Assembly (NCBI GenBank): GCA_031213475.1 | Contig: JARUPZ010000020.1 | Span: forward strand, 8,235,562 to 8,299,561 | From: Nereocystis luetkeana | Lineage: Eukaryota > Sar > Phaeophyceae > Laminariales > Laminariaceae | DNA length: 64,000 bases | Direction: 5' to 3' | Part shown: in pieces, positions 1 through 64,000 of the stretch | Position numbering within the stretch: position 1 is the stretch's first letter | How the letters are laid out: every line of letters starts with the position of its first letter | Program-made: the position numbers and the translations under genes | The notes under the pieces: generated by a model | Told to the model about the DNA's origin: nothing | The model's database searches: none | What the model saw: the letters and a program-made list of their open reading frames with translations, nothing else

Positions 1-71
1 CGCCTTCTTTTTGTCCGACTCTTCGTACCGGCAGTCGGCGCGTGAGTGCGAGGAGGGCTGGTGGCAGCCTA

Positions 72-455
72 CGTAGTCACAGGGCACGCGCTATGTGCAG
101 CTGCATCCTGTACCAAACTTTGTGCAGGGCGCCAGCGCATCCTGCACCAAACTTTGTGCAGGGCGTGCGTCGTCATTTTCAACCCCGCACGTGGACCCAG
201 ACCAGCCCAACCCCAGGCCTGACCCTAACCCTAACCCTAACCCCAACCCTAGCCCTAACCCGAACCCTGAACCCAACCTTTTGGGGGGGGCTCGAGGTCG
301 GAAGCAGGGGCAGTCACGCGGCTCCGCCTGTTTTGGTGGTGTTTTTTTTTTAGAGACGGGCTTCCGAAAGACCCGCCTTGACCAATACGACCCGCATCCT
401 GCACAAAGTTTTGTGGAGGATGCTGCTGCACATAGCTCGAGTCGTAGTCACAGGG
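72..455 (+). mobile_element. T1 inverted-repeat element with internal telomere-like array
   Basis: Seen: imperfect terminal inverted repeats, gctatgtgcagctgcatcc at the left and its near complement ending ctgctgcacatagc at the right. A 13-base direct repeat cgtagtcacaggg lies just outside both ends (72-84 and 443-455) and is a candidate target duplication. The interior (about 221-270) holds CCCTAA-like units drifting into CCCGAA and CCCTGA. A second copy in the opposite orientation lies at 59806-60137. No coding capacity is recognisable, so this is probably a non-autonomous DNA transposon. The family is unknown to me. Confidence 0.65.
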
Positions 456-540
456 GCTGCCCACAGACCGGCGACCAGGGGATTCGTTTGAGGTCGATGG
501 CGCCTTGCGCTTCTGACCGTTTCTGTCGCCCCCGCAAATG

Positions 541-1313
541 GCCCGAACCCGCCCGGGAGCAAAGGATCCTTTGGAGAAGGACCCGCACTTTCACAATTTT
601 CATCGGCTCTCTCCTCTAGGCGAGACGCGAGGCAGACTTGTGGAGGCACCTCCTTGCCACACTTCACGAAAGAAAACTTTGCACTTCAAAGCCAACCCCG
701 TCCAAGGCGAAGACAAGGCCGACACCACCAACTGAGGCACCTTCCATAATGGCGTCGAAGACCACTGAACTCTAAAGAACAAAACAAAAAAACATAAAAA
801 AAAAATCAGAATGGGAAAGAAGACAAGCAGCAAATCGTACTGCTGCAGCGGCAGCTTCGGGTAGCTCCGTCAAGCGACGCTCACGACGACAGCTAGCTGT
901 ATCTTCCGACCAGGGAGTGGCGGAGCCGGAAGGCGCCCCCTGGTCGGAAGATATAGCTGTCGTCGTGGGCACCGCTTGACGGGGCTAGCCGAAGCTTCCG
1001 CTGCAGCGTACGATTTGCTGATTTTCTTATTTCCCATTCTGATTTCTTTTTCGTTTCTTGTTTTTTGAGTTCAGCCGTCGTCGACGCCAATATAGAGGGT
1101 GCCTCCGTTGGTGGTGTCTCGGCTTTGTCTTCGTCTCGGGCGAGGTTGGCCGAGGCCTTGACGTGCAAGGTTCCTTTCGTGAAATGTGGCAAGGAGATTC
1201 CTCCACAAGCCTCCCTCGCGTCTCGCAGGGATAGAGGTTATTTGGGTATAGAAATTGTGAGAGTGCGGGCCCTTCTCCGAAGGATCCTTCTTTGCTCCCC
1301 GGCGCGTTCGGGC
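541..1313. repeat. Large imperfect palindrome (foldback)
   Basis: The left arm starting gcccgaacccgcccggg at 541 is matched by the right arm ending cgcgttcgggc at 1313. Pairing continues inward to atcttccgaccaggg (901-915) and ccctggtcggaagat (938-952), leaving a loop of about 22 bases. Arms are about 375 bp and diverged, so the structure is not a recent assembly artefact. The outermost arm sequence (ggagcaaagg, aaggatcc) behaves like a long terminal inverted repeat. It is probably a foldback-type transposon copy. No protein is recognisable. Confidence 0.8.
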
Positions 1314-2453
1314 TTCATGGCCCGAGCGTCAACCATTAAGTAGGTCCATCAGTGATGGCGGGTCTCATAGACCGGACGCTGATTAACGTAGTTCATGGTT
1401 GTCATTTGTTATCGGAGATTGACGGTATCCACGTACCCTGTCCTCCACATCGCCCCCCCCATCAATGCGCCTCAAGTCCATCTTTGGTAAAAAGGATGAA
1501 ATTGACTTTGGGGCGAGCAGTTTCGCTAGTCATAGACAGTCAGGGGAGGGCATCTAGGTACAGAACATCAGCAGTGAGGAAGAAGACGATACGTCCCCCT
1601 GTCAAGACTCCACCTACCACTAGCATTCCCTCTTGAATGCTCGCCCCAAGACTAATCCCACCCGAGTTCGGGCGACCTGCCGTGTGTGCATCTGTCTGAT
1701 GCGCGTTCGTCTGCGCACCATCATCCACCCATCCAACAAGCGAAAGGCACTTACTTCTCGCACAACAGAGTACACGTGTTTCGTTCCAGAACGAGATTGA
1801 ATCAAGTCTAAGCGAGCAGAAACGCGCACCTGCTACTACCTGCCTACCCTCGACCTACCTACACGAGTAGAGAGGGGGCTGCTCGCATCACAAAGCCTAC
1901 GGTCCAAGACCCAAAAACATGTCGTTGGCTAACTAATGTGGTATTACTCCCTCGACGACCCCCCGCCCCGCCCTCCCCCTCCTGCCCCTCCCAACCAAAA
2001 CAAAAGCACGCGCGCTACGTACTACTACACAGCACGGAACTCACAAAGAAGGAAGACTCCTTCAAGTCTCGGCGCGCACCCGACATGCGAGCCATCCCAA
2101 ATGGTTCACGACTTCAATTCCCATGGGTGACACCAGACTTCTCCGCCAAACTACATTAGTACAACTCCCGCCGACCCTCTCTCCCCCTCCCCTCTTCCCC
2201 CTCCCCTATAAAAATAAAGCGCTCCCAAGTTCTACGACAGATTCCAGAGCAGGACGTTGCTGCACTACTGTACAGCAAAAAACAAATAACAGCCTAACGA
2301 AGAATACTTCCAAGTCTCCGCCCGTACGCACTCCTCGAGCCACCCGGAACGGCCCACACCTTTGTTTCCCATGGGTGACAGCAGGCTCTCCGCCAAACTG
2401 CTATAATTCCCCTTGACGATCCCCCCTCCTTACCCTAGTCCCAACCCCTCTGA
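1314..2453. other. Non-coding, C-rich, with degenerate direct repeats
   Basis: No gene is supported. Two successive stretches of about 230-250 bp (about 1934-2160 and 2161-2415) share the same order of motifs: C-rich tract, tccaagtctc-like segment, then cccatgggtgac followed by ctccgccaaactac/gc. A third partial copy (cccatgggtggcggcagg) is at about 3566-3672. Origin unknown. Confidence 0.5.
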
Positions 2454-2603
2454 TGCTCCGTCTCGAAAGGGACGCGAGGTCAATAGCCAAACGACTTAGG
2501 CAAGCAACAAATGGGTACGCCCCCCCCCCCGCTCCGTCTCGAAGGGGATGCGTGGTCAACGGTCAAGTGACCGGGGCAAGCAACAAACAAGTGTCCCCCC
2601 CCC
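2454..2603 (+). mobile_element. Two tandem LINE 3' ends, each with a poly-C tail
   Basis: Two successive copies, starting gctccgtctcgaa at about 2454 and 2531, match the last codons of the LINE ORF seen at 9586-9660 (minus) and 29390-29450 (plus). Each runs past the stop region into a C homopolymer. They are followed immediately by repeat A. They are heavily 5' truncated and non-coding. Confidence 0.6.
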
Positions 2604-3155
2604 CCTATTTTATATAGGCTGGGTTGGCGTCGGTTGACAACGACACTGTCTGTGAAACATGCCGCTCACTAAGTGAGCTAGACAACCAGGGTACTTTTTT
2701 CTTTTTCTTTCTGGCGGTCGCCCACAGCTGGTTGTGGAGTTAGATCATTTTTGTGCGAGGTAAAGAACCTCTACTCCGCACAAGGGAATTGATCGTATCA
2801 CGTAGTGTTCAAGGTAAGGCACCCAAGAGGTAGTTGCATACAGTAGTACTCCCATTGCTGTCTCTGGAATTTCCTACACCGGAAATTAAATTAACTCATT
2901 GAAACTGTCATCCATATGCAAGTCCGCCTCACAAGCGGTTCTTGGTAGGATGCACTCACCCTTCATGCGACTCGCCAGACACCTCACGGCGCTTCGCGCT
3001 TGGTGCAAGCAATCTCTGTCTGGTCGGTGAAAACCCGACATGCTCCGTCCCGGCATTGTAGGGATGCGAGGGTCTATGGTCATACGACTACAGCCATGCA
3101 TGAGATCGAGTACACCTCTCCTATCGAGTGCACCCCCCCTCCCCCCCCCCCCACC
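2604..3155 (+). mobile_element. Repeat A, near full-length copy
   Basis: Begins tattttatataggctggg and ends in a poly-C tract after tcgagtgcacc. Near-complete relatives are at 29468-30010 (plus) and 52803-53340 (minus). There is no ORF of note. The C-homopolymer end, variable 5' truncation of other copies and adjacency to LINE ends suggest a retroposed element using the LINE machinery. Confidence 0.65.
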
Positions 3156-3330
3156 TCCCTTCATGCCACTCGCCCAACACCTCAAAGCGCTTCGCGCCTG
3201 GTGTAAGCACTGTCTGCCTGGTCGGTGAACACCGGACATTCTCCGTCCCGGCAACATAGGGATGCGAGAGTCTATGGTCGTACGACTACGGCCATGCATG
3301 ACGTGAGTACCCCCTCCCGCCCCCCCCACC
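3156..3330 (+). mobile_element. Repeat A, 5'-truncated copy
   Basis: Repeats the 3' third of repeat A (cacctcaaagcgcttcgcgcc to catgcatgacgtgagtacc) directly after the poly-C end of the preceding copy, and again ends in a C-rich run. The unit order LINE end, LINE end, A, A is a poly-C-joined chain. Confidence 0.6.
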
Positions 3331-3782
3331 CTCCACCTCTCCCCAAAAAAGAAGCTCTACTACAGCCAATCCTACAGCAAATACATTTTAGCATCAGTAG
3401 CTATCGTTAGCAACTCATGATCTGCAGGATAATTGTAACTGTCGTGAACTCGTACTCGCCGGTGGACGTACGCTCCGGGAAACTCGCTAAAGGGATCCCT
3501 GTTTTTGGGGCGTCGTCAATACAAAAAGAAACGCATTTCGCTCGTGAATTACTAATTTTACGAAGAACGAAATATGTTTCCTTCAAGCCTCGGCCTGGAC
3601 CCTTTCCGCCAGCCATGCCGAAAGGTCGACGACTTTTTTTCCCATGGGTGGCGGCAGGTTCTCCGGCTTAACGATGGAGCCCAGTGTCTTGCCCACCTCA
3701 GTGTCGTCGGTGCCGTGGATAACCCGGACTCTTTTCTTGACCCTCCTGTGCAGCATGGGGAATCGATGCACGTGCGGGGGGA

Positions 3783-4065
3783 CGCGGTGGGGGAGGGGGG
3801 GGGAGGGGATGTGTTCCTTGTCATGCATGGTAGTAGTCGTACGACCATAGACTATCACATCACTTCGTACAATACCGGAAAAGAGCACCTCGGGTTTTCA
3901 CCGACCGGGAAGGCATTGTTTGCACCAATCGCGAAGTGCCGCGAGGTGTTCGGCGAGTCGTATGAAGAGTGAGCTGCATCTTACTACTGCTGTAAGACCC
4001 GCTTGTGACCCTTCTTTCTGGCGTACCCTGGTAGGTATGATAGCGTCAAACTTATCGATTAGATT
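3783..4065 (-). mobile_element. Repeat A copy carrying a TA-CTGCTG-TA insertion
   Basis: Reverse-orientation A copy starting with its G-rich (poly-C on minus) end. At 3985-3994 it reads TACTGCTGTA where sister copies read only ...ctactaag..., an 8-base gain equal to CTGCTG plus TA. The inner end is diverged after about 4010. Confidence 0.55.
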
Positions 4066-4249
4066 TCGGGTGTGTGGGGTGCGCCCAGTGGAGGGGTGGG
4101 GGGGGGGGGGTTGCACGTGTCTGTTCTTTCTTCGCGTGGGCCCTTTGGAAACCCCGGGAGAGGTACCAGATACGCGATAAAGGTTGTTATTGCCATCATC
4201 ATCCTTCTACGAGAAAAATGAGCACGCAGCAGTATATATATGAATGTAT

Positions 4250-4460
4250 ATGCGTGTGTTTTTCACATTAAATCGTTATTTCTACCCGTCGACATCCAGC
4301 ATACCCAGATGTCCACGCCGATTCTTCATCCTAGAGAGATACAAGATCGGTGGCCACAAAAGCATGGCACACAGAGACTGCGCTGCAATAACGCAGTGAG
4401 CAGAGTAGGCAATGCAATGCCATGTCATTGTACTGGGTGCGGCAGGGACGACATACGTAC
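4250..4460 (+). mobile_element. M5 element
   Basis: About 210 bp starting tgtgtttttcacattaa and ending near gacgacatacg. Colinear with the M5 copy at 52235-52454, whose ends and 8-bp duplication are clear. No coding capacity. Fragments of the family lie at 5225-5320, 55360-55465 and 55620-55735. Confidence 0.55.
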
Positions 4461-5570
4461 ATGCTAGCAATCCAGACGCGTTGAAAGAGATAAAAAAACG
4501 AAAGAAAACAAGGAAATGCAGGTACGAGTACGTAGCATCATGCCGCGCCCGTGTCGTACGACCCCCTTGCATTTTAGTTCGGGAACAAAACTTGTAGCGC
4601 TCTGAGTCGGCAGGTGCCGTCAGCAAACTAGCTCGCTTTAATCGGCAAGTTGGCACCCGGAGCGAGCTGATATGGCCAGTTTGTCGACTTGTCGACTCAA
4701 GCCTTCAAGTCTGTCCTCTGCGACCGAGGGTGGGGACGCGCAAAAAAAAAAAAAAAAAATGTATCCCGCATTCAATTATCCTTCCTGCAACTCCGGAAAC
4801 CCAGTAGGTCGGATAGTTGGCACCCCCGGGAGACGGCTAACGAAGAAACCGATTGATAACTAGTCGGTGACTTAAGTCGCGCCGACTCACAGCTCTGCAA
4901 AGTTATCATCCTCCAACCAAGCAGTGGCCGATGCCGTAGTCGCCACTTTGATGGTCGCTATCACTAGTTCCCGCTCCGAAATCTGAAGGCTCATGATATA
5001 CAATAACCTACGCATCCCGTGGAAAAGCGGAATCGAATTATAACACCCGGTTTGCACCTACTCGTACGACCTTTGAGTGAAGTTACGATCTCACAGCTTT
5101 CGTTTTCTTTTTCTTTTTTCCTCCATAAACATATACTGGTATTGTATACCTGTAGCCCCTTAAGAACTGCACCCGCGTTTTTTTTGGGAGGGGGTGGGAA
5201 TTTACTTGGAACTAGTGTGGAATATTGGTTTTAATCTAACACGTTATTTCTACCCAGTGACATCCAGCACACCCAGTGCGCCTGGCGATTCTTCACCCAT
5301 AGTCTAGAAATAATCCAGGCATACTACCAGTAGGAAACACGCGCAATAATTAGCAAAACGGGGAGATTTTCTTGGATGAACTCACTTGTGCAGGAAAGGG
5401 CTGAGGATCGCCCACCCCACCCGGAAGAAGGACGGCGGGTAGCAGTAGTTTATCGAACCGATCCGCACGGGGAGCGCACCCTGGATTGTTTCCATCATCA
5501 CCCTGTTGCACCTCGGGTCGATCTGCTCTATTTAATAGGACGACACAAGCGACACCGGACGGACTTAGCC
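4461..5570. other. Intergenic; only an M5 fragment recognisable
   Basis: No exon or RNA gene is visible. A partial M5 copy (cgttatttctacccagtgacatcc) sits at about 5225-5320. A poly-A run is at 4742-4759. The segment 4915-4951 resembles 13090-13128 and is an unassigned dispersed repeat. Confidence 0.4.
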
Positions 5571-8500
5571 TCAGCCACTACTCAATAATATCGTAAAGCG
5601 CTTTGGTCGAACAACGGAGAGGGTACCAAATATAAATTTGACCACTAGGTTTTCGGAACACGATCCACCAGATGATAAGACATGAACAGCCTGTTTCGGC
5701 AGTGGCAAAACCTTCCCGTCGCGGAAGAATCCAATCGATAAGCACATGCAAGAGGAGAGCGCAATCGGTACGCTCATGCAAGTGGGTGGCTCCATCACGA
5801 GGACGAGTAGCTCGAGCCCAGGGTTGACAAAAGGAAGGTAGGGGTAGAAGCGGAGGACCAGGCCTCAAAGTGAGCGTGAGGGGCTATTTCGCCCATTCAC
5901 CCCGGGCACTCCGTACTGGAAGTCCAGACGCTCTTTTTAAGCAAACCCTTCAGGAAAACGTCAATTCCGCCGCAAAACTCCGTTCGTAGATGAATTGCAG
6001 TTACACAAACCACGGAAACATACTTATCAGGCTACTGCAGTATGGTATACATGAGCAAAATCCAACAGAAATCAAGCGCTCAAGAACGCTTCGCATCCCT
6101 GTGTCGAACCGAAGCGCGCAACCAGAAAAAATAGATTAAAAAATCGGAGGCCCACGCAATCTATTTATTATACGATGGTAGCGATTAAGCATACCTGGTT
6201 CGACAAAGGCGGTCTTATTATCCGTCCTTTATCCCTGTTGGGACCTCCGAGGGGGAAAATTGAACGACAAAAGTGACGACTCTCCCGGGTGGCTATCCCC
6301 ACCGCACCTTCCCCCCTCGGGGTCAGGTCGGGTCAACGTGCCCAATCGCCAGTGGTAACAGCGGCCTGCTCTGCCGTTGCAACGGGAGCCATCTATGGGT
6401 TAAATTGACGCACGACACGAAAATCTGAACGCGGAAGTGTGGTGAGCTTAACCTTTATTTTAACCAGTCCGCTAGAGGATAACAAAAAAAAAAAAAAACG
6501 AAAAAAGGCGGATATATCAACGGCCACTACGTGGCCGGGGGGTGATACAATGGTTGGTGTCCGAGTCACGATGGTTGAATGCAAGGAGTCGCGCGGTACG
6601 GGCGCAGCATCATCCTAACCCGTACTGCCGGGGCTCCAGCTGCTCGTGGGCGGTTGACAACATCCGTTGGATTGGTAGCTATCTCGGGGTCCCAATTAGG
6701 CGAACACAGGAGGCGTGTTTGATTAAGGGATAGGGTATCTGTGCCTCGCGCGTGTCCTAAACCTCGTGGCAATACAGGAACCCGGCTTTAAAATGGCCAC
6801 CCCCTGGGCCTACGAGTAGGAGTACGAGCGGCCCACGTTCCCTCTCGTGGCTGGTGCTGTGCTCGTCGCCTGTGTTTCATTTTTTTCTCGAACCTCAATC
6901 GGGTTAGTGGCCACCCTTCCAAAGGACAAGAACCAAATAGCCAAGTGTACTTGGTGACCGTAGTAGTCATGGTCTGTAACATCGTCGCCTCGAGAGGTTA
7001 TATGTCACTACGCAGCACTCGAGTCACCCCACGGTAGGGGTTGCACTTTTCGGGCCGAAGGTTTCTGACCAATTGAGTTCCTCAAGTGAGGAACTACCAG
7101 TTAGGATGAAAAGTTAACTCGTCTATTCGTTTTAGGACTAGCGCATACAAGTGCCGGTCGGGTGGCACGCACGGATTTCTTTCCAAGTGTTGTATCGGGT
7201 GAGATATTGAGCTCCTAACGTGAGGGGCTCAAGAACTTCTGGTGCACCCCTACTGTGGGATGGCTCACTTGTAGAGAAGGACCACGGGGGATTCGGACAC
7301 CAGACCCAGAAAACCCAATGGTCAACAAGATGAGATAACAGCCAGCGCCATGGGGGGATTCGAGCCCCATCTGGGCGTTTGACACTTATCCAAAATATCC
7401 ATTGAGCTATCTGTCAGCGATGACTGTCAGCTCAGTGGACATGGTGGAGATATCACGCAACGAAAAACAACAACTTCGAAGCTGCAGAAGTTATAAAAAT
7501 TATGTGTCAAGGTCGTTTGTCTTCACGCCGTGCATGCAGCGGTAGAAAAGGGTTTCACAAGCAGTGTCGAAAACAAATGTTAGACGGCGTACCAAAACAA
7601 CAACATGCGTCTCGCAGAGTACAGATGTCTCGCGCCTATATTAAGGTTCTGCAAGTCTCCCTCCCGATCAGCTAAAGGGGCGATTGGCGTCGCATCAAGG
7701 GGAGCGTACTCACTCTCAAATCATGGCCGTAGTCGTGTGGCCACAGACGTTCGCATCACTGCGATGCCGGGACGGAGCACGTCGAAATTTCACCGACCAG
7801 ACAGGCATTTGCTTGCCCCAAGCGTGCGGGATGTTCGGCGAGCCGCATGAAAGGTGAGCTACATCCTGCTAAGCACCGCTTGTCAGGCGGAAATCGGCAC
7901 CTTGAGCGTACTTTCTAGTATAAGGATGGCAGTATCGACGCTACTCGATAGGGGGATATGTCAAAGCTGGACGAATTATGCGTTGTAGGAGATACAGGGA
8001 GCGTAAAACCCAACCGAAAAAAAAACGAACCAGTTCAAGTTTTCGGTCAAGTTCTAGTCGTGCAGTTCATAAAAATAAATCAGGAATCTGTCTCTCCTGA
8101 AATACCTAGGTCATGTAACGGAGATCTGATCTGTTCGATGCATTGAAAAAGTTGACCGTTTTGAGGCCTGTCGAGAATTACACTCCACGTCTCAGCTTGT
8201 CAATAAACGCCAGCGCCTTACTGTTTCGTGAGAGGTACCTGTGAAAGCTTGACCGTCTTGAGGCTTGTCAAGAAACATACCCCCCTCCTCTGGGTTTCCA
8301 CGTCTTCCAGCGCGGCCAGCAGCACGTACCATACCGCGAGGACCCTGAGCTTGTCATCCAAACTCCTGGTGGCGTTTGCGGCGTTCACCAAAACCACCTG
8401 CGAATCACCAAAAACAAAAAATCACACACATCCGACAGATCAGATCCCTATTCGATTATCTGGTTCCTTCGCGGCAGACATCTCCCTGATTGATATGATC

Positions 8501-11500
8501 TGCACGGTTTAGATACATGGTACTATTTTTCCGGGTGGAATCTGTATGACACGGTTTTTGCGCACATGTTCCCCCGGGGAGGATCTGTATGATACATATA
8601 TTTCACTAGACCTCGTAACGGCAAACATAGTATATATTCTATTTAATAAATGATTTGTAGATGATCTAGATCGTGGCCTGTCCTATGTGTGAAACGTTTT
8701 CTGCCTATAGTATTAACACTTTGAAGGCAAACCGCAGTCCCGTTTGGGGGCAAATTACTTAGAATTTGACTGGTTTGTCCCCAAAGCGGGACTGCAGTCC
8801 AAAAAGGGTCAATAGGCCTGTGAAATCGAGGTCGATTCGTCCGATTCAATAGGGGACCGATGCAATCGGAAACGAAAAAGGAAAATCGAGTCGGCACACT
8901 TTGCCGATACATTCGGACCAACGTGCTTTCACCGGCCGCATTGGCCGAAAAACAAAACAACAGTTTTTCTCAATAGCCCCTGTACCGCAGCAAAAACGAG
9001 TCCAGTCAAATTCCTAGTACGTTGTCCCGCAAGCGTGGGTGCGACTCTGAAAGAAAAAAAAACAGTATAAGAGACAGACAGTAATGGGAACGAGGAGAAA
9101 GAGGCTCGACCCCCTTGCGGCGCCTGTCACATCACCGTCACGACGAACCTGCCGGCCCTCGAAGTCCTTGCTTCCGGTGACGATCTGGATGAAGTCCAGC
9201 TGGAGTCCCATGCAGGCGTCTTGGGCCTTGATGGGCAGAGCGGCCTTGTCCTCTCCGCAAAGTCTAACCTTCACCTGGCCATGGCAGTGGCAAGTAGTTA
9301 TTATCAAGGATGTGTCATAAGGATTACCCTGGGCTGGGTAATCGATCGATTTTTTACCCCTAAAATAGCTCAGTAGGTAGCACCCTCACATTTGACGTCG
9401 TCGAGGACACGGGCTTGAATCTCACTTCGAACGTTTCTTTTGTAGAAATGCTTGAGCGTGCGTCCCTAAATGCACATCTCTCTGGTTCCCCAGGTATTGA
9501 AACGACATGGGTAGGTCAGCGTACGGCCGTATACGGCGCCGCAAAAATCCCGGCGCTTAGAGGGGGGGGGGGGGGGGGGTCGTACTCATTTGCTGCTTGC
9601 CTTAGTCATTTGACCATTGACCACGCATCCCTTTCGAGACGGAGCACCGTTCCTACTCCTAATAGAGCCACCTCCAACAATTGGGCGCTCATTACGTTGT
9701 TTCCATGTATTACATATGATTTTTTTGCTGATCTTATCCCCTTCCTGTTTGGCCGCCTTTGGCCACCATCTATCTCCTAGGATAGCGATTGTTTTCTCGC
9801 TACTATCTAGTGTGTCAAACTTCTCCATGTCACACTCGTCTATTTCCGTCATCTCCTCTTGTAACACATCCCGTTCCTCCTTGTATATTTCACATTCTCC
9901 TACTATGTGAGTTCTACTCTCTATCGCTTTGCCACACGGGCACATCTGTGCATCTATTTCCTCCTCCTCCCGGCTACTGGTATACCTCTTTCTTCTTTCT
10001 GGCAGGTCCAGGTCACCTACACGAAAGCGCAGTTTCAGCGTTTTCGCAAAGTCCATTGGACCGTGCAGATACGTTTTCATTCCTATTCCTTCCCTCAATC
10101 CCCCGTCAATCTCTAGGTGTTTTTCCGATTCCACCTTGTTTCGTAGCGCCAGCCTTTCCCTTCTTTCTATCCTTTCTTCTACTTCTGCCTTGTACTTCCC
10201 AAACTTTCCGGCGAACATCGCCTCTCCTTGGTTTCCCCCTATCTCCTTCCATACTTTTTCAAGTACGCTATCCCACCTTATTCCAGCTCGCCCTTTTGTT
10301 ACTTTCTCCCATACCGCTCTATCAACTATGGCCGGCATCCCCTTTTTTGGCATGTTCCTTACTTTATATTACCATTTCAACTTTCTCATATCCCTGTTTG
10401 TCTTGAGTGGGTGCATTCCCAGTTCTGCTCTTAATACTGTATTACTAGTCGTACTTGCTCATCTTAGGATTTTTTAGCTGCTGTCATCTGTACTGTTTCC
10501 AACTGTTTTACGAGTTTCGCATTCCCTTCCCATACTTCTCCTGCATATTCTAGCTTTGGTACTATCACAGTCATCAGGATGCATATCTTAATCCTGGTGT
10601 CAAAGGTGCGAGTCTGTTAGGATCGCATCCATCTTGCCTATGTGTGTGCTTTACCCTTTCCTATTCCTTTTGCTATATGTGTATCCCAATAGCAGTATTT
10701 TGACATCTCTACGCCAAGGTACGTATACTGGTTTACGATCGGCAATTCATCTTCTCCCCACTTCCAACTGAAATTTATCGGGTTCACCTTATCTTCGTTA
10801 CAACTACTGCGCATTTCTTGACGTTCGCCGTCACCCTCCATTTCCTAGTGTATTCTAGCGCCTTCTCTATTTGTTTCTGTAATCCTTAGGGTGTTTCTGA
10901 TATCCCCACGAAGTCATCCGCAAACATCAATCCCGACACTGTATCTTCCCCTACCGTGACTCTCTGCCTTCCTGCTTCGACTGCTACTATCAGGTCGTTA
11001 ATATATATCTTGAATAGGTTGGGTGACAACGTACACCCTTGTACAACTCCTTGAAAAATATCATCATACTTCGGTATTTCCCCGTCCAGCATCACAGCAC
11101 TTCTCGCACATTCCGTCATCTTTTTCATAGTTCCATTCTCCACATCTTTCCTCTGATTCCTATTTCCCATAGTTTTTTCCCACAATCAATTTCTCCATAC
11201 TGTGTCGTAGGCCTTCTGTACATCTAGAAAGAAACAGTACGTTGGTAGTCCCGCGTCTTTCCCACCTGGGATTATCTTACCTAAGGTGTACACATGGTCT
11301 ACGCAGCTACGGTTTGGCCTAAACCCTGCTTGCCCTTCGCTTATGTTGTCTTCTTTCTCCAGCATCGTTCCCATTCTATCGTTCAAAATTTGACAAAATG
11401 TTTTGCCTACTGTGCTTAGTGGCGTTATCCCTTCATAGTTCAAAGGGTTAAGGATTATCCTGGGCTGGGTAATCGATCGATATTTTACCCCTATAGCTCA

Positions 11501-14500
11501 GTAGGTAACACCTTCACAGATGCGTGTTACGGCTAGAAAACGTGCGAACGTCGGGCGTTCGCATCAAAAAGGCCAAACGTGTAAATGTCCTCCGCGAGCG
11601 TCAACCACCAAGCGTTTCACAGCAAGCGCAGCCGAAAGTATACGCAAGGGCTTTCCACAATATATGGAGGCTTTTTCCTCCAGGGGCCATTTTGAAAAAA
11701 ACGCGAACGTCCTTTATTTTTCAAACGAGCGTCTTGTCAATACGCGAACGCGCACAAACGTGCAACGCGTACACACGCCTCCCTGGTTATATTTGCGGAG
11801 GTATAGGGGCGAAGTGCACGGGAAGAAACATGCCCCTACTACCCTGTAGTGCAGTAAGTGATTAATTTAACCCTTTTTAAGACTGCAGTCCCTTAGGGGA
11901 CAAACTACATAAAATTCGAGCGGTTTGTCCCCAAACGAGACTGCATGCTCTAAAGGGCTAGGAAAGCTAGCTGAAGAGAATTAAAAAAAAAAAACATGTA
12001 GCCTACGGGGCGCTCGCTGTCTAAAGGAAACTGTAAGAAAATATATCCCCTTCTCGCCTTCTCCACCAGAGGGATGTTGCCCTAACATCTGACTTCAGTT
12101 TTTTGTACGAGGGGACTGATACTGTAATGCAGGACGCGTAATCCTATGTAGTAAGAAAACGAGGACTAAGAAAACCAGGCACGAGATTCCCAGGAACGAA
12201 AAAAAAAGCAACAAATTCCGACGTGGTCATCTTGAATTCTAGTGTAGAGACCACCCTCTCCCGAGCAAAGAAAATCCAGGCTGGGCCTGCCTGTACACGT
12301 ATTTCTTCCTATTGCAGAGTTTTTGCTTCTAACAATACTACAGTGTTGGTCCCTCAATCTATAGTGCCGGCATGCATGCGCGGGCCAGCAATCCCGGCAC
12401 TACACCGGCAACCGGCATTACTCCACACACTGCCATACTGGACCATACCCTTTGTGCCAAGCGATTTTACAGGCACTACTGTACATGGCGGGAAGCCGGG
12501 ACTAAAGAGGGACCACTACCGCATTGTGCCCTTCAGCTCTTCAGCGGAGGGTTTTCTGGGCCGATAAGCGGTAGGAATCGCGTGCGCAGGTGCCACCCTC
12601 CCTAAAACAACCCTTTTGGGACAGCAGAGATACGGAGCGAGCGACCAACACAGCAGGATTTTGGTCTCATCACTCGCCTCTTGTTTTTTTACTATTGCGG
12701 GAGACCATAGTTAATAGGATCTATGGTATACGTTAAAACCTATATAGTTAACCGTGTTTACTAACAATATTTGGTGCTATTAACTATGGTCCCCCGTAAT
12801 AGTGTCTTCGCGCAGCAGTACGGTGGTCATAGTAACATGCTGCGCCCCGAGTCAAGGAGCCCCTACCATTGCTGCTTGACCCTTTTAGTGCTGCGCTGCA
12901 CAGACACACCTATTTAACTCTAATTCCAAGTGAGTTGTGCCCAAAACGGGAGTAAATTCCTGAAGGGGTTAACCCTGTTAGGACCGCAGTCCCGTTCTGG
13001 GGACAAACCAGTCAAATACTATGTAGTTTGCCCCCCAAAACGGGACTGCAGTCCTAAAAGGGTTAAGCCCGGTCACTAAAATCATCGTCAACCGACCAAA
13101 CAGTGGCCGATGCTGTCATCGACATTTTGTTGTGTCGTCAGTTTTTCCCTCTCAAAACCCTACACGGGGTTGACCAGCGCGGGGTAGCCCCGTGGCACCC
13201 GCGACCTCCTAAACTGGCGCGCAGTCCTGAGGCGCACATGCCCGTCTCGAGGAAACCCTACGCCCCGCCACGCCACGCCACGCCACGGGACTAACGTACA
13301 GCGGTGTGGGTACTCGGAAGAAACTGTTCGTGGTTCTCCGTCTTCACCGTTAAGCTATTGATCATGTAGCACGTACAGACTCCTGATATTACCTACCAGG
13401 TACCTGGTGCTTGTATTAGAGTAGTCTGGGTGTTACGAGGCCTAGTTTGGGTGGGCTGGTCGGTCAGCCTTTTTCCCAGTAGCCCAACAGACTGATGTAC
13501 CTTAATATGCTGGCACACGGAAAGCTTGGTTGTTTTCACCGCTTGCCGCAGCGGTTGGCGCCGTTAGTGAAAAAAAAAATCAAAAGAAGCGCCAAGTGTC
13601 ATCAGTCCCCGGATCGTCACCGTTCCAACACTAAAAACAGATTAGAGCATGTCAACCCCCGAAGTATTACCATTCAAACAGAAAAAAGGGCAGGCCATGC
13701 CAGACCCGGAACTCTCTGTTTTCTCCGCGTCACAACGGAGGGTGGATGTCAAGAGTTGGCACGTTTTTTTTCCCAAGGTCCATCCATACCTGCCAAAACT
13801 TTCGGTATCGAACGGCAGCCAGTTTTGGGTTGAAAACTTCGGCCCGCAGGAACATGAGCAGAAAGTCGTCGGTAGGACTGGGGGCTCCGCTCCACGCCGG
13901 ACGCTCGGCGAGGTTAGCCCTCATTGCCACCAGACTCGCCGCGACAAGCTCCACGGTTTCTTCCACCAGAAGCTGCCGGAAGGGACCAGGGGGTGTTATG
14001 TATCAGGTATTGGGCAGGCGTTGGAGCTGCTTGCGGTGTTGAACAAAGCTTGAATGCTGTTTACGTTCGACTATGTTGTTGTCGTTGCCTCCAGCTTAAA
14101 CTATTAATTCCACCCTACGACATCAATACCCCAAGTACCCACCTTGATAATTCACCCTGGAGGGATACGCGTACTACAGTTGTACTTTCTACTTGGTACT
14201 ATTTTTCCCGAGTTTATTGCAGTAAGATGAGTTCACAGTCACAAGTTCTGGACTGAGCCAACTGCCATAGATTAGAAAAGACAGATACCGGGCACGAAAT
14301 GACCTTAACCCCTTTAGTTCCGCAGTCCCGGATTGGGGGCAAACCCGTCTAATTCCGAGTGCTTTGTCCCCCAAAAAAGGGACTCGAGTACTAAAAGGGT
14401 GAATGATCCCTTCGCACGTTTTCCCCCCTCTCGGTGCCATCCAATCTCACACGTACAACCGACAGCCTCCACGCCCACACAAACACAACAAACCTAACAA

Positions 14501-15283
14501 AACACCAGTAGTCAACAGCTCGCTGGGCTACGCTATTATGAATAGATCCTTAGAAAATACCCCATACCCCGCTTACCCTGTTCCGCAGTTCTCGTGAACG
14601 CACGTGTACGGGCCTACAGACGGTAGATTACAGTACGTTATGTACAGTACCCGTATATGCTCGTGACAAGAAACAGAAATGGCCCAGGCTGGATTTCTTA
14701 TTTGGGAATGGACGCGTTCGACAGTAGCTTCAGTTCAACGACTCCCGAAGCGCTCATTTCCCCGTCAACCTCAACCTTCCTTTCCTATTTCTCGACGCAA
14801 TTTTGGGTTGGCTGTGGCCGACCCTCGATATTGCCACGGCTGACCCTCGATGTTGGTCGACGTGGGATCAGGGTGCTTGATGGGCCCTGCCGTCGTTTTC
14901 ATGTTTTTTTGTGTTGTCGTGGTTTTGGTCGGTTTCAGTTTGTTTTCTCGTGGGTGTTCATTATTCAAGTTTTTTTCGTGCTGTGTCGGGGCTTTTGAGT
15001 TGATTTTCGCGGGTTTATGTGGGGGTTTGTGTTTTTTTGTGTATCGCGAGCGGTTGGGGTATACCAACCGGCGTCTGCGGTATATCCACCGGCGTTAGTT
15101 TGGAGGGCTCTGAGCAGGTTCAAGTGGCATCAGGTTGTTGGGCCTGTGGTACTCTGTTTCTTTCGTCCAACCTTCCAGATGCTGGCACGGCAGCATGAAC
15201 CTTACCTGCCCATTGGAAGGGAGAACGGTCGTTTTGAGCTCTGGAAAGACTGCTGCTGCTGTGGATGCGGTTCCAGGAGCCAT
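5571..15283 (-). CDS. CRAL-TRIO (Sec14-like) lipid-binding domain protein, five exons
   Basis: Join on the minus strand: 15283-15206, 13972-13790, 9274-9149, 8397-8281, 5810-5571. This gives 248 codons with the stop, 247 aa. Every intron is phase 0. The donors read CAG|gtaagg, CAG|gtatgg, CAG|gttcgt and GGG|gtatgt; the acceptors end in ag. Residues 61-73 (DDFLLMFLRAEVF) match the helical N-terminal part of CRAL-TRIO proteins. Residues 152-168 (WYVLLAALEDVETQRRG) and 203-213 (LPLPKQAVHVL) match the lipid-binding core, and RPKRF near 236 the last core helix. Family members carry hydrophobic ligands such as phosphoinositides, tocopherols or retinoids between membranes; the ligand here cannot be told. 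There is no signal peptide. The start is the first ATG before a strong donor. The product is short for the family and lacks the usual LP-x-E-x-GG tail, so a further 3' exon or a truncated gene is possible. Introns total about 9 kb and hold a sense-oriented LINE, SINEs and MITEs. Confidence 0.85.
7340..7422 (-). repeat. tRNA-like segment (pseudo-tRNA or SINE head)
   Basis: On the minus strand an A-box-like tagctcaatgg is followed, at tRNA-like spacing, by a B-box-like gggctcgaatcccc. The T arm can pair, but I could not form a proper acceptor or D stem, so I do not call a functional tRNA. It is probably a decayed tRNA or tRNA-derived SINE. Confidence 0.4.
7705..7895 (-). mobile_element. Repeat A fragment
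   Basis: Diverged reverse copy of the A 3' part, from catggccgtagtcg to aaggtgagctacatcctgctaagcaccgcttg. It lies inside intron 4 of the CRAL-TRIO gene, antisense relative to plus-strand A copies. Confidence 0.55.
8713..8812. mobile_element. M2 MITE (TTAA family)
   Basis: Near-palindrome: accgcagtcccgtttggggg paired with ccccaaagcgggactgcagt. The left TTAA is at 8713-8716; the right duplication is mutated. In intron 3 of the CRAL-TRIO gene. Confidence 0.75.
9327..9535 (+). mobile_element. S1, tRNA-like SINE
   Basis: Starts accctgggctgggtaatcg. An A-box-like tagctcagtagg begins at about 9367 and a B-box-like gggcttgaatctc at about 9411. The downstream body (ttgagcgtgcgtccc, ttccccaggtattgaaacg) matches 59580-59680. 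Copies or pieces lie at 11449, 53603 (minus), 59448 and 61600. This is consistent with a pol III-transcribed tRNA-derived SINE. It lies in an intron, antisense to the host gene. Confidence 0.6.
9562..11447 (-). pseudogene. 5'-truncated LINE with reverse transcriptase (L1)
   Basis: Minus-strand coding fragments in changing frames. 11443-11186 holds the RT fingers motif GFRPNRSCVDH and FLDVQKAYDTVWR. 11185-10886 holds QGCTLSPNLF and the catalytic FADD box. 10841-10638 continues the thumb region. 10353-9586 is the C-terminal part, with a CPCGKAIESRTHIVGEC zinc-knuckle-like motif of the kind seen at the C terminus of non-LTR elements. No endonuclease domain is present. Frameshifts and stops make it inactive. 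The 3' end is a run of about 18 C (G 9562-9579 on plus) rather than poly-A. It is sense-oriented within intron 2 of the CRAL-TRIO gene and flanked on both sides by S1 heads. Confidence 0.85.
11449..11540 (+). mobile_element. S1 SINE head, truncated copy
   Basis: aggattatcctgggctgggtaatcgatcga through the A-box-like tagctcagtaggtaacacc. It matches 9325-9405 and stands at the other side of the LINE. It is either an independent SINE copy or a long duplicated flank. The B box region has diverged. Confidence 0.5.
11867..11961. mobile_element. M2 MITE
   Basis: TTAA then ccctttttaagactgcagtc; right arm cccaaacgagactgca with a degraded right end. In intron 2 of the CRAL-TRIO gene. Confidence 0.7.
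12344..12518 (-). mobile_element. M3 element
   Basis: Ends ttggtccctcaatctatagtgccgg at the left and actaaagagggaccac at the right are inverted repeats of each other and match the M3 copies at 24235 and 54103. The interior is shared with the other copies in reverse. Non-coding. Confidence 0.6.
12695..12799. mobile_element. M1 MITE (TA family)
   Basis: 105 bp, TTGCGGGAGACCATAGTT at the left (consensus TTACGGGGGACC) and ccccccgtaa-type right end, flanked by TA on both sides. In intron 2 of the CRAL-TRIO gene. Confidence 0.85.
12880..13066. mobile_element. Two M2 MITEs side by side, second one intact
   Basis: A degenerate M2 copy (about 12880-12968) abuts a well-preserved one at 12969-13066. 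The intact one has TTAA on both sides (12969-12972 and 13063-13066) and cccgttctggggacaaacc paired with ccaaaacgggactgcag. This copy is one of the clearest for TTAA targeting. Confidence 0.75.
14307..14403. mobile_element. M2 MITE
   Basis: TTAACCCCTTTAGTTCCGCAG at the left, ctaaaagggtga at the right. The arms are diverged (cccggattggggg vs cccccaaaaaaggg). In intron 1 of the CRAL-TRIO gene. Confidence 0.7.
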
Positions 15284-15858
15284 TGCTAGAAGTTCGAACA
15301 AGGAAGGGGTGCTTGTACCGCTGCTGCCGACGGAAGGGAAAGGAACTGCCGTGTAAAGGGACGGCAACAGTAATACACACGATCCTATTCGTACGGGTAC
15401 ATGATGGAACCTGGCGTGATGTCACGACGCTATGATCATGCACAGCTTACAGCTGACAGGTGCAGTAAGTACATACCAGGTATCCACTGGGAAGCCGACA
15501 CGTGCTACAGGTAGGTAGGTATACTTCGTATCTAACCAACGGCGTCATGCATCATGATAGTTGTGGCAGGGATCTACACAACATTTGTGGTGACTCTCAC
15601 CTGTAATACTCGTCGTTCTAGTCAAGGTACAGATAGCGTGCCTGCGGGCAGCGTGAAATCTCGGTGGCTCGGCGGCTCGGTGGTGAAAGTGACCAAGCGC
15701 AAGGGGGGTGCATGGTGCATGGCATAGCCATGTGTCGCGCATGCGCGGAAAAAGCGGCGAAACTCTTCGCACATTTTGGCCCCGCTTGAATAACGCCTTC
15801 TTTGGTGTGGAGTTCCTTTGTTCGTTTTTTAGCCACTCTCACAGCAGGTGCTAGCAAC
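15284..15858. promoter_or_regulatory. Presumed bidirectional upstream region
   Basis: 575 bp separate the ATG of the minus-strand CRAL-TRIO gene from the ATG at 15859 on plus. It presumably holds one or both promoters. I see no TATA box at a convincing distance. ggtaggtaggtata and a TA-CCAGG-TA footprint motif (15474-15482) are present. Inference from position only. Confidence 0.35.
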
Positions 15859-15960
15859 ATGTCCGAGGATAAACGTAGTGCGAGGCCCGATGTATCTCCG
15901 CTTCTGTTGGCCGCCGGGGTGGGAGCAATCGGCACATGGCTGTGGTGGCGGCAAAGGTGA
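15859..15960 (+). CDS. 33-residue membrane-type ORF or first exon
   Basis: ATG at 15859 opens a 33-codon ORF with a charged head (MSEDKRSARP) and a hydrophobic stretch LLLAAGVGAIGTWLWW, closing with basic residues at a TGA (15958-15960). The last codons also form a good splice donor, CAAAG|gtgaat (exon end 15956, phase 2). It may therefore be the N-terminal membrane-anchor exon of a longer plus-strand gene whose next exon I could not find. A separate candidate ORF at 16311-16598 (with ESLHLAAYCVGGSAIF) is in the region but its phase does not join. It is divergent from the CRAL-TRIO gene. No family recognised. Confidence 0.4.
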   Translation: MSEDKRSARPDVSPLLLAAGVGAIGTWLWWRQR

Positions 15961-16597
15961 ATCAATTTGTCGTTTAAATTTATGACATTTTTTTGGTGCG
16001 GCGTAACCTATTGTCACCAAACAACCGTACGAGTACTGACCGATATCCTGCTGCTGTCTGAACTTGAACTTCTGGTACTCGGACGCCGTTCGCAGTGCGT
16101 ATGTATAGGCAGCACAAAAGTGCACCAGGGAACCTAAGGCCCACTCTTAACAAAAAGTTCGGGAGTTTCGCATGAAAAAATCGCGCTGGAGAGCTATCTT
16201 GGCTCCATAATCCATAATTTCAGGCGGCAGTGCATTGTCATACCAGGTACGTATGATCATGCAAGTCCCCGCCAAGTCCCCAAAGCTAATGCTGTGCCGG
16301 AGGGAAAGCAATGACCCAGCCAGTTATCTTGTACCAATCCAAAACCAAGAACAAATGGAACGAGGAGCGTGACAGACGCCTTCAAGTGTGGTCAAACTCC
16401 TATTCATATGAATCGCTGCATTTAGCTGCTTACTGCGTTGGCGGTTCCGCTATTTTTACTGTGTTCCAATACCATATTCGCGCGTCAGCACAGAAAACTT
16501 GTACGAGTATAGTGGCTGGGTGGGCATGGGTAGGGTGGGTGTGGGCTGGTTGGTCCCACCATCACCAACACCACCCACCAACAACATTTCGATGTTA

Positions 16598-17430
16598 GAC
16601 CTATGCCAATGGAAACGCGAAGTTCAAAAGTTTTTTTTCAAATATATGGCTTTAAAAAAACAGCCGAAAAAATTCTCGTACCGCCGCTGTGGGAAAAAAA
16701 GAGAAAAATGTTCGATTTTTTATTTTTTTTTCCCCAACGGCTGCAGGCGGCGCAATTTGTGTTTTTCTGGTCGCAAATTGTCAACACGGTGATAGAAACC
16801 AGCTCGTGCGACGATCGACGCTCGATCTCGACATAGACTCAGCCCACGGCCAACCCACTCGGTATCTGGCAGGCCCAACGAGTATAGATGACGGCCTCGA
16901 AGATAGCAGGCGGATCCATGGTCTAGGGGGCGAGAGCTTGCCGGCGGCGTCCTACGGTATCCTCCCAAACCTGAAAAAAAGTCTATTTTTTGCCATTCGA
17001 GACGGATGGAGAAGTTTTGTCTTCTGTTTTGTGCAAACCAGCGGCCAAAAGTGTTTTTTATCACACGCCTGGTCAGCTCCCGCCACATGACACCGGCCAT
17101 GGTGTGAAGACGGTGACCCTAGGGTGGGTCGGAGCCCCTAACGAGCGCACTCCGTTCAGAATTCATGACGCAATCGTTGGTTTTGTTGACCGATGTCTGT
17201 CGAGGACTCGGAATCTCGCCGCTTCGAACCAAAGATCGGCCTGAGTTTTTCTCAAGCCGATGTTGGCCCAACATCGGCCCCAGATTTGCTGTTTTCGGGC
17301 TTTTCCAAAAGTTAGGAACCTTCTTTTTTTTTTTAGGTGGCCCATAGGAAGCGTGTTCTGATTTTTTTTGGCGGGTATCTTTGAAATTCAAACTTTTTAT
17401 TGCAACTTCGCTGTACCATTGGCATAGGTC
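16598..17430 (+). mobile_element. M4 inverted-repeat element, full copy
   Basis: Bounded by gacctatgccaatgg and its exact complement ccattggcataggtc. About 830 bp. Several frames stay open for more than 100 codons in different copies and on both strands, but the product matches nothing I know and the frames are not consistently conserved. I treat it as a non-autonomous DNA element. Five or more further copies or pieces follow at 18.1-21.7 kb, and a diverged one is at 44.1 kb. Confidence 0.75.
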
Positions 17431-18144
17431 TTAGGGGCCGTTTCCTATGCGGTTCGATTTTTGAGCTTCAGATTTTGGCCCGATCACATTTTCAGATGTG
17501 AAGTTGGCAAATCGAAACAGCCTTCCTATGCGGAAAAATCAGATTTATTGTGTGTGTAGAAATTCGAGCAAACGCCGAGACCAGATGCTGTTTTTGTGGT
17601 TTGGCGCCGCCAAGAGACGCGCTGCGCGCGCTGCACTGCGCGTAGGACCCAAGCGTCCGAGTCAAGGCTGACCATCTCTGGTCTGGCGGCGAAAAGACGT
17701 GGCGAGTGCGCTAGAGCCACCTGTCTTGGTGTTTTGGGTTCCGTGTTGTGACTGACTGCTGCTGCTGCTGTACAGCAGTGTACGTACAAGTACTCGTACG
17801 TATCCACGGAGAGGTGCGTGCCGAGTGCGCTTCTCTTGGTCTCTAGGCCCGAGTCCGCGCCAGGCGACTGACGTCTGGCCACGGAGGGTCGCGCCGCCCG
17901 CCGCCCGAGCGTCGGGCGCGAAGCGACGCCGCTATACAGCTGTGTCACCTTCCAACTCATCGATCGTTCTGTTGCTGTTTGCTGTCATAGATAACATCTT
18001 GAATTTAGACAGCATGCCATTTTTCGATTTGAAAATCTGATGACCCCAGGTCGTCGGGTTTTGGGCCAAAATCCGACGACTTGGGTCATCGGATTCTCAA
18101 ATCGAAAAAATTCCGGTCAGATTTTGCATATTTCGACTGCATAA

Positions 18145-18396
18145 GACCTATGCCAATGGTACAGCGAAGTTGCAATAAAAAGTTTGAATTTCAAAGATAT
18201 CCGCCAAAAAAAATCAGAACACGCTTCCTATGGGCCACCTAAAAAAAAAAAAGTTTCTAACTTTTGGAAAAGCCCTAAAGACCTATGCCAATGGTACAGC
18301 GACGTTGCAATAAAAAGTTTGAATTTCAAAGATACCCGCCAAAAAAAATCAGAACCCGCTTCCTATGGGCCACCTAAAAAAAAAAAAAGTTCCTAA
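18145..18396 (-). mobile_element. Two truncated M4 ends in tandem
   Basis: Two copies (18145-18279 and 18280-18396) of the same M4 end, each starting gacctatgccaatggtacagc and breaking off after the poly-A stretch near gggccacct. They stand directly before a full M4 copy. The staircase of truncated ends suggests replication slippage or repeated insertion at the M4 end. Confidence 0.65.
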
Positions 18397-19220
18397 GACC
18401 TATGCCAATGGAAACGCGAAGTCCAAAAGTTTTTTTTCAAATATATGGCTTTAAAAAAACAGCCGAAAATCTTCTCGTACCGCCGCTGTGGGGAAAAAAG
18501 AGAAAAATGTTTGATTTTTTCTTTTTTTTTCCCCAACGGCTGCAGGCGGCGCAATTTGTGTTTTTCTGGTCGCAAATTGTCAACACGGTGATCGAAACCA
18601 GCTCGTGCGACGATCGACCCTCGATCTCGACATAGACTCAGCCCACGGCCAACCCACTCGGTATCTGGCAAGGCCAACGACTATAGATGACGGCCTCGAA
18701 GATATCAGGCGGATCCATGGTCTAGGGGGCGAGAGCTTGCCGGCGGCGTCCTACGGTATCCTCCCAAACCTGAAAAAAAGTCTATTTTTTGCCATTCGAG
18801 ACGTATGGAGAAGTTTTGTCTTCTGTTTTGTGCAAACCAGCGGCCAAATGTTTTTTTATCACACGCCTGGTCAGCTCCCGCCACATGACACCGGCCATGG
18901 TGTGAAGACGGTGACCTTAGGGTGGGTCGGAGCCCCTAACGAGCGCACTCCGTTCAGAATTCGTGACGCAATCGTTGGTTTTGTTGATCGATATCTGTCG
19001 AGGACTCGGAATCTCGCCGCTTCGAATCAAAGATCGCCCTGAGTTTTTCTCAAGCCGATGTTGGCCCAACATCGGCCCCAGATTTGCTTGTTTTGGGCTT
19101 TTCCAAAAGTTAAGAACTTTTTTTTTTTCCAGGTGGCCCATAGGAAGCGTGTTCTGATTATTTTTGGCGGGTATCTTTGAAATTCAAACTTTTTATTGCA
19201 ACTTCGCTGTACCATTGGCA
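18397..19220 (+). mobile_element. M4 element, full copy
   Basis: Nearly identical over its length to 16598-17430 (same motifs ggatccatggtctaggggg and caccggccatggtgtgaag). Its right end is cut at accattggca, where the next, inverted copy begins. High identity suggests recent duplication. Confidence 0.75.
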
Positions 19221-19940
19221 AAAGTGTTACTTTTGGAAAAGCCCGAAAAAAGCAAATCTGGGGCCGATGTTGAGCCAACATCGGCTTGAGAAAACTCAGG
19301 CCGATCTTTGATTCGAAGCGGCGAGATTCCGAGTCCTCGACAGACATCGATCAACAAAACCAACGATTGCGTCATGAATTCTGAACGGAGTGCGCTCGTT
19401 AGGGGCTCCGACCCACCCTAGGGTCACCGTCTTCACACCATGGCCGGTGTCATGTGGCGGGAGCTGACCAGGCGTGTGATAAAAAAACATTTGGCCGCTG
19501 GTTTGCACAAAACAGAAGACAAAACTTCTCCATACGTCTCGAATGGCAAAAAATAGACTTTTTTTCAGGTTTGGGAGGATACCGTAGGACGCCGCCGGCA
19601 AGCTCTCGCCCCCTAGACCATGGATCCGCCTGTTATCTTCGAGTCCGGCATTTATACTCGTTGGGCTTGCCAGATACGGAGTGGGTTGGCCGTGGGCTGA
19701 GTCTATGTCGAGATCGAGCGTCGATCGTCGCACGAGCTGGTTTCGATCACCGTGTTGACAATTTGTGACCAGAAAAACACAAATTGCGCCGCCTGCAGCC
19801 GTTGGGGGAAAAAAAGAAAAAATCAAACATTTTTCTCTTTTTTTCCCACAGCGGCGGTACGAGAAAATTTTCGGCTGTTTTTTGAAAGCGATATATTTGA
19901 AAAAAAACTTTTGGACTTCGCGTTTCCATTGGCATAGGTC
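19221..19940 (-). mobile_element. M4 element, inverted copy
   Basis: Head-to-head with the preceding copy, ending ccattggcataggtc at 19940. With the plus copy it forms a large inverted duplication of about 0.7 kb arms. A 219-codon open frame on minus (19955-19296) spans the copy but is not recognised. Confidence 0.7.
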
Positions 19941-19943
19941 TAA

Positions 19944-21743
19944 GACATATGCCAATGGTACAGCGAAGTTTCAATAAAAAGTTTGAATTTCAAAGATACC
20001 CGCCAAAAAAAATCAGAACACGCTTCCTATGGGCCACCTAAAAAAAAAAAAGTTTCTAACTTTTGGAAAAGCCCGGAAAAAGCAAATCTGGGGCCGATGT
20101 TGGCCCAACATCGGCTTGAGAAAAACTCAGGGCGATCTTTGATTCGAAGCGGCGAGATTCCGAGTCCTCGACAGACATCGATCAACAAAACCAACGATTG
20201 CGTCATGAATTCTGAACGGAGTGCGCTCGTTAGGGGCTCCGACCCACCCTAAGGTCAATGTCATCACGCCATGGCCGGTGTCATGTGGCGGGAGCTGACC
20301 AGGCGTATGATAAAAAAACATTTGGTCGCTGGTTTGCACAAAACAGAAGACAAAACTTCTCCATCCGTCTCGAATGGCAAAAAATAGTCTTTTTTTCAGG
20401 TTTGGGAGGATACCGTAGGACGCCGCCGGCAAGCTCTCGCTCCCTAGACCATGGGTCCACCTGATATCTTCGAGACCGTCATCTATATTCGTTGGCCTTG
20501 CCAGATCCCGAGCGGGTTGGCCGTGGGCTGACTCTATGTCGAGATCGAGCGTCGATCGTCGCACGAGCTGGTTTCTATCACCGTGTTGACAATTTGCGAC
20601 CAGAAAAAACTAATTGCGCCGCCTGCAGCCGTTGGGGGGAAAAAAAAAAAAAAAAAACTTTTTTCTCTTTTTTTCCCACAGCGGCGGTACGAGAAAAATT
20701 TCAGGGCTTTTCGCGGGTCATGACCCGACCCGCGGGTCGTTTCACGTGGTATTCAAAATGTCACGGGCCGGGTCGGGTCGGGTCAGCAAGTGTTCAAAAT
20801 CTCACGGGTCGAATCGGGTCGGGTCAAGAGGTTTTCAAATCTCGTGGGTCGGGTCAGGTCGGGTCAAGAGTTTTTCAAATCTCACGGGTCGGGTCGGGTC
20901 GGGTCAAGAGGTGATGAAAATCTCACGGGTCGGGTCCGGTCACGACCCGCGAGAAGCGGGTCACTCGCGGGTCGGGCCAGCATGACCCGCGAGTTGTTTT
21001 CTACTGACCCGCACCCGCGCATTCGGCTCGCGGATCCGACACTTGAATCATTTCCCGCTGTCTTACCCAACGGCCTTTCTCGTACCAATACTCCATAATA
21101 CTCCTTTGGTATCACATTCAAACATTAAAACACCGTCAAATTCGTATACGCATGCCCGCATCCATCTATACCCACTACAGCCAATTTATATACCGCTGCG
21201 AGGCACTAAAATGAACACTAAATGGCTTTTGAAGCCCCGACCCATGGGCCACATCCGCGGGTCGAAGTTTCGGGTCAAGATATATGGTCTCGCGGGTCAA
21301 GGTGACCCGACCCGCATGAAACCCGTGCCACACGGGTCAATCGGAAGGTGGCGGGTCGGGTCGGGTCGGGTCAGCAAGTTTTGAAATCTCGCGGGTCGGG
21401 TCGGGTCGGGTCAGGAGATATTCAAATCTCACGGGTCGGGTCGGGTCGGGTCAAGAGGCTTTCAAACTCTCGCGGGTCGGGTCGGGTCAAGTCAACATGC
21501 CTCAAATTTTTCGCGGGTCGGGTCGGGTCAAGAGGCTTTCAAAATCTCGCGGGTCGGGTCGGGTCAAGTCAACATGCCTCAAAATTTTCGCGGGTCGGGT
21601 CGGGTCAGCTGACCCGACCCGACCCGACCCGACCCGTGAAGTTTGACCTGACCCGCGAAAAGCCCTGAAAAATTTCGGCTGTTTTTTTAAATCCATATAT
21701 TTGAAAAAAAACTTTTGAACTCGCTGTACCATTGGCATAGGTC
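19944..21743 (-). mobile_element. M4 element, inverted copy split by a hAT insertion
   Basis: Starts gacatatgccaatgg. The M4 sequence runs to 20701, is interrupted by the hAT element 20702-21667, and resumes at 21668 to end ccattggcataggtc at 21743. Removing the insertion and one 8-bp repeat restores a contiguous M4 copy. Confidence 0.75.
20702..21667. mobile_element. Non-autonomous hAT-type element
   Basis: 966 bp. The left end CAGGGCTTTTCGCGGGTCA mirrors the right end TGACCCGCGAAAAGCCCTG with one mismatch in the surroundings. It is flanked by a perfect 8-bp duplication aaaaattt (20694-20701 and 21668-21675). Known of the family: hAT elements make 8-bp duplications and often start CAGGG. 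Both subterminal regions are packed with gggtcgggtcgggtc units separated by about 40 bp, as transposase-binding arrays would be. No transposase is encoded. Uninterrupted ends suggest a fairly young insertion. Confidence 0.85.
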
Positions 21744-21825
21744 TAATAAGCAGGGTCATTCGTTTTTGAGATCGAAAAATACAAATCTGAAGCTCGAAAT
21801 CGAACCGCATAGGAAACAGCCTTAG

Positions 21826-22390
21826 TCGATGCGTGAGAGCGCAACTACATTTCGTGGTGAAGTGGGTGGGCGTCAGGGGGGGGGCAGGGTGTACCGGTAA
21901 TACCGAATAAGGCCTTCTTAGCAAAAAAAAGCATTGCACGTCGTAAAATAAATATTCAACTACAACCACACCAAGTGGAGAAACATCAACAATAATAGCT
22001 GGCGGGAGGGCGGAGGGAAGTATTGAACACACAACAACAGCAACAACAACAACACCATCTGGGGGGGGGGGGACAAATCAACAACATACTACAACACCAT
22101 CAAGCAAGTGCAATCACAAATCATCAACCACAAGCAGCTATTAATAACAACTCAACACAAAATGCTAAAAAGACCAGGTATATACCAGGTAGTAACGAAC
22201 GAAAGGCCACGGCTGCTGTACACCGCCTAAACAGCAGCAGTACGTACCTGGTACCTGGTACCGCAGGTTTTGGGAACTGATCAGGCGGATATCAACCATT
22301 ATGGCACAGTCCCCGTTGCCCTACTTCCATGCCAACATATTCATGTGAAACCCGTACCGTGATCGAGTACAAGTGTTTTGGAGTACTTAC
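21826..22390. other. Non-coding, simple repeats and TA footprints
   Basis: A CAA-rich stretch (about 22026-22052), a G run at about 22061-22071 and several TACCAGGTA motifs (22173-22198, 22246-22261). A CAGCAG/CTGCTG pair is at 22210-22240. No gene seen. Confidence 0.45.
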
Positions 22391-22520
22391 CACGACCAAG
22401 CTCAACGAATTCAACACGGATTTCAGACGCGAACAGAGAAGGATGGTGCCCGCAAATAAGGCACCCCGATAGCCAGCGTCGGTGTCGAAATCGGCGATGA
22501 TTTGGGCGCGCAACGCCAAG
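22391..22520 (-). CDS. Putative internal exon, family not recognised
   Basis: Minus-strand reading LALRAQIIADFDTDAGYRG then ALFAGTILLCSRLK, closing with GTC GTG at a perfect donor gtaagt (exon end 22391, phase 0). A plausible acceptor is attgag just before cttggcg. The open, GC-balanced frame with balanced amino-acid use differs from the repeat DNA around it. There is no ATG start in frame, so it would be internal. I could not find partner exons. It could be chance. Confidence 0.35.
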
Positions 22521-22529
22521 CTCAATCCA

Positions 22530-23744
22530 TACACGGACGCACGATGAACGACGACGAACGAACGGGGGAAGAAACGATAATTAATTAAGCAAAATCAGGT
22601 ACTTGTATGCCTGGATACCTGGCCACTTTTCGGCCAAAATCAGTTACATACTAAGAACAAGTACAAAACACACGCCAGGAGTCCTGCTATTTGCCAGGCT
22701 AACATCGTACCTGATTTTGGCTCGAAGAGGCCAAGGTATACCCGACTTTTGTCTACTCTGTCTAGCTTTCAACCGATTTTGGCCAACTCTGAACCAATCA
22801 GAGAGGCCATACGTTGACCGGTTTTTCTCTGCGTCTGTCTGTGTCTGCGGTCTGCGGTTCCTCGGCTTAAATTCTTGTGCATAAACTATGTTCACGTTCG
22901 TACGCTGATTTCACTTTTTTTTCTTTGGGTTGTATAACGTGCTTCAGTTACTCGTGCCTTTTAGTTGTTGTGATATGTACTCTGTTGTTTCCTATGATCA
23001 CAGAAGTCATATTACAGCACCATGGACACACGAGGGATTTCGTATGCACCGCTCCGCGTCGAGATGGCCTCAGGTTTGGTACGGCAATATAATTTCGTTC
23101 CGAGCAGGCGGTTCCGCGAGGATGATGGAAAAGCTTCAAAGCTGTCAACGGGGGGGGGGCGCCAGAATAGATACTCTTGGCGCTCCGGCGGTGACGAAAC
23201 AAACGAAGTCTGGTGACTCTATGCTGATCCAAGTGGAGCCCGTGGTACCTATACCCTAAATAGAACAAAGCAACTCAGATTTGGGAGTCCAAACGCGTAA
23301 CGTTTGGGCGCTATTTTTGGCACCGCTCGTAGCGCGGGTTTTTTACTTGGTTTTAGTATGCACCTGATTTTGACCTACAGTAAATGGATCAGGTAGACCT
23401 GATTTTGGCCACATCCCTTGTTTAAATACCCTCACGCTCTCAGGGAATGCTCTCGGAATTTTCTTTGCATCCGCAAAGAGGTGCGACCGCTACGAGATAC
23501 GTAGAGAGGGAGACCTGACCTCTGGCTCCTAATTATTTGCATCGTGTTTGCCGGTGAGGTCGTTCAAGGAATACACCACAGCAGTAGTAATCTACTCTAT
23601 AGAGATGTATCTACCAGATTACCAGTGCCGTGTAACACAGATGATGTAACACGACTTCCCACTCCATTTAAGGCCCTCCCATCCATACTCCTGTGTATGC
23701 CAACTGCAATACCAAGCAGGGGTATGATTAGTGGTCCGGTGTTT
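22530..23744. other. Intergenic, nothing recognised
   Basis: No convincing exon, RNA gene or repeat family. A G run of nine lies near 23149. The stretch is unique-looking within the window. Confidence 0.4.
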
Positions 23745-24195
23745 TGTTGCGCGCAGCGCACCAGGCGACGCAAGGCGTGTCGCGCGCCTGCGGCGCGCAA
23801 GCCCCCCGCAGGGCCCCCCCGGGAGGGCCCCCGGAAAACCAGGTAGCAAAGTGCGTTTATACGCCTCCCGAACCTCGAAAAGGCGTGTATCGGGATCAGA
23901 ACCTAAACTTCTTTCGTTCTACTATGGGAAAAGAGCCTAAACAAAAAAAAACGCCTCCGGCGAATTCTAAAAGGGGGCTCATTTTTTCCCCCGCCAAAGG
24001 CGAATTTGAAAAAACAGGGTTTCAATTTTTTCCCGCCTACGGCGAACAAAAAAGGCCGCAACAGCTTTTAGGCATTGCGGGGCAAAAAAATCCGCTCCCA
24101 CAAATGCGTGTTGCGCTCCGCGCAACCCGCCCCTCCGCGGCTGTTGCGGAAAACGGCCCTTATCACCAAAATGTTGGGCCAGCGCAAAGCGCAAC
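23745..24195. mobile_element. M8: element rich in short GC-clamped hairpins
   Basis: Starts ttgttgcgcgcagcgcacc and ends ggccagcgcaaagcgcaac, which are imperfect inverted repeats. The interior has repeated small palindromes of the type ttcgccNNNggcgaa (cgcctccggcgaa, cgccaaaggcgaa, cgcctacggcgaac) between A-rich spacers. Single copy in the window. Composition resembles the hairpin-dense spacers of some algal organelle genomes, so an organelle-derived insertion is an alternative. Confidence 0.45.
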
Positions 24196-24234
24196 AGCTA
24201 CTTTTATACCAGGTACCTGGTACCAAGTAGTGCT

Positions 24235-24415
24235 GTAGTGGTCCCTCTATAGCGCCGATTGAGTAGTGCCGGTTGCTGCCTGTGGCATCGCGCGGAACTG
24301 GTGGGAATAACCGGTGTGGTAGCGTGCGGAGTCATTAGTGCTGGTTGCCGCTACGTATAGTGCAGGTATTTGTTGGCTGGCGCATATCATACCGGCACTA
24401 TAGAGGGACCACTAC
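24235..24415 (+). mobile_element. M3 element, intact ends
   Basis: gtagtggtccctctatag at the left and ctatagagggaccactac at the right are exact inverted repeats. The interior has tagtgccggttgc and ggtgtggtagcgtgcggag motifs shared with 54103-54474. About 181 bp, non-coding. Confidence 0.75.
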
Positions 24416-24842
24416 TGCTGATGTACACATGTGCCAGCCAGGCTACAGGTGGCTCAGGAGTATCAAACCAATCAATTCGCCAATTCACCGCTTCGCGTCC
24501 AATTCCTGCACGAGCAGCACCAGGACTCAGCAGCCCAGCAGGTGTCCAAACACTAATATCATGCAAACATGTACATTCGCATGCCATCAATACCACCCCC
24601 CACACACACACACTACACAGAAGTACAGGACACCTAGAGAAACGAGCCCCGAGAAGTCAGGCTGAGATTCGCAAGGAACCATGACATTCGGAAGCCGTTG
24701 TGCCGAAGTTAGTGGAGAATGCACTCTGCTCCAAATAAGAAATCGAGCCTGAGCGAACGTTCCTATTTCTTACCAGCGGTATACGCCACGCCGTCCGTAA
24801 AAATAAGGATGTCTTGATGTCAATGTGAATGTCCAAGCGGTT

Positions 24843-24992
24843 CTTGTATGCACGGGCACAATGGTAGTATGTAAGCACCCCACACTGATGTACTCGTAAA
24901 CGCAAGGTCTTTCGTTCGTCCTTGTATGCACGGACACAATGGTATTATAGTATGTAGGTGTCCTGCACTCGAAAACGCAAGCTTTTCGTTTG
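24843..24992 (+). repeat. Tandem duplication upstream of the SDR start
   Basis: About 75 bp, running from cttgtatgcacgg(g/a)cacaatgg to cgcaag(g/c)t(c/t)tttcgtt, appears twice in a row ending 50 bases before the SDR ATG. It probably duplicates promoter or 5' UTR sequence. Similar promoter duplications can raise or shift expression, but this is inference. Confidence 0.6.
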
Positions 24993-25044
24993 GCCCCCGG
25001 TTCGCTCGCTCGGCAGGCAGCCTTTGCCGACGCGCACCACCGCG

Positions 25045-25486
25045 ATGTCGGGACGGGTGTGCGTAGTGACCGGGGCTAACGCGGGCATCGGGAAAGCGAC
25101 GGCCACGGCGCTGGCGCAGCAGGGAGCGCACGTCGTGCTCGCGTGCAGGTCCCTGAGCAAGGTGGGTTGTCACTGGTTGTTTCCTCCTACTGTGCGGATG
25201 ATGCCTGCACGGAGTGGGGCACTGCTGCCCATGACGTGGGGGTGGGACGTTTTACGAGGAGTAGGGTAAAGGAGGGTTTGGCCAAGGAGGAAAGTGCAAG
25301 TAGGAGCCTCCAAGAAGGAAAAGTGGGATATTTTTAGTGGACTATTATTGAGTGATGGAAGAGAAGCTACTACTGCCGCTGCGGTATTTACGAGATAGTC
25401 GATTCAATTCGGAATGGTGTATGTCTGATATATTGTCGGAGGGGAGCACACACAATGCGTGAGGTACATTGCGGTTCAGTTGTTGC

Positions 25487-25518
<32 letters not shown>

Positions 25519-28500
25519 TCGTTGTTGTTGTTGTTGTTGTTGTTGTTGCTGTTGTTTTCGTTGTTGTTGTTGTTGTTGTTGTTGTTTTCGTTGTTGTTGT
25601 TGGTGGTGGTGGTGTTGGTGGTGGTGTTGCTGTTGCTGCAGTTGCTGCTGTTGAAAGCGCACAGTACAATTAGTACCACGCTCGCGTCGTACACAATCTC
25701 CTTGCACTGATGCACAGCCGTTCGGTTCCTGAAACTTGCCACCGGTCTACCCCAATCGGTGGCAGATGCTGCCATCCGTAATCCGTCATGCAGTCGTCAT
25801 TGTTCTCCTGTGTTGAGTCCCGAAATGCCCCCCCTTTTGTTGAAGCGCGGAGTGTTCGTATAGCAGACTTTGCTGCTGCTGCTGCTGCTCCTGCTGGCCG
25901 CTGTTGATGATAGTGATGTCCAAAGTCTAGTCTAATGATGCCAACGCAAAATCGCGACATCGACATCGACCTCGATTTTAGCCCCCCGCCCTCCCACTTT
26001 ACCACGCCACCTGCAGGGCGAAGCCGCTTGCGCGGACATCCGCCGGAAAGTGCCGGGGGCGGCGGTGGAGACCCTTCCGCTCGACTTGGAAAGCATCGAG
26101 AGCATACGCGGCTTCGTGAAGAGCTTCCGCCAGACTTCCCTCCCTCTGCACGTTCTCATCAACAATGCTGGTTAGTGGGAGCGGTTGGGTGGATGAGTGA
26201 GTAGGTGGGTGGGCGCTGGGGGTTTTCACCCCGCTGTGCTGTTGCTTGCAAGTGGATGGGTTGCCGCTGATGGTTTCCACCTCTCTCTGCTGTTGTTTGC
26301 AAGGCTTGGATTCACCTGGCTTGAGCTAGGCTTCCAATCAGTTGCAGCGTGAGTACTTGCAGTGCCCTCTCGCTTGTTTCGCTGATAGCGACGACCTTTT
26401 TCGTTCGGACTTTCTGCTGTTCGAGGAAATGTTTCTCTCATGATTTGCTAACCACGAGCCATCTGCGGAACACGGACAGGGTGTATCCTTGAGGCCCTTC
26501 GGAGTAGGGGGGCGTCTCCCCCACATGCCTACGGCTTGAGGACGCTGCCACTAGAGTGCCAAAAACCACCAAACCTGTTTTACCACATGTCACCGGGCGT
26601 TGGCGAAGAGACACTCAAGGGATGGGACCCGCTCCCCTCGGGCGGCAGTTACTGGTCCTACTTAGAAAGAGGCGGCAATCGAGCTGGTGGATCTCACACT
26701 TCCAGCCATATGTCTGTGTAGCGAGGCTTGGCTTCTCGGTTTACTACTGACTTCGTGCCGAAAAACGATGGAAAGCTTCCACACGTCGGGCAGGTCATCT
26801 ACAGATATACCATCTACATATATATCATCTACATATAGATCAACTACAGATATATCATCTACAGATAGATCATCTAGACCCTAGCCTACCGTTATGATGT
26901 GCTGTGCAGGGTACGCATGATACAGATGCAACCCGGAAATCCTGTCTTCAAGCATATGCACATTTTACAGCTCCCATGCGGCAATTCGTTCAGACCAAAG
27001 ATTGTATGAATTTACGAAGTACGGGGGAGAGGGAATGATTGCCATGATGGTTGTGTTGTACAACTGGATATGGCAAACGTGTACGCACCTAGGAGGTGGA
27101 GAGAAGGGAGTAGTATTACGGGGGACCATAGTTAACAGGACCAAATATTGTTAGCAAAAATGGTGAAATATATAGTTTTTTATGTATACCATAGGTCCTA
27201 TTAACTATGGTCCCCCGTAATAGTAAACTTCTTCAAGAAAGGAGATAAGGCTGACCTGTGGAACTGAAGAGGGATAACGCTATTAAGCGCAGTAGCGAAA
27301 ACATTTTGTAAGATTTTTGAACGACAGAATGGGGACTGTGATGGAGAAGCAAGACAAAATAAGCGAAGGGCAAGCAGGGTTTAGGCCAAACCGTGGTTGC
27401 GTAGACCTTGCGTACTCATTAGGTAAGATACTCCTAGGTAGGAAAGACGCGGGGCTCGCAGCATACTGTTTCTTTCTAGATTAACAGAAGGCCTACGACA
27501 CAATATGGAGGAATGGACTGTGGAAAAAGCTGTGGGAAATAGGGATCAGAGGAAAGATGTGGAGAATGATGAAAAATATGACGGAATGTGCGAGAAGTGC
27601 TGTGATGCTGGACAGGGAAATTTCGAAGTATATTGATATTTTTCAAGGAGTTGCACAGGGATGTATGTTATCACGTCATGTATTCAAGATATATATATAT
27701 ATATATATATAATTTATCTGATGGTAGCAGTCGAAGCAGCAAAGCAGGGAGTCACGGTGGGGGAAGATACGGTGTCGGGATTGATGTTTGCAGATGACTT
27801 CGTGGGGATATCAGAAACACCGAAGGGCTGTAGAAACAAATGGCGGAGGCGGTAGACTAGGAAATGGAGGGTGACGGCGAACGTCAAGAAGTACGCGTTA
27901 GGTGTATGTATTGAAGATAAGGTGAACCCGGTAATTTCAGTTGGGAGAACATGAATTGCCGATCGTAGACCTGTGTACGTACCTTGGCGTAGATATATAC
28001 AAAGACTGCTCCTGGGATATAAGCGTAGCTAAAGCAATAGGGAAAGGTAAATCACACATAGGCAAGATGGATGCAATCCTAGCAGACTCGCGCCATGACA
28101 CTACAGTAGGATCAAGAGATATGTCCTGATGAACGTGATAGTACCAAAGCTAGAATATGCTGGAGAAGTATGGGAAGGAAACGCGAAGTTCGTCAAATAG
28201 TTGGAAACAGTACAGATGACAGCAGCTAAACAAATTCTAAGAGTCTCAAATACGACTAGTAGTACAGCGTTAAGGACAGAACTGGGAATGTACCCACTCA
28301 AGCAAGTAGAGACGTGAGAAAGTTGAAATGGCAATTCGTATAAAGTAAGGAACATGCCGAAAAGAGGTTGCCAGCCATAGTTGATAGAGATGTATGGGAG
28401 AGTGTAACAATAGGGCGAGCTGGAATGAGGTGGGGTAGGGTATTAATAGTTGAAAAGTATGGAAGGATATAGTGATTTAGTACAAGAATACATGATGTCA

Positions 28501-31500
28501 GCAAATAACTTCTTCGGGAGGTACAGGGCATAAGTAGAAGAAGATACAGAAAAAAGGGAAAGGCTAGCTCCAAGAAATAAGGTGAAATCGGAGAAACACT
28601 TAGAGACATAAGGGAAGCGATATGAATGAAAACGTATGCACGGCCTACCGAGTTGGCGAAAACGCTGAAACTGCGATTTCGTGTAGGTGACCTAGATCTG
28701 CCAGAAAGAAGAAAGAGGTATACCACTAGCTGGGGAGAGGAGGAAGTAGATGCATAGATGTGCCCGTGTGGCAAAGCAGCAGAGAGTAGAACTCACATAT
28801 TACGGGGGGCCGGGGCCGTAGTTATTGGAACCTATGGTATACATAAAAAAAAAACTATCTATTTAACCATTTTTACTATTACGGGGGACCATAGTTAATA
28901 GGACCAAATATTGTTGGTAAAAATGGTCAAATATATAGCTTTTAATGTATACCACAGGTCCTATGAACTATGGTCCCCCGTAATAACAATATTGGATCCT
29001 ATTAACTACGGTCCCACGTAATAGTAGGATAATGTGAAATGTAAAAGGAGGAACGGGATGTGTCAGAAGAGATGAGGGAAAGAGACGAATGTGACATGGA
29101 GGAGTTTTAGACACCATTACGGGGGGGCATAGTAAATAGGATCTACGGTACACATAAAAAACTATATATTTCCTAATTTTTACCTACACTATTTTGGTTC
29201 TATTTACTATGGCCCCCCGTAATAGATAGCAGCGAGACACGATCGCTGTCCTAGGAGATAGGCGGTGGCCACAGGCACCGAAACAGGAGGGGGATAATAA
29301 GATTTGCAAAAAAAATCTATGTAGTATATGGAAACAACGTAATGAGCGCCCAAATGTTGGAGGTGTCTCTATTAGGAGCGGGAACGGTGCTCCATCTCGA
29401 AAGGGATGCGTGGTCAATGGTGTAATGACTAAGGCAAGCTGCAAATGAGTACCCCCCCCCCCCGATACCTATTTTACATAGGTTGGGTTGGCGTCGGTTG
29501 GCAATGACACTGTAAAACATGCCGCTCACTACGTGAGCTAGCCAACCAGGGTACCGTTTTTTTGTTTTTTTTTTGCGGTCGCCCACAGCTGGTTGTCGAG
29601 TTGGATCATTTTTGTGCGAGGCAAAGAACCTTTACTTCGCACAATTGGGAATGACCGTATCACGTAGTGTTCAAGGTAAGGCACCCAAGAGGCAGTTACA
29701 TAGTGCTCCCATTGCTGTCTCTGGAAATGCCTACACCGGAAATTAAATCAACTCATTGAAGCTGTCGTCCATATGCAAGTCCGCCTCAAAAGCGGTTCTT
29801 AGTAGGATGCAGCTCACCCTTCATGCGACTCGCCAGACACCTCACGGTGCTTCGCGCTTGGTGCAAGCAATGTCTACCTGTTCGGTGAAAACCCGACATG
29901 CTCCGTCCCGGCATTGTAGGGATGCGAGGGTCTATGGTCATACGAATACGGTCATGCATGAGATCGAATACATCTCTCCTATTGAGTACACCCCCCCCCC
30001 TCCCCCCATGCGGCACCACGAGCTACATACCATACAGAACAGGAACCCCTCTTCCCTGACAAGCGTAAATCATGCAGTGGTGATCGGTGACCTGTCCGAC
30101 GTCTGCAAGCTTTGAAAGCATCGCGGGGGGCTCCGGTGTCATCGTGTCTGCTGCGCGACCGAGCGAGCGGCCATAGGGTTGGATAGAACCAGCGGTAGCA
30201 TAACTCTTCATCATTCTTACTTGCCAAACGCTATGCACAGCGGGTACTGGCACCCAAATGCCATGGTAAGCATGGCAGCAAGCGCACCCCGTTTTCTGAA
30301 CAGCAGTGTTTACGACTTGGCCCAACTGGGACAAAATGATTGAAAGTCCACACTAACTTCTCATGACATCCTAGAACGTTCCGAGAAAATTCTCAGGCTG
30401 TCGGAGTTCGGCTAGATTTATGATTTGAATTCAATTGTACCAGTCCAAACATTCCTTCGAAGCTGGGCCAAATTAGATACAGCCCTCTTTCAGCGACATC
30501 AGGAGTCAATTTGCTCTTCCTACTATTAATACCGCTGTGTTTCACGTATTGGCGCCTGATTACGTATTCCCCGGTCAAATCAACCCGCCGCATCGCGCTT
30601 GCTTCCCCCTCCTGGCTTAATTTACCGCGATCGAATTTTCTGAACGGCGCGAAGGAATAATTCCGGGAAAGCCAGCATCGGTGCGCGGTATGGAGAAGAG
30701 CATGGTCGTCAACCACCTTGGCCCGTTCCTCCTCACCAGCCTCTTGCTCCCGGATTTGCGAAGAAGTTCTTCTTCATCCCCCTCCATCTCCCCCCCCTCC
30801 ACTTCCGCCTTCTCCTCCTCCTCCCCCTCTTCCTCCGCCCCCGTCGCTGGCGCCGGTGCAAGTGCCGAGCGAGACCCCACCCCCCCCACCCCTACTCCTG
30901 GGAAGACGCCCCCGGCCTCAAGAATAGTCAACGTCGCCTCCAGACTGGAAAAGCGGGGACGTCTCCCAGCGGTGACAGCAGAAGGCGGCGGATTGCCCCC
31001 GGGGACGCATTGGTTCGAGCCCCCCCCCGGCAAGCACGACGCATTTCAACTGTACGGATCGTCTAAGCTCTGCAATCTGTTGTTCACGTTTGAATTGCAG
31101 CGGCGGCTCTCCGCCGCGGCCGCGGCCCAGACCGACGTGACCCCGGGGACGGTGATGGTGCCCCCCCGGGCTATCGATGGAGGCGTTATAGTGAGTGCTG
31201 TCACCCCGGGGGTCGTGAACACCGCGCTCGGGGACGGCACCGTCAACCCTTGGGTTGCGTGGGCGGCCGCGCCGCTGAAAATGTTGTTCATGAGGGACGC
31301 GGCGAAGGGGGCGGAGACCGTCGTGTGGGCCGCTACGTCGCGGAAGGCGGAGGAATTAGCAGCAGCAGGAGAAGGCGGAGGAGGAGGTGGGGGAGGAGGG
31401 GGAAACGGGGGGGGGGGAGGGGGAGAAGGAGAAGGAGGAGGACAAGCCGGGAAAGGAGGGTGCGGGGGAGGAGGGGCAGAAAAAGCAGGGGGAGGGGGGA

Positions 31501-31658
31501 GGGGCGGAGGGGGAGGAAGAAGAGGAAGAGGGATGTTTTTTGGTGACATGAAGGAAGTGCCGTGCAGCGACGCTGCGAAGGATGAAAGTTTGGCGGCAAG
31601 GCTGTGGGAGGCGTCGGAAGCGGCGTCGGGGTTAGAGGAGAGCGAGCGGTGGGCGTGA
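25045..31658 (+). CDS. Short-chain dehydrogenase/reductase, retinol-dehydrogenase-like, three exons
   Basis: Join 25045-25161, 26017-26170, 30655-31658: 425 codons with the stop, 424 aa. Donors are AAG|gtgggt and CTG|gttagt, acceptors ctgcag and gcgaag. Seen: the nucleotide-binding TGANAGIG at 9-16, LDLES near 61-65, NNAG at 88-91 (split by intron 2), VNHLG at 109-113, the active-site Ser in VNVAS (186), catalytic YGSSK (224-228) and TPGVV near 274. A C-terminal MFFGDMKEV plus AARLWEAS segment is typical of RDH11-14/WWOX-type enzymes. These reduce or oxidise retinoid or lipid carbonyls with NADP(H); the substrate here is unknown. Oddities are a Ser/Pro-rich insert at about 127-179 and a Gly-rich insert at about 329-381, both low complexity. 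An in-frame ATG at 24958 would add 29 basic residues. It is cytosolic unless that extension is a targeting peptide. Confidence 0.9.
25476..25650. repeat. GTT/GTTG trinucleotide tract in SDR intron 1
   Basis: Long imperfect (GTT)n with ttttc interruptions, grading into GGT and GCT triplets. Open frames over it are artefacts of the triplet. Intron 1 is 25162-26016. Confidence 0.85.
26171..27115. other. Start of SDR intron 2
   Basis: The first 0.9 kb of the 4484-bp intron. It contains a degenerate 15-16 bp tandem repeat around atcatctacagatat (about 26795-26877). No exon is recognisable between NNAG and the third exon, and the reading frame joins without one. Confidence 0.6.
27116..27220. mobile_element. 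M1 MITE
   Basis: 105 bp, TTACGGGGGACCATAGTTAA at the left, matching right end, TA on both sides. It lies immediately upstream of the truncated LINE in SDR intron 2. Confidence 0.85.
28800..29021. mobile_element. M1 MITE containing another M1
   Basis: The outer copy runs 28800-28878 and resumes at 28986, ending ggtcccacgtaa. The inner intact copy is 28879-28983. The host sequence ttttactaacaatatt, known from other copies, is cut exactly at its TA, which is duplicated on both sides (28877-28878 and 28984-28985). This proves element ends and TA target duplication. Confidence 0.9.
28879..28983. mobile_element. M1 MITE, inner nested copy
   Basis: 105 bp, inserted into the outer M1 copy at a TA. 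Its ends TTACGGGGG and CCCCCGTAA are intact. Confidence 0.9.
29117..29222. mobile_element. M1 MITE
   Basis: TTACGGGGGGGCATAGTAAA at the left, ggccccccgtaa at the right, followed by TA; the left duplication reads CA. It belongs to the same slightly diverged subtype (catagtaaataggatct) as 60363-60467. Confidence 0.8.
29468..30010 (+). mobile_element. Repeat A, near full-length copy
   Basis: Starts tattttacataggttggg directly after the LINE poly-C end and closes with its own C run (about 29989-30007). Colinear with 2604-3155. LINE and A read as one head-to-tail unit in SDR intron 2. Confidence 0.7.
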
Positions 31659-32922
31659 GCGGCCGTTCGTGTTTTCCCATATTTGTTTTCGACTGGTAGC
31701 GGTCACCTGTGGTGTCTACTCGTTATTGGTATTACATTTTGCTGTGTATGCACGCCGAAGAGAGGTTCGGTTTTGCGGCGGATATACGCACGCCTACGAA
31801 GCATGCGTGAATGGTAGTTGCGTTGTTGTGCTTCCAGGCATCCCGATTGGCGCTTGCCCCAAGGTTCATTTCTGGATTTTGTGTGCGTTTCTTTGTGGTT
31901 GGAGATGTGTTGGTGCTTGCTGTTATTGATGATATGAAAAGCTCGTGGTTATCAAAGATGCTACCACTTTGGCCGGTAATATAATCGCATTTTTTAGTAT
32001 AGTGTGAACGTGAAATTGGGATTATATTTTCGGCGGGAGTGGTGAAGTGGTGAATGGGAGACCGGTCTTTTTGAGCTCGTCAAGGCCTCTTTGAGCCTTA
32101 AGATGACGTAGTTTTAGTGTATGTAGGGGGCGGCCAATCAAGGAGCCAAACCGGCTTTCTTAACTTTTAGTACTGCACTGTACCGGAACATGCATCTGAC
32201 TCTAATTCCAAGTAATATGTCCTCACAACGGGAGCGCAGCCCTAAAAACGGGTTAGTCTATTATTTATTATTTAGATCATGGCATCTTCGGTCTTTGGGG
32301 GCTATCAGAACACGGCAGGCACGAAAAGACCGTTTCGTGATGAAATATGTCGTCAGTCGTCCTGCAGTAGTATGAGTAGGGCTAGCTGCCGCGTGCTGCA
32401 TGGCATGTAGATGCATGTATGCATGTAGATGCATGTATGCGTGCATTGGCCTTGGGGCTTTGGGTGGCCCGGAGGACTCGGGCACGACCGGATGAATCCC
32501 CCCCCCGCCCCCCCGGTGGCCTTTCTGGCCATCTATGTGATTGGTTTTGCCCAAATTTGAGTTTTGCTTTTTGCTGTTCGGACTGTTGGGTAGTGATGTA
32601 GCAATTCTCGGTGCGCATACTTCTGTGTGTAGATATATATTATACTGCTTGTAACAACAGCAGCAGCAGTGAACGCACCAACTCTGCCGATGGGGAAGCC
32701 CCCACCCCACACGCTTATTTCTTCGTGACGTGTTTGGCCTCTATTGCACACGGACGAGAGGAGCCGATACCAGGGTACAGGGTAGGGTCCCGTGTCCGGT
32801 GTGAGGACGGATACGGCCCGCTTCGAAAGGGTACGACTCTATACTCTACAGACAGATATACTGTTATGTATGAATGCGTATGGGTATGCATGCGTGTGTA
32901 CGTACTTACACCCTCGTTGTTA
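31659..32922. other. SDR 3' flank
   Basis: Presumed 3' UTR and intergenic DNA. A degenerate M2 copy is at about 32160-32262. ATGCATGTA-type repeats (about 32397-32440) follow. No gene supported. Confidence 0.45.
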
Positions 32923-33027
32923 TTACGGGGTACCATAGTTAATAGGACCAAATATTGTGAGTACAAACGGTTAAATATATACGTTTTTATGTGTACCACA
33001 GGTCCTATTAACTATGGTCCCCCGTAA
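32923..33027. mobile_element. M1 MITE
   Basis: 105 bp, TA on both sides, TTACGGGGTACC at the left (one change), cccccgtaa at the right. Confidence 0.85.
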
Positions 33028-33416
33028 TAGTGTACACACTCGTTGTTCTCAACAGTGGTTATAGTATTATTATATTAAAGTTAGTGTACCATCGTACGTA
33101 TTCATAGTGGTAGTGAGTGTGGTATAATACTGCTGCTGGTATACGCGTGCTTGGCATTGTACCGGACCGGCATACGAGTGCCAGGTACCAGGGTATGAGA
33201 TATTTTTATTTTTGTTTTTTGGTAATGCAGGCGCCGAAAGATCATCCAGTGTCGTATTCCAGGTATATATATGATATGTACTGGCGCCCGTCAGGCAACA
33301 ATGTTGATGTTTTGCCTCATATACTTTGCTTCGTCCCCGACTTATAGGATGACTCTGACTCGTACGTGGGCGGTGGCGTCGTTTTTCCAATCTATATACC
33401 TGGTATAATATCAGTA

Positions 33417-33528
33417 TTACGGGGGGCCATAGTTAACAGGACCTATGGTACACATAAAAACCTACCAGGTATATGTTTAACCATTTTTACTAAAAATATT
33501 TGGTCCTGTTAACTATGGCCCCCCGTAA
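33417..33528. mobile_element. M1 MITE with a 7-base internal gain
   Basis: 112 bp instead of 105. The extra bases give cctaCCAGGTAtatgtttaa where other copies read cctatatagtt or cctacatattt. The gain is exactly CCAGG plus a TA (33463-33471). TA on both outer sides. Confidence 0.9.
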
Positions 33529-35059
33529 TAGTAGCCCGGCCCGGGGTTTTGTGATTTATTTCCTGCAACAGAGAAGTGTCAGTGATGGACATCGAACGAG
33601 AATCGAGTTCGGCATGAACGACATCGTTAAATTCCTAATCTACAGCAGACAGTGTAGTGTTAATAGTTGTTGATGATGATGTGATTGAGATTTTCGATCG
33701 AAGCTTTTGATGCAAAGTCAGCATTTAAACTCTTGAATCCCTGAAAATACCTGGATAACAAGGGATGGAAGGTAAAACGCGTTTGTTCTCGATATACCTG
33801 GTATACGATATATATATATATATATAATATATCGAATTTCGATATTTCGATGTATCGCAAAAATCGATATGATATAATTATCAAGTGTGTATGCGATACC
33901 AGACAGGGTACCTATTAATAACACCAAGAATGGAGTTATAAACTGCTCTGCTGTAGATCAGGACATAAATGGGCGCGAGCGGGCGGACTTCTTGCTGTGC
34001 TCTCTTCTTCCAGATATACACTCCAACGATACATGCTACGTACCAGTATCTTACATCGAAATTTTGGATACGATTCTTACCGAAGATTTCGATACGATAT
34101 CCAACACTAAAGTAAGAGGGATATTAGTTAGATTGGGGCGGGCGGGCGATCTTCTTGTTGTGCTCTCTCTTCCAGTAAGTGCACGTTAAGTGTGCAGATA
34201 TTTCCCAGGCCACGGCGTGTCTCGGCTTTCTTACTATTTTTTCGAAAATGCCACCAGACCTCAGGCTATATGACTACATTAACCCCTCCCTGTAGAACGG
34301 TAACCGCAGTCCCGTTTTGGGGACAAACTACTTGAAATTTGAGTGGTTTGTCCCCAAAACGGGACTGCGGTTCTAAAAGGGTCAAGTAAAAATTGGCCAC
34401 CCTCCTTGGAAATCTCCCTCTCCAAACTTTTGACGGTTTGGCACGAGATTTGGTGAGATAACATTCTTCCTGTCTGTATGTCTTGCCTGTCTGTGTTTTT
34501 CCTGCTGCTCCAACGCCGAGCGTGTCGCAGTCGATGGAATGTTCGTCGTGGAATGCGCGCTCAATTAATTGTCGACGGCAGACATACTATACATGTATTA
34601 CACATACATATACCTCGGATAGATAGATCATGATCTAGATGGTCTATAGTTCCTTATCTACCTGCCGTTGTGAGAGGTTTTGTTGCACAGGAAGATCTGC
34701 GCAGCGCATTATACAAGTATATGTATCCAACCCAGGAAACATACGCTATATAATGCAGAATATACGGCTGGCTCCCATCCGGTAACTGATAATATAATGA
34801 GTTATGTAGCAGATCATACAAGATCGCTAATTGATCTATCTGTCTTGAAATATCTAGATCAATCATCAATCGGAAACCAATGACGATTCGTCCGAGGTGT
34901 GCAGTATACATACACACGCATACATCCGTCAGTTGAGGGAATACGTCAGTTGAGGGAATACGTGTACTACAAGCAGTAGATACATAAATACATAACGGGA
35001 CCCTCAATAGATTGTTGTTGTTGTGTGCTCTCAATACTATTATGTTCCACGTATGTATG

Positions 35060-35092
<33 letters not shown>

Positions 35093-35784
35093 GTGCTGCC
35101 TATCACGACAACACAGACAGGCAGTCTGCTTGCTGCTGGATGTGGACGTGGATTCTGTGAAGCCGGGGCCTCAATTTGGTCAATACCTCTTTTTTTGTGT
35201 TGGACATCGTGTCGAAGTTTTTCGATACATCGAACTATAATATCACACTTTTTACTTTCGATCGATAGAAATACTACGAGGTATACCCAGGTAAAATTAT
35301 TTATTATTATTTCGTTTGCCATCTGACAAATTGCCATGTAATACTATGTACCAGGTATGTGTAAAGTGGTGAGTGTCCGCAACCGAAAACATGATAATAT
35401 AGTATATGTATGTTATTTATTATGTACATCATACCTCCTCCCTGGCATTATCTCACGAATTATTATAGACCTACTCCCCCCCTCCGCAAGGGCCTCGTAC
35501 AACAACACGCCAACAACAACAGCAGCTAGGAGCTGTATATCGAACGTGTTTTGCCCTCCATCCCTGGCATTCTCTTACGAATTATAGCCCTACTCCCTCC
35601 CTCCGCAAAAGGGCCTCGTACGACAACATCATCAGCTATTTATTAATAGAAGCTGCATATCGAACGTGTTTGCCCTCCATCCCTGGAATCCCCCTCCTCG
35701 TGTTTTTTATGCAGACTGAAAGCTGTTTTTGTGTATGTTACGCATTTTGGTACTTGAAATGCACTACCTGGTACCTGGTATTTA
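33529..35784. other. AT-rich intergenic DNA with short repeats
   Basis: Contains an M2 copy (34279-34385), (TA)n at about 33808-33830, (TATG)n at about 35050-35092 and repeated TACCAGGTA motifs (for example 33796, 35350, 35766). Two similar lines (cctccctggcattatc and ccatccctggcattctc) near 35440-35690 form a triplicated segment of about 110 bp. No gene seen. Confidence 0.5.
34279..34385. mobile_element. M2 MITE
   Basis: TTAAC at 34279; arms accgcagtcccgttttgggg and ccccaaaacgggactgcggt pair perfectly. Among the best preserved copies. Confidence 0.85.
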
Positions 35785-35888
35785 TTACGGGGGACTATAG
35801 TTAATAGGACCAAATTTTGTTCGTAAAAAAGGTTGAACATATAGGTTTTATGTATACCATAGGTCCTATTAACTGCGGCCCCCCGTAA
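35785..35888. mobile_element. M1 MITE
   Basis: 104 bp, TTACGGGGGACTATAGTTAA at the left, ggccccccgtaa at the right, TA on both sides. A TACCTGGTACCTGGTA motif stands just outside its left end. Confidence 0.85.
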
Positions 35889-37265
35889 TATTAATAGTAA
35901 CAATCACAATACGCCTGCAGCAGCATCGGACTCGATTCTTGTCCGATATCCAAATACGAAGTCCAGCAGTGTTTTTACGACTTACTTACGATAATAGTTG
36001 GGATCAAATAAATTCGTTCATCACATTTTCCCATCGTCGTGACATGAGAGGAAAATATCCGGTCCCCAGTCCCCGGAAATGAATAATTTGGAGTTCCACA
36101 AGAAAAGTCAGAACGAACGACAACAACGTCGGAAATCGTATATAGCTGGTATGTGTGAATACGTATCAACATCATACATACGCATCTCCCATTCTCGTAG
36201 AGGACGTAGAGTAGCCAAAGCCCATACCAAGGTACTAATAGTACAATCAGCGGTGGACAAACCTACTCTGGTCAAGTCCTCATCACATCGGATCCGCATC
36301 GGAGAGCGACTGGCGCCTGCGCTCTTCTGCGCTCTCTGCGGCACACCTGATTAGTTGGCTTGACGATGCCGGCGGGCGACCCTCCTAAGTAAGTACTGGT
36401 AGTGTTTACTCATGACGCAACGGGCAAGAGAGTGAATTGGCTCCCACAGAATACGCAGAGCCCTAAAACGGGCGTACTGCTGTAGTAGACTTGACAAACG
36501 TGCCTTGAATGATTTTTTTTTGTGATGCGTTGAGGTTGCCGGCGTCGCGCGTGGCCTATCACGGAGCCCGCCCGGACAGCCGTTGGGGTGCATTGCCTCT
36601 TGCTCGTGGGGTAGAGAGGCACTACTGGAGACGTGGGCTCTCGGACGCTGTATGCAAGGGCTCCAGAGCTTCGCTGCATCAAGCTGGGACAAGTGGTATC
36701 CTCCAAAAACATGCGGCGGGATTTTACCGGTTGAAAGTTGAAAAAAAAAACAGGCTTGCTCCGCTCAGCATTCGTTGCGAGACGCTCCGCAGCAGCAGCA
36801 ACAACGACAGCGTAGAGCAGCAGCAGCAGTAGCAGCCCCACACCGCACGCAAGCTCACCAACCCTACTACCTTCGGCCCTTCCTTCCTTGCTCTCTTGTT
36901 GTTGGCTGCGCATTTCCTCTTTGCTTCGGTTGCTTGACGTTTTTGTTTTCGATTTTACACGACTCTTCGCGGATTGTTCAGGAAGTTTTGTGACTCTCAG
37001 GTCCGGAAGGTCATCCGGACGGTGCTGACTTTCGATCCACGAGATTCTTTGGAATGGCGTGAGTGCGCTCAAGACATGATCGATGTGAGTTCGCGAAGGC
37101 GAGAGAGGAATAGAGTAGTTTCTTCCGCGCCTCGCGGCAGGTTGGCTAACACATCTCATAGAAGGCTTACTTACCCCCTCAGCTGGTATGGGAGAACGCT
37201 TTGCGCTTGCTTCATCACCGCACACTTGTATGCCACACTCTGCTGCTGTCTGTGGTTTTTCGTCG
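35889..37265. other. Intergenic, no supported gene
   Basis: A 299-codon minus-strand frame (37309-36410) crosses this stretch. Its N terminus lies inside an M2 MITE and its poly-Leu stretch is a CAG-repeat translation (about 36785-36835), so I do not call it a gene. Composition is otherwise unremarkable. Confidence 0.4.
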
Positions 37266-37361
37266 AACCTTTTAGGACCGCAGTCCCGTTTGGGGGACAA
37301 GAGCCTCAATTTTTAAGAAGTTTATCGCCAAAACGGGACTGCAGTTAGTTCTAGAAGGGTC
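37266..37361. mobile_element. M2 MITE
   Basis: ccttttaggaccgcagtccc at the left, ccaaaacgggactgcag at the right with an extra ttagt in the right arm. The TTAA duplications are lost. Confidence 0.7.
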
Positions 37362-37566
37362 ACCACGTCAACACGTCAACACCCGCTACGTTCTCTACTG
37401 TTGCTGTGCTGTTACATTTTTTAGAATCGCAAGAATGATCCTATTAATACCAGGTATACTAAAATTCTCAAGTATTTTGTCACCAAAAACGTGGGTTCAG
37501 TACGACGAGTATTAATCTTAGTAGTATGATCTGGTATAAACCTGATGTTTTATATTTCATTTTACC

Positions 37567-37628
37567 CGGAAATGTAAGGAGCGTTTGGGTAGTCATATGA
37601 ATACCCAAACCGTCCTTACAATTTCGGA
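37567..37628. mobile_element. M9 hairpin MITE
   Basis: 62 bp: cggaaatgtaaggagcgtttgggta paired with tacccaaaccgtccttacaatttcg around a 10-base loop. Related copies are at 40299, 61718 and 62354. Confidence 0.65.
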
Positions 37629-38004
37629 CATATGGTATACCAGGTATGACATACCCTGGTATGGGTTTTTCACTGCATATACGTACGCGAGTCTTCACTC
37701 TGTGACAGCACTCCAGATAGCAGGCAGCTGGTGTGTTTCTCTTTCGTGTTCACGACTACCGTGCGTTTCGTACGGTGCAGGCAGCACTCCAGACAGCAGC
37801 CGCTGTAGTCAGCAGCCACAACTTGGTTTGTGGTGGGAACGGCGACACTCTGTACCTGGTATGTTATAGTTGAGAGGATATACCTGCGGCCATGTTATTA
37901 CCTGGTACCTGGCATGTAATAGTTCAGTTTGCACATTGGTTTTATTTTGTGTGCGCTTTCTTCGTCCTCGTGTATTTTGAGGCAGCCGAATATCGTTTTT
38001 TTGT

Positions 38005-38098
38005 GGTTTTTCGGATCTTCCTAGGGCTCCAGCACCTTTGTGTGACCACGGACTCCTTCGTCAGAGAGTTAATGTGAGAACAAACAACAATGGGTATA
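38005..38098 (+). repeat. M6 repeat
   Basis: Shares ctccagcacctttgtgtgaccacggact and the end gagttaatgtgagaacaa with copies at 38857, 43180, 47900 and (minus) 40856. The end is often followed by AAC triplets, as a retroposon tail might be. Confidence 0.5.
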
Positions 38099-38856
38099 AT
38101 ACTCTGTACCGAGAGTGCTGTCAATCTCTCCAATATGTTGCTTACAACCTCAACGTAGGATGTATCAGAGGTGTACCTGGTACCAGGTACGTCGTTTTCG
38201 TGCGGTCCTGGTGTCAAGCTAACATATTAATAATACGAGTCGTGGCTGGATTTTTTTGCACATATTTTGTTCCTGTTTCGATACGAATCTTAATCTTCCA
38301 ACGACCATATTAGCGGCAGTATCTATTCATAGATCTATACCAGGAAGGATATAGTAGTGTGTGTGTTTTTTTAACTCAGCTCCGTTTCACGCGCAGATAT
38401 GTAAGATGGTGTTGCCATCTGAAGGCCCTTCTGCCGCTGCTACTATGAAATAATAAGAGCAGCAGTAGTGCGTAATGACCCTGCGTATAGTCCTTCTCTC
38501 TTCATGACCCCGACTCTCGCCAGACAGGACGACAGCTGTTCCGTACCTCTCGCGAGAAACGCTCGAATCTTCAGTCACTGCAAGGTCTGCAGTTCTGCAG
38601 TTTGTAGTTGCTGTTGTGGCTACCAGAGAGCGTGGCAGGGAGTGGAAATTGAAAAGTGGGAAAATTGAGTGATACGAAAATCGAAAAATGGATATTTACG
38701 GGGACCCACATTATTATTAATAATAGCGATCAGTACCCATCGTATCCACTAAAACCTAACGCGCGCGGACCTCCTTTTTTTCATGTTTTTGTCTGAAGTG
38801 TAGATGTGCTTCAGTTATCGTGTGTACCAGGTACTACTTTTTGTTTGTTTTATTTT

Positions 38857-38964
38857 TACCGAGGTATTTCTTCTACTCCAGAGTTATTGGAGCCTGTCCT
38901 GCGACCACGGACCGCATTGTATTGTGTCGATGAGTTAATGTGAGAACAACAACAACAACAACAA
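38857..38964 (+). repeat. M6 repeat
   Basis: ccgaggtatttcttctactcc to gatgagttaatgtgagaac followed by (AAC)n. This copy supplies the empty TTAA site for the M2 insertion at 43269. Confidence 0.55.
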
Positions 38965-39117
38965 CCTTGTATATACCTGGCGTTGAAGTATATTTATTTT
39001 TCTACCAGGTATACATGTTTGGCCCCTGATTTCTCTTGTCCCCCGTACTACTGCTGTCTGCAGTAATTCTATACATCCACACCACCTTCGAGTACAGGCA
39101 TAGTCTACGTACAGGAG

Positions 39118-39369
39118 ATGTATTTTTCAACACCTACCTGCAGAACCATTTTCCGAAATAATGTTGTGCCAGGTGTACCACGAATACTGTCACGTTATGA
39201 ACTCACACCTCGTGACTTACGCGGTAGAAATACCAATGCAGCAGTACCTGCAGATATGAACATACCTGGTATGTACGTGTGTAAAGGTCGTGATGGTGAA
39301 TTGAGTACTCGAAGTTTGCGATTATATCAAAATGCACGCGACGTTTTACCCGAGATTGAACCAGTATAA
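39118..39369 (+). other. 83-codon open frame, unassigned
   Basis: An ATG-started frame with moderately coding-like residues (RYELTPRDLRGRNTNAA) ends just before an S2 SINE. It contains two TACCTGGTA-type motifs. No family or splice partners are recognised; probably chance. Confidence 0.2.
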
Positions 39370-39372
39370 TGC

Positions 39373-39640
39373 CGGCGTCCCCGTTGGTTTTGATAGGTGG
39401 TCCGCATGCCTACTACCGATAAGATCAATTTCGTGGGTTTGAGTCTCACCGAGTGTATCCTCGTACAGCATTATACACGAGGAACTTTTTTTTACGAGAT
39501 AAGAATGATTGGCGACAAGCGCGAGAGCGTGAGTTGGTAACATTGTTCGAAGAAAATCGACGGGCGGTGGGAATGCTGGACCCTATTGCGCGATAAAAAC
39601 GAAGGCATGTACCGGGGGGACGACACCTGTGACCATGGCT
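39373..39640 (+). mobile_element. S2, tRNA-like SINE
   Basis: The head has a T-arm-like gtgggtttgagtctcac that can pair and a ttggttttgataggtgg segment at A-box distance. The body ends gcgcgataaaaacgaaggcatgtaccgggggg. Colinear copies at 47345-47640 and (3' part) 49105-49200. Probably tRNA-derived, with a G-rich end. Confidence 0.55.
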
Positions 39641-40298
39641 TGTCCAGAAGATCGCCGAGGGTAAAACTTCGTCGTCAAGCTGAAAGTAAAAGTGATGTCA
39701 AGTTAAAAATAAAATAAAAAAATGTACCTGGTAACAAGAATGTACTATTAACAGTATTGCACAACAAAAAGTGTGCTGCAGCTTTTTTCATGGTTCCGTG
39801 GTGTTGATGTGTTTGATGGGTCAGCCAAGTTCGGCCGTGAACAAACTGTGGGACGCCCCAACCTTCGACATGCGTGGTCCTGCTCCGAGGTATGATTCTG
39901 CTCCGAGCCACATGTGTACGTACTACTGCTGTGCGTATTATTTTTCATGTGTCGCGTGTCGCAATGTCGCACCACTACATATTCTGAGCGGGAAAGCATG
40001 ATGGCCGGGGGCTCCCCGCCGGGGTCCTGTAGCCTGCTAGCCTGCAAGTACGTGGCAACGTGCCGTGAGGTGCCGTGAGGTGGGCGGTCAGTTGTTGTTA
40101 ATGTTGGCGCTGCCGTTGTTTCACGAGGTCCAATGATACAAACAGCACGTCTAGGACTGATGCACTCCCATTGTGTGCACGGAACAGTCGGATTTTTTAG
40201 CATTTTTTTCGGTGCATGTATGCATGTATGCATGTACACAACAATGCAGTACTACGAAAAAGGGTTAACTATCAACACCTATCAATGAGCGCCTCGGA

Positions 40299-40370
40299 CG
40301 GAAATGTAAGGACCGTTTGTTTGGGTGTTCTAAAGTATTTTATGATGATACCCAAACGGTTACTCTTTTG
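40299..40370. mobile_element. M9 copy, right end lost
   Basis: gacggaaatgtaaggaccgtttg at the left, atacccaaacgg at the right before divergence. Confidence 0.45.
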
Positions 40371-40439
40371 CCCTTTACTCATCCCCCAAAGGTCTTTTTA
40401 TATCCGGCCAGCGGGGTGCATGGTACCACGCAAGATAAC

Positions 40440-40690
40440 ACAAATCCGCCTCACCGTCACAAGCGGTTCTTAGTAGGATGCAGCTCACCCTTCATGCCAC
40501 TTGCCGGACACCTCACGGCGCTTCGCGCTTGGTGCAAGCAATGTCTGCCTGGTCGGTGAAAACCCGACATGCTCCGTCCCGGCATTGTAGGGATGCTAGG
40601 GTCTATGGTCATACGACTACGCCCATGCATGATATCGAGTACATCTCTCCTATCGAGTATACCACCCCCCCGCCCCCCCCCCCCGACGGA
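40440..40690 (+). mobile_element. Repeat A, 5'-truncated
   Basis: From acaagcggttcttagtagg to the C-rich end at about 40662-40684. The 5' half is missing, as expected for reverse-transcribed copies. Confidence 0.65.
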
Positions 40691-40764
40691 CGGCTTTCTC
40701 GGCTGCTTTTCTATATAACGGGGAGAAGAGGAATGGACACACCTAGAGAGGCGTTTATGTACTA

Positions 40765-40842
40765 TTACGGGGGGCCATAGTTAACAGGACCAAATATTGT
40801 TAGTAAAAATGGTTAAATATATATAACTAGGGTCCCCCGTAA
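40765..40842. mobile_element. M1 MITE with internal deletion
   Basis: 78 bp; both ends intact with TA on each side, but about 27 bp of the right half are missing. Confidence 0.8.
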
Positions 40843-40855
40843 TACTGTATATACA

Positions 40856-40922
40856 TTGTTGTTGCTGTTCTCACACTAGTTCATGTCCAAAATATTGAGC
40901 CCGTGGTCACAGGACAAGCTGA
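40856..40922 (-). repeat. M6 repeat
   Basis: Reverse copy: gttgttgctgttctcacactag to cccgtggtcacaggacaag, complementary to the M6 end and body. Confidence 0.45.
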
Positions 40923-41039
40923 AAAAAAACTGGAGAGCGGAAAGAAACAATGGCATGTACGTTTAGAAGTATGTCGGATGTGGTTGTAGTATTTCAGTTG
41001 TCGCTGTTGTGTTGCCTTGCCCATCCCGTCAACTATTAC

Positions 41040-41400
41040 GCGTAAGAGAAGAGATAACAAGACCCCCTCGGACGAATTTCCAAGCAGTTTTTCTCGAGGA
41101 CGGGGGACGACGCACGCACAAGCAACGCCGAGCGATGCGTCTCAGGAGAAATATTTCCACCATTTTCGACGTGTGCGTGCTGCGTGTTGAAAAATCGGCA
41201 CCGAAATTCGCCCCGGGCCTTTTAGGACTGCAGCAGTGCCGTTTTGGGCAGAAACCACTTGAAGTTTCGAGTGGTTTGTCCCCAAAACGGAACTGCAGTA
41301 CTATAAGGGAGAGCACTCAGGAAACACCCCCTCGTACGAATTTCCCATCTGGTTTTCTCGGAACGGGGAGGGCGCGCTGGATATGCCCAGCATAAGGCTG
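41040..41400. repeat. M2 MITE flanked by two copies of a 100-bp repeat
   Basis: The M2 copy is 41216-41310 (ggactgcagcagtgccgtttt; right arm ccaaaacggaactgcag). On each side stands a repeat starting caccccctcg(g/t)acgaattt and including acggggagggcgcgctgg (41055-41215 and about 41328-41400). The same repeat recurs at 49560-49760, again next to M2. Flanking repeats in direct order could be an ancient duplication spanning the MITE. Confidence 0.55.
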
Positions 41401-43179
41401 AATAGACGACATACTGGTATACAACATGGGCCCGCCAACATTATGGGCCCGCCAACAGGCAATACGCATTCTGAGCTTCTCGTGGCGCCATCCTCGAACA
41501 ACCTTGACCCCAGGCTAGTATGCACGGTAGGACTTAATGTAGCTATAGCACTCGTCGACGCTGAGCACGATGTCTCGATCCAGTTTCTTTAGCGTCCCCC
41601 CCCCCCCCCCCAAAGTACGAAAATCTTTCGAGTATTCTTGCTTGGGTCTTTTTTCCTTGTTCGTTTGGGCGTATACTCTGTACCTGATATTTCCAGATCC
41701 ACTTCGCAGTTTCAATGTGTTACCTCCCCCCCCCCCTGTTTTTAGTGACGACTGGGAAATTCTTAGCACACGGGGTGTTGTCTTGCGTGTCATGTTATAT
41801 CAGAAGACCACTAAAAACCTACACACCTCATAGGACATAGGACGCTTTGGTCGAAGTGTCACACGCTTTGATCGAAGTATCACCCCAAGCTTGCAAACCT
41901 GAGTTATTTATTCATTTATTTTCATCTCAGGGCTCGGGCAGAGTGGTGTCTGGTATGACAGCAACGTTTGATTTCAGTTCACAGATTGCTCTGCACCTTG
42001 TCTCCGGCCCGATGGGCTCTCTTTTTTTTCTGAGAGGCAGGGTGTGTCTTACCCTACTGTCAGTATATCGTATGTATCGTATGGGAAGATTTTTTTTTCT
42101 TTCTTTTTTTCGCCCGAAGGTCGAGACGAAAAAACCCTACGATTTTACGACATACTCGCAAATATTATTATTTGCCGGTTTCTCTTTGTAGCGGTGTTCT
42201 CTGTGCCGTGTTGACGTCATGACCCAGCCTAGAACTCAAAACTCAATACAGAATACCTCGGGTATATATAGTCTAGCCATGGAGCCACTGACGTTCCGTG
42301 AAAGGACGAGCGAACTGCGAGCCAGCAGTGCTTGGAAATCATGTGCATGTATATACCTGTTGATTCGTGTGCATGTATGTACCTGTTGATTCATGTGCAT
42401 GTACATGCCTCTTGAGCTGTTGATGCTCTCAGCAATCAAATCGAAGGAGATGAGAGATGAGCAAATCACTAATCAGCATCATTATCCTACTACTAGTGGT
42501 GGTTAGACATGATACCTGACCAGTAAAATGTATCAGAGTGCCATTGTATGATTTCGAGCACAACCGGTATCGCGTGTATGCATACGTGATCTCATACATA
42601 CCATATCATATAGTGTGCGTACTGCCAGTTACTGCGAATACGCATACCTGGTATATTACATGGATGCGAAGCGAGCGATACCCCCCCCCCCTCTCCTCTT
42701 CATACATTAGATATCAACTTCGTCAATGGTAACCGTTTAGTCTAGACCTACAGTAAGGAAGCAGAGCGACAATGCCCCCCCCCCCCCCCCCCCCCCCCCT
42801 CTCTCCTGCTTTACGTTTGATAGTGGCAAGTGCGTATATTGCTTCCGGGTATACTTCACTCGCCTCATGAAGCTCTAGTACACCCCGTGCATTTGCTTCA
42901 ATTCAACCCTCCGGCTCTTCTGATGTCCTGATGTCCTGACCGCCTGCTTCAATCGTCCGGTTTTGATGCCGTCCCGGTGTCCTGGTCGGTTGCAGGAGGC
43001 CTGCGCCCGGCGATATCTGGTGGGGCTCGACTGGATGGCCTCGCGCGCTGTCATGGCAATTTCGAAGGTGAACACAATCGACGCATGGTGCATGTCAGGT
43101 GCTGCCTGTGTACCCTTGTAGTACGGTGGCATGGGATTGCATGATCTGCTGCCCTTACTGCACTCTTTTGGTGTTTTGT
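41401..43179. other. Intergenic with long C runs
   Basis: C homopolymers at about 41596-41610, 41726-41737, 42681-42690 and 42775-42799. A 16-17 bp tandem of tgtgcatgtatatacctgttgattcg type lies at about 42340-42410. No gene supported. Confidence 0.4.
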
Positions 43180-43405
43180 ACTTTTTGTTTTGCCCCGAGG
43201 TATTCTTCCACGCCATATGTTTTTAGAGTCTGCTCTGCGGGCCTCGGACTAGTTTTTTTGGCGATGAGTTGAACCCTTTTATATATATAGTATATATATA
43301 GGACTACAGTCCCGTTTCGGGGGCAAACCAGTCAAATTCCAAGTATTTGTCCCCAAAACGGGACTGCGGTCCTAAAAGGATTAATGTGAGAACAACATCG
43401 ACAAC
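43180..43405 (+). mobile_element. M6 repeat interrupted by an M2 MITE
   Basis: M6 runs to gcgatgagtt. M2 occupies 43269-43384 with a (TA)n expansion near its left end, and M6 resumes as ttaatgtgagaacaac. The uninterrupted sister at 38930-38950 reads gatgagttaatgtgagaac, so M2 entered at TTAA. Confidence 0.75.
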
Positions 43406-43884
43406 AACTACATTTTATTGTTAATAATAGTTTTGTGACTACAACGCTCGTATCTCTTTTGATTAGGGTGAAGAACCAGCACGGATACTGAAGGTGCTAC
43501 AGTTATTACTATTCATAGTAGTAAGACGAACGGTTTAGTGCGAAAAACATATTACTCACAGATGCTTGTGTAAGGATAAACGCTGTTTGCAGAAGAAGCT
43601 GCTGCGTGGCGATGCTGCTGCTTTCGGTGGAGACTCTGCTCGGTGAATATGTACGCTGGGTGCGGATGCTACTTGTAGATGCTGCTTGAATACGGGCGCA
43701 ACGGCGCAACCATTTGTGGGCGCGAGCCTGTCGGAAAATTCGGAAGGTCAGATACTAATGAAGCCTGAACTTCGAGGAAGTTTTCGATTTCACAACTCAC
43801 AATGCAGGTGTCTTGTATCCCTCTCGACGGAAACACAAGGACCGTTTTATACTACAGTAATATTGGCGTCTAAAATGCCCTTTT

Positions 43885-43975
43885 ACCCTTTTAGCACTGC
43901 AGTCCCGTTTTGGGGACAAATCGCTTGGAATTAGAGTGTTTTGTCCCCAATTCGAGACTGCAGTACTATAATTAC
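43885..43975. mobile_element. M2 MITE
   Basis: acccttttagcactgcagtc at the left, ttcgagactgcagtactata at the right. The arms differ at several positions. Confidence 0.65.
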
Positions 43976-44102
43976 GCCCAGAGTGATACCTGGTACTCGG
44001 TTGTAGCGCTGCCTCGTTTTTTGGGGGAGACGGGGGGGAAGGAGGGTTCAGCCCCTATTCCTTTTTAACCTCGAAAACCCAAATCCACTTAACCCCGTGT
44101 TA

Positions 44103-44959
44103 GGCCTATGCCAATGGAAGCGCAAAGTTTCCATTAAGGGTTTTGAATTTCATGGATACCCGCCAGATGTTTTTCAGAACAAGTTTGCTGTTGATATTAA
44201 GCGCGCACGGTTCTTCAAACCGGAAGTTCCAAAAATTTGGAACACCCCGAAAGAAAAAACAATTCTCGGGCAGAATGTTGGGCCAAGATCGGCTGCTTCA
44301 GAAAAACTTGGCGGATGTTTCGTCTGAAGCGGCGAGATTACGAGTCCTCGACAGACATCGATCGATTACAGCAACGACTGCGTCATCAACTCTGAACGGG
44401 GTGCACTCGTTAGGGGCTCCGACCCACCCTAGGATCACTGTGTTCACAGATTGGCCGGTGAAGTGTAGCGGGCTTTGGCCAGGGGTATGATAAAAAAAAA
44501 CAATCGGCCGCTGGTGTGCACAACAAAACAGATATCGAAAAATATCTGTCCGTCCCGAATGGCAAAGTATAGCCTTTTTCCAGCTTTGGGAGAAGAGCGT
44601 AGGACGCCGTCGGCAACCTCTCGCCCCCTAGACCATGGATCCACTGGAAAACTTCAAGGCCGCCATCTACACAGGTTGGCCTTGCCCAACACCAAGCGGG
44701 TTGGCCGTGGGTTGAGTCTATGTCGAGATCTTGGGTTTATCGTCGCACGAGCTGTCTTTGATCAGCATGCTGACAACTTGCAACGAGAAAAAGCTAATCG
44801 CGCCGCCGGCAGCCCTTTGAAAAAAATACGAAAAAATCGAGCATGTTTTTCCCCTTTTCCCCACAGCGGCGGAACGAGAATATCTTCGGCCGTTCAAAAA
44901 AAAAAACAATATTTCTGAAAGAAAGCTTTTAAACTTCGCGTTCCCATTTTCATAGATCT
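44103..44959 (-). mobile_element. M4 element, diverged copy
   Basis: Colinear in reverse with the 16.6-kb copies (gcggcgagattacgagtcctcgacagacatcgat segment, accatggatcc, cacagcggcgg), but with many substitutions and frame breaks. It shows that the M4 family has old as well as young members. Start ggcctatgccaatgg is preserved; the far end is degraded. Confidence 0.65.
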
Positions 44960-44999
44960 CGTGATGTAGTATCTGGCCTGCGAAATTCTTCGACAGACT

Positions 45000-45230
45000 C
45001 GTGTTTACAAGTAGTTCCTATACCTGCACAGATATATTGCTGGTGGCCTGTGCCTGCAGATGTTTTTTTGCAGATGTTGCCCGCCGGTGCTTGCGGACGC
45101 TGCTTGCAGAGGCTGCTTGCTGGCCTGTGCTCGCACATGTTGCTTGCAGGTGGCTTTTTTGCAGAGCTGCTTGCAGGACCACATTCTGCCCCGTAGAAAT
45201 ATGATGCTAGATATGTACGCACTCATACAA
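45000..45230. repeat. Degenerate tandem of a 24-30 bp unit
   Basis: Repeated phrases gcagatgttgc, gcttgcaggctgc, gctcgcacatgttgcttgcagg and ggcctgtgc(ct)(tc)gca make a loose minisatellite at about 45040-45180. Confidence 0.45.
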
Positions 45231-45376
45231 GGAAAAACCCAGTGGACAGACGACAGCAGTGATATTTTTTTCGGGCCGATTTTTTGCACGAAACTTAACG
45301 TGAACAAAACCCCTCCCCCCCCCCGACAATAATTCACGGTAATGTAGCGCAACACCCCGGCCTCGCTTAAGAACTC

Positions 45377-45472
45377 AACCCTTTTAGTACCGCAGTCCCG
45401 TTTGGAGGACGAACTACTCATAATTTGACCGGATTGTCCCCAAAACGGGACTGCAGTTCTAAGGGGGTTAAG
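45377..45472. mobile_element. M2 MITE
   Basis: caacccttttagtaccgcag at the left, ctaagggggttaag at the right; arms largely complementary. Confidence 0.75.
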
Positions 45473-45760
45473 CACTGAACCGCTGGCCCTTTTTGAAGAG
45501 TTTGTTTCGTCAATTGGTGGGGCGTACTGTTATCGCCCAAGAGACTTGACGGGGGGAAGGTGACGACAAATATTGACGGTTTCGGCAACAGCACCTGCGT
45601 GAGTGAGGGGGGGGGGGGGGGGGGGGGGATGCAAAAGCGGTGCCCACGGGGCGCAACATTATCTCTACCGGTAATTCTCGGCGCCCACGCTGCTGCTGTA
45701 AGTAGACGGTGGATAACACCAAACGTGTCATGTGGTTTTGGTCGCTACCTCGGGGGTTGA

Positions 45761-45857
45761 TTAACCCTTTACTACCGCAGTCCCGAATTGGGCACAAACC
45801 AGTGTAGTTCCCAGTGATTTGTCGCCAGAACGGGACGGCAGTACTAAAAGGGCTTAA
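45761..45857. mobile_element. M2 MITE
   Basis: TTAA on both sides (45761-45764 and 45854-45857). Arms diverged (cccgaattggg and ccagaacggga). Confidence 0.7.
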
Positions 45858-45989
45858 TTGCCGAGGGGGTGGATACCTGTGTTGTCCTGCTCTGCCCGTG
45901 CGTGTTTTGCACTTTTTTTTTGTGTCATCCATTTACGGATGTTGAGACTCGCCCTTTTACTGATGTATAGACAGACTCTGTGCCTGGTT

Positions 45990-46290
45990 GATGTACGTGT
46001 CATGTCGTAGGCGCATGCCGCTTCATTTCCCTCGGGCCTCGCGACGCCTCATTTTTTTTTTTTTCTTGTTTTATCCAGTTTTTTTTTTCTTGTTTGCCGT
46101 TGTGGAGGGCTTGGAGGGTTCGTTTTCCGTGTGCGACCATGCAGGATTATGTACGTGGCATCTCGTAGGCGCACACCGCTTATTCACTTCTCTCGAGCCT
46201 CGCGACGTCTCACTTTTTTTTTTTTCCAATCCAGTTGTTTTTTTGTTTGTCGTTGTGGAGGGTTTGGAGGGTTCGTTTTCCGTGCGACCG
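45990..46290 (+). repeat. Direct duplication of about 140 bp
   Basis: catgtcgtaggcgcatgccgcttcatttccctcgggcctcgcgacg and the following T-rich, ggagggcttggaggg, ttcgttttccgtg segment recur at about 46145-46290. The two copies are adjacent and differ at a number of positions. Confidence 0.6.
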
Positions 46291-47344
46291 TCAGGCCCTC
46301 GGGCCATGATCAAGCCCACGCACGGACAGAGAGTGGCACAAGACTCGAACCTAGTGTACATGTATGCAACAAGTGTGCACGCCGGCTCTTTTCGGGCAAT
46401 TAAGCTACTGTTGTACGTACATACGGGTTACCAGGTACAGACAGTACCCGTTTTTTTTTTTTCTTTTTTCTTTTTCACGCTTTCTTTTGAGCTCAACTCC
46501 ATCGAGTAGGGAGGCTTTTTGGCCCACAGCGGGCCTTCTGGACTTCGTATGAACCATTCGTCGTCAGTAGATCTTAGATTTGGAGGATAAGGAGTGGGTT
46601 AAATGGACAAGAGCCGTGGTCACTGGTGTCTCCTCCCCCCCGCCCCCTCCCGCGAAGTACTTGGCTCCATTTTTTTTTTTTAAATGCTCATGCCAGTATA
46701 GGGGTCTTTTTGCATTCCCACGTTTCGCATTTCACTTACTGTATTTGCCGTGATTGATTTGCCGTATGTACACGAGTATATATATTTATATATATATATA
46801 TAATATACATATTATGTTCTCTTGTTTCACAGTCTGTGACCAGACAAGTTGCATCTCTCTGGGATATAGAATCAGGACGGGGACTCTAATGGGGTGCACT
46901 GATGCGGGTGGGTACGAGATAGCGGTCCAACGTGAAGACAACGCTAAACAAGGTGCTCGTTGGTTTTCGATCGAAGCAGTCGGTCGCTGCGAGTACGGCA
47001 GCAGGGCTGTCTTCTCGCCCTCCTTTGACGATTACTTGCCCTCATTACGATCGTTGGTCTCGGGAGTGGCGAAGTTGACCCAACTAGCCGACTCTCTTTT
47101 TGTTTTGTTTTTGTCTTGTTTTGTTTTTCCTCGTTTTCCCCGTTTTCCCTGGCAACAAAACGGGTGGTACGAACCACGAACGTTCGAGGTCAGGTACGGG
47201 AACAAGAGCGCAGGGTTTCCCCCAAATTACGGCACGCAACGCAGCTGTATTACAGTACCTGGTAGGTACCAGTAGCCAACTTTATGACTACGTCGGCGAC
47301 TTATAGGCAGCTAGCTCGCAGCCCTGTTGGTTACAGCACGCCAC
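46291..47344. other. Intergenic, one unassigned open frame
   Basis: A frame of 173 codons (46754-47275) includes a mildly coding-like stretch ARWFSIEAVGRCEYGSRAV behind a possible acceptor ttgtttcacag, but there is no clear donor or family. Not called. Confidence 0.25.
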
Positions 47345-47640
47345 CGGTAGCCCCGGTGGTCTAGTAGTCAGCCTCGAAAATACTGTGTATAGGGTGTGAG
47401 GGCTTGGGTTTTGAATGCCGGCGATTTCCCCGTGAAACAGGGCGAAAAAATAGGTATGTGTTTTTCTTCGTCTCATCGCGGGAAGCGCGTGAGTTGTGAG
47501 CTGGCTGAACTCGGGGAATGTCGACGAGCGTATGAGTGGGACTGGCTGACCCTCTCGCGCGATGAAAAATGAAGGCATTACTGCTGTACCGGGGGGGGGG
47601 GGGGGGGATGGAGGAAGCGCCTGTCCCCGCAGCTTGCCCA
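47345..47640 (+). mobile_element. S2 SINE
   Basis: gggcttgggttttgaatgccgg in the T-arm position, and the S2 body gcgcgatgaaaaatgaaggcat. Here the 3' part reads ggcaTTACTGCTGTAccgggg, while other copies read ggcatgtacc or ggcacgtacc: a CTGCTG-TA type gain. It ends in a G run of 17. Confidence 0.55.
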
Positions 47641-47899
47641 GAGAGCTGGGCAGTAAAAATAATGGTTAGAATACATGAGTGAAATATAGAGTGCGAGCAT
47701 GTAGCAACATTTTGTGTTTTTTTATGAGCCACCTGACCCGGAGCGGAGATGTTCCTGACACAAAGTCGCACAGCAACGCAATTCCTCAACCGTAAAAAAA
47801 CATAAAAATGCAAAATGCGACTAGGAGAAGAAAGAGGAAAATTTCAAGCAACCGTCGAATTATGCATACGAAGCGTGTGTAAAAGTTTGTTTTTTTTTT

Positions 47900-48215
47900 C
47901 ATTCCCGAGGTATTCCTCCACTCCAGAGGTATTGGAGCCTGTCCCATGACCACGGACTACAAGCATTATTACGGAGGACCATATTAAATAGAACCTACAC
48001 TGTACACACAGAAGCCTAGATATTACGGGGGAACATGGTAAATAGTACCGAACAATGTTGGTAAAAATAGTGAAATATATAGGTTTTTGTGTGTATCGTA
48101 GTCCTATTTACTATGCCCCTCCGTAATGACAATATTTGATCTTTCTTACCATGGGTCCCCCTTAATATCAATAGTAGATTTGGCGATGAACTGATGTGAT
48201 ATCAACACCAAATTT
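47900..48215 (+). mobile_element. M6 repeat holding two nested M1 MITEs
   Basis: M6 sequence (ccgaggtattcctccactcc to cacggactac) is followed by an outer M1 (47969-48165), itself split by an inner M1 (48023-48126). M6 then resumes with ttggcgatgaactgatgtg. The inner left duplication is TA; the right reads TG. This is a three-layer nest. Confidence 0.8.
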
Positions 48216-49104
48216 TAACAATAAACCCGATTCAAGCAGCATAAAAAAGACCACCCACCAACCAACATGTTCTCCTTTCTTTGTTGATTTTTCACCAGGT
48301 GCTCCTCAAGATTTCCGCAACAACATCGTCAACAAAGTGCTTCACCCACCAGAGACGCCCATCAAAAAGTCAAAACATCATCCAATAAATCCCGAAATTC
48401 CGCCGTATCTTTAAGTGATTGAACAAGTTTTCCCGCCATTATTTGATTGGTGGAGCGTTTTTTTCTGCCGAATTTGATGGGTGGAGGTTCCGATAGAACC
48501 GAAAACGAACGGCTACAATTCACGTACGAGTATACCAAAGGAGAAACTTCTCCCTACACACTTCCACAACAATTATTCGCGATTCATCTTAAATAACTGC
48601 AATTATGAACCTACATTATTTTCAGGTAGTGTTCACGCTCTCTTTGGTGGATCCCCTAACCATACACGCCTCCTTCTTTGGCGTATCCCCTGACCAAACA
48701 CGCCTCCTATCTACATTGCGGATCCATCGCGAACGAGGATCAAGCTCGATGCGAACAGCGTCGAACGAAAAGCTACTGCTGTACGTGGTCGATATGACTT
48801 TCGATACTTGATACCTGGTACATAACACTTTCGCTCACTTAAAAACTCAAAACACCGGATGCCGGGGGGGGATGGAGGGCAAAAGACGTTACATAAGATC
48901 ATACCGAAACACCGCATACGATCATATCGCAACGTTCGATATTTCGATGTTGTTTTTTTTTCGATATCCAACACTACGCAGTGATCAAGCACGGAGATGG
49001 GTATATCGTGGCATTTGGGAATTGGCCAGCGCGTGGTTCCAACAACAGGGAGAGATACTTATTTCGAAAAGAAACGATAGCCCTAGAGCTGCAGCACAAT
49101 TCGA
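48216..49104. other. Intergenic, nothing recognised
   Basis: Two near-identical phrases (ttggtggatccccta and tttggcgtatcccctgacc) lie at 48645-48695. No supported gene. A TACCTGGTA motif is at 48812. Confidence 0.35.
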
Positions 49105-49200
49105 TGCGAGTCGACGAGGGAAGAAAATGCTGAAATCTTCTCGCGATAAAAAAGGAAGGCACGTACCGTAGCGGGAAGGGGGGAGAAGAGCCTGCTATGT
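49105..49200 (+). mobile_element. S2 SINE, 3' fragment
   Basis: gatgcgagtcgacgagg to tctcgcgataaaaaaggaaggcacgtaccg, matching the S2 3' body. Confidence 0.5.
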
Positions 49201-49307
49201 GACCCCGGATCTGAGTTACGAGTTGGAAGGAGAGAGAGAAGATGTGCGAAGATAATGAATGGGATGAAAAAAAAAAAAAAAAAAAAAAAAGATGGCCCTG
49301 AAAAACC

Positions 49308-49494
49308 CTCCAAGGACCGCACTCCCGTTTAGCGGACCAATTACTTGAAGTTAGAGTGAGATATATGCCTATATAAAGTGCAGCAGTCAAAGGGTTAGTT
49401 AACCCTTTTAGAACCGCAGTCCCGTTTCGGGGAGAAACCAGCCAAGTTCTAAGCAATTTTTCCCCAAAACGGGACTGCGGTCCTAAAAGGGTTG
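49308..49494. mobile_element. Two adjacent M2 MITEs, second intact
   Basis: A degraded copy (about 49308-49398) is followed by 49399-49494 with TTAAcccttttagaaccgcag and cctaaaagggtt. A poly-A run of 24 precedes the pair. Confidence 0.7.
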
Positions 49495-51300
49495 ACCCCT
49501 CTTGGCACTGCACTGCACTGCACTGCACAGAAAGGTGTACCCGTGCAACACGCAAGACAACACACCCCCTCGGCTGATTTTCACCGCTGTACCAACAACG
49601 GGGAGGGCGCACTGAATACGCCGAGCGAAGCGTCTACGCAGCCTTGTCGAAGAAATATTTCCAAACAAGCCATCATTTTTCGTTGTGTGTGTCCCCTCAT
49701 GTTTGTGGAGGGATCCGGGGCTGAAATTCGTCCCAGGGGGTGTGCTAGCTCATCACCCAGTGTGCTAAGGTATCTAACTTTCATACCAAGCACCACTCTG
49801 TTCCCAAAATATAGGTACTGATTTGATGACTTTTACCATAAAACCGTTCCTCATCTTTTGGGACAGTGCGGTAGGTTATGTCCCCAAAAAGGGAGTGCAA
49901 ACCCGAAAGGGCTAAAGCCGAACACTACGACCTCCATCCCCTACCCCGCCCATAGGAAGTTTTCCTGGAACGATTCGGGCATAAAAATATACACCGGTAC
50001 AGTTTTGATGGTTGACGTGTACAACCATGTTTCGGGTTGCCCGGGGCATCTGATACTGATGGTACTTTGCGCTCTGACATCCTGTAACGATACGTTACCC
50101 CCAGCAGTACGTGGGAGAATTACCAAAGTTTACAAATGTCCAAAAGAAGAGAGGGCCTGGCCATGCAATGCTCTCTCCCTCGGCTGTTACGATTATGTTT
50201 CAGCTCTTCTGTGGTTCCAGGCGATGTTGTCCGCCCACGCGTGGGCACATTACGACGATCAGTTGCAACACTTTTACGTAGGGGCTTGACCAACATGGAC
50301 TTTTTAGGGTATGGATAAGTTGAGCTAAACAGCGGGCTGTAGGCTGTTACTTATCACTTCTGCTGTAATTCGCACCTGCTGCTTCAGGCGTTTTTCTTTT
50401 TCTCTTTTCTATCAGAGCCCAATCAACAATCCCTAATTTTTTATCCTTGGGCGAAGGTTGTGCGCCTCCGACAGATGAGTCGTTTCTCACCTCATGGTCT
50501 AGATTTTTGAAGGTGGATGAGACCCCTCACCTGCATGATCTACGTATTGTTCATGTTGCCGCGTGGTGGCTGTGTAGTCTGGATGGATGTAGGGCAGGCT
50601 TCCCGGGTTGAATCTGTGCTATATACAGACCCTGCACAAAATATCGTGTATCCCACCGCTGCACTCCGGACACGTCCCCTATCCCCTGCCAGGTGTATCC
50701 CAGCAGACCGGGCTGCTCCGGGAAGGCCGATACTGGTAACAAGTTACTTTTTTCGGACACTTTTTTTCCTTTTACAGTAGGACTGCAGTCAAACCCCAAA
50801 ACGGGACTGCAGTCCTAAAAGGGTCCCCCCATTTTACCCTAGTACTGCACTTGCACGGAAACGTGCTGGTATATCTAGCCCTGGACCCGAGCAATTTTTC
50901 CCCAATTGTCCCCGGGGATTAAGCCGCGAAGGTCTTTGCCTCTTGCGATCAGAGCCCCCATGTATTCCCCTATGTTTCGCACACCATACTACTGTAGGTT
51001 CTGTTGCTGCTGTGGTATGCTCCCGCGTAAAAACTGTAGCATACTGTAAGACGCAGATAGCACACCCGCTGGGACGGACTTCCGAGCCGATATTCTCTAA
51101 AGACAGGGGATGGGACGCACACACGAATGCAACCAAAACGACAGCTTTGCAAATGTATCGCACGTCGTAACTCACCTAGATATCTCCATGCATGTATATA
51201 TGTGTGTGTGTATAATACATGTATGTAGACGCATCGCTTGGAGTCCGTCTGGGCTCTTTTCCCGTTGTGGAAGAAAAACAGCTTGGGAAGTCGTCCGACG
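49495..51300. other. Intergenic with M2 remnants
   Basis: Holds the 41-kb type flanking repeat (about 49560-49760), a partial M2 (49858-49915) and a mostly deleted M2 (50777-50824, two arms joined). A 143-codon frame (49858-50289) starts inside the M2 remnant and is not called. No other gene seen. Confidence 0.4.
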
Positions 51301-51867
51301 GGGGGGGGGGGCGGCGGGGGGGTACTCATTTGTTGCTTGCCTTCAGTCATTTGACCATTGCCACGTACCAGGTATCCCTTTCGAGACGGAGCACCGTTCT
51401 TACTCCTAATGGAGACGCCTGCAACGTTTGGGCGCTCGTTACGGTGTTTGCACGTATTACGTACCTGGTATAATTTTTCGCTAGACAATTCCCCTTTCTG
51501 TCTCGCCGCCTTTGGCCACCATCCATCTCCTAGGATAGCGATCGTTTTCTCGCTATCCGGTAATGGTGTCTAAAACTCCTCCATGTCACATTCGTCTCTT
51601 TCCCTCGTCTCCGCTTCTGACACATCCCGTTCCTCCTTGTGCTTTTCACATTCTCCTACTCTGTGAGTTCTACTCTCTACTGCTTTGCCACACGGCCACA
51701 TCTGTGCATCTACTTCCTCCTCCTACCGGCTACTGGTATACCTCTTTTTTCTGGCAGGTCCAGGTCACCTACACGAAACCGTAGTTTCAGTGTTTTCGCG
51801 AAGTTCATTGGGCCGAGCACATACGTTTTCTTTCCTATCCCTCTTCTTAGTCCCCCGTATATATCTA

Positions 51868-51972
51868 TTACGGGGGGCCATAATAAATAGGACCAAATAT
51901 TGTACGTAAAATTAGCCAAATATCTAGGTGTTTGTGTTTACCGTAGGTCCTATTTAAAATGGTCCCCCGTAA
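51868..51972. mobile_element. M1 MITE inside the LINE copy
   Basis: 105 bp, left TA present, right flank CA. The LINE sequence continues on both sides. Confidence 0.85.
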
Positions 51973-52234
51973 CAAGTTTTTCTCCGAGTTCGCTAGCCTT
52001 TCCCTTTTTTTCTTTGCTTTCTTCTACTTCTGTCTTGTGCGTCCCTAACTTCTCTGCGGACATCATGTCTTCTTGGTTTGCTTCTATCTTATTCTATATT
52101 TTTTCAACTACGCTACCCCACCTTATTCCAGCTTTCCCTTTTGTTACTTTCTCCCGTACATCTCTACCAACTATGGCTGGCAACCTCTTTTTGGCATATT
52201 TCTTTCTTTATGGTGCCATTTCAACTTTCTCATG

Positions 52235-52454
52235 TGTGTGTTCTTCACATTAAACCGTTCTTTCTACCCGTCGACATCCAGCACAACCAGTGTCCGTGCC
52301 GATTCTTCAATCCTAGAAGAGATACAAGTTATGTGGTCACAAAGCTACGCCACAGAGGTACTACGCTGCCACGTATGCAGTAAGCACAGCAGTGGGCAAT
52401 GCAATGCCATGTCATCATGTCATCATACTGGATACGACAGGCACGACATACACA
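52235..52454 (+). mobile_element. M5 element inside the LINE copy
   Basis: 220 bp between direct 8-base repeats ttctcatg (52227-52234 and 52455-52462). L1 and L2 are uninterrupted here, giving an empty site. The element starts tgtgtgttcttcacatt and ends gcacgacatacaca, a weak TGTGT/ACACA inverted end. The 8-bp duplication would fit a hAT-like origin. Confidence 0.75.
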
Positions 52455-52523
52455 TTCTCATGCCTCTACGAGTATGTGTCTTGAGTGGGTACATTCCCAG
52501 CTCTGCTCTCAATACTGTACCAG

Positions 52524-52524
<1 letters not shown>

Positions 52525-52608
<84 letters not shown>
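52525..52608. repeat. (ATT)n microsatellite
   Basis: About 28 uninterrupted ATT units, starting directly at the TA of a TACCAGGTA motif inside the LINE copy. Confidence 0.95.
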
Positions 52609-52609
<1 letters not shown>

Positions 52610-52802
52610 AGTCGTACTGGAGCATCTTGGTATATTTATAGCTGCTGTCATCTGTACTGTTTCCAACAGTTTTACGAACTCCGCGTTCCCTTTCCATGCT
52701 TCTCCCTCCTGCATATTCTAGCTTCGGTACCATCACATTCATGAGGATACATCTCTTGATCCTATTTAATAGTGTCAAGTTGCGAGTCTGTTAGGATCGC
52801 AT

Positions 52803-53340
52803 CCGTCCGACTGAGGGGGGGCGGTGTACTCGATAGGAGAGATGTACTCAATCTCATGCATGGCCGTAGTCGTATGACCATAGACCCTCGCATCCCTACA
52901 ATGCCGGGACGGAGCATGCCGGGTTTTCGCCGACCAGGAAGACATCGATTACACCAAGCGCCAAACGCCGTGAGGTGTCCGGCGAGTCGCATGAAGGGTG
53001 AGCTGCATCCTACTAAGAACCGCTTGTGAGGCGAACTCGCATTTGTATGACAGCTTCAATGAGTAAATTAAGTTCCGGTTTAGGCGATTCCAGAGACAGC
53101 AATGGGAGTACTATGTAACTGCCTCTTGGGTGCCTTACCTTGAACACTACGTGTTACGATAATTCCCACTTGTGCGCAGTAAAGGTTCTTTACCTCGCAC
53201 AAATGATCAAACTCGACAACCAGCTGTGGGCGACCGCCAAAAAAAACAACAACAAAAACGGCACCCTGGTTGTCTAGCTCACGTAGTGAGCGGCATGTTT
53301 CACAGTGTCGTTGCCAACCGACGCCAACCCAACCCTATAT
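52803..53340 (-). mobile_element. Repeat A, near full-length inverted copy
   Basis: Reverse complement of 29468-30010, from the G-rich end (52813-52824) to ccaacccaaccctatatag. On minus, A precedes the LINE copy and is joined to it through its C-rich end. Confidence 0.7.
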
Positions 53341-53602
53341 AGGGGGGGGGGGTGGGAGGTAGGAAGCAGACCGGAGATGTGCCCGGCATCTACATATTCA
53401 TCCATGTTCCCGGAGGAATGGTCTGAGCCCCAACCTCGCGTCCGGGAAAATCTGATCGCCAACGAGGCGCCAGACTCGTTGGGCCTATTAGGCTGTCGAC
53501 GCTGCAGATGCAAAGGCGCGACAAGACGCGGCATTCCGCGCGAAGGCGGAGGCGGAGGCCGCCTCTGCCACCGACGACGAATGCCGCAAATCGAATCCGT
53601 TG

Positions 53603-53651
53603 CGATTCCACGCACAGGTTCAGGTCCTGCCGACGACGCCAGTGTAAAGTG
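53603..53651 (-). mobile_element. S1 SINE fragment
   Basis: Minus reading ttacactggcgtcgtcggcaggac followed by ctgaacctgtgcg, matching the B-box region of S1 at 59527-59575. Confidence 0.45.
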
Positions 53652-54102
53652 TAGAGCAGCAAGGACCCAGGCACCGACGACTGCTATACCAGTACAGCAG
53701 GAGTGCCTCTGGCTCTGCGCTGGTCAATCACTCAAGGTTGTGCTTGACGATGTTCGAAGTTTGTAGACTCTTGCGTTAGTCGCCGCTTGCCTCGCCGGGT
53801 GCCTTCTGAACGAAGGGGCGAGGCATGCATCAGCCAGGCGGGCGACAACGCCTGCCAGGTATGATGAGGGAACGCCTGCTACGAACCTTAATGCCGCAAG
53901 TGGGGAGAGGGGATGCCATACGAGTATCGCAAGCAAGTTATCCATGAGGGGTGAACCCTCGAGCCTGGCGTCCTCGCGACGTCCATCATGGAGAATGGCG
54001 ACGAACGCGTATCCCCAGTGGGAGGGGTTGCACCAACGTTCTTCGTCACCAACGAATTGCTTGGAACCCTTTGCGCGATAGTGTTCACGGGTACACGCCA
54101 GT
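53652..54102. other. Unassigned, GC-richer stretch
   Basis: Contains small palindromic phrases (ttgcctcgccgggtgcc, aacgaaggggcgaggc). Both strands have short open frames but no splice-supported exon. Confidence 0.3.
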
Positions 54103-54474
54103 GTCGGTCTCTCTAGAGTGCTGGTTGAGTAGTGCCGATTGCTCGCTACATATAGTGCCGGTAGAATCGCTTGGCACAGATGGGATTATTATAACCAGTG
54201 TGGCGCTGTGCGGAGTCATTAGTGCCGGTTGCCCGCTACAAATAGTGCCGGTAGAATCGCTTGGCACAGGTGGGATTACAACCAGTGTGGCGGTGTGCGG
54301 AGTAATTAGTGCCGGTTGCCCGCTACATATAGTGCCGGTAGAATCGCTTGGCACAGATGGGATTACAACCAGTGTGGCGGTGTGCGGAGTAATTAGTGCC
54401 GGTCGGCGCTATATATAGTGCCGGTATTGTTGGCTGGCGCATACATACCGGCACCATAGAGAGGGACCGTTACT
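54103..54474 (+). mobile_element. M3 element with internal tandem expansion
   Basis: Ends gtcggtctctctagagtgctgg and ccggcaccatagagagggaccg are inverted repeats of the M3 type. Inside, a unit of 81-87 bp carrying tagtgccggtagaatcgcttggcacag is repeated about three and a half times (54126-54424). The 24-kb and 12-kb copies contain about one unit. Confidence 0.75.
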
Positions 54475-54512
54475 ACTGTTTATACTTGGAAGTGAAAAGG
54501 GTTGTTGTTAGT

Positions 54513-54552
54513 GCTGTGAGTTGGACGCCTAAAAGTCCAGCCAACTCACAGC
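54513..54552. repeat. Perfect 12-bp stem hairpin
   Basis: gctgtgagttgg and ccaactcacagc with a 16-base loop, 20 bases before an ATG (54572) that opens a 26-base exon-like stretch closing at GGGCAG|gtgaaa. It might belong to the 5' region of the CRAL-TRIO gene downstream, but the phase (2) does not fit the first exon I can define. Confidence 0.5.
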
Positions 54553-54559
54553 CATAGTA

Positions 54560-56150
54560 TCGCAACGGAACATGGACGGCGTGTTTGCGCCGGGCAGGTG
54601 AAACATATCGTATATCTCGACCTTACGTTTGCTCGTGCGGGTCCCCACGGCGGTGGCGGCGCCGACAGGGCGGCCGACGCTCCCGGGAGACCGCAGGCCG
54701 GAGTGCACGCCCCCGAAGGATTCACGGGAAGCCCACCTATTGATAGCTCACAGTCCTACTGCAGTTGTTGTTCTTCTTATTGCAGGTCTTGTTGCTGTTG
54801 TTTTTCGTTGTGTTTTTGTTGGCGCTCTTCTTCTGTTGTTGGCATTTTCGTTTCTTACAGAACGAGCAGGGCTGTTGGTGGTGGTGGTGGTGCTACTGTT
54901 CTGTTGTTGGTGTTTTCGTTGCTTATACAACAAACTGCTGTTGTTGCTGCTGCTGCTGCTGTCGCAGTTCTTGTTGCTGCTGTTGGTATCATCTTGTTGC
55001 TGGTCTTGATGATGTTACAAAACTACCCGATAGCTGATAGCTTGATAGCACTCTGTTTGGTGTTCATTTCAGAGTCCAGACAATTTGCTGTACTCCTGAT
55101 AAGACTAAAAAGTAGTATAGTTTATTTACCCGACGACACCCACAGCACCCCCAGGGTCCGCCCTGACTCTCCGCATACTGCAGTACGTATGTATGAGAGG
55201 ATGATAGAAGTTATGCAGTCAGGCTACGAGAGATAGCTCGAATGTGAGAAGCACGAACTTCTGAAACATGAGGGCACGAAGAGCATAAAAAAAAACGTAT
55301 CACAGCATTACCGATTATTTTTCGTTTTTGGTCTGTCGCACAACAGTCTGTTACCACATGATTTGTTCCAGGTGTCTCTCTGGGGTAAAATATTTTAGAC
55401 GGACACTGGGTGTTCTGGTGCGGTTGGGCAGAAATAACGGCTCCATGTGAAAACAACACGCACAGCAATCAGTGTCGTTTGGATGTGTACTACTGTAGTA
55501 GGTACACTTATATTTTTCAGAAGTGCATGTAAAATGTACGGCAACGTTATAGTTCACCACTTAAATCTGTTCTTGGTCTTCGATTTTTTTCTAAAATGAG
55601 AAAGCAGCACCTGTGACCACAGAACTTGTATCTCTTCCAGGATTGGAGAATCGGCACGGACACTGGTTGTGCTGGATAACGACGGGTAGCGAGAACGGTT
55701 TAATGTGAAGAACACACACACGCACACACACCTGTGAGATCGAGGATTTGGTCGAAGAACTCATCTTTGCAAGCTGTGCGTGGTACTTCGATCGCGCGTA
55801 CTACGAGTTTTATATGTTACGTATGCAGCAGTTGTACATACGGTAGCTTTTGTCCTGTGCCACGAAGCAAGTATTTTTGTCATTTTGAAGGTCTTAGGTA
55901 GGGCGTTCCGTTGCCCCCACCAATTCTTCAATGGCGTATAGCTCCTCCCATTTATGTACGGTAATGGCAACTCGGGCAGATCATCTACAGATCATCTACA
56001 GATCATTCCCACTTGATGAGCTAAATCTTTGAGGGCAGATAGATAGATAGATCCCTGATCTGCATGATCTAGCTCCTGTTGCCGGGTGGGAGCCCATTCA
56101 CGTGGTCTGCATGATCTACAGGACATGCTTCCTGGGTTGGGTTTGCACTA
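54560..56150. other. Upstream of the second CRAL-TRIO gene
   Basis: A GC-rich patch at 54625-54745 could be an N-terminal exon but its frame cannot be decided. It is followed by GTT/GCT-rich simple sequence (54760-55000) and two reverse M5 fragments (55360-55465, 55620-55735). Direct repeats of cagatcatcta and gatagata type are at 55980-56055. Confidence 0.4.
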
Positions 56151-56255
56151 TTACGGGGGACCATAGTTAATAGGACCTATGGTATACGGAAAAACCTACA
56201 TATTTAACCATTTTTACTAACAATATTTGGTCCTATTAACTATGGCCCCCCGTAA
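56151..56255. mobile_element. M1 MITE
   Basis: 105 bp, perfect consensus-like ends, TA on both sides. Its middle, ccatttttactaacaatattt, is the uninterrupted reference for the nested copy at 28800. Confidence 0.9.
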
Positions 56256-56423
56256 TATTATACAGATACCTGGTACTGCACAACACCTCAGAACGGCAGG
56301 TTAGGATCTACTGTAGATGATCTGCTGTAGAGAGGTAGATAGATAGATAGATAGATAATTATCTGTTCAAGGCGTGGAAGCTTCTGCATCACCCCCGAAT
56401 CACGCAGTGGTCGTCGCGCTTTA

Positions 56424-56462
56424 GTCCTTTTAGCACCGCAGTCCCATACGTGGGGACAAAGC
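56424..56462. mobile_element. M2 left-end fragment
   Basis: ccttttagcaccgcagtccc followed by tggggacaaagcac, then unrelated sequence. Confidence 0.5.
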
Positions 56463-56537
56463 ACATAAATGATCAAGTCTCCCCTCTGCAATCCCAAGGG
56501 GGTTCAAAGCCCCGACAGGACTTTTTTTTTAAACCAG

Positions 56538-59500
56538 GAGTCGAACTGATGATTCGACGCCCAGCCCGAAACTTATTATGTCCCTCCCCCCCCCCCCCCC
56601 CCTCTTACCGTGCCGCGCGGGTGTCTTTGCTTGACGCGGCGCAGACGATTCGCTGGCGGCTGGACATAGGGTTGCATCGTTCTTCGATCGGTCGAGGCGC
56701 CTGCGGCCAGATGCGAGACTGCGACTTTTTACCTATGGACGAGAACACACCGATCGTGAGTACCCAGTGCATTCCAGGTAGAGGACATTTTATCGCCATT
56801 TTCTGTTGTTGTTGTCGTTGTTGTTGTTGTTATTATTTGCGAGGCGCCGAAAAACTTGGGACTCCTTTCGAGATGGCTTGATGCGACCGATCGATCGACC
56901 GACCGACCGATCGGGATTCGCCGGCGCATACATGTTGACGACAGGTCTGCTCGACACCCGCGGCGTTTTGACAGCACTGCACCCCCCTACTAATTGTATA
57001 GTCATTGTTGATATTACGGGGGACCATAGTTAATAGGACCTATGGTAGACATGAAAACCTACATATTTATTATTTTTTACTAACAGTATATGGTCCTATT
57101 AACTATGGCCCCCCGTAATAATAGTACTACTGGTATATACCGCCGGGCAACACAACCACCGCAAGCACCACCAACTCTCCCACCAATACCACAACCACTA
57201 AACTACCTGCAACACCAACACCGCTGCCGCCGCCACCACCCGCCAACGCCACCGCCTTCGCCACCACCAACCACTGCTCTCCCCATCACCACCCCCTAAT
57301 ACCACCACCACCACCATCCACCACTACCAACACTGCCACCACCATTCTCACCACCACCATTACTACAACCATTCTCACCACCACCACCACCATTCTCACC
57401 ACCACTACTACCTCCAAAAATAACGCCATCACCACTACCAACACCACCCCCAGCCCCGGCACCGACGACTGCCACCCGCGTCCCCACCACTACCATCGCC
57501 ACCACCGTCACCACTACCACCACCACCACCACCACCGTCACCACCACTACCCCCACCACCACAATCACCACCACCCCCACCACCACTACCGCCGCCACCA
57601 CCACTACCCCCACCACCACACCACCATCCTCCCCCCGACCACCACCACTGCCTCCACCTCTACCACCACCAACACCACCACCACCACCACCACACCATTC
57701 CCCTAGTATCTTGGGTCGCTTCTTGACCTCAATCGGCGCCTCCTTGACCCTCCCCCTCCCCCGTCCCTTCTCTCCGCTGCGCCCGTCCCCGTCCCCTTCC
57801 CCCCTTGGATTTTTTTTTTTCTTGCATTCGCTTCACTTTTATTAACCCTTGTAGAACCGCAGTGTCCCGCTTTGGGGACAAACTACTTGAAAAGTTGGAG
57901 TGGCAATGTCCCCAAAACGGGACTGCGGTTCTGAAAGGGTTAAGTGCTACCCGGTACGATATATTGGGCATCAAAGCTCACTCGATTATAAATTATTGCT
58001 TTTTTGGGCATCAGACGAATTACTGCGTACCTGGTACCTGGTGGATTGTACATAACAATGGATAGATGCTGTAGGAGTCCGACCCTCGGCCCTCTCGCTC
58101 TGCATGTCCTCCCACCTGCCCCCCCCCCCCCGCCCCCCCTCGCCCGCTGCCGCCACGGCACAGCGCGTTAGCCCTGTCAAGGATGCTGAGGGGAGGCCCG
58201 TGGTGATATTCTCGGCTGTCCGGTGGCCAAAGGACGACCGAGAATGGCTGCGCATGCTGATCGGAGCATTGGAGGTACGGTACTATATGTTTGTGCGAGC
58301 ATGCTTGAGGAATACCTGGTAGTAAATTAGGTAATCGAGAGATAAGGAATACCTGGTAGGGAGTTAAGAAAAAGGGAGCTACTGCTGTTTACCAGGTGGG
58401 AAGTTTTTTTTAAAATTTTATTTCAAAGCAGTCCAGAAATAGGGGCTCGACTTTTTACACGAAAACATGAGATTGTTTTTGTTTTACTGCTGACATTAGT
58501 GTATGTGTGTGTTTTAGTCTTGTTCCGTCTCTCTTCCCCGTTTTTTTAGGTAAGTCGGCTTCTTTGTAACTCTTCTCCTGACTCTTTTTCCTCGTCTGCA
58601 TGTGCGTTCGACTCTACCTTCTGTTTTTCGTCCCGTCTCCTTTTCCTTCTAATTCATTGGCCTCCTTTTCCGTTATACTCCTGCCTCTTTTTCCACCCCC
58701 TGTCATACGTGTTTTCATTTTGTCTCTTTTTTATTCGTCTCTCGTCTCTTGTTTACCTTGCCCTTTTCCCTTTCCCCCGCCCCTGTTTTTCTCCGCAACG
58801 GTATCACATTAACCCGCCGCTTTTTTCGCGACGGTTTCGCTCCATTCCTATTGGCCCGCAGGTGGCAGCGGTGCGACTGAGGGCCGATCGAATGTCGCCC
58901 GGGGGGGGGAGGCGACCGCACGAGGGCGAAGGGAGGAGCCATAGCGGGGGGGACACTTGGCTGTGGCTGGTGGACATGGAAGGGGCCGGGCCGGGGAACG
59001 CTCCGGCGTGGCAGACGTTGCGAAACCTGGACGGCATTCTCGCCGCTCACTATCCCGGGAGGTTGAGAAACGTGCTGATCGTGAACTCGTCAGGTGATTG
59101 GTTGATTGGTTGACTGGTTGATTTGGTTGCTCATTGCATCAGGTGGAGGGGGAGCAGGGGGTAGAGTTGCTGGTGCGCGCGCGCGCGGGGGGGGGGTGTT
59201 AGGAGAAATGTGCTGATCATGAACACGTCAGGGGATTAATTGATTGATGGATGGGTGGATTGGTTGATTGATTGTTCGTTGCATCCGGTATCATAGAGGG
59301 GGGAGGAGGGGTTGAGTTGCGGGTAAGTGTGTGTGTTAAGGGATACTGGATGTACAACCATAATAACCACTGAGCTACGTGACAGTCATCGGTGTTAGAT
59401 ATATCAAAACAGGTGCTCTATAGCCACTGCGCTACGTACGTGTATGGCACACCCTGGGCTGGGCAACCGATCGATCTTTACCCCGATCATCTATACCTGG

Positions 59501-62500
59501 TACCTGGTAGGTATATAAATACCTTTCACATCTGGCGTCGTCGGCAGGACACGGGTTCGGGTTCGAACCTCACTTCGAAAGTTTATGTTCGAGGAAACGC
59601 TTGCGCGTGCGTCCCGATGATTATTACCAGTCTGTCTGCGTGGGTCCCCAGGAATTGGAACGGAGTTTGGGTACTGTAGGCGCGTACTACTCTGCCCTTG
59701 CTGCGAACATGAGGATACAACGTGAGGACCCGTTTGTGTATCGTTTTTTTTTTTGTCTTCTAAAAATGAATAGCCTTCAATGGCTCAGGTGGTTCCTAGC
59801 CTTACTTGACTCGACCTGTTTGCAGCTGCATCGTACACAAAACTTTGTGCAGGGCTAGGGTCTTGCTGGTCGACAAGGCGGGTCTTTTTTTTTTGGTCGC
59901 CCAGCTTTTCTTTCGAAAAACGCCACCAAAACACGCGGCGGAGCCGCCTGACTGCCCCTGCTGCCGACCTCGAGCCCTCCAAAGGGTCGGGGTTCGGGTT
60001 CGGGTTCGAGTTCGGGTTAGGGTTAGGGTCAGGCCAGGGGTTGGGTTGGTCTGGGTCCCCACGTGCAAGGTTGAAGTTGACGACATACGTCCTGCGCAAA
60101 AGTTTTGTGCTGGATGCAGCTGCACGTAGCGAGCACCGCCTTACACAAGGTATTTCTTAGCCTTACACAGGTATTTCTTAGTACTGATAGTACTGCAGTA
60201 CAGTCCCGTTTGGGGGACAAATCACTCGAAATCTAACTGGTTTGTCCCCAAAACGGAACTGCGGGTCCTAGAAGGGTGGAGGCGTGAATAGCGGTATTTC
60301 TTGGCCTCAAAAATGTGTCTTGTGTTCATCTCTGTGTCGAGGCACAGCTCAATGGGCTACTATTACGGGGGAGCATAGTAAATAGGATCTACGTTACACA
60401 CAAAAGCCTATATAATTCCCTATATTTACTAACAATATTTGGTCCTATCTAATATGCCCCCCCGTAATATGACAGGAGTAGAAAAAAAAAGGGTGCATTT
60501 GCCTCTTTCCTGCCCTGTAGACGTAGCCCGTGTCAATCTGTCCCATTACATAAGGACCGCTTTCACACGAATTGTTCAACCGACCTGTGCTTATTTTTTG
60601 GGGGGGGCAGAGTGGTAATGTGAGAGCACACGATCATGGCTCTCAAGAAAAGAAACCGACGCTCAGTAGGATAATGTTCTGGGGAGTTGTGGTTCCAGTT
60701 TCTGGAGTTTACGTACAGAGTAGACCCCCCCCCCCCGTAAGTCAGTGTTCGCTGGATCGTGCTCGCTGGATCGCGGGTCAAGACAGGATCACAGCTTTGA
60801 CGGCGCGAGAATAACAGCAGCTGTTGGACGGGTAGCGTTCATCGTGTGCAGCCAGACAACTGGCGAGCGCTTTTCCCGTACGTAGTCCCTTGCTCTGTTC
60901 GGCTGCTGGGCTACGGGCCTTCGTGAGTAGGAGAAACGCACACGATCACGACCGCTGGAGAAAAGGAACCGACGTACAATACCACTTCATACATGCGGGG
61001 AGTATATTGGGTCCATATCATGGCATCACCAGAGGGGGGCACTCGATCAGGAGATATGTACTCGATCTCATGCATGGCCGTAGTCAGAGGGAGGGGCACT
61101 AGATACTAAATTACCACTTTTAATATATCCCGGGATATACTAATGACCGTTTTTAGAATACTATTGAAAAGGTCCGTACATATCGGTCCAAAGTGATCTA
61201 TAGGGCCGCATGTACGGAGATCCCGTCATGCGATATACAAGCGCGTACGTCGCAAAAAACATCCCGCCGTTCCGACGGGGGAAATTATGGTGTGTTTTCG
61301 AAGAATTTGGTTGGAACCAATTTGATTTAAGTTTCTTGCGGTCTGATTCCTGTGTGCAAATGGCCCCAGCATACGGGCCTTTCCCAAGAGTTAGCCCAAC
61401 CCTAATGCTTGTGTATACGCGCGGGTTACCCTGAGGTGGGCACTCGATCGAAGGGGGAGGGGGGGGGGGGGGGTGGTGTACTCGATAGGAGAGATTTACA
61501 CTATCTCATGGATGACCGTAGTTGTATGACCATAGACCCTCGCATCCCTACAATGCCGGGACGATCGAGGAGGGAAGAATGCTTATACCCAAGGCTCACC
61601 CTGGGCTGGGGGTAATCGATGGGTGTTGTTTCCCGACAGCACAGCAGTAGCCTGTCACCTTCACTTCTGGCCGCTGTTTTTACGTAGCTCAGTGGTTTTG
61701 GTGCGTAGCACTATGTCCGGAAATATAAGCACCGTCCGATACTCACATTGTTAACCAAATGGTCCTCACGTTTCCTGACAGCGCGGTATCCAACCGAGTG
61801 GGGGGGGGGGGGGGGGGGGGGCGCTTGCGGGGTCGCTGATACATACCAGGTACCAGGGATGCTATTTCTGGTTTTGTTGCATGTTCATTCAACCACGCGT
61901 CTGGAAAAAAAGGCGTTGCTTTGACCGGGAAGTCATCACGTCAGGTGGTGAACGTTCTGCGAGTCGAGGGACTCCGGGCAGTGGAAGGAGGGGGGGGAGG
62001 GAGGGTGTCAGGTGTGGCGTTGGTTGTTGGCATGTTTTTTTTTTCGTTGTTGTCCGCGTTCAATCATTTTCTTGTCTTGCGCCTTCTAGTTGTGTTTCAC
62101 CCCGCCGCAATGCCTTTTTTTTGCTCGCATTATTTTACTGTAGGGCGCATTTTTCTTTGTCCCCCTATTTTTCCCCTCTCGTTCGCTCCTATCTTCGCTC
62201 CTCCTCCTCCTCCTCCTCCTCCTCTTCCTCCTCCTCCTCCTCCTCCTCCTCCTCCTTCTCCTCGTCCTCCTCCTCCTCCTCGTCGTCCTCCTCCTCGTCG
62301 TCCTCCTTCCCACCTATTTTTACTATTACTAAACTTATCTAGTACCGTATGGTCGGAAATGCAAGGGGCGATTTGTATAGACATTGATGTATAAACGTTT
62401 CTTATATTTCCGTCCAGAGTGCCATGACATATATGTATATACACGGAGTATACCTTAACTACAGCAGTCGTCTATATGGCATACTTGATGGGTAGCGGTT

Positions 62501-62794
62501 CCGTTGCTTTCAAACCTGTAACTAGTTTGTAGACAAACTCTTGAATACCTACACACCTCCTAGGACGCGTGATAGAACTAACACACCAGGCCCGCATAGA
62601 CGAGTTTTGATGTATTATTTCGATCTCACAGCTTCGTTTTTTTTTTCATCGTTTTTTTTTTCATTTTCTTAATATATATACAAAGACACCTCACACGTGA
62701 GATCAAAAGGTAACGTCGGAACTCTTATTTGCATGTTTTTTAATGTTTTATTTACGTTTTTGTTGTTTGTTTTTGTGCCTGCTGTTGTTGTTGC

Positions 62795-62825
<31 letters not shown>

Positions 62826-63020
62826 GTTGTCGTTATTGTTGTTCTTTTTCCTTTCCTTGCATGGCGCACAGCGTTCCTCCGCATATCAATGTCCTTCATG
62901 GAGAAGCTGCTGGACGAGAAAGCTCGGGCCAAGCTCGTCATCGTGGACGGAAGAACGGTGAAGCTCGAGCGGTACATATCGAGTGCAGACCCGCTGGCGA
63001 CCCTGTCCTACCGCGAGTAG
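56538..63020 (+). CDS. CRAL-TRIO (Sec14-like) domain protein, 5'-incomplete, four exons found
   Basis: Join about 56538-56755, 58164-58274, 58862-59093, 62872-63020. Phases fit (0, 0, 1). Donors are ATC|gtgagt, GAG|gtacgg and CAG|gtgatt; acceptors are cacag, cgcag and cacag. Exon 1 carries YRAARVSLLDAAQTIRWR, the N-terminal CRAL-TRIO helix pair. Exon 2 carries KDAEGRPVVIF with WLRMLIGALE. Exon 3 carries WLWLVDMEGAG and AHYPGRLRNVLIVNSS, the core strand-helix with the YP-x-R-L signature. Exon 4 carries FMEKLLDEKARAKLVIV and ends LATLSYRE before TAG. Known role of the family: binding and transfer of hydrophobic lipids. Exon 1 contains a Pro tract from a C homopolymer inserted within the LLRFLRAR-like motif, and exon 3 a Gly/Arg-rich insert. 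The left boundary of exon 1 is uncertain (core from about 56615) and the start codon was not found. It is a paralogue of the minus-strand gene at the other end, though with different intron phases. Confidence 0.75.
57014..57118. mobile_element. M1 MITE
   Basis: 105 bp, TA on both sides, in intron 1 (56756-58163) of the second CRAL-TRIO gene. Confidence 0.9.
57130..57710. repeat. CCA/CAC triplet-rich minisatellite
   Basis: About 580 bp almost wholly of CCA, CAC, ACC triplets with scattered changes, strongly strand-asymmetric (C and A on plus). Open frames over it are translation artefacts. Intronic. Confidence 0.9.
57842..57943. mobile_element. M2 MITE
   Basis: TTAA on both sides (57842-57845 and 57940-57943); cccgctttggggacaaacta and ccccaaaacgggactgcgg arms. 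Confidence 0.85.
59448..59690 (+). mobile_element. S1 SINE, best B box
   Basis: accctgggctgggcaaccgatcg head; a perfect pol III B-box-like ggttcgaacctc at about 59563. The body matches 9410-9535. The A-box region is disrupted by TACCTGGTACCTGGTA (59494-59509). In intron 3 of the second CRAL-TRIO gene. Confidence 0.65.
59806..60137 (-). mobile_element. T1 element, inverted second copy
   Basis: Inverted relative to 72-455, with gtttgcagctgcatcgtac and ggatgcagctgcacg ends. The interior has ggttcgggttcgggttcgagttcgggttaggg. gccttac lies near both outer sides but not exactly adjacent, so the duplication is unclear. Confidence 0.65.
60187..60277. mobile_element. M2 MITE
   Basis: agtactgcagtacagtcccgtt at the left with a 5-base gain (tacag) in the arm; ccaaaacggaactgcggg at the right. 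Confidence 0.7.
60363..60467. mobile_element. M1 MITE
   Basis: 105 bp, catagtaaataggatct subtype like 29117; TA on both sides. Confidence 0.85.
61440..61570 (-). mobile_element. Repeat A, 3' fragment
   Basis: A G run of about 14 then ggtgtactcgataggagag to acaatgccgggacg. A further small piece is at 61025-61085, and an S1 head (accctgggctgggggtaatcg) at about 61600-61672. Confidence 0.55.
61718..61776. mobile_element. M9 copy
   Basis: ccggaaatataagcaccgt at the left, atggtcctcacgtttcc at the right, diverged hairpin. Confidence 0.4.
62196..62310. repeat. (CTC)n tract
   Basis: About 38 CTC/CTT/GTC triplets in intron 3 of the second CRAL-TRIO gene. Confidence 0.9.
62354..62412. mobile_element. 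M9 copy
   Basis: cggaaatgcaaggggcgatttgtata paired with tataaacgtttcttatatttccg. Confidence 0.5.
62776..62845. repeat. TTG triplet tract before the last exon
   Basis: (TTG)n with GTC and GCT interruptions, about 27 bases upstream of the final acceptor. It may serve as part of the pyrimidine-rich tract. Confidence 0.8.
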
Positions 63021-64000
63021 CTCTAAAAAAAGGGGTGAGTGGGACGCCGACATCCACCCCTCTCGGCGGCCCCTTTGCAGAGGTGTCCGTGCTGGGTAGT
63101 CCGTTGCTTGTTCCATCTTTCATCAGAAAATGCAGCTGTCTCTTTTTTACCTCCAGGGGCGCAACCCCATGGGTACTCCACTCCACGACATTGGGTGAGT
63201 GTGTTCATGTCGTACGCGTACGTATTCGGTGTACGTACAGCTTGAACTCTTTTAGAACCCCCGCGATGGCGGCCGATAAAATGATGACTCAAGCGTGGGG
63301 CAGGTCGCGGTCACAAAGTAGAGTGGCTGTCCCCTTTACCCCGCCCGGCGCACGCCCCGGTGGTGTCATCGCTCAGACGATTAGGGTTAAGCACGCGTCG
63401 ATTTTTCATCGCACTTACACACCCTTTGAGTGAAGGACCGCAGTAGTCCCATTTTGGGGACAAATTTGCTTGAGAGTTCGAGTGGTTTGTCTCCAAAACG
63501 GGACTGCGGTCCCAAAGGTATTACGTGCGAATCGCCTACTTCCTCCCGTGCCGAACGAACCCCCCCCCCCCCCCTTGCATTCAACCATTGTGACTCGTAC
63601 TCGCGATTTGCTTCGCCCCCCAATCACGCGCAGTGGCTTTGCTGTATCCGTCGATTTCGACACCCCCCCCCCTTTGACGTTCCGATAGGGTTGTTGTTGT
63701 TGTTGTTGTTGTTGTCGTTGTTGATGTTGTCGTTCATGTTGACGTTGTTTGTTCGGTGATGGTGTTGCTGTTGTTATTATCGTTGCTTGTTCGCTGTTCC
63801 TGCTCTTGGTCTACTGTAGTTCCGGCTGTTAACCCCCCCGTGTTGGGACCTTGGGACTGCTCTCCCATAGTGGGGGCATTTTACTTGGAATCAGAGTCAT
63901 ATTAAGGGCACACCTACGTACAGTGCAGCACAGAAAGTAATTGAACGTCTAGCGTTTTCAAATCGTGCGTCAGCTGTAGCATCCACTCCTAATTGTTGTT
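63021..64000. other. 3' flank of the second CRAL-TRIO gene
   Basis: Contains an M2 copy (63421-63523, with a TAG triplet gained in the left arm), a degenerate M2 (about 63829-63905), C runs at about 63560-63573 and 63664-63673, and a TTG tract (63689-63735). No further gene recognised. Confidence 0.5.

Follow-up and report, generated by a model that had tools for sequence, protein, structure and literature searches.

Seven-base gains at TA sites across the Nereocystis luetkeana genome, probably the excision scars of a TA-specific transposon

A LINE copy (L3) in a 64,000-nucleotide stretch of the Nereocystis luetkeana genome (GCA_031213475.1, contig JARUPZ010000020.1, positions 8,235,562 to 8,299,561; hereafter the window) carries the motif TACCAGGTA or TACCTGGTA (together TACCWGGTA) at three places, raising the question of whether the same few bases were gained repeatedly at TA sites and what left them there. 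A sequence-only reading placed the motif at 51366, 51472 and 52518 and took each case for a clean gain of seven bases, CCAGG or CCTGG plus one TA, at a pre-existing TA. The positions 51366 and 52518 were correct; the middle motif starts at 51462. The three are listed in window coordinates (no strand is assigned to these or to later features, and the word scar anticipates the reading favored below):

51366..51374, scar TACCAGGTA in LINE copy L3, absent from the 21 other aligned sequences
51462..51470, scar TACCTGGTA in LINE copy L3, gain also in L035, L039 and L044 at that TA
52518..52526, scar TACCAGGTA in LINE copy L3, adjoining a TTA microsatellite

L3 was aligned with the copy L1 and 20 further copies, drawn from 40 places among the matches listed. 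At 51462, a bare TA was present in 17 of the 22 sequences and TG in one (L048); the seven-base gain was present in four, with the core CCTGG in L3, CCCGG in L035 and CCAGG in L039 and L044, showing a recurrent gain at one LINE TA (4/22). At 52518, which was compared with L1 only, L3 reads CTGTATTAC and L1 reads CTGTACCAGGTATTATT..., again a seven-base gain. The scar at 51366 was found in L3 only (1/22); the other sequences read CGCA (20 of 21) or CGAA (L032), and L3 also lacks one A nearby, so that the net difference was six bases in 26 of 27 homologs. Since homologs read CA or AA at this position, a pre-existing TA was not seen there, which counts against the excision reading given below. The observation as a whole was confirmed.

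The same comparison was extended to other repeats. The sample held 125 scar sites, 19 of which were testable, having homologs that cross the site with an identity of 80% or more; four of the 19 came from the LINE family, which was fetched on purpose, and two are the same site in a MITE. Homologs most often lacked 7 bases at ten sites, 6 at five, and 5, 9, 16 and -8 at one each; the mode was never 0. By contrast, among 318 testable cases of 1,083 other TA-N5-TA motifs, the modal difference was 0 in 237 and 7 in only six. An ancestral motif explained by losses, or gains of random length and core, had been named beforehand as results that would speak against the proposal, and neither appeared among the sites compared. 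The seven bases, CCWGG plus TA, are a gain and not a loss, as observed directly in these alignments. The MITE belongs to a second TA-flanked family, very abundant in the sample:

33417..33528, MITE with ends TTACGGGG...CCCCGTAA, TA-flanked
33463..33471, scar inside the TTACGGGG MITE, exactly 7 bases missing in 28 of 43 homologs

The motif is abundant well beyond the LINE. It occurs 39 times in the window, whereas 100 shuffles gave 0.51 on average and never as many as 39, and is the most frequent TA-N5-TA word there (39 of 299; the next core has 12). The motif search of the window gave these further positions:

13394..13402, scar TACCAGGTA
15474..15482, scar TACCAGGTA
16241..16249, scar TACCAGGTA
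22183..22191, scar TACCAGGTA
22245..22260, double scar (T,T)
24207..24222, double scar (A,T)
33397..33405, scar TACCTGGTA
33795..33803, scar TACCTGGTA
35349..35357, scar TACCAGGTA
35765..35780, double scar (T,T)
37448..37456, scar TACCAGGTA
37638..37646, scar TACCAGGTA
37853..37861, scar TACCTGGTA
37899..37907, scar TACCTGGTA
38174..38189, double scar (T,A)
38825..38833, scar TACCAGGTA
39003..39011, scar TACCAGGTA
39263..39271, scar TACCTGGTA
39725..39733, scar TACCTGGTA
42645..42653, scar TACCTGGTA
43987..43995, scar TACCTGGTA
46429..46437, scar TACCAGGTA
47256..47264, scar TACCTGGTA
48812..48820, scar TACCTGGTA
56267..56275, scar TACCTGGTA
58028..58036, scar TACCTGGTA
58313..58321, scar TACCTGGTA
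58350..58358, scar TACCTGGTA
59494..59509, double scar (T,T)
61844..61852, scar TACCAGGTA, then TACCAGGGAT (61851 on)

Across the genome (465,085,209 bases, 1,987 contigs) we counted 182,395 copies of TACCWGGTA and 1,744 of the reversed pattern, an excess much larger than the sequence-only reading had noted when it proposed such a count. This number is a direct observation, and part of it may be scars copied inside other repeats. Some scars listed on contig C1 have recurring flanks. A 282-kb sample contained 121 scars against 2.7 expected under a third-order model, and all 121 left flanks were distinct. The two halves of the motif, ACCAGGTA and ACCTGGTA, ranked first in enrichment among dispersed 8-base words (those with at least 25 distinct flanks) in 318 kb. 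Scar densities from the sample are rough because the sample is non-random (besides the window it comprises 20 stretches chosen at round coordinates, loci of which six out of eight were retrieved for a match to the motif, and DDE_1 loci), whereas the genome figures are whole-genome pattern counts. Among 138 cases in the sample, the center of CCWGG was more often T (82) than A (56), an imbalance that is strand-arbitrary. Open frames of at least 200 codons held 7 of 139 scars and 1,636 of 18,024 TA, a difference that was not significant (p = 0.058).

When scars were removed, the emptied sites displayed a palindromic preference on both sides, W-A-N4-R-TA-Y-N4-T-W. Left and right flanks taken apart in 109 arrays agreed closely, with W at position 7 in 85% and 83% and A at position 6 in 50% and 49%. 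Genome-wide, W stood at both -7 and +7 in 123,968 of 182,395 scars (68%) and in 520 of 1,744 reversed-pattern matches (30%); in the sample, the share with W on both sides was 29% for TA in general and 30% for the remaining TA-N5-TA motifs. The preference is thus seen directly, and its two-sidedness fits what a symmetric transposase would give. The LINE hot site fits it; the MITE hot site, ATAAAAACC-TA-TATATTTAACC, does so roughly, as judged by inspection. Only 0.77% of TA in the sample carry a scar. Most scar arrays were single (112 of 125), and 13 had two or three units, eight of these with the same center. A scar, reading T-A-CC-W-G-G before TA, would itself be a good half-site (T-A-N4-G), which would favor re-use and tandem scars.

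Variants of the core were scored by both flanks, and are given here as the count followed by the number scoring above 1 (target-like). CCAGG/CCTGG was dominant (138, 100). Target-like flanks were also seen for CCAG/CTGG (35, 15), CCA/TGG (68, 24), CCGG (19, 6), CA/TG (288, 69), CCAGGG/CCCTGG (11, 7), CCATGG (2, both) and the one-base changes CCTGA (7, 4) and CCAGC (3, 3). Flanks were not target-like for CAGG/CCTG (16, 2), CCTGGG/CCCAGG (3, 0), CAG (130, 17), CC (121, 16), CG (179, 21) or CCCGG (13, 3). The minor forms are therefore polarized, as the counts themselves show: CCAG, CCAGGG and CCATGG are target-like and CAGG and CCTGGG are not, indicating that the element began 5'-CCAGG. Overhangs reading CCTGG would give the variants that are missing. 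The sequence, register and polarity of the overhangs are in this way read from scar spectra, not from biochemistry, and are to be taken as putative. At the MITE site there were 115 non-canonical matches, and among the 100 listed, 95 had CCAGG and five CCTGG; these are not to be taken as 100 independent events, since some of the copies may stem from a single MITE that already had the scar. In 20 of these MITE-site places, CCAGGG stood directly before TA in 12 (L088 and L091 with filler after it), CCAGGGG plus TA in two (L079, L092) and CCTGGG in one (L087). In L091 (C7:5751146, + strand), a MITE copy, TA-CTTCGAAG-TA comes after TACCAGGG and might be a scar that a further element left at this site.

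The motif is very probably what a TA-specific cut-and-paste transposon, cutting with an unusual 5-nt stagger, left behind on excision; copies of this transposon would now be missing, scarce or unnoticed. A transposon with the ends 5'-CCAGG...CCTGG-3' would have inserted at TA, duplicating it. A staggered cut would later have removed the transposon and left its five terminal bases as 3' overhangs on both flanks. Two CCAGG overhangs could anneal by four C-G pairs around an A-A mismatch, and repair would yield CCAGG or CCTGG, so that every cycle would add CCWGG and one TA. Annealing one base off register would produce the minor forms CCAGGG/CCCTGG and CCAG/CTGG, and the transposase would prefer the palindromic target described above. 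Overhang length, annealing and transposase are what we infer; they would explain the seven-base gain, the mostly A/T center, the palindromic preference, and why the minor forms have the polarity and register they do. The earlier suggestion that CC(A/T)GG is the product of two annealed CCAGG overhangs is consistent with that polarity and register. Joined double ends (27; control 3) point both ways: TACCAGGCCTGGTA occurred 10 times and TACCTGGCCAGGTA once, which speaks for excision scars, and 16 had equal centers, which simple end joining does not predict and which tells against them.

The MITE family served as a positive control for scarring by a TA-specific element. The palindrome TATTAATA (TA-TTAA-TA) occurred 83 times in 318 kb against 8.8 expected. 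Target preferences at MITE ends (38 flanks) and at TATTAATA (163 flanks) were correlated with each other (r 0.72; T-3, A-2, C-1, A-8) and not with those of the CCWGG scars (r -0.09 for MITE ends and -0.23 for TATTAATA). Because it shares the MITE target preference, TATTAATA is most simply the MITE's own scar, apparently a fill-in product that keeps two bases from either end. It seems, then, that scars in this genome come from two or more TA-specific families. Other TA-bounded words were also in excess in the sample, namely TACWGTA, often as CTACWGTAG (130 vs 51), TACAGCAGTA/TACTGCTGTA (32 vs 1.8) and TACGAGTA (54 vs 14). These are possibly the scars of further families; their flanks differ from CCWGG flanks.

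A search for full TA-flanked CCAGG...CCTGG elements with a transposase gene, the remaining check proposed beforehand, recognized none in the 282 to 318 kb scanned and the loci sampled. Scanning 282 kb for TA-bounded inverted repeats returned no CCAGG-ended element, and four inverted-repeat matches starting with CCWGG were rejected as pairs of scars. When 63 non-scar continuations of TACCWGG in 318 kb were ranked by target score, no two formed a family, although single ends would pass as chance. TA-starting words with target-like flanks in the sequence scanned likewise gave no family, the high ranks being scars, MITE words and short words. The LINE site used as a trap gave 0 matches for TTNCATATATTACATACCWGGV, a number that has no denominator. 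The TACCAGGG trap (WANNNNRTACCAGGGV) had 1,829 matches and its reversed-pattern controls had more (19,609 and 19,780); the control is probably swollen by the MITE word GGGACCAT and is therefore no yardstick. In 20 of 100 matches listed for this trap, no continuation was shared except by the pair L071/L072, which also had an identical flank; CCAGGGG plus TA was present in six of the 20 and CCAGGGA plus TA in four. TACCAGGGATAATGTA, seen twice, has only two copies genome-wide and was taken as chance. At the MITE site, 20 of 100 listed places (115 matches) and nine more contained no recognizable intact CCAGG element. In L082 and L088, two of the 20, the MITE sequence did not resume within 100 bases, and L082 extended to 5.1 kb had no right end. 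A terminal repeat CCAGGCACCA (L095, L097, L098, L101) was dropped, as three of these four places can be accounted for by tandem scars in which a T has become C. That no CCAGG-ended element was recognized in the sequence scanned or the places examined counts against excision scars.

Six-frame genome searches, which can miss intron-bearing genes, found 0 matches to DDE_3 (PF13358), which matched three of 14 control genomes, and 0 to Transposase_1 (PF01359), which matched no control genome. DDE_1, the transposase domain to be expected for the pogo branch of Tc1/mariner, had 28 matches, and none of the six examined (four loci and two 100% identical copies) had CCAGG terminal repeats. L053 (C2:7916500-7925000) and L054 (C1378) were 100% identical over 8,489 bases, and equal-score DDE_1 matches lay also on C809, C872 and C1099, reflecting recent duplication or haplotype contigs. 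The piggyBac domain had four matches; weak matches to piggyBac-type transposase exons lay in open frames at C1:13445620-13447973, C1:6556318 and C2:19028214. Other coding sequence and repeats were seen at sampled loci: Helitron-like open frames at L021:3-4230 (Helitron_like_N, then a PIF1 helicase with an OTU domain), a 3.7-kb inverted repeat at L017:28-3749 with TACTCSGAGTA words recurring near its ends, and an open frame of 584 aa at L016:4797-6548 (- strand) with six EsV-1-7 cysteine motifs (E 1.6e-60). According to PMC12477816 this domain has proliferated in brown algae, and most of its other known occurrences are in giant viruses; the open frame thus suggests a brown-algal host.

Four other explanations were weighed. 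Overhangs of 2-4 nt, joined by partial annealing and gap filling, would leave the same type of scar with no need for a 5-nt stagger; they are in keeping with the 2 or 3 bases given for Tc1/mariner in PMC3878927 and with the target-like flanks of many CCAG and CCA sites (15/35 and 24/68). Against them, CCWGG is the dominant form (100 of 138 scoring high), four bases pair perfectly when 5-nt overhangs meet in register, and TACCATGGTA, expected of blunt CCA joins, was found only twice, so we regard shorter overhangs as unlikely. It is very unlikely that an enzyme adds CCWGG at TA directly, with the seven bases as the inserted unit and no prior transposon: the gain is very uniform and no intact element was recognized, but minor products that differ in length show one polarity and the same target preference, and the second TA-specific MITE, still resident, appears to scar likewise.

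Many scars combined with full elements that were not found, and DDE_1 genes that have no CCAGG terminal repeats, might also point to a host-encoded (domesticated) transposase that cuts and joins during programmed DNA removal, as in ciliates. Scars sit, however, in LINE and MITE copies and in unrelated flanks, and no link between a host gene and the sites was seen, making this highly improbable. That selection or slippage spread the motif, as a conserved binding site or as the unit of a tandem repeat, is hardly credible: the motif is palindromic and the few multiple arrays often repeat one center, but nearly all arrays are single, the left flanks are all distinct, the polarity of the variants is impossible for a symmetric site, and the seven-base gain over homologs contradicts it. 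Excision of a TA-specific transposon with a 5-nt stagger is preferred over these alternatives.

Among known elements, Minos is Tc1-like, targets TA, leaves a 4-base footprint and has a longer stagger than Tc1; the TA target and the longer stagger would be common to Minos and the source of the CCWGG scars, but Minos has four bases, not five, and another core. The Sleeping Beauty and Tc1/mariner excision footprint is C(A/T)GTA (PMC3878927, Table 1). As in Sleeping Beauty, a TA target would be duplicated and a terminal-base footprint with an A/T center left together with TA; unlike it, the footprint would comprise five terminal bases rather than three, and the target preference is W-A-N4-R-TA-Y-N4-T-W rather than TATA (PMC4825651). 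Insertion at TA with TA duplication is indicated by the bare TA in homologs and the TA on both sides of the scar; CCWGG plus TA with polarized minor forms would correspond to a footprint of terminal bases. It is supported, by analogy, that the CCWGG scar works like a Tc1/mariner excision footprint. The sequence-only reading was right that five-base overhangs would be unusual for that group: the 3' overhangs given in PMC3878927 are 2-3 nt and the inferred mode here is 5, an excess that tells against the excision reading. Membership in Tc1/mariner is not claimed, because of this stagger and because the searches above yielded neither a Tc1/mariner transposase nor a terminal repeat. T stood at -1 in just 7% of flanks and scars were left, which differs from piggyBac (TTAA target, footprint-free excision), and the base adjoining TA was variable, which differs from PIF/Harbinger (three-base TNA/ANT duplication). 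Stowaway MITEs, plant Tc1/mariner elements, re-use a TA site and leave varied footprints of 1-4 terminal bases, also beside an older footprint; unlike the source of the CCWGG scars they are still resident, and PMC1925063 describes them at single loci, not genome-wide. Brown-algal Tc1/mariner families (TcMar), one of them a MITE relying on an autonomous element, are described from Ectocarpus in PMC12477816, where no CCAGG-ended family was noticed and whose main text lacks the word 'footprint'. No report of such genome-wide scars was recognized in a search of open-licence papers; 217 of these contain the 9-mers in their text, and the 20 listed bear unrelated titles.

What is new is the putative five-base stagger, a distant target preference seven bases from TA and the number of scars with no source found. 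The undescribed TA-specific transposon proposed beforehand gains support from the scar spectrum and the target preference; neither its full element nor its transposase was found, and it is deduced from scars alone. More tentatively, it may represent an undescribed lineage with a 5-nt stagger and a 16-bp palindromic target that hopped so fast, in the past or still today, that it left about 182,000 scars and almost no residents. Few residents and many scars would be expected from a high ratio of excision to insertion, and extinction would give the same picture. If the excision reading is right, the halves of the scars would document transposition in a way that one would not expect ordinary repeat annotation to reveal, and scars would disclose how an element ends, its polarity, the stagger of its cut and its target preference ahead of the element itself. 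Cut-and-paste activity could then be counted from leftover marks, also for elements now gone.
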